Assembly (NCBI GenBank): GCA_022641835.1
Contig: CP048715.1
Location: 1,302,001-1,366,000, forward strand
Length of the DNA: 64,000 bases
Direction of reading: 5' to 3'
Origin: Petasospora fabianii
Taxonomy: Eukaryota > Ascomycota > Saccharomycetes > Phaffomycetales > Wickerhamomycetaceae
In this document: positions 1 to 64,000 of the stretch, one piece after another
Numbering within the stretch: position 1 is the stretch's first letter
Layout: every line of letters starts with the position of its first letter
Notes under the pieces: generated by a model
Told to the model about the DNA's origin: nothing
Database searches by the model: none
What the model saw: the letters and a program-made list of their open reading frames with translations, nothing else
Position numbers and translations under genes: made by a program

Positions 1-442
1 AGTGTTTCATGGTAGCTGCAACTTTTTGAGATTGAAGACCGTTAACAATGTTAGCGGAGGCGATACCTGCGAGGTATGGATCCTCGGAGAAGGATTCAAA
101 TCCACGACCACCGTTAGGACCTCTTTGCATGTTAGCAGTTGGTCCAAGATCAACATGAGCAGACTTATGGTGTGCTTCGATACCAGCGAGTTTACCAGCT
201 TCTAAGAGAAGTTCCTTATCGAAAGTGGCAGCGAGACCGGTACCGTTGGGTAAGACGGCACCTGGAACACCGTTAAAGAACTTTGTTCCTCTGATACCAT
301 TTGGTCCATCAGAGAATCTCATGGATGGGATGTTAAGACGTGGCACAGGGTAAGTGTGCCAGAAGTCAATACCGGCAGCGAGGCCGATCTTCTCCTCGAG
401 AGTGAGTTGAGAGAGCACGTTATCAATGTCAAAGTCAGCCAT
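1..442 (-). CDS. Beta-glucosidase, glycoside hydrolase family 3 (partial, C-terminus off the window)
   Basis: Reading from the ATG at 442 gives about 147 residues with no stop before the window edge. The product starts MADFDIDNVLSQLTLEEKIG and continues with GIDFWHTYPVPRLNIPSMRF, SDGPNGIRGTKFF and GPTANMQRGPNGGRGFESFS. This is the standard N-terminal (alpha/beta)8 domain of GH3 beta-glucosidases, which hydrolyse terminal beta-D-glucosides such as cellobiose. No signal peptide is visible, so an intracellular enzyme of the Kluyveromyces type is likely; I infer this from the N-terminus only. The catalytic Asp lies beyond the visible part. The leader just upstream (444-480) is a TG-rich repeat. 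Confidence 0.9.
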   Translation of the reverse strand, partial: MADFDIDNVLSQLTLEEKIGLAAGIDFWHTYPVPRLNIPSMRFSDGPNGIRGTKFFNGVPGAVLPNGTGLAATFDKELLLEAGKLAGIEAHHKSAHVDLGPTANMQRGPNGGRGFESFSEDPYLAGIASANIVNGLQSQKVAATMKH

Positions 443-1265
443 TGTGGTGTGTAGTTTGTAGTGTGTACTGTGTACTGTGTTAATGGAGAGGAATAGAGGA
501 TACTCGGATAAACTGAGAGGGAGATTGTGTCTCTTTTATACTTAATGGTGCATGAGGCTTGCGGGGGTGTTTGTATGTATTTGTTAATTCGCCGGTCGGA
601 AAATCTGGGGCGCCTATATAACTGTTTTCTCCTATGTCCGGTCTTTGGGGCAGCTTTGCCCCAAAGATGAGATATGTCGTTATACAGTTAAGCAGATTTA
701 TATAACATCTTCAATTACCGAGTATAAGGACTTCCAATGGCCATAAGATGCCCCTTCGGTTGGTAAAGTCTTTAGAGGGATTTGTCCCATCGTGCGTCGT
801 CGGTGTTATGCTCGCTTAGATTATGAAATATGAATAATCACCCGAGAGTCAAAAGGTCATGGATGCGGGGAGACTTAGAGAGTAAGAGTGTGTGCTTGTA
901 AGCTTAATGACATTAAACACCTCTAGGTACTTAGATCATCGTTGATGATCTTATTGGAGCTACTCTGACTGCTAGTCTCTAACCAACGAGTTTATCCGGG
1001 ACGGGGATATAATGGATAACAGTATAGACATAGCACCAACACCAAAGATATCTCTAAATACTGTTCCTTTTATGAGAAAGGAGGAGGCTCAGGGGATTAG
1101 CCATATTAATGGTTTGTATAATCATACGTTGTCCCAATCATCCCGCACTCTGGCTCTGATGATCTATCCCGGATCAATAGCCTATTCCCGAACGCCGATC
1201 TAAAAACTACACACAACTCATCATTGGGAACATATCATTAAAGCTTTAGTCATTATAAGATACAA
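443..1265. other. Intergenic: ACM1 3' side and beta-glucosidase promoter
   Basis: There is no convincing gene. A short reading frame at 1012-1203 has no recognisable features. The stretch holds the promoter of the beta-glucosidase gene (a TATA-like TTTTATACTT lies near 535-544 read on the + strand) and the perfect stem-loop listed at 642-667. Confidence 0.6.
642..667. repeat. Perfect 11-bp inverted repeat (stem-loop)
   Basis: TCTTTGGGGCA (642-652) and TGCCCCAAAGA (657-667) are exact reverse complements separated by gctt. It lies about 200 bp upstream of the beta-glucosidase start. It could be a cruciform, a binding palindrome or a relic of a small palindromic element; similar hairpins occur at 8429-8518 and 15322-15350. 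Confidence 0.8.
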
Positions 1266-2042
1266 TCAACAGTCATCCATATGGATGTCAAACATTAACT
1301 TCTTAACAACTTTTTCTTTCAAATCACTTTGCGAATTCGATCTCTTCATCTTTACCTTATCCTGAGTGAAACTGATATACTTAACCCTATCAAATCTTGG
1401 TGGTGTCACATATGAAGGAATCGCAACGGTTCCATCTAATCTCCAAAGAGTATCTAGTTGATAAACACCTCTTTTGGGATCGGTAAGCGATGAATTGGTA
1501 CAGTCTTTAGAATGATATGTGATGTATCCTGCGTACTCATCGATACTAAGATCTTCCAATGGTTTGCGATTATGAGAGGCAATACCGCTCAGTGGGGAAC
1601 GTGGTGCAAGATTCTCCTTGTTGGAGGTGAAATCATTCTCATCAGAGATGGCTAAACTGCATGAGAGACGTTGTTCTGTTGAATAGTCGGTAGAGTCTTC
1701 AAAGATTTTGAAACCAAGTTGTGGAACTGGCTTGGTGAATATGCTGTTGCTAATACTTTCGCTAATGCTATTGACGCTGCCGCTGCCACTGTTGTTGTTC
1801 GTCAATCTAGATGAGTTCCTGAGTGATGACGATGAGGGTTTCACGGGCGACACGGAATTGGACTTGGATGCGGCTCTTGATGATGAGGTTGATGCCTTGA
1901 CAACACGACTCGGTGAGAGTTGAGGTGTAGAGCTTCGGGAGAGCTTCAAAGCTGGTGAGCCCTGTCGTATGTTGGCATCCTTTGATGAAAGAGCTTGTCT
2001 GTGGGGCGATTTTGTAGGTGAAGGCGTTGTGGAGCGGAACAT
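1266..2042 (-). CDS. ACM1: APC/C-Cdh1 modulator Acm1 homologue
   Basis: The product has 258 residues from the ATG at 2042; the longer frame upstream begins at a TTG. The C-terminal half matches my recollection of S. cerevisiae Acm1: RKPLEDLSIDEYAGYI (159-174), IPSYVTPPR (208-216) and KEKVVKKLMFDIHMDD near the end. The three pseudosubstrate elements known from Acm1 are all visible: an ABBA/A-motif FKIFED (111-116), a KEN box (142-144) and a D-box-like RKPLEDL (159-165). The N-terminus is Ser/Thr-Pro rich, suiting CDK control. Acm1 binds and inhibits Cdh1-bound anaphase-promoting complex. An MCB element lies about 210 bp upstream, in line with G1/S expression. The gene is poorly conserved in sequence, so recognition rests on the motif order. 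Confidence 0.82.
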   Translation of the reverse strand: MFRSTTPSPTKSPHRQALSSKDANIRQGSPALKLSRSSTPQLSPSRVVKASTSSSRAASKSNSVSPVKPSSSSLRNSSRLTNNNSGSGSVNSISESISNSIFTKPVPQLGFKIFEDSTDYSTEQRLSCSLAISDENDFTSNKENLAPRSPLSGIASHNRKPLEDLSIDEYAGYITYHSKDCTNSSLTDPKRGVYQLDTLWRLDGTVAIPSYVTPPRFDRVKYISFTQDKVKMKRSNSQSDLKEKVVKKLMFDIHMDDC

Positions 2043-2430
2043 CTTATCCTGTGTCTTGTGTCGGTTCACGTGGGAAGAAGGAAAAAACAATAAGCCTTGT
2101 GGTGCTTATGATGGTCTCTCTTTAAAGTGAACAAGACACTTCGTCTCAACAGCCAGTTAGGGGCTTTGTCTGCCTTTTAAAGGAGTGCCATTCCTTGCAG
2201 CTTTAACTCCTTTGCCAAACAGTGGCCCAACCGTGTCAGCGTGTCACAACCGAACGCGTCCTCCCGCGCGTCGCGTTTGGCAGGACGCCTTTTTGGCTAA
2301 ACTCATTCTTTTAGATCCTTTCGAATCTTGAAACGATTCATGCGTCTCATTTGCATATCTCGTGGTTATCCTGGAAGAAAAAGATGTTCAATGTGCGGGC
2401 TTCACAATGATAACAAGTCCGAAAAGCATA
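2043..2430. other. Intergenic: ACM1 promoter
   Basis: 388 bp between the arrestin-like stop and the ACM1 start, both on the minus strand. It contains a GC-rich cluster (2250-2290) with the MCB box listed separately. I see no gene. Confidence 0.6.
2254..2279. promoter_or_regulatory. MCB-type element(s) upstream of ACM1
   Basis: ACGCGT at 2254-2259 matches the MBF (Mbp1-Swi6) binding box exactly. A second imperfect CG-rich stretch follows (cgcgcgtcgcgttt, 2266-2279; its reverse strand contains AAACGCGA). It lies about 210-235 bp before the ACM1 ATG. G1/S expression of ACM1 is known in S. cerevisiae; use of this site is inferred. Confidence 0.5.
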
Positions 2431-3708
2431 TTAACCATACAGAGGTGCATGCTCGACTTCAAATTGACCATTAGAACAAAGCCATGTAAATGATTTTGGT
2501 AAATAGCGATCTGATGATGTCTCGGTGTATAAAGGAGGTGATTCAATTGATGTCTTGCCAGTGACAACAAATATCGGAGCACGGAAACTCATCTCACTTC
2601 CCTTCTCTTCAAGCTTGACAAACTTGTCACTGGTGTCACTGGTCCCAGAGGATGAAGACTCGATAGTAGATGTTGAAACGTTCAGTTCGTCTTCCAATTC
2701 AACTGTTGTATCAGCTGACAGTGCTGGCTGCATCAATGAATGCAATCCAACTGTCACTATGAGGGTATGTGTAACTTTTACAGAGTCTTGATGTAAAGTC
2801 TCTTCAGGTTCAAAATTGCTTGTATAACCTTGCATCGAATCACTTGATGAAGGAAGTTCAACATCCCAATTCATCTTGAATGGCTCATAAGGATCAACAC
2901 CTTCATCAAACTGCTGATATTTTAGCACTTTTTTAGTTGGGAAAGTTATGAATGATCCCGTTGGACAACCTGACTTATCAAGCTCTGGACAGCGGGTTTT
3001 CTGTAAGAGACACACTTTAAGATACTTGACAACAACAGCAAAGTTGTTAGTCGGATCAGGAAATGTTTCAATGTTAACACCAATGTTGCCGCCGAGATGA
3101 CACACTCTAGATGATAAACTGATAGTGTGTGGTAAGATACCATGCCATGTCCCAGAGGTACATAAGTTATCATTATAGTATACGGAGTCATCAGCCAGAC
3201 TTCTCTCAATATTGACAATTTTCAGATGACGGATTGTATGATGATGTGTTGTTCTCTTGGTTTCAAGACTCACATTGAGTTGATAAAGACGTTGAAAATA
3301 GGGCGATATGGCTGATTCTGGAAGAGTTGGATCTATGATGAATTGAAACGGAATAAGATAAACACCTTTGTTAAGATAGCCATCACCAGTGGTGTAGCGG
3401 TAAGTCTCATCGATAACATGTCTTTTGACCTTGTTCAAAACACGATAACCATGTTGATTGTGGAAGACACTGTTCATGGATTCACCAATGAATTGAACGT
3501 TTATGGCATCTAAGGGCACCTTTGACCTCTTTATAACAACACGAAGCACTCCTCGAAGGTATACAGGTGAAGCCGCCATTCTTTCAGCTGGTGAGATCCC
3601 TTTGAGAACCACTGACTCATTAGAAGTAATAAGTTGAAGTTTAATTGAACTTAGGGGATGAATAAAGTCGTGGAGGGCCCAAAGGGCCTTTGTTAAGGTC
3701 TTAATCAT
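2431..3708 (-). CDS. Arrestin-related trafficking adaptor (ART-like) with PPxY motif
   Basis: 425 residues from the ATG at 3708. The N-terminal part reads as an arrestin fold: IKLQLITSNESVVLKG, YLRGVLRVVIKRSKVPLDAI, the GVYLIPFQFIIDPTLPESAI strand that is typical of arrestin-N domains, then an arrestin-C part with LGGNIGVNIETFP. Near the C-terminus PPLY (391-394) is a PY motif, which binds WW domains of the Rsp5 ubiquitin ligase. ART proteins recruit Rsp5 to plasma-membrane transporters for endocytosis. A Ser/Thr-rich acidic linker (about 330-370) precedes the PY motif. I cannot say which ART paralogue this is. It is divergent from DPB4. Confidence 0.75.
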   Translation of the reverse strand: MIKTLTKALWALHDFIHPLSSIKLQLITSNESVVLKGISPAERMAASPVYLRGVLRVVIKRSKVPLDAINVQFIGESMNSVFHNQHGYRVLNKVKRHVIDETYRYTTGDGYLNKGVYLIPFQFIIDPTLPESAISPYFQRLYQLNVSLETKRTTHHHTIRHLKIVNIERSLADDSVYYNDNLCTSGTWHGILPHTISLSSRVCHLGGNIGVNIETFPDPTNNFAVVVKYLKVCLLQKTRCPELDKSGCPTGSFITFPTKKVLKYQQFDEGVDPYEPFKMNWDVELPSSSDSMQGYTSNFEPEETLHQDSVKVTHTLIVTVGLHSLMQPALSADTTVELEDELNVSTSTIESSSSGTSDTSDKFVKLEEKGSEMSFRAPIFVVTGKTSIESPPLYTETSSDRYLPKSFTWLCSNGQFEVEHAPLYG

Positions 3709-4030
3709 TAACCGCTGTAACTAAGCCGCCTGTTGCAATGAGCCGCCGGTTACACAGCGCTTTCCTTAAACTCATCATTGAAGTAAACACTCAACTCTTA
3801 TTAAAGTCTAACGAAAAGTAAACAAAAGTTTAACGAAAAGTAAACAAAGCTCATATAAATAATAATAATACGAAAAACATGATAAAATGTCCAAATCAGG
3901 AAATTTATGATTTCCCAATCGCGAAACTTTCCCAAGGACGCGTACTCTCATATACTTCAACAACGCGTTGTTAATCATTATCTCTCATTGATTGGTAGTA
4001 GAGGTTGGCTAATACATAAAGAAATACACT
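3709..4030. promoter_or_regulatory. Divergent promoter of arrestin-like gene and DPB4 with MCB, SCB-like and forkhead-like sites
   Basis: Two exact MCB boxes ACGCGT lie at 3938-3943 and 3963-3968, within 100 bp of the DPB4 ATG, and an SCB-like CGCGAAA at about 3920-3926. These are binding sites of the G1/S factors MBF and SBF, and DPB4 encodes a replicative polymerase subunit, so the assignment is coherent. Further upstream AACGAAAAGTAAACAAA is repeated exactly at 3810-3826 and 3832-3848. Each copy includes the forkhead-like GTAAACAAA, and another GTAAACA lies at 3783-3789. Function of the forkhead sites is inferred. Confidence 0.6.
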
Positions 4031-4594
4031 ATGCCACCAAAAGGTTGGAGGAAAGACACCGAGGCTCCCTTTGTCTCAACTAAAGAGCGTGATATGATCT
4101 CCATCGATGACATTTTGTTCCCCAAGGCAACCGTGAACAAACTTGCCAAAGCTATTCTTCCAGATGGTGGACTCATATCTAAGGATTCTACAACTGCTGT
4201 GCAGAGAAGTGCAACTGTATTTGTTAGTTATTTACTTGCACATGCTCGACAGAATGCAAAGAAGTTTGAAAGACGAACTATTGGTCCACAAGATATCATT
4301 AGTGCCTTAGAGACAACAGAGTTTTCATCATTTATTCCAGCTGTTAGAGAGGAACTTGATCAGTATCAAGCTCATAAGGATGCATTGAAACAGAAGAGAA
4401 AAGAGGAGAAGGAAAAAGCTGCTAAGGCTAATCCAGAAGAGAGTAAAGATGAAAAGGAGAAGGACAATGATACTTTAGATGATGGTGATGGTGATGGATT
4501 CGCAACGGCAAATGAAGATGACTCTGAAGAACCACAGACAAAAAAGCCAAAGAGTGGATCTAGAGAAGCCACAGTGAGTGAAGGTGAGAGCTAG
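4031..4594 (+). CDS. DPB4: DNA polymerase epsilon subunit D (histone-fold), also chromatin accessibility complex
   Basis: 187 residues. The N-terminal half is a histone-fold of the Dpb4/POLE3/CHRAC17 type: ISIDDILFPKATVNKLAKAI (24-43), STTAVQRSATVFVSYLLAHA, then RRTIGPQDIISALETTEF. The C-terminal half is a charged, low-complexity tail rich in Glu, Asp and Lys, as in the yeast protein. Dpb4 pairs with Dpb3 in the polymerase epsilon holoenzyme and with Dls1 in the Isw2 remodeller. The ATG at 4031 fits the family start. MCB boxes just upstream fit a replication gene. No oddities. Confidence 0.9.
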   Translation: MPPKGWRKDTEAPFVSTKERDMISIDDILFPKATVNKLAKAILPDGGLISKDSTTAVQRSATVFVSYLLAHARQNAKKFERRTIGPQDIISALETTEFSSFIPAVREELDQYQAHKDALKQKRKEEKEKAAKANPEESKDEKEKDNDTLDDGDGDGFATANEDDSEEPQTKKPKSGSREATVSEGES

Positions 4595-4726
4595 GGTGTG
4601 TATCTATGCGGGTGTTGTCATGATATATAATGTACATTATCAAAGATGGGGCTGAAAACCCTCTGGCATGAATGAAATGAATCAGGTTATCAAAATGTAT
4701 TCATAAAACGTTAAAGCCTGTACCAA

Positions 4727-5422
4727 TCAACCAAAAAAGATTCTGAAGATAACAAAGAGTAATATGGCCAGCACTAAGATGATAATCGCCCAAAACTTTA
4801 CCTTCTGCCACCACATCTTCCTCTTAACTTTAACAGTATTAGATCTGAAAGAGTTCGACAGAGTTGTTATCCTATCTGTCTTATTCACCAATAAGTTAAT
4901 CCTTTCGTTTCTTTCTAAGACTTGTTCAATGTTATCATTCAAGACAGATTTAACTTGATCTAATTCACCCTTTGTCATCTCTAATGCACTTCGATTGAAT
5001 TCTGCCTCTTGGACTTTAATAATCTGATTGAATCTTGATTTGAATTCAATATTTGACTCTCTATTCTCAGCAGTATATGACTTATACTCACCAAGGACCG
5101 TTTCTAATACGTTAACAGGTAACACTCTTGGTATATCATCTGAGAAGACTGTGATAACAGTGACGATGTCATTAGAAGGGAGGATATACTTAACATAATA
5201 CATTGACAATGTAACTTTTGTATTGTTTAATGAGAGTGGGATTGAACCAACTGAGGTCTTTGATGAGTTGATACTACCCATTTGTGATGATACAACTTCT
5301 GTTAGATCTTGAAGTTCATGTTGGGCAATAAGTTCGGGTTTTTCATTAACGAAAAGTGTAGTGGAGTTGAGTGAAAGTGTTGTGTATACAAGACAATTTG
5401 ATAAAGTATTTGGGACGTCCAT
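4727..5422 (-). CDS. NYV1: Vacuolar/endosomal R-SNARE with longin domain (Nyv1-like)
   Basis: 231 residues. Layout: a longin-type N-terminal domain (about 1-120), an R-SNARE coiled coil (about 150-200) with the zero-layer arginine at R171 in VLERNERINLL, a basic patch (KVKRKMWWQK) and a single C-terminal membrane anchor (about 210-230). That is the plan of longin R-SNAREs (Nyv1, VAMP7). Nyv1 drives homotypic vacuole fusion; a Ykt6 identity is excluded by the true membrane anchor, and Sec22 is less likely from the sequence of the SNARE motif. The symbol is by best resemblance, not by a search. Confidence 0.7.
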   Translation of the reverse strand: MDVPNTLSNCLVYTTLSLNSTTLFVNEKPELIAQHELQDLTEVVSSQMGSINSSKTSVGSIPLSLNNTKVTLSMYYVKYILPSNDIVTVITVFSDDIPRVLPVNVLETVLGEYKSYTAENRESNIEFKSRFNQIIKVQEAEFNRSALEMTKGELDQVKSVLNDNIEQVLERNERINLLVNKTDRITTLSNSFRSNTVKVKRKMWWQKVKFWAIIILVLAILLFVIFRIFFG

Positions 5423-5700
5423 ATTGTCTTAAAGAGGAGTGTTTATGGGGAGTTTAAGTTGATTTGTGTACAGGTCATGTCTTGTCTTAAGGATGAGATA
5501 TGATATTTCGCGGAGCAACATAGACATGTGGGGCATGTGATAGGACATCATTAATACATTATAAATAGTTAAATAACCCTTTCCTTCATTACTAGTTTAT
5601 ATAATCATCCAATAGTGTATACGCATAAGTGTTTCCTTCATCATAGTCGTGAAATCATGGTGGCGAGTCAAACTTCACCATCATGACATTGCTAAGTGAC

Positions 5701-6456
5701 TTAGTCATCTCTCTGAGTAGCAAGGATTCTCAAGATGTTTAAGAACAAGTTGATGACATCCAAGTATAAAGTGATAGCAGCAGGTACTTCTTCTTCGATG
5801 TTAAACTTTCTCATAACTAATTGAGTGTCAACCAAGATGTAACCGGAGAAGACAATAGCACCGATTGAACTATAGACGAGTTCCGTTGTAGATGATGGTT
5901 TAAAGAAGAACCAAATGAATCCAATAGAGATTAACCCCCAAAGGGCACAGTTCAAAACACCAACCCAAGATGTGAAATCATATTTGGATTGGAAGGCAAA
6001 TAATGTTAATCCAAGAAACAAGATAAGTGTGATACCAAATGCCTCTAAGACAATACCAGTATCAGATAAACTTGTAGCAACACCAATCATATACCCTTCA
6101 CACATTGTGAAACCAGCTAAAAGAATCAAATTAACTGGATATTTCTTTGATTGGATATAAGCTGCAATCATGAATCCAATTGATCCAACAATAGAGACAA
6201 AGAACAACCAAGTGTTATCAAGACACCACTCTTTAACTGAATCATTTGAACAAAGTAAGCCACCAATACCAGTTGTTAAAGCTAATTGGGCAAAGAGTAA
6301 AGTGTAAACTTTACGAATGAACTGTTGACGAATGGAGAGTTCACAACCAGATACAACAGTATCATATTTGAAATCATCAGGGATTTCATCACGAGCTGGA
6401 AGCTCGTCTGCATTATCTGAGTAAGCAGGTGGGTTATTCAAAGGTGCATATGACAT
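5701..6456 (-). CDS. BXI1: Bax inhibitor-1 / LFG family membrane protein
   Basis: 251 residues from the ATG at 6456 (MSYAPLNNPPAYSD); an in-frame extension to 6504 is less likely because MSYAPL starts the conserved N-terminus. After a cytosolic Pro-rich tail come about seven membrane segments, including FIRKVYTLLFAQLALTTGIG and the end region AAITLYLDVINLFLNILRIL that is diagnostic of the BI-1/TMBIM family (lifeguard branch). Family members are ER or vacuolar membrane proteins affecting calcium release and cell death; yeast Bxi1 is linked to the unfolded protein response. A PPAY motif (9-12) could bind Rsp5. Confidence 0.88.
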   Translation of the reverse strand: MSYAPLNNPPAYSDNADELPARDEIPDDFKYDTVVSGCELSIRQQFIRKVYTLLFAQLALTTGIGGLLCSNDSVKEWCLDNTWLFFVSIVGSIGFMIAAYIQSKKYPVNLILLAGFTMCEGYMIGVATSLSDTGIVLEAFGITLILFLGLTLFAFQSKYDFTSWVGVLNCALWGLISIGFIWFFFKPSSTTELVYSSIGAIVFSGYILVDTQLVMRKFNIEEEVPAAITLYLDVINLFLNILRILATQRDD

Positions 6457-7192
6457 GGTGTTTGATAGTCTTATTGTATTAGTTATAGAAGATGGGTGGC
6501 ACAAAGTAAAGAGAAGTGTAGTTTATTGCGCCTCCGAGATGATTAGATTTCGCGAAAACTTCTTTGGGACAGGGCTGCGTAACCTCTTAACTATGGAAGG
6601 TATAGTTTGGTTTAATATAGTACTATAAATTGGTTGTTTGATCTCGGGTTTTTTGATAGGATTAATAACTAGACTATCGGATGACCACTCTAACGATTTC
6701 AATATCAACAATAAGATATATTATTACTATATTTGATACCAAAGACAAATCAAACGGAGCTTGCGGCCGCAAATGTCCCCAAGAGGAAAAAATCGCGTAT
6801 GTAGTCTGTCATTTCTACACGTGCACAATTTCATCTTCTATTCACATAATGTGGGGGAAATTGACAGGTTAGACATTATATTTAGGCGATATATTGGTTA
6901 TATTGAAGTGATATAAAGTGATATCTATATGTAATTAAGATATGAGAATCTATATAGAATGATTTGCATCATATATTGGTTTGTATATTACATGATTGTT
7001 TCAATATATCAATCTATATATGAAATTCCAACTATAGGTCGCTTGTACTAATAAAGTTTGCTTCAAGTAAAGTTCGTAATTGACCTGGAAAGAATATATA
7101 AAGGGATAATCCTCTTCCCTTCTGTCCATTCCTTCACTCTTCTCTCCATTACACAACAAGAACACAGAACACTACACACTACAGAATACAAC
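6457..7192. other. Intergenic: divergent promoter of BXI1 and the SDR gene
   Basis: 736 bp, AT-rich on the SDR side with many TATAT/ATATA tracts (6880-7030). A TATATAAAGG box lies at about 7096-7105, roughly 90 bp before the SDR ATG. No gene is seen; short frames here lack features. Confidence 0.5.
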
Positions 7193-7957
7193 ATGGCTCC
7201 ACTCGACATTTCTCTTAAGGGCAAGACCGCTATCATTACTGGTGGTACTAAGAATCTTGGTGGACAAACTGCACATGAACTTGCTAGACTTGGTGCTAAT
7301 ATCTCTATTGGTTATAACTCTGCCTCCGAGGAGAAGAATGCTGATGCTATCATTAAAGAATTTAAAGAAAAGTATGGTGTTGATGTGATTGCCACTAGGG
7401 GAAATTTGGCATTAGAGGAAGATAGTGAGAAATTGTTTAAGGCTACAAAGGATAAATTTGGTTCAGTTGATATTGCTATTAACAATGCTGGTAAAGTGTT
7501 GAAGAAACCAATTGGTGATGCAACTACCGAGGAGTATGAATCGATGTTTGATATTAACACTAAGACTTCATTCCAATTCTTGAAGAGTGCTTACAAGTAT
7601 ATCTCTGATAATGGATCAATTGTATTTGTTGTCACTTCTTTACTTGCAGCTTATTGTGATGGATATGGATTATACCAAGGTGCAAAGGCACCAATTGAAT
7701 ATTTTGCAAAGACTGCTTCAAAGGAATTACATTCTCGTGGTGTTAGTGTTTCATGTGTTGCACCAGGTCCAATGGATACTCCATTCTTGTATGGACAAGA
7801 AACTAAAGAATCTGTTGCATTCTTTAAGACTCAGGGATTAGGTGGTAGATTGACTAAAGTTGAAGATATTGTTCCAATTATTCGTTTCCTTGTTACCGAA
7901 GGTAAATGGATCACTGGTCAAACTATTTATGCTAATGGTGGATTTACTGCTCATTAG
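7193..7957 (+). CDS. Short-chain dehydrogenase/reductase (classical SDR)
   Basis: 254 residues from the ATG at 7193; the frame stays open upstream but that part covers the TATA box and leader. The Rossmann motif TGGTKNLG (16-23), NNAG (97-100), Ser149 and the catalytic pair Y161-x-x-x-K165 (YQGAK) are all in place. The C-terminal GKWITGQTIYANGG is typical of the family. An NAD(P)H-dependent oxidoreductase of unknown substrate. Basic residues after the first strand (GYNSASEEK) do not settle NADP versus NAD. It most resembles fungal and bacterial reductases of the versicolorin reductase or FabG type. Confidence 0.88.
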   Translation: MAPLDISLKGKTAIITGGTKNLGGQTAHELARLGANISIGYNSASEEKNADAIIKEFKEKYGVDVIATRGNLALEEDSEKLFKATKDKFGSVDIAINNAGKVLKKPIGDATTEEYESMFDINTKTSFQFLKSAYKYISDNGSIVFVVTSLLAAYCDGYGLYQGAKAPIEYFAKTASKELHSRGVSVSCVAPGPMDTPFLYGQETKESVAFFKTQGLGGRLTKVEDIVPIIRFLVTEGKWITGQTIYANGGFTAH

Positions 7958-9148
7958 ATGTTTATTGATCATTTACTGACTGACCATTGACTGGATATAT
8001 GCAATATGCAATATGCAATACTATACGTTATATAAGATGAACATATTAAACATTGATTTTTATGATATGTCAAGCAGTAGTTATATATACTATACACAAC
8101 TTCCTTATATAGTACTAGTTCTATGCTGCTACTGTAATGTAATCCGGGGAAAACAATAACATTTCCGAGTCTTAAAGTAATACAGTTGAATATAACGGAT
8201 AACCAAATTTAGTATAATTAGCGCTAAACCGGAGTTATAACCGTGTATGGTATAAGCTTGTATAAACCACTAAGGTATGACCTTCCCAATTAGGTAATTA
8301 CCTGATACGGGTTGTTTCCCAATGTAGCGGAGATGAGCGCATTTCCCGGGGAGTTCGGAATGACTGTTGTTGGTTCCTTCGCCGTTGCGGAATGCGGGAT
8401 TGTTGGTATGTGGTCTATGCAGAAGGTGCCTACTAAGGCTTAGTAGGATGAGGCCCTAAGGCCTTAGCCTTAGGGCCGTTTGTTCAATGAAATAGCCTTA
8501 TGCCGTAGTGGCATAAAGATTGTTTAAATAAGTAGTTTTGCATTAGAACTAGATTATCTGTTGTCTACACAACAAAATAATAGAACACTATAGAAAATAT
8601 ATAATGTTAACATCTCTAACCGGATATTAACCGGTGTTGACCGCAGAACGTGTCGGGGACGTTAGTGCGGAGGATACATTTACCGAAATGTCTGGAATAT
8701 GCGGGTGCCCCAAAACAGGAAAGCAATGCGAAGGGATAGAAACGGCATTTAGGTCTAGACTTACTACTATATTAGACCTAATATACTATATTCTATATAG
8801 TTATATAGTTATATACTATATAGTTATGTTCTATATACTATATTACTAATATACTATATAGATTCAACTTATATATATAAATTATATATAAATGTAATAT
8901 GTTTAATATATTAGAATAACTATATGGTACTGACACATCCGAAGCGTCACACGCTCATGTGCGCGGCACAACTAAAAGGGATACCGGTGGCCCCAGAGCG
9001 GAGCTTGGAGGTACCGGTTGTCGGACTTGAAACTTTGCTCTTTCTTACTTATACTACTACTATACTTCACTATACTACTATACTTTACTATACCATACTA
9101 TACACTACAATACTATACCATAGGACAGACTACCAACTACAATCTACT
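7958..9148. other. Intergenic, AT-rich, with hairpin trio
   Basis: 1.2 kb between two + strand genes. A TA-rich tract with repeated actatatag motifs spans about 8760-8930, and a TACTA/CTATAC-rich leader lies at 9047-9120. The three consecutive hairpins at 8429-8518 are listed separately. A small frame at 8634-8849 is not convincing. Confidence 0.5.
8429..8518. repeat. Three consecutive short perfect hairpins
   Basis: Hairpin 1: CCTACTAA/TTAGTAGG (8429-8447, loop ggc). Hairpin 2: GGCCCTAAG/CTTAGGGCC (8452-8477). Hairpin 3: TTATGCC/GGCATAA (8498-8516). Three independent perfect stems in 90 bp are unlikely by chance in an intergenic region. They could be a structured RNA leader or a small palindromic element. 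Confidence 0.7.
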
Positions 9149-10261
9149 ATGGCCATCACACAGCCTGCTCTCGCAATACCGATTCCTCGGCATCATAATG
9201 CCCCTCATAAGCAGCTTTCAACAACACCTTCATTACAATCAGTTCTTGACCAAAAAAGACTTAGTATTAATCAAAGTCTACGTTTAAGCTTGTCATCTTC
9301 ATCATCTTCATCTTCATCAGATACTGAAGATTCACCTTCTTCTCCACCAATATCTGTTCATTCATTGCTTTCTATGGACTCTCTTGACCCATGTTCACAT
9401 AAACACCCATTGGATGAATCTCAAACAAATTACCTTTCAGATATTGATAATGACTTCTTTAATGATTCTACAATGCTTGAATTAGTTGAACCACTTCCAT
9501 CTGATTACACTTGTCCACAAGATCCTTTATCAACAAAAGCAATCACAAAGAAGCAAAGCTTTGTATCACAACTATCAAACTCATTACGTAACTTTACTAC
9601 ATCTACTAAGAAGCAGAATAATGAGTTAGTATTTGATATCCAACCACGTCTTACAGATGATAGATTGCCTATTCATGTTGCTTATAGTACAACTACAACT
9701 AGTACCACAACACATCTTCAAGATCGAGAACTTGAGACATTTAAAGTGACATCATTATCACATTCACATTCAACAACATCATTACCATCATCAACAGCAG
9801 TTTATCGTAATAGAGAACCACGAGTTAATTCCCAATTCTTAAGGTTATATTCTCATGAAGCTGCTTCGAGACGTAAAGGACTACTTCTCGAAACAGATCC
9901 GATTGAAGAGGAACTTTATATGCCACATCCATCACATTATCATGGAACAGAACGAGAATTTGCCCTATTAGTTCGTCATAGATTATGGAATTGTGTTGTA
10001 TTACCACCACGTCAAGATGCTCCAATGGATCCAACTACACATAATGATGAATATGTCTTTGATGATGAGATTCATGATAAAGAAGAAATGACACTTGTTG
10101 ATACACAGAGACAAGTTAAACCATGGATAACTCTTGAAGATGAAACTGAAAAGAATACAACTTTAGGACCTCGTGGAATACTTGATAAAGGTGTTCAATT
10201 TACTGTTAAAGGTTGGTGTAATACAAGATGGATGCCATCAAGGGATACTCAGACTAACTGA
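9149..10261 (+). CDS. Uncharacterised Ser-rich fungal protein
   Basis: 370 residues from the ATG at 9149. The frame is open further upstream, but there it translates a CTATACTACTA simple repeat and is probably not coding. The N-terminal half is low-complexity: a run of nine Ser at about 50-58 and TTTTSTTTH. The C-terminal 150 residues look folded and conserved: VNSQFLRLYSHEAASRRKGL, then TEREFALLVRHRLWNCVVLPPR, and near the end GVQFTVKGWCNTRWMP. I do not recognise the family by name. No membrane segment or signal peptide. The stop codon falls at the start of an ACAAACTG tandem repeat. Confidence 0.75.
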   Translation: MAITQPALAIPIPRHHNAPHKQLSTTPSLQSVLDQKRLSINQSLRLSLSSSSSSSSSDTEDSPSSPPISVHSLLSMDSLDPCSHKHPLDESQTNYLSDIDNDFFNDSTMLELVEPLPSDYTCPQDPLSTKAITKKQSFVSQLSNSLRNFTTSTKKQNNELVFDIQPRLTDDRLPIHVAYSTTTTSTTTHLQDRELETFKVTSLSHSHSTTSLPSSTAVYRNREPRVNSQFLRLYSHEAASRRKGLLLETDPIEEELYMPHPSHYHGTEREFALLVRHRLWNCVVLPPRQDAPMDPTTHNDEYVFDDEIHDKEEMTLVDTQRQVKPWITLEDETEKNTTLGPRGILDKGVQFTVKGWCNTRWMPSRDTQTN

Positions 10262-10297
10262 CAAACTGACAAACTGACAAACTGACAAACTGACAAA
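10258..10297. repeat. ACAAACTG tandem repeat over the stop codon
   Basis: About five copies of the 8-bp unit ACAAACTG begin at the stop codon of the preceding gene. Since 8 is not a multiple of 3, each shift of frame meets a TGA. Confidence 0.8.
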
Positions 10298-10684
10298 AAC
10301 AATAATGACAGGATAAGCAATCATCTTATCCTCTTGCTTATGATTACTATACTTCTGCTAATGCTTTCTTCTTTCTTCATTCTTTTGGTACTGGGTTTAT
10401 ATATGGGCTGGTTTGCCCCGGATTTGCTAATAAAGGTTTCAGGTTATCTTATAATAAACATAGTTATTAACTTAAACAATAGTCTTATAGACTAATTAAG
10501 CCCTATAAAAGAGTAAATGACTATGAAGTTATAGTATTATGCTTCTATTGCCATATCGGGTAATATTCGCGCCACCCGATCACCAGTACTCCAGTACTCC
10601 ACTAGTACTATACAGTACTATACACTAGTACTATACACTAAGTACTTAGTTCAGTGATACTCCATTAGATCACTAAGGTACAAT
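10262..10684. other. Intergenic upstream of HRT3
   Basis: 423 bp. It contains a run of imperfect AGTACT/TAGTACTATAC repeats at about 10587-10672. No gene is seen. Confidence 0.5.
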
Positions 10685-11710
10685 ATGACACACGAGACAC
10701 AAAGTATAGATCCTCATGAAGTTGCTGTTCGTCATAAAGCTCTTGAAATGTATGAGAAAGGTGCAAATGCTGAATCAACTGGTTTAATGAGAGATGCAAT
10801 CATTTACTATCAACAAGCATTAAGGATTCATCAAGATGTTGAAAAGTTATACAGACAAAAGATTCATGATGAGAGTCAGTTGAATAAGATGTCTTTGTTA
10901 AAGATTGATGATGATACTCAGGCTGATGATGATGATGATGATGCTACAGATCAAGAGTATGAAGATGAGGTTAGTCCATGCCATCTATTAGATATCCTTA
11001 CAGATGATATCTTGATTGAAGTTTGTTCAATTCTATCATATACAGATCCAAGAGCACATGTTTCATTCTCTTCAACATGTTCAAGAATATCAAGACTTGC
11101 CTTTTCATCAATTGTTTATCGACAAATTTGTCATCAAGTTTATCCATATCAAGTATATTCATCATCTTCAATCCAATTAAACAATATTACAAAGGATCAA
11201 GATCAAATGGTGGCTAATTGGGATTTCCAATGGTCATCAATGCTTAATGATCGTCCATTTATCAAATTTAAAGGTTGTTACATATCAAGAGTTACATATA
11301 TCTCTGATGGACAACGAACCATTTCATTTTATGCACCAGCTAAACTTGTTACTTATTTCAGATATCTAAGGTTTTATCCAGATGGAACAGCTATAAAGCT
11401 TACAACTACAGATGAACCAGATCTTATTATACCAAACTTCAATAAGGACAATATCAACAACTTCAAGATGGGACTAAAGACAAGATGGACATTAGAACTT
11501 GATGGATTAGTAACATTGATAAGACATACATCTGATTATGATTTTATTGAAGAGTTAAAGATTATAAGTCTTGGTGATAGAAAATATCATAGATTAACTT
11601 GGGTAAGTTCAGGTACTATAAGTAAAGAAGGTGAAAGAAACTATTATAACATGAGAAAGGAGAAACCTTTTAATTTTTCAAGTGTTAAAAGTTATATAGT
11701 GCATACATAA
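10685..11710 (+). CDS. HRT3: F-box protein, Hrt3/FBXO9 type
   Basis: 341 residues. The N-terminus has a helical hairpin (EVAVRHKALEMYEKGANAES followed by GLMRDAIIYYQQALRIHQDV) like the TPR/MIT-like start of Hrt3 and FBXO9. An acidic stretch (DDDDDD) follows, then an F-box at about 99-145 (LLDILTDDILIEVCSILSY). The C-terminal half carries the family block RPFIKFKGCYISRVTYISDG and FRYLRFYPDGTAIKL. Hrt3 is a substrate receptor of SCF ubiquitin ligases. It is convergent with the DUF2841 gene, with only 24 bp between the stop codons. Confidence 0.85.
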   Translation: MTHETQSIDPHEVAVRHKALEMYEKGANAESTGLMRDAIIYYQQALRIHQDVEKLYRQKIHDESQLNKMSLLKIDDDTQADDDDDDATDQEYEDEVSPCHLLDILTDDILIEVCSILSYTDPRAHVSFSSTCSRISRLAFSSIVYRQICHQVYPYQVYSSSSIQLNNITKDQDQMVANWDFQWSSMLNDRPFIKFKGCYISRVTYISDGQRTISFYAPAKLVTYFRYLRFYPDGTAIKLTTTDEPDLIIPNFNKDNINNFKMGLKTRWTLELDGLVTLIRHTSDYDFIEELKIISLGDRKYHRLTWVSSGTISKEGERNYYNMRKEKPFNFSSVKSYIVHT

Positions 11711-11734
11711 GTATATATATATATATCTATTTAT

Positions 11735-12640
11735 CTATATATTAGAGGTCAGATCACTAGACTTATCAAGGATATCACATGATCCAATTCTATGTAGATC
11801 TTCATTAAGAACAACTTGGTTATCATAGCTTAGAGTAGTATCAGTGATAGTATCAGTAATAGTATCATTGATAGTATCAGTGATATCCTCATCTAACACA
11901 TTTAGTTGAGAGTTTGGCTGTAAAGAGTTATGTGACACCTCAAACATTGGTAACTTACCCTTTCTACCTTTTGAACAAGAATCCCAATCACTAACAACAA
12001 GATGAAGGTTATCATTAGATCTCCATGCTCTTGCAATAAACAAAACTTCATTAATTAATCTCTTTTGATAATCATTAAGATCTGTTACCCGATTGACTAC
12101 CTCACTCATAGCACTAATACTCGGCCATGATCTAAGTACTAACTCAACCATTAATGTTAATCTTTCTTTCATATTTAAATGATCAGGTTCAACATGACGT
12201 ATTGTCATTGGCCACCATGGTGGACGTGAAGATTCACCTCTTTTATAAGGGTGTTTTGATTGCTTCTTTGGTTCAATCAATCGTATTAATGCCTTTGATA
12301 TTGCTTTACATGGTAATTGTTGTAATTCACGTAAACAAGATCTTATTTGAGTCTCAATAAGATGAGTGTCTTTACTGTTTAATATGAAAGTTGGATTATC
12401 AATTGCTCGATGTAACAAGAGATTATCATCATTAGTGTATACTATGTGTGATGTCATAGTATTAGGTCTAACCAATGATTGACATAATTGATTGAGTAGT
12501 TCTGAAGTTACTTCTTCAGATGTAAAGAATTGTAATTTACCATTTGGATCTTTGATTAATGTTGAATGTTTATAACCTTTATTGGTTAATTGATTAAGAA
12601 AGTCTGTCAACTGTTGTAGTGGTGGTTGGTCGTTAGACAT
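11735..12640 (-). CDS. DUF2841-type fungal protein
   Basis: 301 residues. The core RGESSRPPWWPMTIRHVEPD, followed by HLNMKERLTLMVELVLR, matches what I know of the DUF2841 domain, which has a PPWWP-x-x-x-RHxEPDHL signature. Function is unknown; members are probably nuclear. The C-terminus (about 255-270) contains a short repeat of ITDT units, encoded by 12-bp tandem repeats at about 11830-11885. No membrane segments. It ends 24 bp from HRT3, so the two 3' ends may overlap in mRNA. Confidence 0.72.
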   Translation of the reverse strand: MSNDQPPLQQLTDFLNQLTNKGYKHSTLIKDPNGKLQFFTSEEVTSELLNQLCQSLVRPNTMTSHIVYTNDDNLLLHRAIDNPTFILNSKDTHLIETQIRSCLRELQQLPCKAISKALIRLIEPKKQSKHPYKRGESSRPPWWPMTIRHVEPDHLNMKERLTLMVELVLRSWPSISAMSEVVNRVTDLNDYQKRLINEVLFIARAWRSNDNLHLVVSDWDSCSKGRKGKLPMFEVSHNSLQPNSQLNVLDEDITDTINDTITDTITDTTLSYDNQVVLNEDLHRIGSCDILDKSSDLTSNI

Positions 12641-13397
12641 ATCGTCTTACTTAGCTGATAAAGCTACACAACAGAGAGAATATAGAATAGGTTACCTCTC
12701 ACATATAAATATCATCTTTAATGTGTGTTAAGAGATCTGTTATCTGTTAAAGATGTGTTTTAGCTCTAAATCTGCTTCATAGTTGTTTCAGATGAGAGTA
12801 CATGATACAGTGTACTATATGAGAGTAACAACAAAGAAACTAGTACTATATGAAGTTAACAACAAAGAAACTAGATTATCATGAAATAAGACATGACTAT
12901 ATGATTATCTATTATCAATGATAACATTAGTAACTAATTCATTGTTTGTATGAGCTTGTTTGTTGAAGTATATGGTTCTTCAGAGTATATCATGTATACA
13001 CCTTAATCTTACAAGATCTCAGAATCTGAATAGAGAAGTACCTTTTTTAATGCATTATATCTATTTATTAACCTTTAATATATCAAGAGAGTTAGACTAC
13101 ATTTATATCAGCTTACATTTACTATTTACTTAATTATGTCAAAGGATTGCTAATTTATGTAGCGAAGTGCATTTCCGTTTTAGGAAGGTGCCGGCCGTTT
13201 CAACCATCTCATATATAATCATATATAACTTACACTTAATGGTGTTAATGGACTATATTTTCATTATATATGGTATAAACAGGCTATATGTAATCATTAT
13301 ATGATATTCTAAACTACATATAGTATTTGAAGATGGTATATGGTATAAGCTATAAGCTATAGGTATAAGCTATAAGCTATAGGTATAATGTCAAACA
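12641..13397. other. Intergenic between CDC20 3' end and DUF2841 promoter
   Basis: 757 bp. A roughly 30-bp imperfect direct repeat (acaacaaagaaactag at about 12828-12843 and 12859-12874) and, at 13336-13388, a GGTATAAGCTATAAGCTATA tandem repeat. No gene is seen. Confidence 0.5.
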
Positions 13398-14876
13398 TCA
13401 CCTTATTGTCATCTTTGACATGTTTTTACCATTAACAATTGAACTTTGATGATCTTTCTTCTTCTTATTGAATATCTTGTAGAACTTCAAGTTTTCATCA
13501 CCACCAATAGTGGCTAAAGTTGAACCATCTGGTGATAATTGACCACTTATAATCCTTGAATCATGAGCATTTTCAATCTCTGCAACTTTTATAGTATGTT
13601 CAAATGAATAAATACTAATACAATTATTTGGATAACCACCTGTTGCCACAATCTCCCGACCAAATGAATCTGATGACCCCCAAAATAATGATGAGATTTG
13701 TGATCCAGTATCAATACTGTTAACACGAGCTCCAGTTGTAGTATTCCAAAAATGAATAAACTTATCTGATGATCCACCACCTGTTGCTAATAAATTGCTA
13801 AGATCTGGATTCCATGAAAGAGCTTTAATAGCAGCTGTATGATTTGTCTTTGTGAATTGTGGGATTGTACTTCTACAATCCCAAATACAAACAGTATTAT
13901 CATTTGATCCTGAGGCAAATTGTTGTCCATCTGATCTATATTCTAATCCACAAACTTCACCAATATGTGATGTTAAGACATTTGTTATATGGTTCTTGAT
14001 TCTAACATCATTAATAAAGATTTCACCAGTTTTACAACCAGATCCAATTAAATGATTTGACCAAGATTGTGAACCAATTCTAACACCTGCTTGAGTTTGC
14101 ATTGTTCTAAGCTTAGAACTCGTTTCAATATCCCAAACTTCAATTGATCCATCTTCTTTACCAATTGATAAATATGAACCATCTTCTGACCATCTTACCG
14201 AAGATATAGTGAAATCACATTCTGTTAAAAGATGAACTGAACCTGATGATGCATTCCAAACATAACATCCATTATCTAAGGCAATTGCCAAATAGTTATC
14301 ACATGACCAACTTATTGGGTTCAAATAGAAATCATCAATTAAACCAGGTGCATCAAGTACTCTTTCAGGATTTGATGTTATCTTTCTTGATCTTATTGGT
14401 TCAATTGTGGACTTTGTTCTCACATATGATCGATTCATTTGAATCAATGACTTAGATTGTGGTGGTAATGGTTGATATTGTAATACTCTTTGACCAACTT
14501 CAATACCACAAGCATCTGCAACTGATTTCTTATAAATGATTTGTGATTGAGCTTTAATATGTTGTGATGGTGATGCATTTGGTGGTGGTAATGTTTCATC
14601 TTTGGAGACTCTTCCATTTGAAACTGTGAAACGACTAGGTATAAACCGATCTGTTGTTGGTTGTGAAAGATTTGAAGAGTTTCTCTTAAGTAATGGTATA
14701 TTTATATGTCCTCCCTTTGATGGTTCCCAATCTGAATGAACAACATTAAGTTTTGTTGGTGATGCTAATGAAAGTGTTGAACCATGTGCCTTGAGTGTTG
14801 GTCTTGTTGGTGATCCATTATACTTAAGTGTCATGCGTTGATTAGATTTTGGTGAATCAATAGTAGTGGTGGACAT
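13398..14876 (-). CDS. CDC20: APC/C activator Cdc20 (WD40)
   Basis: 492 residues from the ATG at 14876; an upstream in-frame TTG is not used. The C-box DRFIPSR (76-82), the RVLQYQPLPP segment that precedes the propeller in Cdc20 (where Cdh1 proteins have a KILxAP-type sequence), seven WD40 repeats from about 180 to 470, and the C-terminal Ile-Arg tail (MTIR) are all visible. Cdc20 brings securin and mitotic cyclins to the anaphase-promoting complex. A composite Mcm1-forkhead site lies about 190-215 bp upstream, as expected for a CLB2-cluster gene. It lies downstream of U2 snRNA in the same orientation. Confidence 0.93.
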   Translation of the reverse strand: MSTTTIDSPKSNQRMTLKYNGSPTRPTLKAHGSTLSLASPTKLNVVHSDWEPSKGGHINIPLLKRNSSNLSQPTTDRFIPSRFTVSNGRVSKDETLPPPNASPSQHIKAQSQIIYKKSVADACGIEVGQRVLQYQPLPPQSKSLIQMNRSYVRTKSTIEPIRSRKITSNPERVLDAPGLIDDFYLNPISWSCDNYLAIALDNGCYVWNASSGSVHLLTECDFTISSVRWSEDGSYLSIGKEDGSIEVWDIETSSKLRTMQTQAGVRIGSQSWSNHLIGSGCKTGEIFINDVRIKNHITNVLTSHIGEVCGLEYRSDGQQFASGSNDNTVCIWDCRSTIPQFTKTNHTAAIKALSWNPDLSNLLATGGGSSDKFIHFWNTTTGARVNSIDTGSQISSLFWGSSDSFGREIVATGGYPNNCISIYSFEHTIKVAEIENAHDSRIISGQLSPDGSTLATIGGDENLKFYKIFNKKKKDHQSSIVNGKNMSKMTIR

Positions 14877-15065
14877 ATTTGTAGACTCAGATATGATAGC
14901 CAACTTTTGTATAGTCTCAGGACCAGCCCGATTGGTATGATTGGTATGAGTAAGATACGTGTTAGAGACTAAGTCTGTAAGGGAGTGAGTTTAGAGGTAT
15001 TGAGCAAGTTTTCTTTTGTGACAAAAGAAACTCGCCTCGGGATCAAAGATCTATGACCTCTGGGT

Positions 15066-15090
15066 TTTGTTTACTTTTGTCCTAAAAGGG
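15066..15090 (-). promoter_or_regulatory. Composite Mcm1-forkhead site upstream of CDC20
   Basis: Read on the minus strand: CCCTTTTAGG (15090-15081) fits the yeast Mcm1 consensus CCYWWWNNRG, then 6 bp, then GTAAACAAA (15074-15066), a Fkh1/Fkh2 site. Order and orientation toward CDC20 are those of CLB2-cluster promoters in S. cerevisiae, of which CDC20 is a member. Confidence 0.65.
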
Positions 15091-15321
15091 TAAAGTAATT
15101 GGAAATGGTAGGGGCACGTACCCGTCAGACTTTAAAACTTTCCTCTTAAAGTATACCTTTCTTATTTAGGTATATACTTATTCATATAATATTATTATAA
15201 GCTATATGTGTTGTATTGTACTACAATATTATGCTAATATATAAGATCCATATAACATATAAATGTACTATATAACCTCATTTGCCACTGTAGCTAAGCT
15301 TAAGCAAAGCTTAAGCAAAGC

Positions 15322-15350
15322 TATAGCATAGCTATGGCTGCTATGCTATA
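15322..15350. repeat. Perfect 11-bp hairpin
   Basis: TATAGCATAGC (15322-15332) and GCTATGCTATA (15340-15350) are exact reverse complements with a 7-nt loop. It lies between U2 and CDC20, within a patch of AAGC/GCTT-type repeats. Confidence 0.75.
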
Positions 15351-15404
15351 TGCTATAGTATATTTATATTATATCGACGACCCCATCAATATAAAATAAA
15401 AGAG

Positions 15405-15621
15405 TTGCGTCAGAAGCCTTGCAGTGCAATGGCATCGACACTATGTAGAAAAGCCCAATGAGCAAGCCCATTGTAAAATTTTAATAAATTAAAATTTAAA
15501 CTTTCTACCATAAGCCAAAAATAAGGGTAACTAACAAAAAGTCCTCAATGAGGACATTCCAGTTGTTACACTGAAAAGAACAGATACTACACTTGATCTT
15601 AGCCAAAAGGCAAAGAGATTT
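15405..15621 (-). ncRNA. LSR1: U2 spliceosomal snRNA
   Basis: Read on the minus strand, the 5' part AATCTCTTTGCCTTTTGGCT, then AAGATCAAGTGTAGTATCTG, then TTCTTTTCAGTGTAACAACT is almost identical to S. cerevisiae U2. The branch-point pairing sequence GTGTAGTA is intact. Hairpin II GTCCTC/GAGGAC follows, then an Sm site TTATTTTTGG (around 15518). Beyond it lie stem III and a terminal hairpin with loop ATTGCACTGCAA (like the U2A'/U2B'' loop). At roughly 217 nt it is of metazoan-like length, far shorter than the about 1.2-kb S. cerevisiae RNA. The ends are estimated to a few bases. A TATA box CTATAAAAGG lies 65-73 bp upstream. Confidence 0.92.
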
Positions 15622-15917
15622 GAGGAAAAGAAGAAAGGGAAACGGCGTGTATTGGTGAAGGTTGAAAATTTGTGGGCGCGCCATCCTTTTATAGTTTTTT
15701 ACATGCATATTTTTTTTTTTTTTTTTTTCAACCCATATTAAATATATTATTTTTTTTTTTTTTAAATTATCTTTTTTTCTTTTTTTTTTTTTTTTTTTTA
15801 ATTCCCAGTAGATTAATGTCCAGGTGTTTTATTTTCGCGATATCAAATTGTTGAACTTGAACTTTAGCAACGTGGAGATAGTACAAGGACTATCCTACAG
15901 AGGTCAGAGGATTAAGT
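15622..15917. promoter_or_regulatory. Divergent promoter of U2 snRNA and SNF4
   Basis: Minus-strand TATA box CTATAAAAGG at 15694-15685 serves U2. A GGCGCGCC palindrome lies next to it (15675-15682). Long T tracts at about 15711-15728, 15751-15763 and 15782-15799 on the + strand probably form a nucleosome-poor poly(dA:dT) region shared with SNF4. Confidence 0.65.
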
Positions 15918-16955
15918 ATGGCTGCTATTCCATCTATTGAACAACGTCTTGAAGAGACACATATTGGGGAGTCAGGGCCAGAGGTACAAGATGCTCTTCA
16001 TCAACTTAAAGTTAAACAAACACTTGCAGTTCAAGCTATAAGACAATTCCTTAAATCACAAACTTCATATGATGTTTTACCCGTTTCATACAGACTTATC
16101 GTGCTGGACACGTCATTACTTGTTAAGAAATCACTTAACATCTTGTTACAAAACAATATTGTCTCTGCACCACTTTGGGATGCAAAGACTTCAAGGTTTG
16201 CCGGATTGCTTAACTCTAGTGATTTCATTAATGTTATACAATACTATTTCCAAAATCCAGATAAGTTTGAATTTGTTGATAGATTAACACTTAATGGTTT
16301 AAAAGACGTGGAAAGGGCAATTGGTGTTGATCCAATTGATACGGGGAGTATTCACCCTTTTAAACCATTATATGATGCTTGTGTTAAGATGATTGAATCT
16401 CGTTCAAGAAGAATACCATTGATTGATGAAGATGAAGATACACACAGAGAAATTGTCGTTTCAGTGTTAACACAATATCGTATTCTCAAATTCGTTTCAC
16501 TTAATTGTAAAGAGATTGAAGATTTGAATCTACCACTCAAGGAATTGGGGATTGGTAGTAATAAAGAGATCTCAACTGCTACAATGGATACACCTGTTAT
16601 TGATGTTATTCAACTCTTATCACATGGATCTGTTTCTTCTATTCCAATCATTGATGATCAACATAAACTTGTTAACGTTTATGAGGCAGTTGATGTTTTG
16701 GGACTTATTAAAGGTGGTATCTATAATGACCTTTCGTTAAGTGTTGGTGAAGCTCTTATGAGAAGATCTGATGATTTTGAAGGTGTTTACACTTGTACTG
16801 TTAACGATACACTTTCAACTATACTTGATAACATTAGGAAATCAAGACTTCACAGATTATTTGTTGTTGACACTGAGGGGAGATTAGTTGGTGTTGTTAC
16901 GTTGTCTGATATCCTTTACTATATACTGTTTGGAGAGATGGAGTCACAGGCGTAA
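15918..16955 (+). CDS. SNF4: AMP-activated kinase (SNF1) gamma subunit
   Basis: 345 residues with four CBS repeats in two Bateman modules, as in Snf4/AMPK gamma. Recognisable segments are IRQFLKSQTSYDVLPVSYRL, the NNIVSAPLWDAKTSRFAGLL stretch of CBS1, RSRRIPLIDEDEDT, VSSIPIIDDQHKLV and the last block LHRLFVVDTEGRLVGVVTLS. The gamma subunit binds adenine nucleotides and activates the Snf1 kinase for growth without glucose. The stop codon lies exactly in the loop of a perfect 7-bp hairpin (see 16945-16991). Confidence 0.95.
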   Translation: MAAIPSIEQRLEETHIGESGPEVQDALHQLKVKQTLAVQAIRQFLKSQTSYDVLPVSYRLIVLDTSLLVKKSLNILLQNNIVSAPLWDAKTSRFAGLLNSSDFINVIQYYFQNPDKFEFVDRLTLNGLKDVERAIGVDPIDTGSIHPFKPLYDACVKMIESRSRRIPLIDEDEDTHREIVVSVLTQYRILKFVSLNCKEIEDLNLPLKELGIGSNKEISTATMDTPVIDVIQLLSHGSVSSIPIIDDQHKLVNVYEAVDVLGLIKGGIYNDLSLSVGEALMRRSDDFEGVYTCTVNDTLSTILDNIRKSRLHRLFVVDTEGRLVGVVTLSDILYYILFGEMESQA

Positions 16956-16991
16956 GCCTGTGGCGAAGCCATAGCCTATGGCGAAGCCATA
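16945..16991. repeat. Hairpins over the SNF4 stop codon, with GCGAAGC mini-hairpins
   Basis: CACAGGC/GCCTGTG (16945-16951, 16956-16962) encloses gtaa, whose taa is the SNF4 stop. Two more stems follow, TGGC/GCCA (16961-16971) and TATGGC/GCCATA (16977-16991), each around gaa. GCGAAGC is known as an exceptionally stable DNA mini-hairpin. Confidence 0.75.
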
Positions 16992-17469
16992 TGCTTATCC
17001 ATATGCTTATCCATATGCTTATCCATAGTCTTATCCATATGCTTATGTAGTCTCATCCATATGCTTATGTAGTCTCATCCATATGCTTATCCATATAGCC
17101 ATTATTCATATAGCCATATGCTCATGTAGTCTCATATAGTCAACTCTTATGTGTATGTGTATGTTTATCAATATAGTTATCTCGGCGTAACTGCCCAATC
17201 GGGTCATTGCGGAGCTTCCGGAACAATTGCGCACCGATTAGTCAAAAACGAAAAATTGTTATCTTTGGATGAATATTTATCTTATCCCTAATAAACTACT
17301 TTTATTCTACTTTTATTGTCATATATTACTCTTTGGTAGAGAGTCATCCAATTATCTTGAAGTTTTGATCGGTTAATCAAAGTATAAAGGTTAAGTGTTA
17401 GTCCGTCTCCTATCACAGCAACGCTATCAGCAGTATCAACACTATCAATAAGTACACCATTGGTATACA
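16956..17469. other. Intergenic with ATATGCTTATCC tandem repeats
   Basis: 514 bp. Beyond the hairpins there are imperfect tandem copies of ATATGCTTATCC and ATGTAGTCTCATCC from about 16988 to 17140. The rest is the promoter of the OPT transporter gene. Confidence 0.55.
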
Positions 17470-19464
17470 ATGGCAGCACAAACTCCATGGAAAGATCTTC
17501 CCTGGGAGGAGAAACCAGCACTTCGACAAATAACAACACGTTCTATAGTGGCTGGACTCGTTATTGGTTCATTAATCTTAGTATCAAATTTTCAATTCGG
17601 ACTACAGACCGGTTGGGTATCAATGATGTCTTTACCATCGGCATTACTTGCATTTGCAGTGTTTAAACAATTACAAAAGAAGTTAGAGTATGAGTTTACC
17701 GATGTTGAGAATGTGTTTGTTCAAAGTATCGCAGTTGCAGTTGGTACAGGTCCATTAGCTTATGGATTTGTTGGTGTTGTTCCAGCATTAGAGAAATTTC
17801 TTAGAGCTGATGAATCAGGTACTGGTAAATTGATTCATTTCTCTCTCAGAGAGTTAATTGTTTGGTCTACAGGTCTTGCATTCTTTGGAATCTTCTTTGC
17901 AGTGCCATTAAGGAAACAAGTTGTTGTTAGGGAGAAGTTACCATTCCCTTCAGGTTCAGCAACTGCAACATTGATTGCTGTTCTTAATAACACAAAGATT
18001 CATCATGATAAGTCTGCTTCATATACAAATGAGCTTAATGATGATGAGCTTAATGATGATGACAGTACTTCCTCCACAGAAAGATCTACACTCCTTCCAG
18101 AAGACGTTGGAGTTGTTGAATCACAACAAGTCAAGTTTCAAAGACTTTACTATCAAAACGTTCGTTCTCTTATCAAGACCTTTTCAGTATCATCATCTTA
18201 TACAATCTTATCATATTTCATACCACAAGTGAGAAATATCCCGATACTCGGTTCAAAACTTGCCCAAGATTATCTATGGACATTACAACCATCACCAGCA
18301 TACATTGGTCAGGGGATCATAATGGGATTACCAACTGTATCATATATGTTATTTGGTGCTATATTAGGTTGGGGAATCTTAGCTCCAATGGCCAAATACA
18401 TGAATTGGGCAGATGGTCCAGTTGATGATTGGAAAACTGGAGCTCAGGGCTGGATCCTTTGGGTTTCATTAGCCGTGATGGTTAGTGATAGTGTTGTTTC
18501 ATTTATCGTTGTTACTGTACAAAGTGGTATGAAACTTTATACTAATGAGATGATGACAACAAGTTCAGATTTGGATAATGAGATTGATCTTGATGATGAA
18601 TATTTGGTATCAAAGCGTACAGTTATCATTGGATTGATTGGTTCTTCCATATTATGCATCATTTGTATGGTGGGGTTATTTGGAACTACTATAGTACCAA
18701 TCTATTCACTTATCATTGCTATTATCCTTGCTCTATTCCTCTCAGTTCTTGGTGTTAGAGCATTAGGTGAAACTGATCTTAACCCAGTTAGTGGTATTGG
18801 TAAACTTTCACAATTGATCTTTGCATTAGTTATCCCAAAAAACCATCCAGGGTCTGTTCTTGTTAACTTAGTTGCTGGTGCTATAGCTGAAGCTGGTGCT
18901 CAACAAGCTGGTGACTTGATGCAAGACTTGAAGACTGGTCATTTGATTGGTGCTTCTCCCTATGCTCAATTCATTGCTCAGATGATTGGTACAATATGGT
19001 CAATCTTTCTAAGTTCTATCATGTACAAAGTTTACAATGCCGTTTATGAGATTCCAAACAATATCTTTAGAATCCCAACTGCTGTTATTTGGATTGATTG
19101 TTCAAGACTTGTTACCGGTTCAGGTTTACCACCTTATGCCTTTGAAGTATCAATCATACTTGGTTTAATCTTTGGTGTTATTTCACTCTTGAAGAATGTT
19201 TATAAGAATGATCATGAGATGCAAAAGAGACTGATATGGTTACCAAGTGGTGTTGCTGTTGGGATTGGTATCTATAACACACCATCTTTCACCATTGCAC
19301 GTTTCATTGGTGGTGTTATCGCTTATTGGTGGTTGAAAAAAGTTGATCATTCACATGATGGTAAGACTTCTATGATTGTGTTTAGTAGTGGTTTGGTACT
19401 TGGTGAAGGTATGTTCAGTATTGTCAATATGACCTTGACAAGTCTTGGTGTGCCACATCTATAA
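17470..19464 (+). CDS. OPT-family (oligopeptide) transporter, YGL114W type
   Basis: 664 residues with about 15 membrane segments. The N-terminus TTRSIVAGLVIGSLILVSNF followed by FGLQTGWVSMMSLPSALLAF is typical of OPT proteins related to S. cerevisiae YGL114W and the yellow-stripe-like branch. Further family blocks are LPFPSGSATATLIAVLNN, LRELIVWSTGLAFFGIFFAV, and GAIAEAGAQQAGDLMQDLKT with GHLIGASPYAQF. A hydrophilic loop (about 175-215) holds a DELNDDELNDDD repeat. The substrate is not known. It is convergent with SWC5, with 28 bp between the genes. Confidence 0.9.
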   Translation: MAAQTPWKDLPWEEKPALRQITTRSIVAGLVIGSLILVSNFQFGLQTGWVSMMSLPSALLAFAVFKQLQKKLEYEFTDVENVFVQSIAVAVGTGPLAYGFVGVVPALEKFLRADESGTGKLIHFSLRELIVWSTGLAFFGIFFAVPLRKQVVVREKLPFPSGSATATLIAVLNNTKIHHDKSASYTNELNDDELNDDDSTSSTERSTLLPEDVGVVESQQVKFQRLYYQNVRSLIKTFSVSSSYTILSYFIPQVRNIPILGSKLAQDYLWTLQPSPAYIGQGIIMGLPTVSYMLFGAILGWGILAPMAKYMNWADGPVDDWKTGAQGWILWVSLAVMVSDSVVSFIVVTVQSGMKLYTNEMMTTSSDLDNEIDLDDEYLVSKRTVIIGLIGSSILCIICMVGLFGTTIVPIYSLIIAIILALFLSVLGVRALGETDLNPVSGIGKLSQLIFALVIPKNHPGSVLVNLVAGAIAEAGAQQAGDLMQDLKTGHLIGASPYAQFIAQMIGTIWSIFLSSIMYKVYNAVYEIPNNIFRIPTAVIWIDCSRLVTGSGLPPYAFEVSIILGLIFGVISLLKNVYKNDHEMQKRLIWLPSGVAVGIGIYNTPSFTIARFIGGVIAYWWLKKVDHSHDGKTSMIVFSSGLVLGEGMFSIVNMTLTSLGVPHL

Positions 19465-19492
19465 TGTGTGTTGATATTTGATTTTATATTCT

Positions 19493-20293
19493 TCATTGCT
19501 GCCTATTTTGTAATTCCTTCTTTCTCATCTCTTTAACTTGAGATTCTCTATGGAATTGGACTCTACTTAAGAAGTCCTGTCTTTCCAAATAACCATCTTT
19601 ACTGTTTTGAACCAATTCATCATTGATACCCTCTTTGTCAACAAGCTTAGCAAAATCAACTCTAGATTTCTCCAATGTGTTAAACTTAGGTTTAATAGAT
19701 CCATTAATGATACCTTCCAACAGTGGAGCTCTTTTTTTAACAACCCTTAACTTTTCACCACGTTCATTGAAACCTGACTTGATATCAGACTCTTGTTCTT
19801 TGTTATCACTAGATTCCTTTGAAGCATTAGATTCAACTTTCTCTTTATCTTTTAAAGAGTTAAGATATGCTTTACCTTCAGCACTCTCCCTATCAACCCA
19901 TTTCTCCTCTGTAACCATCTCACCAGCATATTCATATCTTCTTTTGATCTTAATCTTCTCCGATGCCACAAGTGAATGTGTTGCTTCTTGTGCATCTGCA
20001 CTGTATTTAAACTTGAGTCTTTGCCTTGATTGTTCCATTAGTTTCTTCCATGCATCATTTACATCAACACTACCACTTTGTAATAATGATACACTTTTGA
20101 AATCTCGCGTTGATGAATGCGTTTCAATGGCTCTTTGGTGTCGTGTCTTGATAAGTCCACCTTCAGATGATTCAATCTTGGAATAATTAGCACGTTTAAC
20201 TTCCTTCTCCGTTTCAGCATCAAAGTCAAAGTCAGCATCTTCATTATGGTTCTTGGGTTTAGATGATTTACGTTTCCTCTTGGATGAATTATC

Positions 20294-20324
<31 letters not shown>

Positions 20325-20443
20325 CCACTTAAGTCATTATCATGGACGTTTTCTGGATCAAAATCTTCATCTTCATCTTCATTGTACTCCTTATCTTCTT
20401 CTACTTCTTCCACTTCTTCGTCTCTCTTGTGTTTCTCAGCCAT
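19493..20443 (-). CDS. SWC5: SWR1 complex subunit Swc5 (BCNT domain)
   Basis: 316 residues. The first 70 residues are highly acidic, including an eight-Asp run, then basic KRKRKSSKPK. The C-terminal 80 residues form the BCNT/CFDP1 domain: KFNTLEKSRVDFAKLVDKEG, then INDELVQNSKDGYLERQDFL, SRVQFHRESQV. A conserved WKKLMEQSRQRLK block lies mid-protein. Swc5 is needed for exchange of H2A for H2A.Z by the SWR1 remodeller; its acidic part binds histone. Expected length and start. Confidence 0.9.
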
Positions 20444-21039
20444 TATGTCTAGAGGTTAGTTGTGAGTTGATAACACTTTAAGTAGTAGTAGTAGTAGTAA
20501 GTTCCATTGACCTTTGTTGTTGGGAGGGAGGGTAAAACACCCGGACATCTTGATATCATCACTACAAGATCTAAAACTTGATAGATAATCATTGGTTGAG
20601 CATAGATGTTTGTTAAGGTATATATCATAGGTAATAGTTTCATCTAAATAGGTGTATGGGATAAAGATAATGGGTTCAGATAAGTCTTCTTTTGGCCGTA
20701 AAATGGAGAATACGTATAGTCCTGGGAGTCGTCCACACAGTGTATATAAAACACGGGATTAACTGCATAAAAGACTTTAGCCAGAGATCCTATGAGTAGA
20801 ACTACAACGATCTATTGATAAACCCTTAAAAGCATTGCAATTGGTATATATCTGGGTTTATCATTAATGATTCTTATCCAAGTATTTGTCTTTTGAAGGT
20901 AGTGTATGTTTGTGTTACCCGGGTAACTAACAGACATGTCGTTTCTGTGGCAGTGGAGTCTTTTATACATATATAATAGATATATAAGGCTTTCTAACAT
21001 TATAAACAACTCATAAGACACTTATTTTCCAAGCCGAAA
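20444..21039. other. Intergenic: SWC5 promoter and flank of the structured region
   Basis: A short AGT trinucleotide run at about 20483-20502 lies just upstream of SWC5. A strong + strand TATA-like box TATATAAGG lies at 20981-20989, about 60-100 bp before the first repeats of the structured region; it faces away from SWC5. No gene is seen. Confidence 0.45.
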
Positions 21040-21390
21040 GGCTCATTGATCTGTTGAAAGATCCTGATGATGTCGATGATGATGTTTGGGTCATGTGGCG
21101 CTGGCTACTCTGCGACTGGGCTCTTACTGATTTCATTTAAGTCATCTGGATTGGGATACCAATGAGTAGATCCTACTGATTCATGCAACGAGTGTTGATC
21201 AAAGGAAAGTTTCAGTTTGGTTTACATGTACTTCGACTCTGTCGACCCATGTGCATCGCGTGGTTTTGTGCTTGTTACTACCAGTTGTCGTTGCTGAAGA
21301 GCTAACCATGCCTTCATTCCATTCTGTTCTTCCTTGGTCATCTTCTGAGCAATATATGAGTCCAATTTATCTTGCTATTCTATTAAACAG

Positions 21391-22005
21391 CTCGGCACGG
21401 CTTGGAGATGGAGGACAAATGCCATTGATGTTTCACACTACTTAACCCCTACGGAGAGGCCGTGCTTTCCTGCTTTCATTATTGTGGTTATGTTCAGTTG
21501 TCAAGTCAGCTCGGTTTGAAAGTAGTGTCTTACCACGTATCTCATACGTGTGAACTTGCATTTTAGGAGTGTTGCGGTACTTCTATCTATAGGTCGAGGG
21601 GTAGAGCTTCAGTGCTCTTCATTCACTACTTTCACCAACTGACAAGATTCTGGATCAGTGATTCATGAGTCAACGGACCCCGTGGATCTCCAGTGCTACG
21701 TCTGATAAGTTACAGGTTTAACATATGTTTACATGTGTGTCCTTGCATGATATGTCTTTTGACTATCTATAAGTCAAGGCAGGTGAGCTAACTGCCTCCA
21801 TTCCGGTATCTTATCTTGACAAAGCACTGCAGATCCATCATGGGCTCTCGGACCACCTTGACTATTGAATGTTCATGTATCAACTCAGACGTGCTGTAAT
21901 GTCTACTCATGTGTCTTCACATGTGTCCTCGCTTGTCGAGGCTGATGAGCTAACTGCCTTCATTCATTACTTCGGCACTTTGACAAGATACTGAACACTC
22001 GTACC
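21391..22005 (+). repeat. Copy A of a ~620-bp direct duplication with three hairpin units
   Basis: It aligns end to end with copy B at 22581-23215 with moderate divergence. It starts with CTCGGCACGGCTTGGAGATG and ends near TACTGAACAC. It contains an arm GCACGGC (21395-21401) with GCCGTGC (21459-21465), then unit 1 (about 21525-21645), unit 2 (about 21715-21820) and unit 3 (about 21900-21992). Confidence 0.8.
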
Positions 22006-22380
22006 TAGGAGGACCACTGAACAATACCTGGCAGACCCAAACTGCAATCCCCTGGTACTAACACCAATAATCAGAAGTCTTTACAAAGTTATGACTGCCT
22101 GCTCAAAGTTGACTCCATTGGAATGCTCAGTGATACCATATGACTCGAAGGAAACTACCGTCTGGAGTTCTAGAGATGGTTTTGGTATTCACAAAGCTTC
22201 TATTCGGTGACTTGAGAGTTAATTCTCTTGGTATGGATGTTCGATATTGAACCAGTGCTCCCTTGATCAAGGAGCTACGGTGACACGACATCTTCATATG
22301 CCAGTGAGTGCAGCCTCACTAATCTCTCTGTTTCAAACAGCCATCATGATGCTCCCTGTGTTAATCTAAGAGTTACGTAT

Positions 22381-22487
22381 TGGTCTAACATGGTTTCACA
22401 TGTGTCCTTGCAAGACAATCATTAGATTGTCTATAAGTCAAGGCAGGAGTGCTAACTGCCTCCATTCCTTTATCATTTTCATCTTGA
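22381..22487 (+). repeat. Isolated hairpin unit 4 between the two duplicated blocks
   Basis: The unit includes CACATGTGTCCTTGC, a perfect 8-bp stem AGACAATC/GATTGTCT (22413-22432), the closing AAGTCAAGG-type strand and the GGCAG/CTGCC stem followed by TCCATTCC. It has no partner block, so unit number differs from the simple two-fold duplication. Confidence 0.75.
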
Positions 22488-22580
22488 GGAGGCACTTTTG
22501 CTCATGAATGTGTTGGAGGTCGCCTTTCCACAAGGGAGCTGTACACCTCTGACAATCCACCAGAGAGATTATGTCAAATG

Positions 22581-23215
22581 CTCGGCACGGTTTGGAGATG
22601 GAGGTTATTTTCCCATTATTGTTTTACTACTTGACCTCTTCGGAGAGACCGTGCTTTCCTGCTTATGTGGTTATGTTCAGTTGTCTAGTCAGTTGGGTTG
22701 AGAGTGGTGTCTTACCATGTGTCTACACATGTGAACTTGCATTTTAAGAGTGTTGCGGTACTCTTATCTATAGGTCGAGGGGAAGAGCTGTTAAGCTCTT
22801 CATTCACTGCTTTCAACTACTGACACAAGACTCTGAACTAACGATCCCCTTTCCCCCTCTCCGAACTTATGCGTCAATGGACACTGTGGACCTCCGGTGC
22901 TACGTCTGATGGGTTTACTGGTTTAACACATGTTTACATGTGTGTCCTTGCATGGTATGTCTTTGGCATATCTTAAGTCAAGGCGGGTGAGCTAACTGCC
23001 TCCATTCCGGTATCTCGTATAGACAAAGCACTGTAGATATGATCCCTCACAGGGATCTCCGGACCACGGTTACTGTTGAATGTTCATGTGTTGACTCAGT
23101 TAAGTTGCTGGATGTGATGTCTACTCATGTGTCTTCACATGTGTCCTCGCTTGTCGAGGCTGATGAGCTAACTGCCTTCATTCATTACTACCGCACTCTG
23201 ACTCAATACTGAACA
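22581..23215 (+). repeat. Copy B of the ~620-bp direct duplication with three hairpin units
   Basis: It matches copy A. Arm GCACGGT (22585-22591) pairs with ACCGTGC (22648-22654). Units 5 (about 22707-22825), 6 (about 22921-23024) and 7 (about 23113-23201) correspond to units 1, 2 and 3. Confidence 0.8.
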
Positions 23216-24532
23216 CCCACATTATAACTTGAGCTGCCAGTATACAGCCTCTCAGAGAGGTGGATTGGTCTCAGGGGAATCGTCCACATGTGGCATATAC
23301 CAATTGAAGTCGGAGTTGAAGGATGCCCAGCCAAAGAAGAGCTGCGAGCAGGGAGGAGTCCGTTGCCTTATATCACACCCAGGCGTGTCAATTGTTATAT
23401 GTCTAGGGTGCCCTAAGGGCCAGTGCTTCTTCGGGGTCAGTGTCTGCATGGAGGTCGGTGTTTCACCTCTTAGTTGAAGGACTCCGTACACCTCCCGCTG
23501 GCCCCATCTAACGAGGGGGAAGCCAGTATGGCCTCGCACATGACGGTGGACTAGACCTACCACGACAGTCATCGGGGTGTGAGCTTCCTTCTTGGGACAG
23601 TGACATGGGGGCTCGTGTGCACCTCAATAGTAGGCTCCGGATTCCCCTGTGCCTGGCAACCCGAACGGGGGAAGTCGGCAAACCCTAGGTGGTGTCCCTC
23701 GCAGACAGGTGGAGAAATCCTGGAGGGTCATCCCAGGATGTCGGACACTTCTCCCCCCAGGTAAAGACTACGGAGATGGTCGTCAGAGTGCCACCTAGGA
23801 TGGAATAGGAAGGAATTGGTGGTCTCTGGACACGACTATCCCGAATAGTCCCTGGCAGTGGGAAAAGCCTTACGCTGACCCAAAAGTAGATCCGCGGCCC
23901 CTGGGAAGAGGTACTAACGTTGAACATAGACAGGGTGGACAGAGTGATGGATGATACCCCGGTGGTGTTGTTCTTCCCCCAGGTGGGGATACTCAGGTGG
24001 CCATGAATCGTCATAGGCAGTGAGGTTGTGCCTCTCCATATTGAGGCATCGGACAAATTCACTGGGGCCCAACTCTTTGCACACAACCTGTAGTTTCAAC
24101 GTAGAGGCCACCATTAAAGCAAGAGGCCCTTCCTTGCTATATTAATGGTCCCAGTGGGGTCAAAAATGTTGGGTAATCATGGGAGAGCGGGGGCATGTCC
24201 GATTTTTCGTAGGTATCGGGCCCTGGCTGGCTATGTTGTAGGAAGGCGTTGGAGATAGAAGGAGGGCAGCTATGCGTCTCTAGTGCACATGTACGGATGC
24301 AGTAGGCTCGAAGTAGTAATATAAAGCTTGTTTCGTGCTTGTAGATGATGCGCTGGCCGTGTTATGGTAAAATGAAGTAAAAACGGGTGGTGTCATGACG
24401 CGTCAGGGAGACATATAGTCCTCGAGTGATCCTTATATCACCGATTACAAGACTTTACAGTAAATTTAAGTAGCTAATATATGCTCAGTAGTGCGAAGGC
24501 GTATGTGAGGGTGAATTTGGGCTGCTATACGC

Positions 24533-24570
24533 AGGTATAGACCAGTTAATCAATGAGGTGTAACAGGATA
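24533..24570 (+). repeat. 38-bp dispersed repeat, copy 1
   Basis: AGGTATAG-(C/AG)-CAATGAGGTGTAAC-GGATA type sequence. About 28 of 38 positions match the copy at 25679-25717, including GAGGTGTAAC and GGATA. Confidence 0.65.
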
Positions 24571-24786
24571 GACTTCGCCATCGTGACAGAACATCATGAC
24601 GAATCCTCGGTTGAAAGCTATCTGGGGGCAAATAAAGTGGTATAAACCTTCCGGAGGTGACTGAGAAGGCAGAGAATGACACTGAAGGCAAGTACGGGCC
24701 GTTTCAAGCATGTTTCACGACATATGATCGATCTACAGATGTCAGAAATCTGCCTGATTTTGAAAACGAAACGCCGTACAGTTAGG

Positions 24787-24913
24787 ACAATCATACACAA
24801 TGGAATTGAGCCATAAAGAGGTGTAATGTTGTTTCTATGGTACCTGAGACCCCTATCTACGGTCTCTATGCGGTTTCTGCCGTTAATTCTCGTTCTTCAT
24901 TGTGTATGATTGT
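24787..24913. ncRNA. Candidate small structured RNA or foldback element
   Basis: A perfect 16-bp terminal stem, ACAATCATACACAATG (24787-24802) with its reverse complement (24898-24913), encloses GAATT/AATTC (24803-24807, 24885-24889), CCATA/TATGG (24811-24815, 24836-24840) and GAGACC/GGTCTC (24846-24851, 24861-24866). Such a multi-branch layout looks like an RNA gene; a foldback or MITE-like element is the alternative. No known family recognised. Confidence 0.4.
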
Positions 24914-25678
24914 AGTTCACTAACAAGAGACAACGTGATCTAGGAGGTCGTATCTCGTGAAAAGACGCATGGCTGCTATACCAGAATAGCTTGGTTTACA
25001 CCTCAAGGGCACTATGGTTCGAAAGCCTGTGAGCTACACGTTATATTGATGGTATTCTTAGGCTGTGAAAGGAAGGAACTCGTGTGTATGATCATTTTGT
25101 TAGTTTAATTAATTTCGTGGAATTTTTCTGCACTTTCCTGCACTTTTCGCGAGGAATATGCACTATCATCGTATATATATATATGCACATTGGCCAGTGT
25201 GCATTATAATGCATAACTATGCATTGATGAAAAATGCTACGACGTACTGTTCAAATACTTTATCGAGTTTACTATTCACCTAGTGAACACTGTTTTTGGT
25301 TTGTTTGTTGGTAAAGTAGTCCTCGGATAACTGCGCCCTATGTCCTCGTTTTCATCAAGCACGTATTCAAAATTTGTCGTTTGACAGTGAGACAAATTTC
25401 GCAAGTGTATTTATATTTATATCTTGATGACAAGAAATGGCCACTAAAGAGAGATATAATGGGAGGTTATGAATACCTCCTCTTTTCTCCCTTTTGAATT
25501 GTTGAAGCCTGAACATAATATTAGGGGATTTCTTTCTGTTGAGAAGATCTCTGGCCATTCGCTCATAAACATCAATTGAGTTAAGCGTATAATCATGATC
25601 AGCAACACCTGTTTTGGAAAGGAGCGGCATATGAGTGCAAACTTATGTGACACAGATAGCTATTCAACAGTTATAGAT

Positions 25679-25717
25679 AGGTATAGGCTAGAAAACTCAA
25701 AGAGGTGTAACCGGATA
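25679..25717 (+). repeat. 38-bp dispersed repeat, copy 2
   Basis: AGGTATAGGCTAG-AAAACTCAAAGAGGTGTAACCGGATA type sequence matching 24533-24570. Confidence 0.65.
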
Positions 25718-26314
25718 ATACTAGTCGTTTATATCCCTGCGCTCCTCTAACTGCAGCCCTGGGCCCTCAACCCTAAGCGAATCCTGACATCACCAAAGAG
25801 AAGAAAAGGCTGTGGTTGGAAAGAGAATATGGAGCTAAAAACATCTTAAGCGTAGCAAACCAAACAATGAATAATAGAGATCAACAATAAGATACTTGTG
25901 ATGCTACAATAATTGCCCCAGCGCGATGCTCTCTTTCACTTGCACTTAACTGTCACTTCTAAAGGTGCTCTCCATCACTTGCACTTAGGGGTCACAAAGG
26001 TCAACCACTGCACATTGATAAGACAATGGCGGGGGAGACCTTTAAGATCATCAAACATATCAAAACTATCAACAACTAAGAACATTAAGGACACTAGGCA
26101 CAGGTAAACATAAGTTAACATAAGTTAATACCATATATACCACATACACCCGCACACCATCACAGTTTTTTTTTGTTTTTTTTCTTTGCGTATGACTCGA
26201 CGGGCGGTGACGCATACGCTGTGTCATACGTCTTCTTTATATAAGTTCCCACACTCTTCCACTGTTTCTTTCCTTTGTCTACTCAATTCATCCATTAAGT
26301 ATACACATACAACA

Positions 26315-27316
26315 ATGCCAGTTGCTCAGAGACTCTTTAGCACTTCTGCCAGACTTCCGATCCGCCATCTCGTGTCCATCTCGGACCTCTCCACTGCAGA
26401 GTTCGACACGCTCGTCTCTAAGGCTATCAAATTCAAGTCCATTGTCAAGGAGAGTAACCCTTCCGAGATCAGAGAGCACCATGATAAGCTCCTAGGTAAG
26501 ACGGTTGCTCTTGTCTTCTCCAAGAGATCCACCAGAACTAGAATCTCCTCCGAAGGTGCCGCTGCATTCTTAGGTGCTCAGCCAATGTTCCTCGGTAAGG
26601 ATGACATTCAGCTTGGTGTCAATGAGTCTCTCTATGACACTACAAAAGTGATCTCTTCAATGGTTTCCACCATCTTTGCCCGTGTCAACTCTCATACAGA
26701 GATCCAGAACCTTTGTGAGCACTCTGATGTGCCAATCATTAACTCTCTCTGTGATACATATCATCCACTCCAGGCAATCACCGATATCATGACCATCCGT
26801 GAAGCCTTCCCAGATTCTAGAAAGGGTCTTAAGCTCACATGGATCGGTGATGCTAACAACGTCATCAACGATCTCTTCATCGCTTCCCTTAAGGAAGGTA
26901 TTAACGTCTCGATTGCTACACCAAACGGTATTGAAATCAAACCAGAGATCGTTGAAGTTGCCAAATCGGTCTCTAAAGAGACAGGAGCCACATTCGAACT
27001 GACACATGATCCAATTGAGGCTTCAAAAGGTGCAAACATCCTCGTAACAGATACATTTGTGTCTATGGGTGAAGAGGCAGAGACTGAGAAGAAACTTAAA
27101 CAGTTCTCAGGATTCCAAATCTCCAATGATCATGTCAAAGTTGCTGCTCCAAATGCTAAATTTATGCATTGTTTGCCTCGTCATAAGGAAGAAGTCACAG
27201 ATGAAGTGTTCTACTCTCCAAACTCTTTGGTTTTCCCAGAGGCCGAGAATAGACTGTATGCTGCCATCTCTGTCATTGACACTCTTGTCGTCAATAAGGG
27301 TGACTTCTCCAAGTAA
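26315..27316 (+). CDS. ARG3: Ornithine carbamoyltransferase
   Basis: 333 residues from the ATG at 26315. It carries the carbamoyl-phosphate site STRTR (in SKRSTRTRISSEGA), the LGVNESLYDTTKVISSM loop, HPLQAITDIMTI and the ornithine-binding HCLPRHKEEV. It converts ornithine and carbamoyl phosphate to citrulline in arginine synthesis. The N-terminus MPVAQRLFSTSARLPIRHL is Arg/Ser/Thr-rich without acids and looks like a mitochondrial presequence, unlike the cytosolic S. cerevisiae enzyme. A frame extension upstream begins with a TTG and is not used. It is convergent with TRL1 (65 bp apart). Confidence 0.95.
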   Translation: MPVAQRLFSTSARLPIRHLVSISDLSTAEFDTLVSKAIKFKSIVKESNPSEIREHHDKLLGKTVALVFSKRSTRTRISSEGAAAFLGAQPMFLGKDDIQLGVNESLYDTTKVISSMVSTIFARVNSHTEIQNLCEHSDVPIINSLCDTYHPLQAITDIMTIREAFPDSRKGLKLTWIGDANNVINDLFIASLKEGINVSIATPNGIEIKPEIVEVAKSVSKETGATFELTHDPIEASKGANILVTDTFVSMGEEAETEKKLKQFSGFQISNDHVKVAAPNAKFMHCLPRHKEEVTDEVFYSPNSLVFPEAENRLYAAISVIDTLVVNKGDFSK

Positions 27317-27381
27317 CACAGACTACTCTCCACACATATATAACTACATTGTTCATAATTTCACTCCATTAGTTTACTATT

Positions 27382-29826
27382 TCAGTAGTTCACCTCTAAA
27401 ACAGCATGCTCAATTATAACATCTTCAAGCTCCACAATATGCACACCTTTCTTCCCTTCCATTGCCATTTTTGCCAATTGATTAGAATAAAAGGGCTTAA
27501 TAGACTCATCAGCAGTACCAATTGTAATATGAATAAACTCATTACCAATCTCCAACATCAACTCCTTATCAGGATGTAACTTATCAACAAATTTCACATC
27601 CTTCACAACGACACACATGGCCTTTTCATCCCAGACTATAGACTTAAGAGTCAAATCACCATATATGGAGGAGAGAGGTTCCCCTGATGCCTGCTTCATG
27701 GATTCAATTGCCCGATATTTCTCCCAAACCGACTTTTCACGATCAGTACCACGACGTGCCTGATTAATATGGCATGTTGTCACGTGGAATTCATCTTGGA
27801 TCCGATTGACCAACTGAAGGTGTTGAAGAATCGATGGGGTGTCCTGAAGCCTCTCAGTGATGAGGGCAAGAATTTGGGAGTGTGGGACTTTTAGGGAATA
27901 GTAGACTGGGGACCGAGTCTTTTCCTCTGGTTTCCGTTGTTCCTTTTGCTTGTTACCTTTGTTCTTGTTCTTACCACCAAACGTCTTGGTGAAAGTTGGT
28001 TTGAATGCAAGAGCTTTTTCGAAGCTTGATTCAAGGGAAGATTCAGATGGAATGGACTTGACCAAGAGTGGGTACTTTTCATGTAAAGATGTGAGAACTT
28101 TCTTAGCATTATCTAGCGAAGAGTTCTCTTTGCCAACTTGTAAGTCAATTATGAGGTCAAACTGAGCATCTGGATCCTTAGATGGCGTACATGGCTGGAA
28201 TCTTCCAATGAACCCCTTCATGATCTTTTCAACAATCTCTGGATCATCACTGGCAGCCTTGATTGATTGATGATTATCACCACGTTTGAAGACACGATCC
28301 CTAGTGACTTCCCAAAGTTCATCTGATGTGGTATCATCACCAACAAAGTTCAAACATACAAACTGAAGATTGTTGTTGTAGGCAATGTAATCCTCCTTTA
28401 ACCTCCTGACAGTGTCAATGATCTGTTGACGTTCACGGAACTGATGGTTGTTTCGATCGAGGAACACAGCCTTCTTTCCTTCTTTCAAATGTGTTAATCC
28501 ACGCTTAACAAACTCAGTAGGACCATTCTTACCATTTGGGATATCATCATTAATAACCAAGGACCACTCATCAGGGAAACATTCGGTAATGGTCATCGCG
28601 GTGGTGGTCTTACCACACCCAATAGTGGCAATTGGCACAATAACAAACTTTGTATCCTCATTGATTGTGAGTTTCTCCATGGAAGTGTTCAACTCCTCCA
28701 GCTCTTGAATCTTCTCATGACTCAAGATCTCAGAACCAGACATACCATAATCTTGCAAGAACTTTTTTCTTAATGAAATGATACCAAATCCTTTCAAGAA
28801 CTCTTCACGTAACGACTTATCAGAATCAAGTAAGGGGATTACAAAGTCAAGATACTTGTTCGTGATGTATCTATGCTTCGAAATCCTGATATCAGCCCTG
28901 TTCCGTGTGTTGATGTATTCACGTGTGACTTCTCTCCATTGTCTGTACATGAGATAAGGTTCTTCAAACTTGAATTTGAAGAAGAGATCATTGTTGTTCT
29001 CATTGGTCATATGTGTACGGATCACAAACCCTTCAGATTCACGGCCATTGTAAGAGCCGGTCTTAGCGCACTCTTCCAAGAAGGTCTTAAGGTCAGGTAT
29101 GTTGGACTTTTGTAAGTATTCTGTTGGCTTGAATCCGTATTTGAGAGCAAAGGCTTCAACTTCCTCCATTGGACGAGTCTCAAAGATTGGTTGATTCGTA
29201 TTGAGTCCATGAAGATAAAGTCCTGATCTGTCCTTTGAATACTCCACAACATGCTCCTCAAAGGAATCATCACATAGCTCAGCAACTGCAGTGCATTTCA
29301 TCTCCCATAACATCTTTGCAAACTCCTCAACAGTGATACCTTTCTCCTTCAACTGTCTAGTCAATGCTTCTTCTCCAGCAACAGCATGGCTTCTTGAACC
29401 ATCCTCTCTCTTTCCGTACGAATGCTTCGAGCAAACCAAGATGGTACCATCTTTCAATCCAGAGAAGAAAATGATACAACCATTCTCCTTAGCAGTGACA
29501 ACATAGGGTCCCTTAGTGTTCTTCTCAAGCCAATTCCATTGTGTATTCCTCACTTCATCAACGTTGAAAAACTTGTCATATCCACGCACCACAATCTCAT
29601 TATCTAATGTAAACAGACCACGAGCATGGGAGGGGAGCTGGACCTTGTGTGGCTTACCGTAGTCCCATTCGTTGAACTTCCACGAGACTAATGTCTTGAG
29701 AGTACCAGAGTGTGTTCTGAGTGGGAAGGTGTTCTTGAAAGCACGACCACGGGGCTTGAGATTCGTGTGCTCTTCTAATTTCGGGATCAGCTCAGCAGTG
29801 GTGGTCGGTTGCCATTCGAATGACAT
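27382..29826 (-). CDS. TRL1: tRNA ligase
   Basis: 814 residues from the ATG at 29826 (MSFEWQ). Three catalytic parts are in order: an N-terminal adenylyltransferase/ligase with nucleophile Lys113 in TAKENGCII; a polynucleotide kinase with P-loop ATIGCGKTT (about 400); and a C-terminal cyclic phosphodiesterase with the paired His motifs FHVTTCH and FIHITIG. Trl1 joins tRNA exons after intron removal and HAC1 mRNA in the unfolded protein response. Length agrees with the yeast enzyme (about 827). It is divergent from DLD1. Confidence 0.95.
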   Translation of the reverse strand: MSFEWQPTTTAELIPKLEEHTNLKPRGRAFKNTFPLRTHSGTLKTLVSWKFNEWDYGKPHKVQLPSHARGLFTLDNEIVVRGYDKFFNVDEVRNTQWNWLEKNTKGPYVVTAKENGCIIFFSGLKDGTILVCSKHSYGKREDGSRSHAVAGEEALTRQLKEKGITVEEFAKMLWEMKCTAVAELCDDSFEEHVVEYSKDRSGLYLHGLNTNQPIFETRPMEEVEAFALKYGFKPTEYLQKSNIPDLKTFLEECAKTGSYNGRESEGFVIRTHMTNENNNDLFFKFKFEEPYLMYRQWREVTREYINTRNRADIRISKHRYITNKYLDFVIPLLDSDKSLREEFLKGFGIISLRKKFLQDYGMSGSEILSHEKIQELEELNTSMEKLTINEDTKFVIVPIATIGCGKTTTAMTITECFPDEWSLVINDDIPNGKNGPTEFVKRGLTHLKEGKKAVFLDRNNHQFRERQQIIDTVRRLKEDYIAYNNNLQFVCLNFVGDDTTSDELWEVTRDRVFKRGDNHQSIKAASDDPEIVEKIMKGFIGRFQPCTPSKDPDAQFDLIIDLQVGKENSSLDNAKKVLTSLHEKYPLLVKSIPSESSLESSFEKALAFKPTFTKTFGGKNKNKGNKQKEQRKPEEKTRSPVYYSLKVPHSQILALITERLQDTPSILQHLQLVNRIQDEFHVTTCHINQARRGTDREKSVWEKYRAIESMKQASGEPLSSIYGDLTLKSIVWDEKAMCVVVKDVKFVDKLHPDKELMLEIGNEFIHITIGTADESIKPFYSNQLAKMAMEGKKGVHIVELEDVIIEHAVLEVNY

Positions 29827-30290
29827 CTTGGGGGATGCTGGAACCAAAGAAGACGTTCAATGAGAAGCTTATGGAGAGATGAGTCTGGGAGAGATGAGAT
29901 CATAATGTTTGGGGGTTGGAAAAATAAAACGTGTTCGCGGGTATCACGTGACCATTAGTAGTTAGGGACACACAAAGGCAAACTTGTGTCTCTTCTCTCT
30001 CGTGGGGTAAAGACTCTAGTTGTGTGGGACTGTATCCAGGATATTGAGCAACATTTGCTGAATAAGGTTCACCAGTAGGGCTAGATTCTCTTGTTGTGAT
30101 GGAGTGTGTATACAGTATGTGGCTATGACACCGCCTCAACTGCCTAAATGGGAAATGGCGGAGAAGCTCCGATCCGCCTACGAAAACTGTGGCTCATCAT
30201 TCGAATGAGTGACAAATGAAACCATTATAGGTTCTTTTTGTCTCTTCTACATACTTTCCATGGGTGATAACAACTGAAGATCGAACACAC
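29827..30290. other. Divergent promoter of TRL1 and DLD1, with uORF
   Basis: 464 bp. A tiny upstream reading frame ATG GGT GAT AAC AAC TGA lies at 30260-30277, just ahead of the DLD1 start. A CACGTG E-box sits in tatCACGTGac (about 29944-29949). No other gene is seen. Confidence 0.55.
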
Positions 30291-32009
30291 ATGTTTGTCA
30301 CACGAGGCGTTTGCCTGAGACAGGCTGCTCGTTCGGTCCGTAAGACCATCCATGTGAACTCGGGTGCCTCCAGGTCTCTGTCTACCTCGACGAATAATGT
30401 CGGATCACCCGCTTCTTTTGTGAAGTCCGTTGCCTTCTTCGCCACTGGTGTTGTGGCTACTGCCTTATATTTCAAGATCCAGAGCCCTCCAGAGAAAAAA
30501 AAGTCTGGCACAGGCGTAACATCTTTCGAATCAAAGCCATCCGTCACTACTCTCGATACATTGGCACCAATCGAGTATGCATCCCCAGAGGACTTCCAAA
30601 AGGCTGTTGATGAAATCACAACCATCCTCGGCTCTAATAACGTGAGTTACGCCGAATCAGAGATTGATAATCACTCGGACTCGTACTATCAAACCCATCA
30701 CCCAAAACCGGGTCAAAAGCCAAAGCTCATTGTTTATCCAGCTAACACCGAAGAAGTGTCTGCTGTTATGAAAGTTGCACACAAGTACAAAGTCCCAATC
30801 GTCCCATTCACAGGAGGTACATCTCTTGAAGGTCAATTCTTTGCCACAAGAGCAGGTATCACAGTTGATCTTGGTCGTTTGGATCAGATTGTTCAGTTCA
30901 ATGCTAAGGATCTCGATATCACCGTGCAGCCAGCTGTTGGTTGGCAAGATCTTAACGAATACTTGTCGCCTCATGGATTGATGTTTGGCCCAGATCCAGG
31001 TCCAGGTGCTTGTATCGGTGGTATGGTTGGTACTTCATGTTCTGGTACCAATGCTGCTAGATACGGTACAATGAAGGAGAATGTACTTGCCTTAACTGTT
31101 GTGCTAGCTGATGGTACCATCATTAAGACTAAGAAGAGACCAAGAAAGAGTGCTGCTGGTTATAACTTGACTGGTTTATTTGTTGGATCTGAAGGTACAC
31201 TCGGTATTGTTACAGAGGCTACACTTAAGCTTCATGTCAAACCAGAGGACGAAACCGTTGCTGTTATTTCCTTTGATGAGATCCAGCATGCAACCGATGC
31301 CGTTTCCGATATTGTATCTAAGGGTATCCAAGTCAATGCTGTGGAACTTTTAGATACAAACATGATGAAGTGTATCAATTATGTTGAATCCACTTCCAAG
31401 AAATGGCTAGAGAAACCAACCTTGTTGATCAAGATTGGTGGCTCCAAGTCCATCATTAAGGAACTTGTCTCTTCCATTGAGAACATCTCTGAAAGAAACA
31501 AAAGTGTCCAATTCCAGTTTGCCACCACTGAAGATGAGAAGACAGAGCTTTGGTCAGCTAGACGTATGGGTCTCTGGTCTACCATTGATTGGGGGAAAAA
31601 GACCATTGCTGATGATGTTAAGATCTACATTACCGATGTCGCTGTTCCAATCTCTCGTCTCTCCGGTGTCATCTCTGAAACAACTAAGGAATTGGAAGCT
31701 GCAGGTTACCAGTTTACCATTCTTGGTCATGTTGGTGATGGTAACTTCCATGCTTTGATCTTGCATAAGGACGAACAGGAGTCAGAGGTTAAGGCTCTTG
31801 TTGAGAAGATGGTTCAGCTTGCATTGGAAAACGATGGTACATGTACTGGTGAGCATGGCGTCGGTGTTGGTAAGAGAGAGTATTTGATTGCTGAGCTTGG
31901 TGAGCCAGCTGTTGATTTGATGAGACAGTTGAAGATCTCCCTGGACCCTCATAGATTGTTGAATGCTGATAAGATCTTCAAGATCGATCCAACTGATCAC
32001 GAGCATTGA
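30291..32009 (+). CDS. DLD1: D-lactate dehydrogenase (cytochrome), mitochondrial
   Basis: 572 residues from the ATG at 30291. A basic, Ser-rich presequence (MFVTRGVCLRQAARSVRKTI) is followed by one hydrophobic segment (FVKSVAFFATGVVATALYF), the bipartite sorting signal that leaves Dld1 facing the intermembrane space. The FAD-binding domain shows VPIVPFTGGTSLEGQF and PGPGACIGGMVGTSCSGTNA. The C-terminal FAD-oxidase domain has GHVGDGNFHALIL and EHGVGVGKREYL. It oxidises D-lactate to pyruvate with cytochrome c as acceptor. A CTG codon at 31941 stands where the family has Leu (SLDPHRLLN), so CTG is read as Leu here. A short uORF precedes it. Confidence 0.94.
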   Translation: MFVTRGVCLRQAARSVRKTIHVNSGASRSLSTSTNNVGSPASFVKSVAFFATGVVATALYFKIQSPPEKKKSGTGVTSFESKPSVTTLDTLAPIEYASPEDFQKAVDEITTILGSNNVSYAESEIDNHSDSYYQTHHPKPGQKPKLIVYPANTEEVSAVMKVAHKYKVPIVPFTGGTSLEGQFFATRAGITVDLGRLDQIVQFNAKDLDITVQPAVGWQDLNEYLSPHGLMFGPDPGPGACIGGMVGTSCSGTNAARYGTMKENVLALTVVLADGTIIKTKKRPRKSAAGYNLTGLFVGSEGTLGIVTEATLKLHVKPEDETVAVISFDEIQHATDAVSDIVSKGIQVNAVELLDTNMMKCINYVESTSKKWLEKPTLLIKIGGSKSIIKELVSSIENISERNKSVQFQFATTEDEKTELWSARRMGLWSTIDWGKKTIADDVKIYITDVAVPISRLSGVISETTKELEAAGYQFTILGHVGDGNFHALILHKDEQESEVKALVEKMVQLALENDGTCTGEHGVGVGKREYLIAELGEPAVDLMRQLKISLDPHRLLNADKIFKIDPTDHEH

Positions 32010-32080
32010 TTGGAACTCCAAAGTAATGATATATAGATAAAAACTACATCTCTTTCAATATCAAATTCATCAAAAATTAG

Positions 32081-33135
32081 TCATAATTCCGAACCAAGGT
32101 CTTCGAGTCTCTTCTTTAGATCTTCCATCTGTTCTTGGTACCTCAACTTCTTCTTCTGCAACCTCTCCAGGGCATTTTTGCTTCCCTCACCAGTGGTTTT
32201 CAATGCTAGCAGCATATCATCAATTTGCTTTCTCTGTGTTTGAAAGGTATCGCCTTGAAACAAAGTTAACTTCCGCATGTGCCTCTTTGCTGTAGACTTT
32301 GAAGCACCATTGGTTCCCAACTCTCCTTGTTTCACTTTCGTCGCAGTCCAATCATCCATCTCCTCATCCTCAGAGATCTCGAGGTCATAGATTGCTTCTT
32401 TGATTTCCATATCATGCATCTTCTTTTGTAAAGTAGCTTCACGATCAGATAATGGGAGTCTTCCATCATCGAGTTCAGTATAGGTCTCTTCGTTCATCTC
32501 TGTGTCTTCATCAACAGGGGATATGGGCTCATCATTGGGAGAAAGAACAGAGATGTATTCCTTGGTGTCAAATGTCACTTGCTTATGTGGTATTTCATCA
32601 TCATTGAGGGAAATGAAGTCCTGTTCCGGTGATGGAGACTGGGACTTTTTATCGAGTTCAACAACCACAGGTTCGTCTTCTATTGGATCAGGTTTCTTGA
32701 ATTGTGCAGCACTAGTTTTCTTAAGATCTTCAAATGTGTTTCCAACAGAACCAAAGTTGGATTCAGGATCATCGAGGTTGTGGAATAATGGGATACTGAG
32801 GCCTTTCTTCTTCCGTTGAATGGGTGTCTTCTTGATAGTAATTGAATCGATATCGTCATCGTCTTGTTCCTGTGATAATGTTAGTATCTAGATAATACTG
32901 TCACTTAAAGTTCAAACTTACTTCGTCATCTTCAAACTTAGATCGTAGCTTTATCTTGTTTTTCTTTATCTTGGAGGTCTTACCTGTGGATTTGTCGTTA
33001 GTTATCTATCACATTACAGTACATGTTGATGAACGCACTTTTTACCACTTGTGCTGGGCTCAAAGCATCAGCTATCTCTTCATCGTCTTCGTCCTGGTGT
33101 CGTATCACAAAGCTCTTTGGCTTCCTGGAACTCAT
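32081..33135 (-). CDS. NTR2: Spliceosome disassembly factor Ntr2 homologue (two introns)
   Basis: Joined exons 33135-33039, 32983-32922 and 32869-32081 give 315 residues. The start MSSRKPKSFVIRHQDEDDEE, the basic KIKLRSKFEDDEEQ, and the DDWTATKVKQGELG block (like the DWExxQIxRG signature of GCFC/Ntr2 proteins) point to Ntr2. It joins Ntr1 and the helicase Prp43 in releasing the intron lariat. The C-terminus (about 240-315) is a predicted coiled coil. Intron 1 starts GTGCGT; intron 2 starts GTAAGT. Both keep frame and remove in-frame stops. The family call is from motif resemblance; the exon structure is firmer. Confidence 0.72.
32870..32921 (-). other. NTR2 intron 2 (52 nt)
   Basis: GTAAGT at the 5' end, TACTAAC branch point, CACAG at the 3' end. 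Only about 10 nt separate the branch A from the AG. Confidence 0.85.
32984..33038 (-). other. NTR2 intron 1 (55 nt), GTGCGT donor
   Basis: GTGCGT donor, AACTAAC branch point, CACAG acceptor. The donor is the only GT that restores frame with the next exon (exon 1 is 97 nt, exon 2 is 62 nt). Confidence 0.75.
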
Positions 33136-33352
33136 TGTCAGTTCTTTATCCCGTAATTCTCAAAGAGATAAACAAAAGAGATAACCGAATAAGAAATACT
33201 ACTGCTTAAGAGAAATCGCTAATGAAAACATCCTAACACCACACACCTCATCGCTGTTAAAAAAAAAAACTCCAAAGCATCAACTTTGATCAAACAACTC
33301 TGTCTTAAATACTTCAGACTTAGAGTCTAAAGAAGACTACCCACACGTTACA

Positions 33353-34252
33353 ATGGCCGATACACACAATGCAGCTAAGCAGCTGCATCAAAGGATGGTC
33401 CAGGAGGCCGAGGGCACGATCTTTACCCCAGACCAGCTTATGTCTTATACAGGTGTCGATACACTTGGTGAAATGATGGTCATTGCACAAGTTCTTTTGG
33501 ATCAAAAGTTAGTGATATTGATTAGGCAAGGATCTGAATTGAGATTCCAGGCAGTGGCCACTCAGGAGGCTATAAAGCAGGCTAATATGACACCTGATGA
33601 AGCTTTGGTCTACTCATACATTACAGCATCTGGTAGAGAAGGTATCTGGACCAAGACTATCAAGGCACGTACTAATATGCATCAACACGTTGTGTTAAGA
33701 TGTTTGAAGTCGTTAGAGAGTCAGAGATATATCAAGAGTGTTAAATCGGTAAAGTTCCCAACAAGAAAGATTTACATGCTTTATAATTTGACGCCCTCGA
33801 TTGAAGTTACTGGTGGTCCATGGTTTACCGATGGTGAACTTGATTCCGAGTTTGTCGAATCACTACTCGCTATTATTTGGAGATTTGTTGCCTCAAAGAC
33901 CTTCCCAGATGTCTTCTCGAACGATCTTGACCTCAAGAACATGGCTCTGTACAACCCAGGGTATAAAAACTACACAACGGTGGAAGAGATTCTTGCATTC
34001 ATCATCAAATCAGAAGTTACAACTGAAGAGCTCATTGAGAACGATATTCGCTCATTATGTCAAGTGTTGGTGTATGATGACAAAATGGAGAAAGTGGAAC
34101 TTGATTGTTACAGAGCTACATTCCAAAGCGTCGTAGATATGAAAGAGGAGAGCATTGATGAATCTTTCTCCATCTTTGACGCTTCAAGTTACTTGGCCGC
34201 CGCTAATGAAGGGGACGAGAATCTTATCTACTTTGACGAATATCAGGTGTAA
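33353..34252 (+). CDS. RPC34: RNA polymerase III subunit C34 (RPC6)
   Basis: 299 residues with the tandem winged-helix layout of Rpc34. Recognisable segments are FTPDQLMSYTGVDTLGEMMV, ASGREGIWTKTIKARTNMHQ, LKSLESQRYIKSVKSVKFPT with RKIYMLYNL, and the GGPWFTDGELDSEFVESLLA block that is invariant in the family. Rpc34 contacts TFIIIB (Brf1) in recruitment of Pol III and helps open the promoter. It is divergent from NTR2, about 220 bp apart. Confidence 0.95.
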   Translation: MADTHNAAKQLHQRMVQEAEGTIFTPDQLMSYTGVDTLGEMMVIAQVLLDQKLVILIRQGSELRFQAVATQEAIKQANMTPDEALVYSYITASGREGIWTKTIKARTNMHQHVVLRCLKSLESQRYIKSVKSVKFPTRKIYMLYNLTPSIEVTGGPWFTDGELDSEFVESLLAIIWRFVASKTFPDVFSNDLDLKNMALYNPGYKNYTTVEEILAFIIKSEVTTEELIENDIRSLCQVLVYDDKMEKVELDCYRATFQSVVDMKEESIDESFSIFDASSYLAAANEGDENLIYFDEYQV

Positions 34253-34336
34253 ACTTACATACATCTTAATTTAATGACAGCATCTTTATATCAAACCATA
34301 ATAAGGGAAATACAAAACAACAGAGACCAGCTCAGC

Positions 34337-34945
34337 TTACAACTTCAAGTCGGAGATACCCTTCCATCTGTTTTCAGCAGTCTCCCAGTTAAGGACATTG
34401 AAGATCTTCTTAGCATACTCAGCCTTGTTGTTATAATACTGGATGTAGTATGCGTGTTCCCAGAAGTCAATTCCAATCAATGGTGTGTATTTAGCAGGAA
34501 CAGGATCCTGGTTTGGAGAGGCAAATAGCTCAAGAAGACCATTGTCATTGTTCTTAACGAGCCAACCCCATCCAGAACCTTGAATACCTAGAAGCAAGGC
34601 ATGGAACTTCTCTTCAAACTTATCAAAGGAACCAAACTGCTTATTGATGGCCTCTTTCAACTCAGCACCACCCTTTTGAGCATCAGATCCATGAGGTGCC
34701 AAGTTCCCCCAGAACAAAGTGTGGTTGATATGTCCACCACCATTGAATCTGATGGCCTGCTGAAGGTCAATCTGGGTCTTGACATCATTCTTAGCAATGG
34801 CCTGAGAAATCTTGTCATAGGCAGCATTAAGGTTGTTTACATAGGTTTGATGGTGCTTGGTGTAGTGGAGCTCTGTAATCTTAGCAGCGATGTATGGCTC
34901 AAGGGCATCGTAGCTGTATGGCAATGGGTGGAGTTTGAAGGACAT
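34337..34945 (-). CDS. Manganese superoxide dismutase, apparently cytosolic
   Basis: 202 residues from the ATG at 34945. Fe/Mn-SOD motifs are complete: the metal ligand region LHYTKHHQTYVNNLN, GGGHINHTLFWGNLAP, GSGWGWLV and the signature DFWEHAYYIQY. Glycine/glutamine context (GIQGSGWGW with FNGGGHINH) suits the manganese type. The chain starts MSFKLHPLPYSYDALEP, directly at the mature enzyme, so no mitochondrial presequence is present. An in-frame extension to 35032 begins with TTG and includes the TATA box, so it is not translated. It resembles Candida Sod3 rather than mitochondrial Sod2. It is convergent with RPC34. Confidence 0.92.
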   Translation of the reverse strand: MSFKLHPLPYSYDALEPYIAAKITELHYTKHHQTYVNNLNAAYDKISQAIAKNDVKTQIDLQQAIRFNGGGHINHTLFWGNLAPHGSDAQKGGAELKEAINKQFGSFDKFEEKFHALLLGIQGSGWGWLVKNNDNGLLELFASPNQDPVPAKYTPLIGIDFWEHAYYIQYYNNKAEYAKKIFNVLNWETAENRWKGISDLKL

Positions 34946-35568
34946 TTTGGCGTTGCTATGTAGCCAATCATGGACTAACGAAAGTAAACAGGAGAAGTCT
35001 ACGAGCCTTTTTATACCCTGGGAGTGGAGCAAGCCCGGAAGGTTGAAATTACTAAGGATGATCGCTTAAGGACATGCATGGTTGGTAGGTAAGCGGTATC
35101 AATGAAAAGCCACAGCCATTCAAAAAGGGCCAGGATTCCCCTGAAACTGGTAGATGAGTAAGTCAAATATAAATGGATATCACTTAACAAGAGTTATAAC
35201 TTTAATTCTCCTTCAATTGACACGGCAATCCTGAGGTTCTTGAGTAACATTATAGACGTGTCCGAACCCCACAACTCCCAAGGTGCTGAGTGTAAGATTC
35301 TAAGCTAAATGGATCAATTTGGCAGATGAGCAATTAATTCAGTCTCACATGGGCTATTCGATATACAAAGTAACATAAGGTACAGGTACTATCAACCAAT
35401 GGGATGTCATTTGATGGTGCCCCTGTGCAAATTGAGCAAATTTATAATGGCTGATGACGAATTGTTGATGCGCACATAGTTCTAAGCCATAAAAATGAGG
35501 GTACGAGCAGTTCATAGCACAGTGTAAGGGGTATACGAATGAAGGAATAAGAAATCATGTATGCTGGG
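34946..35568. other. SOD promoter and EFM2 3' flank
   Basis: A TATA box is read on the minus strand as GGTATAAAAAGG (35021-35010), 65-75 bp before the SOD ATG. The remaining 500 bp show no gene and no obvious repeat. Confidence 0.6.
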
Positions 35569-36765
35569 TTAAATAAAATGCTGATTGCCCCATCTCAGTT
35601 CCTTGTAGATGAACTTCTGGGCACCAAAGTCATCATAGCCACTCATCAATTTTTCATCCTTGATTTCAAATCCTTCCTCTTTAACGATCTTCCACAACAA
35701 TTCTCTTTCCCCCTCAAACATCTGTCGTACTGGAATCTGTAACAAAACTCTAGAATTGGGCGTTTTTTCCAAAAACATTATGATCATGTTGATGACCCAT
35801 CTTGGATGATCAGCTGAATAGATTGGATCAGCCACCACGATTGTCTTATACTTGATGCCTTGACCCTTCTTCTCTATAAATGATGATGGATTGGTCCAAT
35901 CTAGCACTAGACAATCAGAGTTTAACCCGTTCAGACGAACATTGGTCTCGAGATTCGGAAGGATCTCAGGCAGATCAGTCAGTGTGACATCATAACCAAG
36001 TATACCAAGCGTTATACCAACTAGACCAGTTCCAGCACCAAGTTCTAATACCGGATCCAGAACAAGTTTTTGATGTTGTTCGAGCAAATGCTCACTTAAA
36101 ATCAAAGAGGACCCCCATGTTTTAAGACCTAAAGAGTCAGCAATGAGTGCTGGCTCATTGAGTAGAATCGGCTTCTCAAGATTCTTCACCACAATTTTGC
36201 GTTGGAAGTTTGGTCTAGCGGTTCTTCCACTGTTTTCAGAGATTCTGAGAGATGCTGATTGAAGGATTGCATCATCTGAGACAAAGTGTGGGGATGAAAG
36301 GATCTTATTGAGGTAGGAGAAGAAGTCTTGCGTGAAATGGATGTTGAGAAGGTTTCTTGCGAGAACTTTGTAGCCATTTGCAAGAAGCCAACACTTGGTT
36401 GAATTGTATTGTTCAGTAGTTACACCTTTAGACTCGAGGATTTCTGACTCGGCCTTGTCCTTTTGGTCGTCTGATGGACCAAAGTTTGTCGTTTGGTCAG
36501 GCTTGAGGAGTTCGAGAACAGTTAGCAGTACTTCCCTTGGAAGGTTAGGTGTTAGGGGAGGCAGGTCAAATATGTGAATTAGACCATCATCCTGTTCGTC
36601 TTCCGAGTTGTCAGATGGCTCTTCTGTGAGATCTGGTGTGAGTTCTTGTTGGTGATGAGCTTGATCGGGTTTTTTCTCGTGCCGCTTAGGTGGCTGTGAT
36701 GTAGGCTGTGATGGCTGCTTCTTGACCTCATCGGATGTAAAGAAGCTCAGGGGATCAAAGTCCAT
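35569..36765 (-). CDS. EFM2: Protein-lysine methyltransferase, Efm2-like
   Basis: 398 residues from the ATG at 36765 (MDFDPLSFF); the frame opens earlier at 36885 but that part does not look conserved. The C-terminal 200 residues are a seven-beta-strand methyltransferase of family 16: LGLKTWGSSLILSEHLLE, SAM-binding motif I VLELGAGTGLVGI, LTDLPEILPNLETNVRLNG and ADPIYSADHP. S. cerevisiae Efm2 (YBR271W) methylates elongation factors eEF2/eEF3 and has this length and an N-terminal helical domain. Other members (Efm3, YNL024C) are shorter, so EFM2 is the best fit, not proven. Confidence 0.75.
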   Translation of the reverse strand: MDFDPLSFFTSDEVKKQPSQPTSQPPKRHEKKPDQAHHQQELTPDLTEEPSDNSEDEQDDGLIHIFDLPPLTPNLPREVLLTVLELLKPDQTTNFGPSDDQKDKAESEILESKGVTTEQYNSTKCWLLANGYKVLARNLLNIHFTQDFFSYLNKILSSPHFVSDDAILQSASLRISENSGRTARPNFQRKIVVKNLEKPILLNEPALIADSLGLKTWGSSLILSEHLLEQHQKLVLDPVLELGAGTGLVGITLGILGYDVTLTDLPEILPNLETNVRLNGLNSDCLVLDWTNPSSFIEKKGQGIKYKTIVVADPIYSADHPRWVINMIIMFLEKTPNSRVLLQIPVRQMFEGERELLWKIVKEEGFEIKDEKLMSGYDDFGAQKFIYKELRWGNQHFI

Positions 36766-38797
36766 GACTGATATGGTGACAAGCTGAAGGGCTGATGTCT
36801 GTGATAGTCGAAAATAAACATGAAGTTGATAACTGGTGAGGTCATCGCACTGATTAAAGAGATCTCGGACGTAAAAAAAAAACATTGGCGCGCGTCAAAA
36901 CGTTTCCTTTCTCCATGAAACCAATCAGCTCAGCAGTCTTCTCAATGATATGTCAATTCATAGCTTCAGTGTATGAACTAATGAACTAATTCTTCTCATT
37001 GGGCACGTTGGCTTGTCTTTGCCATGTTTCAACATTAGCGCCCCACTGGTTGGCCCTGTCGTCGAGTCTAGAGATGGGCGGCTAATCGTTAACCGCTTAG
37101 GAAACGGGACGCGTGAACGCTGTTCTCCATTGACTGCAGGAAGGATTCTTTGGCACGTGCTACAACTGTGATGGTGGATGTTCTCATCGAATAAATAGCT
37201 TGACAATGACCATTGTTGTCTGGTCTACCATGGAGAATTGCCGTTTTCCTAGACTAAGCTCGATTGGTGGAGTGATATCATTTAACTCTTTGTTATATCC
37301 CCTACTTAAACCACTTCTTAATATTGAAATTCCAGCAAAAAAAGCAGAAAGAATGGATCAAATATCATTGAGAGTTATCGTAATGGGCCAGTTGTGAGTG
37401 ATTGTGACTATTTGGTCTTCCCAAGCCTGAGATATTTATGCTTTTTACTTGGGCTTAACGGAGGTGAAGACTGAGATACAGTACACACAAATTGGTTCAT
37501 TACAATGATACTCAGATGATCTTTAGATGCGATAAGCAAAGCTACGGATTTCCTGGCCAGATCCATAGTAGGATCAATTGGCGCATAGGTGCTGGCATTA
37601 TGAGGCAGGAGAATTGGGAGACACACTGACACAACATGCCAAGTATCCCTATTGGATTCACTTTACTGGGGTGTCGTGCTGTTCACTAATAAGGCAAAAC
37701 AGACTGGTCTTATCAGTGACTCCTCTGTTGTACATGTCACAAAATTCAGGGTCAGATAAGGATATAAAAGCGGTCATAATAAGGAGGCATAACAGTGGTC
37801 TGCGCTGAAAAAGATAGAAAGACTTCACTGAGTACACAAGCTGTTTGAGTCTGGAACAACAGAAACACCCAAGTGTACCCCTGACAGTCCATTTGGACCA
37901 TAAGATCTCCATGTTGCGGGCTAGACGTGCGGATATGATGATCTGCGACGCCTCCGACTTTAGGCCCGATCATTCAGACATGAGAACAACTTGTTATACC
38001 AGTTCTAGGTCATCAGATGCGCGTCTCAGTGCACGATAGTCAGAAGATCAGTCCAGGAGGTCCGCTGGTGAAGCAAGTAGACAATACACCCCCCTAAATC
38101 CCCACGTGAACGTCATTATCCTGTGGGTGCTTTCCGTCGGTATTAACGGTGTCCTAGGCAACAACGCTTGCATATTCTTGGTCGATTAGGTCCTGGCGAT
38201 CCCGTATCTCGTCAGAGTCTTGAGAAGCCACGATGGACTGTAAAGTGCATATGAAGCGGACCATGACAATTACCAGTTTTCGGGAACAGCTAGACTAGCG
38301 GAGTTGAAGCTCGCATATGCCTATGGTTGTCTGCAGTGAGCTCGTCTCTCCGTCCTGAAATCGGATTGAGGTACTGTGTGCAGCACCGTGCTGCATAGTA
38401 AGAGGCGTGTATCAGACGAGTTTTGAACAGGGTGAAGAGGAAGCTCGACAATGGACAAAGGGGGGCTCGAAAACCACAGGGGTAAAAGAGAGTGGTGTTA
38501 CTACAATCATATCAGGATTGTCTCTCCTAACGATTGATTGACCGGTAATCACTGTCTCATGAAGAAGCAGTGTGCTGCACTTTGGCGTAACTTTAACGGC
38601 TGGATCAAGAGAACGCAGAAAAAAAAAAAAACAAACATAGACGAGACGGGACCTGTGAAGGATGTTTTGCATCTTTAAAAGCCTCGATTTCCCCCCATTC
38701 TGTCGGCCAACTCCATTTTATCATCACAGAGTGCTTCCTGGGAACCAGACTATACACACACTCAAAGGCACACTGCGCACGCAGACCACCCGACACA
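36766..38797. other. 2.0-kb gene-free stretch
   Basis: Between the divergent EFM2 and DCR2 genes. Base composition is more balanced than in other intergenic stretches. The short frames (up to 86 codons, mostly with non-ATG starts) show no recognisable domains. A GTGCAGCACcGTGCTGCAT inverted repeat lies at about 38380-38398. A GGCGCGCGTC stretch at about 36887-36896 may be an MCB/E2F-like element. I see no known RNA. Confidence 0.45.
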
Positions 38798-40348
38798 ATG
38801 CTGCCCGTCCGCCTCAATAAGTCTATCATGCGGCTAGCGCTTTACTGTTCCGGGCTCTTGATCATACTGTTTATCCTTAACAACCAACCGGTCGCCGTGC
38901 TCCATAAACAGGCCCTTCGCTACGTTCCCCATGAGGCAACTGATGACGTTCTCACGGGGATATCTCTCAAGACGTGTTACTTCTTCTCGACGTGCTCACT
39001 GGGACCAGAGTGGCGTATGGTGCCGAAGCAGTTGGATTGGAACAAAGATACTGGAAAGAAGTGGTCCTTCTTCACACAACAATACCTCTTTGTCAAAAGT
39101 GTCCCATTAACGGAGATTATGGGGAACGATGCAGTGACAAAACTTACCGTCAAACCAGATGGTTCTGTCGTTCACGAGATCGAGAAGTTTGATCCGAATA
39201 GGTCCAACAGATTCTATTATGGCCTTGATGTCATCTTCTCCTCCCCGATAGATCCACGTCATGACTGGACTATTCATGCAACCCCAATCAGTGGTATACA
39301 GGGAAATGTTCCAGTGTTCATCACCACCAAGAACTCACCAGGTGCTGACCAGAATGGACAACCATCTCTAAGAGTAAAAGACGATGGAAAGTTTAAAATT
39401 CTTCAAGTTGCAGATCTCCACTTCAGCTCTTTTGAAGGAATTTGCCGTGACCAGTTCCCAGAAGTACCGAATTGTAAAGCCGATTCACGTACACTGACAT
39501 TTGTGAACAAAGTACTTGATATCGAAAAGCCAGACCTTGTTGTTCTGACAGGTGATCAGATCTTCGGTGAGGACTCATTCGACTCAATCACTACCACCCT
39601 CAAGTACGTTCAACCATTTATCGAACGTAGGATCCCTTACGCCATCACGTTTGGAAATCACGACGACGAAGGTTCCATGTCCCGTGAAGAACTCATGGCT
39701 TTCATGAAGACACTCCCATTTAATGTCGCCACTGAAGGTCCGTCAGATATTGACGGTGTGGGCAACTATATCCTCCATGTGTTTTCCAATAACGGCCCAC
39801 TTATTAACCTCTACATGCTTGACTCACACAAGTACTCACTCTCTCCGAAGATCCCAGGATATGACTGGATCAAGGAGAACCAATTAGAATGGCTAAAGAA
39901 GAACAAACCAGACGCTCCAACTGGCGATGTGAACCCTATCAGCATGGCATTCTTCCACATCCCACTACCAGAGTATCGTAATGTTCAAGGCGGAATCGTT
40001 GGAAATGCCAAGGAGGGTATCACTGCTCCAAAGTATAACACGGGTACTAGAGACGTATTACAGTCTCTTGGAATTAGTGTTGTTAGTGTTGGCCATGACC
40101 ATTGTAATGATTACTGCACGATGGACGTGAAGGATGGATCTCAAGATGATAAGATCTGGCTGTGCTATGGTGGTGGTAGTGGTGAAGGTGGCTACGGTGG
40201 ATATGGTGGTACCACGAGAAGATTGAGAGTGTTTGAAATGTCGACTAATGAAGGTGTTGTGAAGAGTTGGAAAAGACTGGAGACGACTCCGGATGAGGTG
40301 TTCGATGTCCAGACTTTAGTGAGCGGGGGAAAACCAATCAAGGAGTAA
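38798..40348 (+). CDS. DCR2: Dcr2-type metallophosphatase, membrane anchored
   Basis: 516 residues. A short N-terminal cytosolic tail is followed by one hydrophobic segment (LALYCSGLLIILFILNN), giving a type II membrane protein or signal anchor. The metallophosphatase core has all ligand motifs in order: VADLHFSSFEG, TGDQIFGED, GNHDDEGS and SVGHDH. The pre-core SNRFYYGLDVIFSS fits fungal Dcr2 and Sia1 relatives. S. cerevisiae Dcr2 dephosphorylates Ire1 and promotes Sic1 turnover; SIC1 is also in this window. A Gly-rich loop (GGGSGEGGYGGYGG, about 467-480) follows the last motif. Confidence 0.85.
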   Translation: MLPVRLNKSIMRLALYCSGLLIILFILNNQPVAVLHKQALRYVPHEATDDVLTGISLKTCYFFSTCSLGPEWRMVPKQLDWNKDTGKKWSFFTQQYLFVKSVPLTEIMGNDAVTKLTVKPDGSVVHEIEKFDPNRSNRFYYGLDVIFSSPIDPRHDWTIHATPISGIQGNVPVFITTKNSPGADQNGQPSLRVKDDGKFKILQVADLHFSSFEGICRDQFPEVPNCKADSRTLTFVNKVLDIEKPDLVVLTGDQIFGEDSFDSITTTLKYVQPFIERRIPYAITFGNHDDEGSMSREELMAFMKTLPFNVATEGPSDIDGVGNYILHVFSNNGPLINLYMLDSHKYSLSPKIPGYDWIKENQLEWLKKNKPDAPTGDVNPISMAFFHIPLPEYRNVQGGIVGNAKEGITAPKYNTGTRDVLQSLGISVVSVGHDHCNDYCTMDVKDGSQDDKIWLCYGGGSGEGGYGGYGGTTRRLRVFEMSTNEGVVKSWKRLETTPDEVFDVQTLVSGGKPIKE

Positions 40349-40538
40349 TGATTGTAATGATTGGTTTGTGATTGCATTATTAACAAGAAGAGTTTTACAT
40401 TAGGGTGTTTGCTATTCAAGATTGACGAAATTTATGACTGTTCATTATATAGAGAAAGCCATGGCGCAGTGTTATTACATGTTACAATATCTTTATCTTG
40501 ATACATGATAGTTAACGAGATACACAGTCCTTAGTTGT

Positions 40539-42547
40539 TCAACTATCAATCAATGACTCCAGAAACTTGTGATTGAGCAAATCTGTTGCACTAGGTCTCT
40601 TTGTGTAGTCCAAGATAAAAGTCTGGTTTAGGAAGTTCTTTGCATCTTCTGTACACCATTTTGGAATTTCAGGTACGGTATGAGTACCAATCTTAAAGAT
40701 GGCCTGCATCTGAGAGAAGTTTGGGAATGGATGCTTTCCTGTAAACATCTCAATAATAAGACATCCGACAGACCAGATATCAGCTTTAGTCGTTGTAGCA
40801 ACTTGTTTAACCACTTCAGGAGCCATCCAGTAGACTGATCCTTGAAGAGATGCTCTCTTGTCGTTCTTGGAGGATGGTGCAAGTTTCTTAGAGATACCAA
40901 AATCAGAGATTTTGACCTCACCTTTGATATCTATCAGAATGTTGGCTCCCTTGATATCTCTATGGATGATGTTCTTGGAGTGTAAGTAGTTTAAACCGAT
41001 AAGGATTTGCCTTGTAAAGTTTCTCACCAGTGGCTCTTCAAACGGTCCATAATTTGTAAGCATCGAGTTCAATGAACCACCAGGGACGTATTCCAAGAAG
41101 ATATTGACGTAATTTTCATCTGTCGAAGATCCCAAATATGTTACAATGTTATCATGATGTAACTCAGACAGCAATTTCATCTCATGTTGTAATGATTCCA
41201 CAATCTTTTGATGCACCATTTTCTCTTTCTCAGAATCAGCCTTAGAATCATCAATCAATGGCTTAAGTTCAACTTGTTTCACCGCCATCAACTCACCAGT
41301 AAGGGCATTCATACCCAAGTACACTGTACCAAACGAGCCACTTCCAATACGAGCACCTTTTAGCCAATGCATCGAGCCACTGTTCAGATTAACGTTGTTT
41401 ACATTCGTCACAATCTCATCATCATCTGAATCGGAATCCACATCAAACAGTTCGATGACAGAATTACGGCCCGAGTCAATGGTGCTTGCAATGGAGAACC
41501 GTTGTTTCGTTTGATCCATACTCGATTTGAGATTGAGGGAGTCCATGGTGTCAATGCTCATCGAAAGACGGGCCTGGTCCACTTTGGAATTGGAGTCCAC
41601 TAGGAAATCACCGACAGTGGACATTCTCTTAGATGTATTGCCAATTGTTGACATACGTACAGAGTAACGTACAGAGTTTCGTATCGTCTTTTGAAGCTTT
41701 TCCTTGTTGGTTTGTGGGAAGTATTGGGAAAGGTTAGTGGAGATGAGTTGAGATGTTGGTCTTTGACCAAAGATGGATCTGAATTTTTGATCTTGATTGA
41801 TCTTCTGTGTAGAGTCGTCTGATTCAAGCTTTGTTGGCTCCATGGAGATGTACTTCTGGGATACTTCAATGGCCACTGGCGATGGTTGTTCGTTCTTTGG
41901 ACAGAAGAGGATTCTGTGTTTCTCAATACGGTCATTAGAGTGACATATCGTTACCAACTCAACATCGAACAAAAGATGCAGCATTCCTTGTGGATCTGTA
42001 AGGTAAACGTCGTAATTGTTAACGTTTTTGTTTGGAAGATCGAGGAATTTGATGAGTTTCTTCTTAATTGCGAAGGCGTTGAAGCAACCACTAACGTTGA
42101 TCTTAACAGTCGACCCATTTTGAAGAATAAAAGATACTAGAGACTTCTCGTTCCGTTGTGGCGGTGGATTGAGCTTGAATTCAGATCTGTGATTGGACAT
42201 TAAGGTGGAAGAGTTAAGAGATCTCAATACTGGTCTCTTGATCTGAACAATGGACTTGAACATCTCATCAATGTTCATCAGCTTAACATAGTGTTCATCC
42301 TTCAGTTTCTTTATTTCTTGTTCGATCTTGATCCGATCCCCAATCTTCTCGATACCAATGTCCTTCAAGATACCGACATCTAAGAACTTAAGGGAGTCAT
42401 ATGTGATTTGGAATGCCTTGAAGTTCTCAGTGTACTCTTCAAGAAAGATGGTCTTTAACCACTGCTGAAGCTCGCTTTATGAATCTGTTAGTCCCATATT
42501 TAGGTCCCAATGTTCGTGAAACAAAATACTCACTCTGTAGAATCCAT
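40539..42547 (-). CDS. STE11: MAP kinase kinase kinase Ste11 (one intron)
   Basis: Exons 42547-42534 and 42474-40539 join to 649 residues starting MDSTDELQQWLKTIFLEEYT. A SAM domain (about 5-65, Ste50 binding), a Ras-binding-like domain (about 115-200), a Ser/Thr-rich regulatory linker, and a kinase domain from about 375 follow. The kinase shows IGSGSFGTVYLG, HRDIKGANIL, DFGISKK and the activation segment GSVYWMAPEV. Ste11 acts in the mating, filamentation and high-osmolarity cascades. Without the intron the SAM domain would lose its first 40 residues, which supports the splice. The intron is listed separately. Confidence 0.93.
42475..42533 (-). other. STE11 intron (59 nt)
   Basis: GTGAGT donor after only 14 nt of coding sequence, GACTAAC branch point, acceptor AAAG. 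It also holds TGAAACA (42517-42523 on the + strand), the pheromone response element core bound by Ste12. Confidence 0.85.
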
Positions 42548-42852
42548 AATACTCAATCCTTCCTGCTTCTCAGAAGCCAGATGTCTTGATTACCCAATGA
42601 TGATTGTTGACGTGTTTGACGTCTGCATGTTCACAATTTTGGCTCAAGACGCGATTGAGGAGTAGCGACTCGGAGGACTAGAGAGACTAGACAAGAGGGA
42701 CTAATAATTTAGACATGTCTAGTCTTTCTAGACCCATTCCAGGAACGAAGGCAAACAAACCAATTATAACACCAAAAGCATGTGTTTTGCCTTTGTCATT
42801 TCTCTAAGCAACTTACAACTATAGTTGCAAGGACACTCGAAACATCTTGAAC
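42548..42852. other. Divergent promoter of STE11 and the two-repeat gene
   Basis: 305 bp. AGACTAGA/TCTAGT motifs recur (42684-42735). Nothing else is seen. Confidence 0.4.
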
Positions 42853-43425
42853 ATGACCGACGACCATAAGACACAGCCTTCCTCAGAGAAGGATATCAGA
42901 AATGAACAATCCACCTCGCAACCAACCCCTGAGCAGCCAGTGTCTGAGGAGAAGGTATCTGAACAGCCATTCAATCATGGGAACAATCACAGACTAAATG
43001 CATTCTTCAACAAGGATGGTGTCTCAACTCTTCGAAAGATCTCATTGAGACCACATGCAAGAGATCCAATGAACAATGTTGACCCATCGGCATTTCTAAA
43101 AAATGACGGTGAAGGAGTATCAAATGAACAAGATAGGAAGTCTCTTGCAGGTCAGGAGACCAACTCGATGCAATCTGACAGTGTAAACAATAAGGAGGAT
43201 TCTACTGGTGGACAACCAACATCTGAACAGTCAACATCAGATCAAGACCACAGCCACCTTCGCAGATTGGAAGCAGCGATTGATAAGGAAGGTGGTTCAA
43301 CACTTCGAAAGATTCCAATCAGACCACATGCAAGAGATCCGACTAAAAACGTTGATCCATCAGCTTTCTTGAACAATGGTGGTGGTTTGCAACAATTTGG
43401 TGGCCATCGCCCTAGTTCTAAGTAG
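42853..43425 (+). CDS. Uncharacterised protein with two copies of a ~42-residue repeat
   Basis: 190 residues from the ATG at 42853 (two codons upstream is a TTG). The protein is polar and probably disordered, rich in Gln, Ser, Asn and Asp. Residues 47-87 and 137-178 are two copies of a conserved unit: RLNAFFNKDGVSTLRKISLR/PHARDPMNNVDPSAFLKN versus RLEAAIDKEGGSTLRKIPIR/PHARDPTKNVDPSAFLNN. The block STLRKI-RPHARDP-NVDPSAFL is almost invariant between copies while the linker is not, so the unit is likely the functional part. I do not recognise it. No membrane segment. Confidence 0.75.
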   Translation: MTDDHKTQPSSEKDIRNEQSTSQPTPEQPVSEEKVSEQPFNHGNNHRLNAFFNKDGVSTLRKISLRPHARDPMNNVDPSAFLKNDGEGVSNEQDRKSLAGQETNSMQSDSVNNKEDSTGGQPTSEQSTSDQDHSHLRRLEAAIDKEGGSTLRKIPIRPHARDPTKNVDPSAFLNNGGGLQQFGGHRPSSK

Positions 43426-43556
43426 AACTTTAAACCTTGAGATTACGATAGTCAAAAGAATAAATTACACGATTTGATATGCCCCTAACAATGAGATAAC
43501 AATGTGCTACAGTTGTAGATTACTTTAGTTTATGCATGCATTTATCGGTGTGAAGG

Positions 43557-44396
43557 TTACTGATTTGTAGGCTCCTCCGTACCTCTCACCACGAACAACG
43601 AGTCACCATCCTTTAAGATGTTACATCTTTTACTCGTTTCTAACTTTTCAAACTGATCACTTTTCGTTTCTCTGAACATGAACAGTCTCTGCGATTGATC
43701 CGTCGTTCTGTTATTCAAGTTCTTCAATTTTAGCTCAGTTGCAAGAGAGTCCAATGCACGACCCAAGGGCCATGAACGTGATACAAACATTGGATGTCTT
43801 TCAATCTTATCGAGATTGGATTCATCGTCAATCACTTGTACCCATACGTGAATTCTTTCCGTAGCAGGGACACGTGAATCACCTTTTGAACTTGTCTTTA
43901 ACTTTGAAACTTCAATCATTCTCTTAGCTGGACCAGAAGCCTTTTCGGTTCTCTTCTTGGATCTGATCTCAAAGAACTTCTTAATCTTCCCCAATGCACT
44001 CTTATTACTCTTTTGCATCTTCGTACCAACAGTTACAGGATTTGTCTCCGTAGTCTTTAGTTCAACCTTAAAGTTTCGTCTATCAGGGAACAAAGTCTTT
44101 GAACTTGGTAAGTGAGAAGTATCGATACTTTCCCTTACAATCTTCTCCATTTTCTTCTCAGAGTTCACCTTATCGATCTGTGGACATGAATGTACCTCTG
44201 GCGAACGATGTTGCATACAGAATGTCTTCTTACAAGCACATTTGAACGGAAGGAAGTCGATCTGCCCGCAGAACGAACAGTGTTCGCCAATGTCCATGAG
44301 CATAACGTTCGACATATCGTCTTTCTTATTGGGCAGTGGGGTTGATAACTCAGTGGATGGAGTAGAAGAGGGTTTCGAGGTGGATGCAGAAGTCAT
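43557..44396 (-). CDS. CUZ1: Cuz1: AN1 zinc finger and ubiquitin-like domain protein
   Basis: 279 residues. An AN1-type zinc finger lies near the N-terminus (about 33-72): CSFCGQIDFLPFKC, CKKTFCMQHRSPEVHSC. A basic middle (KSALGKIKKFFEIRSKKRTE) and a ubiquitin-like C-terminal region (HVWVQVIDDESNLDK to DGDSLFVVRG) complete the Cuz1/YNL155W plan. Cuz1 links the Cdc48 ATPase to the proteasome and protects against arsenite. Length agrees with the yeast protein (274). Confidence 0.9.
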   Translation of the reverse strand: MTSASTSKPSSTPSTELSTPLPNKKDDMSNVMLMDIGEHCSFCGQIDFLPFKCACKKTFCMQHRSPEVHSCPQIDKVNSEKKMEKIVRESIDTSHLPSSKTLFPDRRNFKVELKTTETNPVTVGTKMQKSNKSALGKIKKFFEIRSKKRTEKASGPAKRMIEVSKLKTSSKGDSRVPATERIHVWVQVIDDESNLDKIERHPMFVSRSWPLGRALDSLATELKLKNLNNRTTDQSQRLFMFRETKSDQFEKLETSKRCNILKDGDSLFVVRGTEEPTNQ

Positions 44397-44778
44397 GTTG
44401 TAGGGTTTATGTATGAGTTTTTATGGCCAGAGGGATTGGGGGTTATGTGTGTGGCGGTGGCGGTGGCGTAAGACAGAAAGTTCTGCGAGGTTCTGGAAGA
44501 TGCGGCTCGAGACAGGAAGAAATCGGTGGAGTTCTTTGAACAAGACTGTAACGTCTTCTGTTTTGATAACAGGAAGTGAGAGTTTAATACAAGAGTAATA
44601 TGGTTCTGTTTTGCTTCCTCAAGAGACAGAAATGCATCGTTGATAGAACAAACGTAAACAGTTCGGACGCAACCTTTCGCGGGGAGAACTATAATTACAA
44701 CAAGTTATCCTACGATATTGATTATGAGCTACAAGATAATTTAGTGAGATATTCTTCGTGAGGATAACTCGGTATCAA
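44397..44778. other. Intergenic: CUZ1 promoter and NST1 3' flank
   Basis: 382 bp with a short GTGGCG repeat at about 44449-44467. No gene is seen. Confidence 0.4.
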
Positions 44779-46108
44779 TCAGAAAGTAGAACCCCATCCG
44801 GTAGTTTGTAAACCATTGGTCGAAAACAAGTTACCGGCGCCGGACCCAAGCCCATTACCAGCAGTAGAAGCACCAGTAGAACCGAAACCGAAGCCCGTGG
44901 AGTTGGATCTTGATCCGTATCCACCGAGTGGTCCAATAGAAGGAGCAGCTCTCTGTGTAACCTTGACCATTCCGTCTGGGCTGTATGGATCACCGTGTAA
45001 GATGAAATCGTACTCAAAAGGTGTGCTGTGCAGCACTCCAACAAACAGTGTGAAGTCAGGTGCTGATGCCTGATCTGTGAATGAAGCAGCAAATGCACTG
45101 TACAGAGATGCAACACTCACAAACTGGTCAAGACGTGGAGCCTGGGATAGAAGATAGTGATGGGCATTGGCAACCTTTGACTGTAAGTTTTTGAGGGAAC
45201 TTTCAACGCTATCAAACGCACCGGAATCTGGAGTATGCGAGAAGCCGTTAGTGGTTCTTTGTGGAGTCTGGTTGAAGCCATTGTTTGTTACTGGTTGTGG
45301 AGCGACTGGAGGTGGCACTGCACCGGAAGATGCCCAGATACCACTAGATCCAAGACCGAGAGATGGTGGAGCAGCTTGAGATTCACGACCGACAAGAGTA
45401 GTACCAAATCCAGAAGAGTCATTTGCCATCGAATTCGTGTGGTATGGTGTTTCGTTAACAAAAGAGCCAGAACGGTACTGTGAGTTTTCAGTTCCAAGAG
45501 ATGCTGCAGGACCGAATGCAGAGAACGGAGATGGACCACTAATGCCACCACTGGAGGCAGCAGGAGGGGCACCATTGACCGAATTCTTGGACCAACCGGC
45601 AGACATACCATCGTTCGACCACAACTTGGCATCATACAAGCCTCTGGATGTGTTGTTGTAGTTATCCATGTTAGGTGAGCCCATGGAGTCCAAGTTGGTT
45701 GAAGCAAGAGAACCGATGAGGTCATCAACGCTAGGCACAGGATCGAACAAGCTGGTGTTATATCCTCTATCCATTGGCTGAGGAGTTGCAGATGAGACAG
45801 AGCCATTCACACCAGCGTTGGAAGCTTCAGAGAGAGGAACACTTTGAGGCCATGGAGACATGTTGGCAGGAGCTGACAATGGGTCTGACAAGTTGCCTGC
45901 AAAGAATGTGGAGGCAGCTTGCTGTGGCATAGGAGCATATCCTGATGATGATTGAGGCGCTGTCAATGGAGCATTCTGAGCTGGAATTCCATTAGAAGGA
46001 CCCGTAGTAGACATGAAGTGATTCTGGGAGTAAAGGCCATCAAGAAGTGGATTGGTAGTTCTGAGAGGATCAACAACAGCAGAGACATTGGAATTGGCTC
46101 TCTCCTGT

Positions 46109-46143
<35 letters not shown>

Positions 46144-48516
46144 TTGCTGCTGTTGCTGTTGCTGCTGCTGCTGTTGCTGCAAGACAATCTCTTGTCTTAA
46201 ACGCTCTTCCTCTTCCTTCTTCAATCTCTCCTGAAGCAGCTGTGCCTCCCTTTCTTCCTTCTTCTTGCGAATAACAGCCTCTTCGGCTTCCTTCTTGAGT
46301 CTAGCAGCTTCGGCCTTCTTAAACTTCTCCTGTTCTTCCTTCAATCTCTTCTCCTCAGCTTCTTTTCTCTTCTGTTCTTCCTTGGCTCTCTTCTTCTCTT
46401 CATTCTCCTTGCGACGCTTCTCTTCCTCTTCCTCCTTCTTACGTTTGGCTTCCCTCTTCAGACGTTCAGCTTCTTCTTTACGACGTCTTCCTTCTTCAGC
46501 CTTTCTGACGTTCTCTTCTCTCAATTCCTTCTCGAGTCTGGCCTGTTCAGCTTCCTTCTCAAGACGTTCTTTTTCCTTTTGCTCCATCAATAACCGTCTC
46601 TTTTCTTTCTTTCTCTCCTTCTCACGCTGCTTCTTTTCTTTGAGACGCTGTTCACGTTCAGCTTGAGCAGCTTCTTCAGCCAAAAGAGCATTTTGAGAAT
46701 CCTGGATCTTCTTGTCCTTGTATGACTTAAGCAAGCTCTGTCTCAACATCTTAGTAGTGCACAATTGGAGCATAGTACGACCTTCATTTAATTGTGCCTC
46801 TTCATCAATGGCATCATCACTGAATTCCTCCTCCTCATCATCCTCATCGATATCATCCTCGTCATCTTCAAGATCATCTTCATCCTCATCCTCATCATCA
46901 TATTCCTCGAGGTCTTCTTGAAGATCAGCTTCCTCGTCATCAATCTCGTCATGCTCCTCACCATCGATGTAATTCTCCTGGGGTTGTCTTAGCTCTTCGC
47001 GCTCATGCTGGAGTTGAATCTGGAGCTCTTGTTGTCTTCTCATGTGTTCTTGGAGCAACTGACGATCATAGTCTCTATTACTTTGTCTGAGAATGGCAGC
47101 CTCTTTGGCGAAATTTGTACTCTGATCCTTTAAGATCTCAACAAGCTCCTCATGAAGATCAGCAGCCGTTGGCTCTTCCTTTTCAATACTGTCATCTGAG
47201 TACTCACCTTCACTGTCCTCACCACTACTTGGATAGAAGTCAGAGTCGGCAGCGGAATCATACTCGGCCTCTTCTTCTGGTGTGAAATAATGGAGAACTG
47301 GATCAGCGGGCAGTACAACTTTTGGCTGTGGTGGAATGAGATACACGTCAGAGTCTTCACTTGGCACTGGAGCCAAGGCAAGATAATGATTACTGACATC
47401 ATCTTCCTCGTGATCATCATCTTGATTGTAGTCTGCATTCTCTTCTTCTTCGAGTTGATTAGCATTCTTGAGTAAAAGATCAGGTCTTTGTAATAACTCT
47501 GTCTGTCTCTTGATTCGGCTCTCAGCCAGCTTTTCCATCATTTCAAGGAACTTCTTACCATCGTTCTGTAGCAGGTCTTCGGCAACAGACATGATGCCAT
47601 TCCTTCTCGGATCAGCCGGGGTAGGGTCAACAATCTGTTGTTGTGGTAGTGGTTGCTGTTGTTGTTGTTGTTGCTGTTGTTGTTGCTGCTGTTGCTGCAG
47701 TTGTGTCTGGGAGCCATCATTGGCGGAACCGTCTGTGTGGTTGCAGTGAAGATGGTTGTGAGTTGAGTTTCTTCGACTTGATATCTGAGTGCCGTTATTG
47801 GGTTGTGAAGATGGTGGAAGTTGTGCTGAGTGTTGATTTTGAAGACCATTGTTTGAGTCTGTGAAAAAAGTGTGAAAGATTTCATTGGTAAAAGTTTCAT
47901 CATTTTGGACCCGTTCGTAGTATGATAGATACAGTTTTTCAAGTTCTGCCTCGATGATAATTCTTTTGCGACCGCAGACTGAGCAATTACATGTAATTCT
48001 TTGTTGTTCCTTCATAGCTCTGAAGACTGTATCACGCTCTTCGTCCAATAGTCTTTTCTTTTCAGCAAAGCTTAGACTTTTCCAATAAGCTTTCAACTCC
48101 TCATTGAGTTCCAAATACTCATCTTGAATCTGTGATGTAGTGGCTGGAGCCGGGCTGGGTGAGTGTTTACCAATTTTGGTTTTGATTGACTTCTTGGCCG
48201 TTGACGCTGAGGAGGACATTGGAGGTTCAAGACTCTGAACAATAACGTCACCGTTAGTATCCTGCTTTAGCAGCCTAGAGGTTGGATAATCTTGATCTGG
48301 GTCTTCAATCTCGACACCTGTGACCTGTACCGCCGATGATGTACTCAGCAATGATTGATTCTTCTTAGCCTTAGATTTCTTCTTCTTCTTGTTCTTACTC
48401 TTCTTGGAGCCATCATGGGCGAGAGCGCCGTTCTCATACTCGAAATTGATATCGTGACCATTCACAAGATGGTCCTCATGCATATTCGCCGCCGTGGGAT
48501 TCGCTGATTGTGCCAT
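44779..48516 (-). CDS. NST1: Nst1 stress-response protein
   Basis: 1245 residues. The N-terminus is lysine-rich (KKSKNKKKKKSKAKK). The conserved block follows: LKAYWKSLSFAEKKRLLDEE, RDTVFRAMKEQQRITCNCSV, CGRKRIIIEAELEKLYLSYY (about 150-205). The middle has two polyGln tracts, long acidic runs and a long E/K/R-rich single helix or coiled coil (about 620-790). The C-terminal 380 residues are Ser/Gly/Pro/Asn-rich. This is the Nst1 family, implicated in salt tolerance and P-body formation. The Gln tracts (about 47640-47698 and 46112-46182) are CAG/CAA repeats and may vary in length. Confidence 0.92.
46112..46182 (-). repeat. CAG/CAA polyglutamine tract in NST1
   Basis: Mixed CAA/CAG codons, about 24 Gln in a row; a second tract at about 47640-47698 encodes about 17. 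Confidence 0.85.
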
Positions 48517-49641
48517 AGTGGGGTCAGCTTAGAAGGGTCTTATTTGCATTCAATGGTTTGACGGTTGTAGAGGCAGCGGGAGTGGGGGATCTGTTTTTTT
48601 CCGGGCGGCAATGGACACTGTGGCGTTAGCGACAGGGCGGTTTAAAAGAAATGTAATGTATGAGATACAACAAGCGATTACTGTTCACCAAAAAGCGGGT
48701 AAGCGCGTTATGTGTGGATATATTGTACCTTTAATGTTGTATAAGCTCCATCGCTCTCTCCTCTAAGGACGCCAAATGTGGTGCTTTTCGCTGGCTTTTT
48801 TTCTCCAACGAGTTCGCGAGTTTCTTGGGGAAACGAGATGCGGAGGCTTTCTCAGTTATAGAGGAACATTAGTTAGTTTCTATGGGTGGGGCATTTTGTT
48901 GATTTCTTTACTTAGTCAATGAAATAGAAGATAGTCGATTGTTCACATGCTTAAACTCCTTGGAAATGCAAGCTATAGACTACGGAAACAACTTTACCTT
49001 CTTTGACAAGATATGGTAGAGGCAGCATATTACGTAAGTAACCCAGCCAATCACCGGTTTGCACACGCTCAGATCCTTTTCTCTCGAGAAGTTTAACACT
49101 AGGACAACTCAATGGCTATGATTGATGAGGTTTAATCGAGAAGAGTTTGAGATGATATGTTGTTTGTTTATATAGGCTACTCCTATCCCTAAGCTTTTAG
49201 GGGCTTTGGGGTAGGACCTAGAAGACATACCAGCTGTGGTATGAGATGTTGATGATGGACGTTATGTCAACTGATAGGCATAGAACAGTTCCAACACAAG
49301 GGGACCCAAGAGAATAGACAGAAAGATAATGTCCCACAGGGGTAAGTAGTATGTAGACTGATCCAAAATGTAGCTCATCTTCATATGCCAAATATCTCTC
49401 ACACCTAAAGCCCATGGATAACCCGAGTACCGAACCGCGCTCTACAAAAACTAATCTAAACTACTGGCAAAGGCCCCTTTAGTACACTCGAACGACTCAA
49501 ACCATTGTCATCGCATCGCATTTCACAGCTCTCTCCATACCGAATCTACACACCTTAACATCCCATGACCACAACACCCATATCTGTCTCTCACCCTCGG
49601 GAGATCCACACAGAAGGCTGCGTGCTGCATCCTCGCCAAGT
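48517..49641. other. 1.1-kb divergent promoter of NST1 and VPS38
   Basis: No gene or known RNA is seen. A small frame at 49218-49415 (minus) has no recognisable features. Confidence 0.45.
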
Positions 49642-51015
49642 ATGTCCCTTGTTGATTTGACACAATCATCAACTACAAATACTAACTATCTTCCATCACA
49701 GAGGCGAATTAGACATCTTCGGGGGCTTCATCTTCGAAATATTACACTCGACCATACACCCACTGGTGAAACACGGATCCATGCCAAAGTACGAAGTGAC
49801 ACCAAGGATATGATTGGATTGAACACTCCATTAGATCGACAACGATACCTTCAGGGAATTAACAAATCCAAATTCCTTAATTTCTTTTACGTATTAGAGT
49901 ATATCAAGACCGGTGAAACTTTCTATGTTAGTGAGATTAAAGATCGTTGTCTTGATGCAGATTTCCAGGAGTTTAGACTTGATGAGATCAAATACGGATT
50001 AGAGAAATCGTTTCGTTTGAAAATATGGGCTAGCAAATATGGAAGTCGGGATCAATGGATCTTAATGATGAACTATGTCATTGATATGAAGTATCTGTTG
50101 TATTGGGGGAGTACACTTGAAAGTTTTAACATGGAAACTAAGAACACTGTCATTGTCGAGTTGTCAGATGGAGTATACATCTTACCGATAGGTGTTGATA
50201 TCAATTGGTACAAAAGAATCTGTATTGATGAAAGGGTTAACAAGATACATGTTGAGAGTCTTAGTTTGGATTCCTTAATGAAGTTGAAGAGCTTGAATAT
50301 GGGTGTTGAAGACTTACAACAATCGAAGCGTAAGCTAGAGTTGAGAATACGAGATGAGATACAGAAGACCGTTAAAGTTGACAAGTATCGGATTCATCAA
50401 TTGGAAAGAAGTATTGCAAAGCAGAAGGAGATCAATGCACAAAGGAGAGATAAACTTGAAGAACTTGTGGAACTTAAACGTCAACGACTAAAACTTCTGA
50501 TGAAGAGACGCACTATAAGGGAAACTGAGTATCGAAAGTTTGGTCAAATGAAAGAAGAGTTTGCAGCAATGTATGTCAAGCATGAAAACACATTACAAGA
50601 CCTGGTTATTGAACGTTCTAAAGTGATAAAGACCGTGATTAACATATTCCCCAAGCATGATATTGAAAAATGGCTTGAATGTAAAGAATTTGAGATATTA
50701 CCAACGGATTTATCACTCAAGAACATCACTGATGTTGAAAATGCAAGTGATTCTCAATACATTGAAGAGATTAATGCTGGGTTTGGGTATGTTTGTCATA
50801 TGGTATCTATCTTATCTCGATACTTGGCTGTGCCTTTGAGATATCAGATCCGTCCATTTGGCTCCTCTTCATATATTGTGGATCGTATGTCACAGATTAA
50901 CCAGAGGAAAGTGTTTCCTTTGTTCAACACTTCACATTTCTATAGATTCCAGTATGGTGTTATGTTACTGAGTACGAACATTGGAGACGTCCTTGAAGAA
51001 GCTTATCACTATTGA
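49642..51015 (+). CDS. VPS38: PI3-kinase complex II subunit Vps38 (UVRAG-like)
   Basis: 457 residues. An N-terminal C2-like part (RRIRHLRGLHLRNITLDHTP, LNFFYVLEYIKTGETFYVSE) is followed by a long coiled coil (about 215-310) and the C-terminal BARA2-like region (GFGYVCHMVSILSRYLAVPL, RYQIRPFGSSSYIVDR, KVFPLF, FQYGVMLLSTNI) shared by Vps38/UVRAG and Atg14. Vps38 specifies the Vps34 complex that acts in endosome-to-vacuole and CPY sorting. A complete C-terminal domain and the N-terminal C2 part favour Vps38 over Atg14. Confidence 0.87.
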   Translation: MSLVDLTQSSTTNTNYLPSQRRIRHLRGLHLRNITLDHTPTGETRIHAKVRSDTKDMIGLNTPLDRQRYLQGINKSKFLNFFYVLEYIKTGETFYVSEIKDRCLDADFQEFRLDEIKYGLEKSFRLKIWASKYGSRDQWILMMNYVIDMKYLLYWGSTLESFNMETKNTVIVELSDGVYILPIGVDINWYKRICIDERVNKIHVESLSLDSLMKLKSLNMGVEDLQQSKRKLELRIRDEIQKTVKVDKYRIHQLERSIAKQKEINAQRRDKLEELVELKRQRLKLLMKRRTIRETEYRKFGQMKEEFAAMYVKHENTLQDLVIERSKVIKTVINIFPKHDIEKWLECKEFEILPTDLSLKNITDVENASDSQYIEEINAGFGYVCHMVSILSRYLAVPLRYQIRPFGSSSYIVDRMSQINQRKVFPLFNTSHFYRFQYGVMLLSTNIGDVLEEAYHY

Positions 51016-51536
51016 GACTGGTACTCAGTAGCATACCACTATTGAGACAAGAAGGAAATAATAGTCTTCACTATGAATATGATGTAGACCAAAAGACTGG
51101 AGATATGGTTGATATAACTTAAAGAATAAAGATAATGAGAGTGTATAGATAACACCCAGACATCTCACACAAATGTCCCAATTGGGTAAATTAAATGCAT
51201 AAATGGTACGGGCCACAAAACGCGAAACTTTGATTTGGCGCGTCAAAAGAATCAAACCAGCCATCTTTTCCCTATTCTGCCCCAGCAACTAAGATAGTAG
51301 TTCAGACTCTACTTCACCGATCTTGTATAGGTGGTTAACACATCTGCTTCAAAGACTAACCCATTTGCATAGAGTGCACAACGACTGCATCTTTGCTACT
51401 TTTGTCTTCTACATCTGCTTTACATTCCGCAAACGCATCGAACAGTATAATCATATTCCCTTGTCATTACTGTCTCTGATATCACTTGATCATTGATCAA
51501 ACTACTCTTATATTATACACAACGAAGACACACAAA
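51016..51536. promoter_or_regulatory. SIC1 promoter with Swi5/Ace2-type and E2F/MCB-like sites
   Basis: AACCAGC (51255-51261) fits the Swi5/Ace2 consensus RRCCAGC; these factors drive SIC1 at M/G1 in S. cerevisiae. Nearby ACGCGAAA (about 51220-51227) resembles an SCB/MCB box and TTGGCGCG (about 51235-51242) an E2F-like site. Function is inferred. Confidence 0.5.
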
Positions 51537-52376
51537 ATGCAACCAGTGACGCCTCCGCGTAACTCTGGTGCTTCTCAGAAGCCAAGGTCAATCCTCTTCA
51601 CTCCACCAACACCAATGTTTAAGACGTCATCACCACAGAAAGTGTCTAAACCACAACAACAATTATCCCCAGTGAGATATGCACGTCAGTCTCAATTACA
51701 AACACCGAATCCAACACCACGTCATCGTAAGAAGAACTCATTAGCTACATCTGGTCAATTACTTGATGATGCCTTCACTTTCCATAATACAACAAGAACG
51801 TTATTCCCACCAACTCCGTCTACAGTTGGGTCAGGAAGAACTAAAACTGATGTTTTCAAATCACCGATGAAGTCTAGAGTCGAGGAGAGTCCAAGTATTT
51901 CGGGGGCTAGTGTTATGAGAAGTCCAGAGGTGAACAATATCTCCGTTGCTAAGAGAAGGCTGACTTTTAATGTTGAAAGTGATGAAGATGAAGAAGTTAA
52001 GGATGCTCCAACTACACCTGAGGGGAAAGTTATCTCTAGATCTTTAGCTGAGAAATGGGCCGAAGATATCCCTGAGAGAATGGAAGAGGATACTGATGTT
52101 TTCATTGAGCAGAAGACGATTGTGAATCCATTTGTTACCAATGATGGTGGATCAAAGGAGTTTATCTTGAAGAGACCATCTAAACCATTGGAGTTTGTTG
52201 AATATGTTAACAAGAAGGGCGAAAAAATCGTTAAGAAAGCTGGTACTTTGGAGACGACTAGAAAGAGCCCAACTCCACTTGTGGTTGGTCAAAAGAAGAA
52301 GTTTGAACCAAAGAATTTGTTTGGTGAATTGAAGAAGGCTGATAACTCATTCGAGGTTTTCACTGATGATTCTTAA
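51537..52376 (+). CDS. SIC1: CDK inhibitor Sic1
   Basis: 279 residues from the ATG at 51537 (MQPVTPPRNSG). Many TP/SP sites lie in the N-terminal half (VTPPR, LFTPPTP, LSPV, TPRHR, FPPTPS), the phosphodegron type read by SCF-Cdc4. The block KRRLTFNVESDEDEE, then GKVISRSLAEKWAED, INPF-like VNPFVTND, and the C-terminal inhibitory domain LEFVEYVNKKGEKIVKKAGT with KKKFEPKNLFGE follow the order of S. cerevisiae Sic1. It inhibits Clb-Cdc28 kinases in G1 and at mitotic exit. The frame upstream of the ATG is not conserved. Confidence 0.9.
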   Translation: MQPVTPPRNSGASQKPRSILFTPPTPMFKTSSPQKVSKPQQQLSPVRYARQSQLQTPNPTPRHRKKNSLATSGQLLDDAFTFHNTTRTLFPPTPSTVGSGRTKTDVFKSPMKSRVEESPSISGASVMRSPEVNNISVAKRRLTFNVESDEDEEVKDAPTTPEGKVISRSLAEKWAEDIPERMEEDTDVFIEQKTIVNPFVTNDGGSKEFILKRPSKPLEFVEYVNKKGEKIVKKAGTLETTRKSPTPLVVGQKKKFEPKNLFGELKKADNSFEVFTDDS

Positions 52377-52751
52377 TCTGGTATTTATATAAGACCACTG
52401 CATGATATAATTTATGATGATGATATTGACTGACTCAAGTCCTGACAAACTAGATAGGCCGTAGTCTCAATAGACCCGTAATTAGACCACAATATAATGC
52501 TCAACCATATCAGTCATATCAGTGTATATATATATATATATAAAGAGAGAGAGAGAGAGAGAGAGAGAGGATTAACAGTCCAACTGTATACCCCAGATCA
52601 GAGTCAGTTTAAAGTTATCGCTCGCGATCAGTGCAGCCGAAGCCGCATAAATAAAGTGAAAAAAAAACACCCGAACTCATCTCCCTTCAAGTTTAGCTTA
52701 CAAGTTTAGCTTAATAGTTTAGCTTAATAGTTATCACCAAGTCCTACAACA
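52377..52751. other. Intergenic with TA and GA microsatellite
   Basis: 375 bp. (TA)n at about 52524-52541 runs directly into (GA)n at about 52544-52569. A TAGTTTAGCTTA motif is repeated three times near 52692-52730. No gene. Confidence 0.6.
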
Positions 52752-53210
52752 ATGTCATACGACGACACTGCTGGCACTTCATCTTCCTCTTCGCTTCTTC
52801 CTGAACGTCACTCCACGAGGCAATCCTCTTCAAAGCTCACTGCAGAGGAGCAACTCTTTGGTCGTCCTTTCGCTTATTATAAGGATAAGAAAGAAGGTAT
52901 GTCATTAAGACTTTGGGGTGCAGGTATCGTTGCAGTTATAATTTGTGCTTGTGATTTCCTTCTTGCTACCAATATTGTCATTTATATGCGTACAATGAAT
53001 CCTGACTCAAAGGAAGATGTTGCTTCTCATACTGCACTTATCATCTTACATGTGGCATTGATTTGGGTAACTTATAAGGCATATGCTTGGTATGTTGAAG
53101 CTTATGGTATTAAGAAACAAGTTCAAAAGACTGAAATGTATCAAAGAGTTGCTAATGAAGTTTATGAATTGGAGAGTATGTTGAGACCTGCTCGTGAAAG
53201 AAATGATTAG
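52752..53210 (+). CDS. Small two-pass membrane protein, uncharacterised
   Basis: 152 residues. A Ser-rich cytosolic N-terminus is followed by a first membrane segment at about 53-78 (WGAGIVAVIICACDFLLATN) and a second at about 92-112 (ALIILHVALIWVTYKAYAWY). The C-terminal tail (about 113-152) is charged and helical (KKQVQKTEMYQRVANEVYEL). I do not recognise the family. The following 3' flank has a CCTGATTAA repeat. Confidence 0.75.
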   Translation: MSYDDTAGTSSSSSLLPERHSTRQSSSKLTAEEQLFGRPFAYYKDKKEGMSLRLWGAGIVAVIICACDFLLATNIVIYMRTMNPDSKEDVASHTALIILHVALIWVTYKAYAWYVEAYGIKKQVQKTEMYQRVANEVYELESMLRPARERND

Positions 53211-53399
53211 CCTGATTAACCTGATTAACTTGATTAAACTCTCTGAGGTTCCATATATATAGTCCACTAATAACATTTCAATATTTATTTTAATGACTTC
53301 CTCTGTAGCTTTAGTATCGTTAATGTTTATTCAGTATTATATATATATAAGTCTAATTCTTCCAATCTACCAAACGGTAAAGAATTAAATTTCAGAAAT

Positions 53400-53481
53400 G
53401 GATCTTTGGCCGAGCGGTTTAAGGCGCTCGACTCAAGATCGAGTATCGTAAGATGCATGAGTTCGAATCTCATAGGATCCA
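53400..53481 (+). tRNA. tRNA-Leu (anticodon CAA), no intron
   Basis: All arms fold: acceptor GGATCTT/AGGATCC, D arm ggccgagcggtttaaggc with A box, anticodon stem CTCGA/TCGAG with loop CTCAAGA (CAA), a long variable arm, and T arm ATGAG/CTCAT with loop TTCGAAT (B box GTTCGAATC). A T-run Pol III terminator starts at about 53485. The S. cerevisiae tRNA-Leu(CAA) has an intron; this one has none. It lies just downstream of RGD2's 3' end. Confidence 0.97.
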
Positions 53482-53595
53482 TTATTTTTTTTACTCTATT
53501 TCTCTTTTACTCTCTCTAAAGCTTCTTTTTTTTTAAATAGATGTTTGTAAATTACTACGTATAAGATTAGGAGACCATGTATTATCATATATTGC

Positions 53596-55860
53596 TCACT
53601 CCTTAACCTCCGGCAATGATTTCTCCTGCTCATGTTCATGTTCATCCTCACCATCACCCTCCTCAACATCACCTAAATGAGCCTTCTTCTCTCCCTTTTC
53701 AACAGCTTGTTTCAATCTAGTTTGTAAAGTTGAATCTTGTCTCTTCACCGAGTTGTTTCCAAACTTATGTGATCCATTTGCATTATTAACACTTCCTGCT
53801 CTTTTAACATTCTTAAAGATTTCAGTCTTATGACCAAGTAAATCATGTAAGAATCTAAAAGTGTGTTTATCACTTAACGTCAAGTTTGTATGAATCTTTG
53901 GTCTCAAGACACAATGAGAGAATTCCTGTGCAATACCATCTTGGAAAGATTGTGCTAAGGAGGATCCATTATCTCTGTTTTCATCAAGGATTGTGATAAG
54001 TCTTTGGAAATGAGTACAAATGGCATTCAATGTAGCAATATTTGGTCTATCAAGATCCTTTAGAATGTTTGTGATTCCCTTAATACGATCCTCGGTTTGT
54101 TCCTTAGTCCCATAGTTGCTATAGATTGTTTTGATCAATTCATAAACGGATGATGGAACAAGAGAATCTGGAAGTTCTAAGAGGTAAAGTTTCAATACTG
54201 ATGTTATCACTTCTGGTGGGAATTTGGACCAAAATTCAGGTGTAAGTCCATTAATACCAACTTGTTCAATCTGAGAACGTAATGCATGTGTAGATTGGAG
54301 ACGAACAGATATCAACCAAGACTTTGTTCGAACTTCATCACTAGCAAGATCTGGATATATGCTATCCATATATGAAAGAATAGATGATACAATTACCGGA
54401 ACAGTCTTGTTATCACGTTTACAACGTGATTCTAAACCAACACCAAAGATTTGATCACGGAAAGAGTCATAATAGTTATCATACAGTACAACATTTGGAC
54501 TGAATGGACCTGTACGATAGTTTTGCAAAAGGAAGAGTAAGTCCTTATCTGGCGAAATAGTTTCTTCATAAACCAAGATCTTATCGATGGTAGCCTTAAT
54601 AGAAGTGATGTTATTTGAGATTGAAGCTGCAAAGTCTAAGATAACTTTCTTCAAAGCACGCATTCTGTCAAGTTCACATTTCTCCATGAATGATAGATGA
54701 TCAACGATTAACTCTTCTAAATCACATCTGATCTTATCAAGTCTCTTAACTTCGTTTTGATACATTGAATCCAATGCTTTCAATTGCTTATCAACTTTCT
54801 TTAAAGTTGGTTTTTCCCATGAAGATTTAAGATCATCAAGATAACCACTAACTTTACCATCATTAGAGTTATAGTCACCTTCAACTAATGATCCATCCAT
54901 ATCCTTTCTCAATGGGATATTTGCAGCATGATAAGCTAATTCTTTCCATTGATAATCAAATGAACCAGAATTAACAAAAGAACCACCTGTTGCTGCACCC
55001 ATTGTACTCAATTTCCTCAAATAACCGTTTATAATCAAGTCTTGACCAAACGTTTCACATTGATCCAAGTCAGCAACTTTAAGTTTCTTTTGTAACCAAG
55101 ATCCAATTTGAGAACCAGTACAACAATGATCATATGTTCCAAGGATTGCTAATTTGATTTGTCTTTGTGGAATCTCTGTAAGCATTCTCTGTAGAAGTTC
55201 TTGTAGTTTAGATTTGGTAAAGTTGAACCCACCAAGAGTCACTAATGTTTCTTGATCTGGATCTTTATCATCATCTTCAATTGACATCTCTTTTAGAAGT
55301 TCTTCTTCACTCAGACCTTGTTTCATCGACTCCAAAGTACGACACTTGTTGAAGTACTTCTTTTGTACTTTTTCAACGTATTTCAACTTGTTCTTATAAA
55401 CTTCAAAGCTTGAAGTTAACACTTCCTCCGAGTATTCAACTCTCTGTCTATGTTCTTCTGACCATTTGGAGAAAGGATCCACCACCATTGTCTTGATATT
55501 ATGACCAATATTAAGATGAGTTTCACCTTCGACACTCATCTCATGAGAAATACCTTTAAATGAGTTCTTAAGAGATGCACCTTCATCCTTGTCAAACCCT
55601 GATTTGGAAGGTGGATGATTTGTTGGGAGAAGAGCTAAACGATGACCATAATCAAGTTCACTTTGCATTCTATCAGTGAATAAAGATATAAACTCTTCAT
55701 TTTCTGTACATCCTTGATGAAGTTTAGAGAATAGAACTTCGAGTCCTGTATGATGGGTTAGTACTGCATAACGAAGAGACGTAAAGATGATGAGAGAGGG
55801 AGAATAAGACGCACCTGTTTGGTAATCGGGAGTCCAGAAACTATCAGCAAATGAGGGCAT
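53596..55860 (-). CDS. RGD2: Rho GTPase-activating protein Rgd2 (F-BAR, DEP, RhoGAP; one intron)
   Basis: Exons 55860-55815 and 55745-53596 join to 731 residues starting MPSFADSFWTPDYQTGLEVL. F-BAR region (about 10-400) with an inserted DEP domain (about 200-290, LGTYDHCCTGSQIGSWLQKK), then RhoGAP (about 440-640): FGVGLESRCKRDNKTVPVIV (VPxI), PEVITSVLKLYLLELPDSLV and the Asn-rich RPNIATLNAICTHFQRL. Rgd2 acts on Cdc42/Rho5. The 69-nt intron has no stop and keeps frame, so the unspliced mRNA would insert 23 residues. An extension to 55986 begins with TTG and is not used. The C-terminal tail is acidic. Confidence 0.9.
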   Translation of the reverse strand: MPSFADSFWTPDYQTGASYSPSLIIFTSLRYAVLTHHTGLEVLFSKLHQGCTENEEFISLFTDRMQSELDYGHRLALLPTNHPPSKSGFDKDEGASLKNSFKGISHEMSVEGETHLNIGHNIKTMVVDPFSKWSEEHRQRVEYSEEVLTSSFEVYKNKLKYVEKVQKKYFNKCRTLESMKQGLSEEELLKEMSIEDDDKDPDQETLVTLGGFNFTKSKLQELLQRMLTEIPQRQIKLAILGTYDHCCTGSQIGSWLQKKLKVADLDQCETFGQDLIINGYLRKLSTMGAATGGSFVNSGSFDYQWKELAYHAANIPLRKDMDGSLVEGDYNSNDGKVSGYLDDLKSSWEKPTLKKVDKQLKALDSMYQNEVKRLDKIRCDLEELIVDHLSFMEKCELDRMRALKKVILDFAASISNNITSIKATIDKILVYEETISPDKDLLFLLQNYRTGPFSPNVVLYDNYYDSFRDQIFGVGLESRCKRDNKTVPVIVSSILSYMDSIYPDLASDEVRTKSWLISVRLQSTHALRSQIEQVGINGLTPEFWSKFPPEVITSVLKLYLLELPDSLVPSSVYELIKTIYSNYGTKEQTEDRIKGITNILKDLDRPNIATLNAICTHFQRLITILDENRDNGSSLAQSFQDGIAQEFSHCVLRPKIHTNLTLSDKHTFRFLHDLLGHKTEIFKNVKRAGSVNNANGSHKFGNNSVKRQDSTLQTRLKQAVEKGEKKAHLGDVEEGDGEDEHEHEQEKSLPEVKE
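55746..55814 (-). other. RGD2 intron (69 nt), GTGCGT donor
   Basis: GTGCGT donor, TACTAAC branch point, TACAG acceptor. Splicing restores TPDYQTGLEVLFSKL, which matches the S. cerevisiae order; length is divisible by three and free of stops. Confidence 0.85.
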
Positions 55861-56119
55861 AATAGTCAGTCTTGTGATTGATAACTCAATAGAATAAGAC
55901 GTAATAGAGGTAAAGGTAGAGAAGTAGAGAAGAGTTAAGACGCGTTCATAATGTCTCAATGCGGAACGCGAAATTGTTCGGGGCACTTCTCTACTTCTAC
56001 TATCACTATACTAAGAGTTAAGCATAAGCTAAGCATAACCATACGCATAAGCATAAGCTATAAGCTAAGCATAAGCTAAGCTAAGCATACGCTATAAGCT
56101 AGGAGGTAAGAGACAAGAT
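55861..56119. repeat. AAGCATAAGCTA tandem repeat in a divergent promoter
   Basis: From about 56015 to 56102, imperfect copies of AGCATAAGCTA and AGCTAAGCATA lie just before the Rdx-family ATG. An ACGCGAAA box lies at about 55965-55972. Related AAGC/GCTT repeats occur at 13336-13388, 15297-15320 and 16988-17140. Confidence 0.65.
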
Positions 56120-56524
56120 ATGCCCTATCCACGTGTTACTATTAAGTTTTGTACTCGATGCAAATGGAATCTTAGGGCTTCATGGTATTTACAAGAGTTG
56201 CTACAGACATTTGGTGAACAACTTGGAGAAGTTGCTTTAGTACCATTTGAAAGTGGAGTGTTTAGAGTTGAGACTCAAAGGGATGATACATCAGATGAAG
56301 TGATAGTATGGGATAGGGTAAAAGATGGTGGATTCCCTGATTCAAAGATACTTAAGCAAAGAGTTAGAGATACATTGTTCCCACAGGATAAACTGGGTCA
56401 TGTTGATAAGGCTAATAAGAATGAAGGTAGACTTGTGGTGGAGACAAACAAAGAGACAGAGACAGAGACAGAGACAGACTGTGTTGAGTGTAATGAAGAG
56501 TCATGCTTAAAGAGTAATGATTAA
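56120..56524 (+). CDS. Rdx/selenoprotein W-like thioredoxin-fold protein
   Basis: 134 residues. The N-terminal VTIKFCTRCKWNLRASWYLQ carries the redox-type CxxC (C11-x-x-C14). The domain ends with GGFPDSKILKQRVRDTLFPQ, the usual Rdx/SelW/SelT signature. The C-terminus has an acidic tail with a TETETETE run coded by GAGACA repeats (about 56455-56475) and several Cys (DCVECNEESC). Members are small redox proteins of unsettled function; no selenocysteine is expected in yeast. Confidence 0.85.
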   Translation: MPYPRVTIKFCTRCKWNLRASWYLQELLQTFGEQLGEVALVPFESGVFRVETQRDDTSDEVIVWDRVKDGGFPDSKILKQRVRDTLFPQDKLGHVDKANKNEGRLVVETNKETETETETDCVECNEESCLKSND

Positions 56525-56882
56525 TGTCTTCTATCAATGTATCATACGTTTGCTTAAACGTAAGGTTTATTGGCCGGGAGCCATTAGACCGATCGCTTTA
56601 ATCGGATAAATCGTAAAGTCGTTTAGCAAAAGAAGATACTTCCGTGGAAGTAGAGTAGTTAGGTAAGGCTGAAGATATCATCCAATTGGTAGAATCTCTA
56701 TGTAAATATACCTGTCAAAGAGATCAGACCTTATCGGTGGTGGGCTTATATATACAATCAATATATTATATATCATTTGCAATATATCATATATAAATTT
56801 TATATCAATCTTATATATAAAATATCATATATCAAAATCATATGGATATATATCTATATATCTATATTTATATATCTATAAT

Positions 56883-56915
<33 letters not shown>

Positions 56916-57277
56916 CATAGCTAACCAATAGGAAGTCCCCGGCCATCGCTCAACCGGATGACAAAAAGCGCGCGGTATCCATCTGGTCAGAGCAACACTT
57001 TCCAGACTTTCCAGACTTTCCAGACTCTTTAAAGACAAGCGGAAAAAAAGAAAAAGCAAAAGTCCGTTCCCAGGCGTGGGGGGCAGAGGGGCAGAAAGTT
57101 CCGTGGGGATACGGAAGAGACTGGCCTGGACTTTTATAGCTGACATTGTTATCTGCACTAGTTTATCTGTATAAAGGCAATCTTTATTCCTCAGTTGCTT
57201 AGACTTTATACTTCTAATATACAATTGTTTGTTCTCTATACATTACTCTATACATTACTACACTACAGTAACACACC
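56525..57277. other. Intergenic, TA-rich microsatellite
   Basis: 753 bp. A TA-rich block at about 56745-56915 ends in a pure (TA)n tract (about 56886-56914). TTTCCAGAC is repeated three times at about 56999-57026. No gene is seen. Confidence 0.6.
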
Positions 57278-57979
57278 ATGACTACTGAACAGCTGCCGAC
57301 ATATGAGCAATCTGTTACATTGTGTTTCCCTCCACCAGATTACTCTACTGTCGCTGCAGTCTCTACACAATCACCTTTCCACCATCTTTACACAAGTCCA
57401 AGTCTAAACGTTCATCCAGTGATAATAAATTCAAATGATGATTTAACCAATGTATCATTCAATTCATATCATTCCATGACAGAAGCAGAGATTAACAATC
57501 TTTACACCGCTGTCGTGATTGCCCTTGATGATAAGATTAAGCAAATTGAACTTAATACTTCATTTATCGAAAAGAGATTACGTACAAGGACTCCAAATCA
57601 TTATGTTAGACGTATGAGAGATACCACAATATCTGATTTCAAAAGAATTGAATCTAAGATTCAGAGAGACATAAAAAGCTTAGACTCTATCTTCAATGAG
57701 CTTATCTTCCAAAATTCATGTTTTATAGAGGCAGATGCCTCAGTTGCTATTATTCAAGTTAAACTTGATCAATCAACAACAAAACAAGAAAAGTCCAAAT
57801 ACATTAATCAGTTAATGGATGCTATGAAGATTAGAGGTGAAGTTGTTTGCAATATTGAAAAAATTCAAACCCATCTTGGTATAATTACATCAGATGATGA
57901 TGTAAGTTATGTCTTGAAAGAGAGGGCAAAAGTTTATAACGATGCAAAGGAACTAGTTAGAAGACAGAGTCGTGTTTAA
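57278..57979 (+). CDS. Uncharacterised coiled-coil protein with PY motifs
   Basis: 233 residues. The N-terminus has LPTYEQS (6-12) and PPPDYS (18-23), an LPxY variant and a PPxY motif, both typical ligands of Nedd4/Rsp5 WW domains. Residues about 68-232 are helical and charged (TEAEINNLYTAVVIALDDKI; IESKIQRDIKSLDSIF; TTKQEKSKYINQLMDAMKIR). No membrane segment. I do not recognise the family; a membrane-traffic adaptor or Rsp5 substrate is a guess from the motifs. Convergent with LST7. Confidence 0.75.
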   Translation: MTTEQLPTYEQSVTLCFPPPDYSTVAAVSTQSPFHHLYTSPSLNVHPVIINSNDDLTNVSFNSYHSMTEAEINNLYTAVVIALDDKIKQIELNTSFIEKRLRTRTPNHYVRRMRDTTISDFKRIESKIQRDIKSLDSIFNELIFQNSCFIEADASVAIIQVKLDQSTTKQEKSKYINQLMDAMKIRGEVVCNIEKIQTHLGIITSDDDVSYVLKERAKVYNDAKELVRRQSRV

Positions 57980-58326
57980 AGAGGGTGCTTAATAGATATA
58001 GAATGTTGTATACTGTCGTAGTTATCTACTTAATACCATACACATGCATAGATCATGTCCATGCACACTGATAAGGATGTCTACAGTTTTATCGCCGGGG
58101 AATTATCAAAAATCAATTGACTCTTCTACATGCATCTGTACAATCAAAAGAACATCATATCATTAACTTCTTTGCAAACTCTGTCCAGCGGAGTGTCATT
58201 AATTCAAAGGTGTATGTATAGGGGTTGCTTGTCACGTGATAAGAGCTGTTTCTTATCACGTGACTTCCAGTAGTTCTTATCACGTGACCTCGAGCAGTTC
58301 TTATCACGTGACATAAGACAGCCTTA
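57980..58326. other. Convergent intergenic region with E-box array
   Basis: 347 bp between two stop codons. The only notable content is the CACGTG array at 58231-58334. Confidence 0.7.
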
Positions 58327-58334
58327 TCACGTAA
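58231..58334. repeat. 24-bp-period array of CACGTG boxes
   Basis: Four exact CACGTG boxes at 58233, 58257, 58281 and 58305 and a degenerate CACGTA at 58328, spaced 24, 24, 24 and 23 bp. The last four share TTATCACGTGAC in the same orientation; the first is inverted. TCACGTGA is a Cbf1/Pho4/Tye7-type site. The last copy overlaps the LST7 stop codon. Confidence 0.85.
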
Positions 58335-59004
58335 CCGACATCTTTTGTAACAGCTTAACATTCCAAAGATGGATCTTAACAAAGATTTGATTATCTCCAA
58401 GTAATTCTGTAAGTGACTTAGCCTGCAATTGTTTTCCTCTAAGGAAAATTTCATTATTCGTAGCACTTTGTAGTTCAAATTCCCTGCGTCGTTCAATCAT
58501 CAAGTTACATATAGTCTTGACGTGTTCAATTATTGTATCCCAATGTGTCAAGATTTCACCTTCTTTCTCAGAATTAACAATAAATGAATATCTTCTCTCA
58601 GATCCACGAGCTTCAAGATCTTTAATCTTAAAACTTAATGTTAATGAATGTCCCCGTGTGTCATCTCCAAAATACATAGGGCGAAGATCATACACTGTAG
58701 TCTCCTCAGATAAACATTTCCTCACGACGGAATTAAGTTGACGAAACTTAAGTGCACTATATTGAGTAGTGGCAAACACTTGACCATTCTCACAATTTGT
58801 CTTTATAGTGGTTAAAGGTGTAGACGTTTGACGAGTTGGATCTCGAGATTTCGGGATTACAAGGAGACATGCTTCACAATATGATTCCTTAGAGAAGTCT
58901 GAGAGAGTGAATTGCTCGGGGAATTGTGTGGCATTCTGTGTACACAGAATGGACCGTGGCCCATGTCTATCACAAAAATGTGCTAATGTAATTGTCGGTG
59001 CCAT
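58327..59004 (-). CDS. LST7: Folliculin homologue Lst7
   Basis: 225 residues. The N-terminal signature LAHFCDRHGPRSILCTQ and the paired Cys of SYCEACLLVIPKS, then SALKFRQLNSVVRKCLSEE and RGHSLTLSFKIKDLEARGSE RRYSFIV (longin domain) match folliculin. Budding-yeast Lst7 keeps only the longin half (242 residues in S. cerevisiae), as here. With Lst4 it is a GTPase-activating complex for the Rag GTPase Gtr2, signalling to TORC1 at the vacuole. Complete for a yeast Lst7. Confidence 0.9.
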   Translation of the reverse strand: MAPTITLAHFCDRHGPRSILCTQNATQFPEQFTLSDFSKESYCEACLLVIPKSRDPTRQTSTPLTTIKTNCENGQVFATTQYSALKFRQLNSVVRKCLSEETTVYDLRPMYFGDDTRGHSLTLSFKIKDLEARGSERRYSFIVNSEKEGEILTHWDTIIEHVKTICNLMIERRREFELQSATNNEIFLRGKQLQAKSLTELLGDNQIFVKIHLWNVKLLQKMSVT

Positions 59005-59434
59005 TATCTTCTATATATCTTCCACTATATATAGATAGATAAAGATATATACTCTCTATATAAAGTGTACAAAAAAGCGCGAACGGAAAAAGGGGAAAAA
59101 AAGGAAAAAAAAAAAAAACCACCACCACAACAGCCGCTACAAAAGAAAGAGCCGTCTCCGCTCACCACAGCAAAGAAAGTACACCTTCGCTACCGCCACA
59201 GTATACACAAAGGCAAACAACTTCATCATATCATAAACTGAGTGGCATATCATTTCATACACACCACTGCTGTTCTAATCGCCGTGGTGAAACTTGTTTT
59301 ATTCATTTGCCGCCGCCCCACACACAACAAATAACCGCTCACCGACACGTTCAGCCCAACCACACTCACGGGGAAGGGGCGAGATAACGATAGCGATAGC
59401 CGCAGCATTATCATCATCATCTTATACTTAGACT
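59005..59434. other. Divergent promoter of LST7 and the FHA-RING gene
   Basis: 430 bp. An A-rich run (59095-59119) and a GCGCGAACGGAAA stretch (about 59077-59089, E2F/MCB-like). No gene is seen. Confidence 0.5.
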
Positions 59435-60889
59435 ATGCCACCGCTTAACAGTACTACTCAGAGGCCATCTGTGTCTCATTCAGGATCCTATAATAATGGA
59501 GGATCGAGCAGTATGAACAGTTCACATGACCTTCCTTTGAACTTATCTACACCAGGTACACCTTTGCCTCCACGGATTGAACCTAGAAGACGTGGTTCTT
59601 CATTTGGATTTGGTACAAACTTCTTTTCATCTTTAACAAACTCTTTGAGAACTTCAGCATCATCATCTAACCTCAATAATGGTGGTAGTCCATCTAATCG
59701 TTCCAGAGCTGGTTCATCAGCATCAAGACTTAACATGGTTCATAACGTCAATAACTCAGCTCCTGCTATCAATAGAGCAACATCAAGTGCAGCTGCTATC
59801 CCCATTGCACATCCATCACCTTCACCAGTACCGGAATCATCCAATCTTGACCAATTACCACCACCTTCATCTTCAACGGATCTCTATGCGGCAACACCAA
59901 CCACTGATGAACTATTCCAAGGTCAAACGAGATCCAATTCGCTGATGAATACACAACGTCAGAAACCAGATATAGATGGTACATACTCGATCCGTCTTAC
60001 GCCCTTTATCGACCATTCAGCAAGTCAACAAGGATTATACTTCTCTCCCTTGTTAAGAAAGATCAAACCAAATTCTCGTATCTCCATTGGACGTTACACT
60101 GATAAAGTTCGTGATGCTGCCCAGGCACCACCGGGATCTGATGCTCCTGTTGTCTTTAAGTCCAAAGTTGTATCACGTACCCATGCTGAATTTTATGTTG
60201 ATAACGATGGTAATTGGTTCATTAAGGACCTCAAATCTTCATCGGGGACATTCCTCAATCATGTTCGTCTCTCTCCAGCAGGTGTCGAATCAAGTAATAC
60301 ACCTTTGCAAAATGGTGACGTTTTACAACTCGGAATGGATTTCCGTGGTGGAATTGAAGATATCTTCCGTTGTGTTAAGATGCGTGTTGAAACAAATAAG
60401 TCATGGCAAAGGAAGGCAAATCAATTTAACAAGGAAGCTCATGAAAAACTCAAGAGTCTTGCCTTACTAAATGATAACGAACTATCTGAATGTGCCATTT
60501 GTCTATTGAAAGTTAAACCGTGTCAAGCAGTATTCATCTCTCCATGTTCTCATTGTTGGCATTACAAGTGTATTCGTCCTATTGTCGTGAAGAGTTATCC
60601 ACAGTTCTTATGTCCAAACTGTCGTGAAACTTGTGACTTGGAGGCTGACCTTGATGAAGATGATAGCATGGATGAGATGGAGGAAGAGGAAGAAGATGAA
60701 CAAGATGAACACATAGGTATCCAAGAAGAAATGGATGAGGATGAAGTCGAAGATGAGGATGTTGTCTTAAGACAGGGAAGTAATGATGAAATTTTACATA
60801 GGGGTACAACGATACATAAGAACTCCTCTCACAGCACAACAGATGATGAACAAATAATGATGGACGCACTCGATGATGAGTCAACTTGA
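59435..60889 (+). CDS. DMA2: FHA-RING ubiquitin ligase, Dma1/Dma2 type
   Basis: 484 residues. A long Ser/Pro-rich N-terminus precedes an FHA domain at about 195-300 (ISIGRYTDKV, KVVSRTHAEFYVDNDGNWFI, KDLKSSSGTFLNHVRLS) and a RING domain at about 352-397 (CAICLLKVKPCQAVFISPCS, HCWHYKCI, CPNCRE). The C-terminus is very acidic. Dma1 and Dma2 (CHFR/RNF8-like) act in septin ring control, spindle position checkpoint and cell-cycle progression. Whether this is the single pre-duplication orthologue cannot be told here; the symbol is for the pair. Confidence 0.9.
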   Translation: MPPLNSTTQRPSVSHSGSYNNGGSSSMNSSHDLPLNLSTPGTPLPPRIEPRRRGSSFGFGTNFFSSLTNSLRTSASSSNLNNGGSPSNRSRAGSSASRLNMVHNVNNSAPAINRATSSAAAIPIAHPSPSPVPESSNLDQLPPPSSSTDLYAATPTTDELFQGQTRSNSLMNTQRQKPDIDGTYSIRLTPFIDHSASQQGLYFSPLLRKIKPNSRISIGRYTDKVRDAAQAPPGSDAPVVFKSKVVSRTHAEFYVDNDGNWFIKDLKSSSGTFLNHVRLSPAGVESSNTPLQNGDVLQLGMDFRGGIEDIFRCVKMRVETNKSWQRKANQFNKEAHEKLKSLALLNDNELSECAICLLKVKPCQAVFISPCSHCWHYKCIRPIVVKSYPQFLCPNCRETCDLEADLDEDDSMDEMEEEEEDEQDEHIGIQEEMDEDEVEDEDVVLRQGSNDEILHRGTTIHKNSSHSTTDDEQIMMDALDDEST

Positions 60890-61018
60890 TCACTTTCGTT
60901 ATATTTATCCAGAACTGGTTTTCTTATATTTAACGAATAAGCATATGAATGATTTCTACATGTAGCTATAATCATATAAAGTTACATAGTATTAAACCAA
61001 TTTCACTGATGATGGCCC

Positions 61019-62710
61019 TCACTTTTCAACCAATCTCAACAAAACGTCTTGCAACTGTTCTCTTCCCTTTGGAGTTTTCCAGACTTCATGACCACCATCA
61101 GCAATCTTCCATTCATAAGTGACACTACTAATCTTTGTCAATTGTCTCTGCCAATTCCCCCAGTTCAAACTTTTCTTAATCATTCCATCTGAACTCACAA
61201 CTGAGATTGGAATATCAGTCAATTGTGGCTTTGCATTGATAGCTTCATTATAAGACAAGATACCGGCTCCAACTTGTTCTTGCAACCTGGCACGCAAGTA
61301 TCGACCTTGATGTCTCATATCTCTTCCATAGATACGATCTCTTGATCCATGATGCTTAAAGATCCATGATCCTTGAAGTGCCAATCCTAATGGTGAAAAG
61401 ATACCACGGATCCATAGTGAGAATCCAGCTGATGGTCCCATATGACTAATCTCAACTGGTAATGGTTCATCCTTCTTAGCCCTAGATACTGGATTACGTA
61501 GAAGGAGGTCTTCATGCCATGAATCAACAAGGAGAAGTGATTCTACTCGTGCTTGATTACGTGAGGCAAAAACCATCGAGTATAACCCACCAATATCATG
61601 ACCGGCAACAAGGAAAGGTCCATCAACTTTCAATTTGTGAAGTGCCTCTGTGAGAAGATCTGATACGATTGAGAGTGAGATTGGAGAAGGTGATGAATCA
61701 GAGAATCCATAACCTGGGCGATCATAGATACAATATCTCTCAATTTGGTTTAAGTGATGAAGTTCTTCAACCCATTCACTAAACTCCTCGGATGATCCGT
61801 GACCACCTTGGAGAAGAATAATTGGCTGATCCGAGGCAGTCGAGTTGTGAACATCACCATAACAGGCAACGTGTAAAGTGAATGAATCATCTTCAACCCA
61901 AACTTGTTCACCCCATGGTTTGACACGAATCACATCAAATGTGTGAAGCAAAACGTTAAGAGTAACAAGTGCAGTGAATGCGATGAGGATAGACTTCATT
62001 GTATTTCTTAATAATACGACAAACCATTCAGTTAAAGTTCTTCTTGTCTCAATTCGACCTGTGAGACGAATCTCTTCATGTTCCTTACCCTGCTCAACAA
62101 AGTATTCACTAACACTTGTGAATAGGATTGTCAAGAGACACCATAGTGCAGAACCTAATCCAACACCTGTCATTGAAGATCTGTCAAATGCCACTAGCAA
62201 AATTAAGATGAATGCAACGAGACCGGCATTAATGTAACCCAACTGTCTCTCAAGTGCCGAAGGCACTTGGAACAGGATAAGTGATGATGCTGTTGAGAAC
62301 AATGAGATGAGAACAAAGTTAATCTCAAGGAAAGATCTACCTCTGTTGTTAAACCCTGGGATTGAGACAAAGTCAGAAATTAAGAGTAAGACAAGTAAGA
62401 TAGTCGATAAGAATGAAAGGACATTGAGGGCAAAACGAGATAGACGAACATAGGTCACGTTGAGTGCTGATACACCAGGATCATCCGGTGAAAGAAGTGG
62501 TTGTCTCTCTGGATCTCCAATATGTCTTCCTGAGTTGAGCACGGCAGGCCTTTGTGAAGATTGTGGCTGTGGAGATTGAATATCCTCTGTCTGAGAGGAA
62601 GTTTTTGTTTGCTGAGACTCTGGAATTGGGGGGACCTCGTGAAGTGGGTCGTCCATGGTAGTTGACCGCACGGGATCTGTTGCAGAGATGACCGAGTCCG
62701 TCAATGGCAT
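61019..62710 (-). CDS. Membrane-bound alpha/beta hydrolase (DUF2417 plus hydrolase domain)
   Basis: 563 residues from the ATG at 62710. A Pro/Ser/Gln-rich tail (1-90) is followed by about five membrane segments (SRFALNVLSFLSTILLVLLL; FLEINFVLISLFSTASSLIL; LVAFILILLVAF; LGSALWCLLTILFTS; MKSILIAFTALVTLNVLL). Then comes an alpha/beta hydrolase domain (about 275-560) with oxyanion strand ILLQGGHGSSEEF, YDRPGYGFSD and the nucleophile elbow GHDIGG, where Asp stands in place of the usual Ser. A late GGHEVW carries the catalytic His. Fungal DUF2417 proteins have this plan; substrate unknown. Confidence 0.85.
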   Translation of the reverse strand: MPLTDSVISATDPVRSTTMDDPLHEVPPIPESQQTKTSSQTEDIQSPQPQSSQRPAVLNSGRHIGDPERQPLLSPDDPGVSALNVTYVRLSRFALNVLSFLSTILLVLLLISDFVSIPGFNNRGRSFLEINFVLISLFSTASSLILFQVPSALERQLGYINAGLVAFILILLVAFDRSSMTGVGLGSALWCLLTILFTSVSEYFVEQGKEHEEIRLTGRIETRRTLTEWFVVLLRNTMKSILIAFTALVTLNVLLHTFDVIRVKPWGEQVWVEDDSFTLHVACYGDVHNSTASDQPIILLQGGHGSSEEFSEWVEELHHLNQIERYCIYDRPGYGFSDSSPSPISLSIVSDLLTEALHKLKVDGPFLVAGHDIGGLYSMVFASRNQARVESLLLVDSWHEDLLLRNPVSRAKKDEPLPVEISHMGPSAGFSLWIRGIFSPLGLALQGSWIFKHHGSRDRIYGRDMRHQGRYLRARLQEQVGAGILSYNEAINAKPQLTDIPISVVSSDGMIKKSLNWGNWQRQLTKISSVTYEWKIADGGHEVWKTPKGREQLQDVLLRLVEK

Positions 62711-62964
62711 TATCAACCCCTTAACTCCCTGTTAGTTGTTAAATCCCAATGATACCCCCTGAAACTGTGCCTTTCTAAAAAGAATCAAGATTGCTCCCAC
62801 TGCACTCTCTGGGGCGCTCGGGTGAAAGTGACAGGTGGGGATTATGGTAAGGCCACGTTATCAAACATGTTCGCGAAAAATCTCACGGCGGGTAAAACAA
62901 AAACATAAACATTAACACTATGAACTATTGACATCAATAACTGGGCGCTTAACTACACAACACA
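62711..62964. promoter_or_regulatory. Divergent promoter of the hydrolase and RSC7-like genes
   Basis: 254 bp. TTCGCGAAAA at about 62870-62879 resembles an SCB/E2F-like box. Nothing else is seen. Confidence 0.4.
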
Positions 62965-64000
62965 ATGGACGACGATATATTTGAGTCCTTTATCAGTGAG
63001 GACGTCGCAGCCATTGAAGGGCTTGATTTTGGACAGGGGCCAATGCCTGGAACAGACAATGCAGACGTTGAAGCTGAATCTGCCGCCGAGGTCAAGGATA
63101 CTGACGCTGAGGTCAAGGATGCTGATTCTGACTCCGCGTCAATTCCTGCCATAAAGGATGCTACAGATGAGAAACAGAGGAAGTCACAGAGCGCTTCAGT
63201 GGAACCACAGGAAGCCGCCGAAGAGGAACCCTCAAAGAGTGCCAGTCCAGAGAAGAAGATTGAAGAACCAGATTACACCAAGGTTCCTATCTCAACGCTA
63301 ACGTCACCAGTTGAAGATACATTACCATTGAATACACCAGAGTTACCACAGCCCACGCTGTTTAAGGTTGATAAGGAGGCCAATGCCCTACAACATCGTT
63401 ATGTGCGTTCCTTCCCTAAGAATCTTGATGTGAAACATCCAGAGATTCCTAAATTCACTGACCCGGAAAATAAACTCGCTGCTGATGAAAAGGATTACAA
63501 ATATACCATGTTTTCACCTAAAGGTGAAACCAAGATTACTGCTAACGGTCACTTACTTGGTGGACGTAAGTTCCTCTTCCCAACTTTCACTTTGCCTGGT
63601 GAAGGTAAGAAACTCTACGCTTTGGCGAATGATGCAGCCAGAGCATTGGGACTGAGAGACTCATTCCTTCTCCTTAGTAGATCTAAGCACTTGACCAAGA
63701 TTATCGCTGCTGATAAGGATAGAAAATTCTTAGTTGACAGTTCATTGACGATTTCTAGAACTAAATCCAGAGCTGTGAATCTTGTTAGTTGCAGAGGTAT
63801 CTTTATGTGCTTTGGTGCTCGTTCAATTGTCTGTGGAAAGAGAGTCATTGATGATTATTGGGAAGAAGCTGCAATTGCACAAGGGTTCACAGAGAAGAGC
63901 CATGTTTTCCCAGTTGACAAAAACTATTTGAACCCAACTAGACACAGGAAAGCACCAGATACTTCAGCATCAACCAAACCAGTCGTTTCTAAGAATTTAT
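62965..64000 (+). CDS. NPL6: RSC/SWI-SNF subunit of the Rsc7/Swp82 family (partial, 3' end off the window)
   Basis: At least 345 residues from the ATG at 62965, open to the window edge. The N-terminus is acidic (MDDDIFESFISEDV) and Glu/Ala/Ser-rich. The conserved Rsc7/Swp82 domain starts at about 185: NGHLLGGRKFLFPTFTLPGE, LANDAARALGLRDSFLLLSR, LVSCRGIFMCFGARSIVCGK and RVIDDYWEEAAIAQGFTEKS. Rsc7 (Npl6) belongs to the RSC remodeller and Swp82 to SWI/SNF; I favour Rsc7 by general likeness, but Swp82 remains possible. Confidence 0.8.
   Translation, partial: MDDDIFESFISEDVAAIEGLDFGQGPMPGTDNADVEAESAAEVKDTDAEVKDADSDSASIPAIKDATDEKQRKSQSASVEPQEAAEEEPSKSASPEKKIEEPDYTKVPISTLTSPVEDTLPLNTPELPQPTLFKVDKEANALQHRYVRSFPKNLDVKHPEIPKFTDPENKLAADEKDYKYTMFSPKGETKITANGHLLGGRKFLFPTFTLPGEGKKLYALANDAARALGLRDSFLLLSRSKHLTKIIAADKDRKFLVDSSLTISRTKSRAVNLVSCRGIFMCFGARSIVCGKRVIDDYWEEAAIAQGFTEKSHVFPVDKNYLNPTRHRKAPDTSASTKPVVSKNL

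Follow-up and report, generated by a model that had tools for sequence, protein, structure and literature searches.

A dispersed yeast repeat family with tandem predicted four-way junctions, a candidate large structured non-coding RNA

RESULTS

A 4.3-kb non-coding element belongs to a dispersed family

The window, the whole 64-kb stretch of DNA analyzed here (C1:1302001-1366000), contains a 5.7-kb gap between a BCNT-domain gene and an OTC gene (Table 1). Within this gap lies a 4.3-kb non-coding stretch (~20914-25188) in which promoter boxes, a leader, repeat units, a nearly invariant 1-kb core, a tail and a downstream motif follow one another, and which is part of a dispersed family. A preliminary description of the window had placed the feature at 21394-23215; these limits have to be replaced, as the element is longer and is dispersed over 14 places.

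Table 1. Features of the element, of its neighborhood and of the genome discussed in the text (window positions unless a contig is given)
Feature	Position	Strand	Remarks
BCNT-domain gene	19493-20443	-	Pfam
Upstream promoter box, palindrome GTTACCCGGGTAAC, presumably Reb1-like	20914-20927	.	
Second promoter box GTTTCTGTGGCAG	20941-20953	+	
TATA-like stretch TATACATATATAA	20964-20976	+	direct reading
Leader	21046-21326	+	sharp conserved 5′ edge; 3′ limit approximate
Unit 1, type 1, predicted four-way junction	21517-21635	+	second covariance model, E 2.1e-24
Unit 2, type 2, predicted four-way junction	21706-21814	+	second covariance model, E 7.3e-22
Unit 3, type 3, predicted four-way junction, short second arm	21891-21976	+	second covariance model, E 1.3e-13
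Unit 4, type 4, predicted four-way junction	22374-22478	+	second covariance model, E 1.5e-10
Unit 5, type 1	22699-22816	+	second covariance model, E 8.1e-25
Unit 6, type 2	22910-23018	+	second covariance model, E 5.8e-21
Unit 7, type 3	23109-23194	+	second covariance model, E 4.5e-16
GC-rich core, nearly invariant	23233-24216	+	
Tail, type A	24217-25144	+	many substitutions, almost no indels
16-bp perfect hairpin arms in tail	24787-24802 and 24898-24913	+	
Downstream motif TTTCGCGAGGAATATGCAC, then another TATGCAC	25145-25188	.	
OTC gene	26192-27316	+	Pfam
Ty1/copia-type reverse-transcriptase matches	C2:934971-935690, C4:61691-62410, C4:1069520-1070239		open frames 1506, 1506, 986 aa

The gap sequence, used as a DNA query against its own genome (12,335,623 bases, 16 contigs), gave 22 matches. 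Family copies of ~3-4 kb each are scattered over 14 places in the 12.3-Mb genome, and a search with the core recovered 13 full-length copies, including that in the window, together with one broken copy on C2. The latter, L043 (C2:709500-719499), is a decayed member whose core is in two pieces. For comparison, we used ten kilobases of sequence around each of the 13 other loci (L031-L043).

Protein coding was rejected. As the preliminary description had noted, no long protein frame runs through the element: the longest plus-strand stop-to-stop frames have 91 aa in the window and 143 aa in L031. The tail lacks a 3-base rhythm, and the minus-strand core frame at 23685-24095 reaches 100 aa in only 8 of the 13 full-core copies. 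The core holds two minus-strand stop-to-stop stretches, that one (136 aa) and 23252-23623 (123 aa). A known RNA family was rejected as well, in agreement with the preliminary description. In the window, the only Rfam 15 matches were U2 and one tRNA, neither of them in the element; across 20900-25600 at E ≤ 5, it gave only sR11, below the gathering score (E 0.55); and two other loci, L031 and L036, searched with L047 and L048, gave no match.

No flanking gene is common to the 13 other loci in a protein comparison of ORFs of at least 100 aa, barring one ORF of L036 and L037, and Pfam placed nine of 10 flanking ORFs from other loci in ordinary families and one in none; on these grounds a shared flanking gene family was rejected. 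The exceptional ORF, of 175 aa, lies upstream of family members on C4 (L036:2260-2787 and L037:1968-2495). Its two copies are 95% identical, that of L037 has no Pfam match, and a distant relative (27%) occurs at L036:790-1344; the pair is a local segmental duplication. Insertion linked to tRNA genes was rejected because ARAGORN detected none in the ten kilobases taken at each of the 13 other loci. Within the collections searched, a bacterial, plasmid or viral origin was rejected: a 23-base pattern from the core had no exact match among viral contigs and genome contigs, and the 1075-base core had none in plasmids at E ≤ 1e-5.

The repeat units are predicted four-way junctions

Folding of aligned copies with RNAalifold identifies the seven repeat units of the window as seven predicted four-way junctions, each with an outer stem and three arms. 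The hairpins named in the preliminary description are present where it had located them (e.g., CACGTAT/ATACGTG at 21534-21550), but the outer closing stem that makes the unit a four-way junction had been missed.

A first covariance model was built from type-1 units alone, using 17 of the 18 such sequences (L031:4441-4560 was left out). This model matched, at E 3.4e-7 to 0.31, 37 of the 38 type-2 and type-3 units counted by the second covariance model in the 14 loci, in register and on the family's own strand. One of its 56 matches, at window 28920-29016 (E 0.057), does not belong to the family. The second covariance model found exactly seven units in the window, all with E ≤ 1.5e-10 and on the plus strand only, and over the 14 loci a total of 62 units and one weak leader match. 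There are seven units in each of the window, L031, L036 and L040, five in L039, four in L034 and L035, and three in each of the seven remaining loci. The seven copies reported earlier were thus all recovered but are not independent, since 22580-23216 (units 5-7) duplicates 21390-21998 (units 1-3) at 80% identity.

Substitutions in the units keep the predicted fold

We aligned nineteen three-unit modules, all paralogues from one genome, by sequence, masking non-homologous 5′ ends in eight of the 19 and removing gappy columns before the fold and covariation tests. RNAalifold gave every unit in this alignment an outer stem around three arms. The energy was -248.3, compared with -173.9 ± 8.6 for a tree null of 25 alignments, each refolded after its substitutions had been redistributed over the unchanged tree (z -8.7), and the covariation term stood at z +12.0 relative to the refolded nulls. 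Against 25 column shuffles the energy reached z -19.5. On the minus strand, too, the modules exceed the corresponding null (energy z -9.0, covariation z +9.6), with a weaker energy of -207.6.

In the 17 type-1 units, 97.7% of 748 cells are paired, versus 36.5-56.2% when the partners are slid. Twenty cells are changed on both sides, compared with 6.7 in shuffles, none of which (0/500) was as high. The number of pairs with a double change, four, is unexceptional (57/500 shuffles reach 4), and additional pair types number 20, fewer than the 21.7 of the shuffles. A structure-guided alignment across unit types (52 rows, 51 distinct), which was fitted to the structure and so leans towards it by construction, has 87.7% of cells paired. 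Of its 44 pairs, 31 carry double changes, and these pairs are spread over all five helices; all five measures exceed every shuffle.

Individual events were scored by placing substitutions on the tree by parsimony, with canonical pairs and 100 nulls. At paired sites, 118 of 199 events (59%) keep a pair, whereas the nulls keep 36.5 ± 2.4% (highest, 43%). Double compensations number 14, versus 2.9 in the nulls (highest of 100, 6), and one-sided changes keep pairing 104 times and break it 77 times. Because this scored a structure on the alignment that had produced it, we ran the test again with structures each predicted from one sequence (L041, the window or L034) and scored on the remaining 18. 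The kept events were then 155/285 (54%), 147/301 (49%) and 146/291 (50%), versus 36% in the nulls (highest, 44%, 40% and 41%), with 16, 11 and 18 doubles (highest null, 9, 9 and 8). Slid structures gave 0-2 doubles; as they kept between 0.34 and 0.61 of a smaller number of events, the kept fraction does not by itself decide against sliding.

Pair-by-pair covariation is weak. A home-made, R-scape-like all-pairs test of the modules gave two column pairs at E ≤ 0.05, which have one column in common and of which only one is a base pair; applied to the unit alignments, with their few independent lineages, it gave none. Arm a switches between two block states, one found in 9 and the other in 8 sequences. 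The excerpted text of one source warns of phylogenetic covariation and, by its headings, of pseudogenes (PMC11234323), and both warnings apply here because all sequences are paralogues from one genome. Within these limits, substitutions in the units keep, in aggregate, the fold beyond the phylogenetic null. The preliminary description's claim of selection on the fold is borne out by the module energies and by the doubly changed cells of the type-1 units; its expectation of covariation above a phylogenetic null holds for these paralogues in aggregate, but hardly pair by pair.

Base-pair changes favor a plus-strand RNA

Changes from Watson-Crick pairs to G-U number 62 and those to A-C 22, versus 78:64 in the nulls (binomial p 2.7e-4). 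The lean is smaller with the single-sequence structures, where the counts are 82:38, 96:59 and 81:48 (nulls, 84:74, 92:79 and 83:78). Structures folded without G-U on the plus strand contain 92 G-T versus 41 A-C cells, and those folded on the minus strand contain 33 G-T versus 84 A-C, which is the same bias; in both cases the cells are not independent of each other. Greater tolerance of G-U than of A-C points to a plus-strand RNA and not to a cruciform. Where the preliminary description had proposed an RNA (or cruciform) structure, these comparisons favor RNA as the selected structure and disfavor the cruciform.

The core is nearly invariant and the tail varies at constant length

The segment 23216-24290 is 90-96% identical to the 12 other full-length copies; L043, with its broken core, was left out of the core and tail alignments. 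Because the core is nearly invariant, it contains too few changes for a covariation test: four pairs of varying columns were listed, and the core has G-T 44 and A-C 36. Folded as one sequence against 20 shuffles per strand, the core reaches z -3.7 on the plus strand and z -0.7 on the minus strand. Divergence is strongly uneven along the element: in five of the six type A copies (L034 was left out), the region 23400-24200 remains 94-100% identical, but past 25300 similarity drops to less than 50%. TACTAAC, which we take to be the yeast branch-point consensus, occurs twice in the element, at 22056-22062 and, within the nearly invariant core, at 23912-23918, where possible 3′ splice sites follow.

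L035 and L040 are 96% identical across units and core, yet their tail types differ, so changes may be copied as blocks. Exchange of sequence between copies is thus visible at the core-tail border of this pair, and core identity need not reflect selection alone.

Type A tails differ from each other by 81-214 substitutions and only 0-3 indel events per ~712 aligned bases (15 pairs), and type B tails by 74-194 substitutions and 1-4 indel events (10 pairs from five of the seven type B copies; L037 and L039 were left out). Substitutions reach ~30% between copies of one type, and the two types align to each other with few indels. The tail has no 3-base periodicity, variable columns being distributed by phase as 165/177/167 (A) and 184/185/176 (B). 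It is length-locked, and its fold, like that of the core, is partly supported. Type B folds better than the tree null (z -5.3 on the plus and -4.4 on the minus strand), whereas type A does no better than the null (z -1.7 and -0.4); none of the covariation terms of either type is notable (z 0.4 to 1.2). For 11 tails together (L037, L039 and L043 were left out), the fold reaches z -3.1 (+) and -1.1 (-) with covariation z 0.4 and 1.4, and the consensus fold also contains the 16-bp hairpin of Table 1. The home-made all-pairs test gave no significant pair in the tail.

Promoter boxes, leader and downstream motif suggest a gene-like layout

The palindrome at the start of the element is the only site in the 64 kb that fits the pattern CCCGGGTAAC (at most one mismatch, both strands). 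The equivalent position is occupied by CCGGGGTAA in L031 and L033 and by CCAGGGCAA in L036 and L037. The second box precedes the leader in five of the eight leader-bearing loci, and the boxes stand amid poorly alignable sequence. Genome-wide there are six exact copies of GTTTCTGTGGCAG, four of them in the family, and one further family copy with one mismatch; since the first box is absent from the 60 bases before the two non-family exact copies, a general promoter box was rejected.

The leader is present in 8 of 14 loci and conservation starts sharply at its edge, 21046. In L038 it is present without a promoter box, and in L039 and L040 it follows further family units. Six copies (L032, L034, L035, L041, L042, L043) are leaderless and therefore without a known promoter. 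Relative to the tree null, the plus strand of the leader shows fold z -3.9 and covariation z +7.1, and the minus strand z -2.8 and +3.0, which partly supports a leader fold that substitutions would have kept beyond the phylogenetic null. The leader holds a divergent eighth unit-like stretch, and a weak unit match lies in the leader of L031 (3007-3131, E 0.02). Family members carry at their 3′ end all seven exact genome matches to TTTCGCGAANNNTATGCA and three of the five matches with one mismatch, including that in the window; the downstream motif was found in 10 loci. Together, the promoter boxes, the sharp leader start and the downstream motif support what seems to be a gene-like layout.

DISCUSSION

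A structured plus-strand RNA under selection is very probably encoded here. We lean modestly toward the fuller interpretation that the element belongs to a multicopy family of genes encoding a long (~3-4 kb) structured non-coding plus-strand RNA. Transcription, probably by Pol II, would start from the two-box promoter at 20914-20953, and the RNA would then fold, with a leader first, 3-7 four-way-junction units in an array next, and after them a large core that does not vary and a tail constrained in length; among these steps, the unit fold is the one that comparison of the copies establishes, as a predicted structure. Such an RNA could act as a ribonucleoprotein scaffold or decoy. Each unit would present its arms and conserved unpaired bases to one protein in an identical arrangement, the 3-7 equal units would give valency, and the core would do a job that does not vary between copies. 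We propose this multivalent scaffold or decoy role only tentatively.

Could the family instead be a non-autonomous mobile element? This is the main rival: the fold would be needed for copying or packaging of the RNA, which the reverse transcriptase of another element would move. The copies are dispersed and most adjoin unrelated genes, unit number varies, six copies are leaderless, and the genome has three Ty1/copia-type reverse-transcriptase matches with equal scores. However, terminal repeats were not seen, self-comparison revealing the unit duplication only, and there is no sharp 3′ end, the 3′ ends being ragged. A search for the terminal repeats, poly(A) and sharp ends of retrotransposons or SINEs found the leader's 5′ edge to be sharp and none of the other marks. 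In L035, L041, L042 and L043, similarity does not stop at scattered points but no more than 33 bases from where a type-1 unit begins; in the leaderless L032 and L034 it is lost further upstream. The strongly uneven divergence and the lack of tRNA genes in the 13 ten-kilobase loci also argue against mobility, as does the finding that five leaderless copies keep pairs like the others (19/32 versus 48/88 terminal-branch events); the sixth, the decayed L043, keeps pairs in 14 of 31 events on its own branch and breaks them in 17. We therefore consider a mobile element unlikely and a host-type gene family probable. If the family is a mobile element after all, it would be of an unusual kind, one that needs a large folded RNA in order to spread. 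The only RVT_1 match in the genome, at L049 (C9:339762-340112 region), belongs to a telomerase reverse transcriptase (Telomerase_RBD and RVT_1).

Three further alternatives were considered. Old repeats could have no function, their palindromes persisting through gene conversion or template-switch repair and apparent compensation spreading in blocks. Block exchange between copies is real, arm a occurs in two block states and single-pair covariation is weak; yet double changes occur in pairs of all five helices across unit types, one-sided changes also tend towards pairing, the tail is indel-poor, and promoter and downstream motifs are conserved, making this account quite improbable. Selection on a DNA structure (a cruciform, origin, boundary or fragile site) would be compatible with the near-perfect short palindromes of arm a, the palindromic upstream box and the palindrome within the downstream motif. 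It would not lead one to expect the asymmetry between G-U and A-C on one strand, a multi-arm junction with an outer stem, or a core whose fold is better than that of shuffled sequence on the plus strand alone, and we regard it as very improbable. Finally, hairpin repeat loci yield small interfering RNAs in yeasts with RNAi, and the family does consist of dispersed hairpin-rich repeats. Its many arms are short, however, in contrast to long inverted repeats, and a search for Argonaute gave no Piwi-domain match at E ≤ 0.001 in the genome, the assembly of which may be incomplete; such a source is extremely improbable.

Beyond the ribosome, the spliceosome, RNase P/MRP, telomerase and similar cases, eukaryotes have few large RNAs whose intricate folds are conserved. 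Whether the structured plus-strand RNA proposed here represents a giant class of RNA new to eukaryotes is in our view evenly balanced. On that reading, gene copies dispersed in a yeast genome would yield transcripts of 3-4 kb, made up of four-way-junction units in tandem, a 1-kb core that hardly varies and a tail locked in length, and these would form a scaffold or self-assembling particle. A multicopy yeast RNA family of such size would open a directly testable question of function. From recall and a search of the open PMC literature, we know of no kind of system with this make-up. Among the matches listed in that search, judged by title and start of abstract, no such family was found; the same repeats may have been described earlier as plain DNA repeats.

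Several known systems share single traits with the element. The Xist A-repeats and roX are repeat-domain lncRNAs with tandem short structured units; the element would, like them, place tandem structured units in one long RNA, as fits multivalent protein binding, but compared by description only, they are not known to form multigene families of this kind, and the unit here is a predicted four-way junction. Fission-yeast meiRNA is a decoy lncRNA from a single locus with linear motifs. It and other decoy lncRNAs resemble the action proposed here, in which repeated sites would hold a protein, whereas the element, again going by descriptions, belongs to a dispersed family. SINEs, MITEs and other non-autonomous elements are likewise dispersed, non-coding and multicopy; the present family is much longer, combines uneven conservation with fold-keeping substitutions, and revealed neither terminal repeats nor a poly(A) tail nor sharp 3′ ends. 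According to the excerpted text of PMC12286853, GOLLD, ROOL and OLE are large ornate bacterial RNAs and, like the element, large, intricately folded non-coding RNAs supported by comparison. On that partial account they are the nearest in style and not the same family, since the element is from a yeast, spans 3-4 kb, occurs at 14 places and contains tandem junction units.

Two further observations concern the same genome. It is yeast-like, in that a 968-aa part of RPB2 aligns over its whole length with the budding-yeast subunit, with nearly equal scores for the S. cerevisiae chains and for 5x4z_B; all four CTG codons of this part align with leucine in S. cerevisiae, and CUG is thus read as leucine. 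The U2 snRNA of the window (15399-15619, minus strand) is full length relative to Rfam at 221 bases only, unlike the very long U2 of S. cerevisiae.
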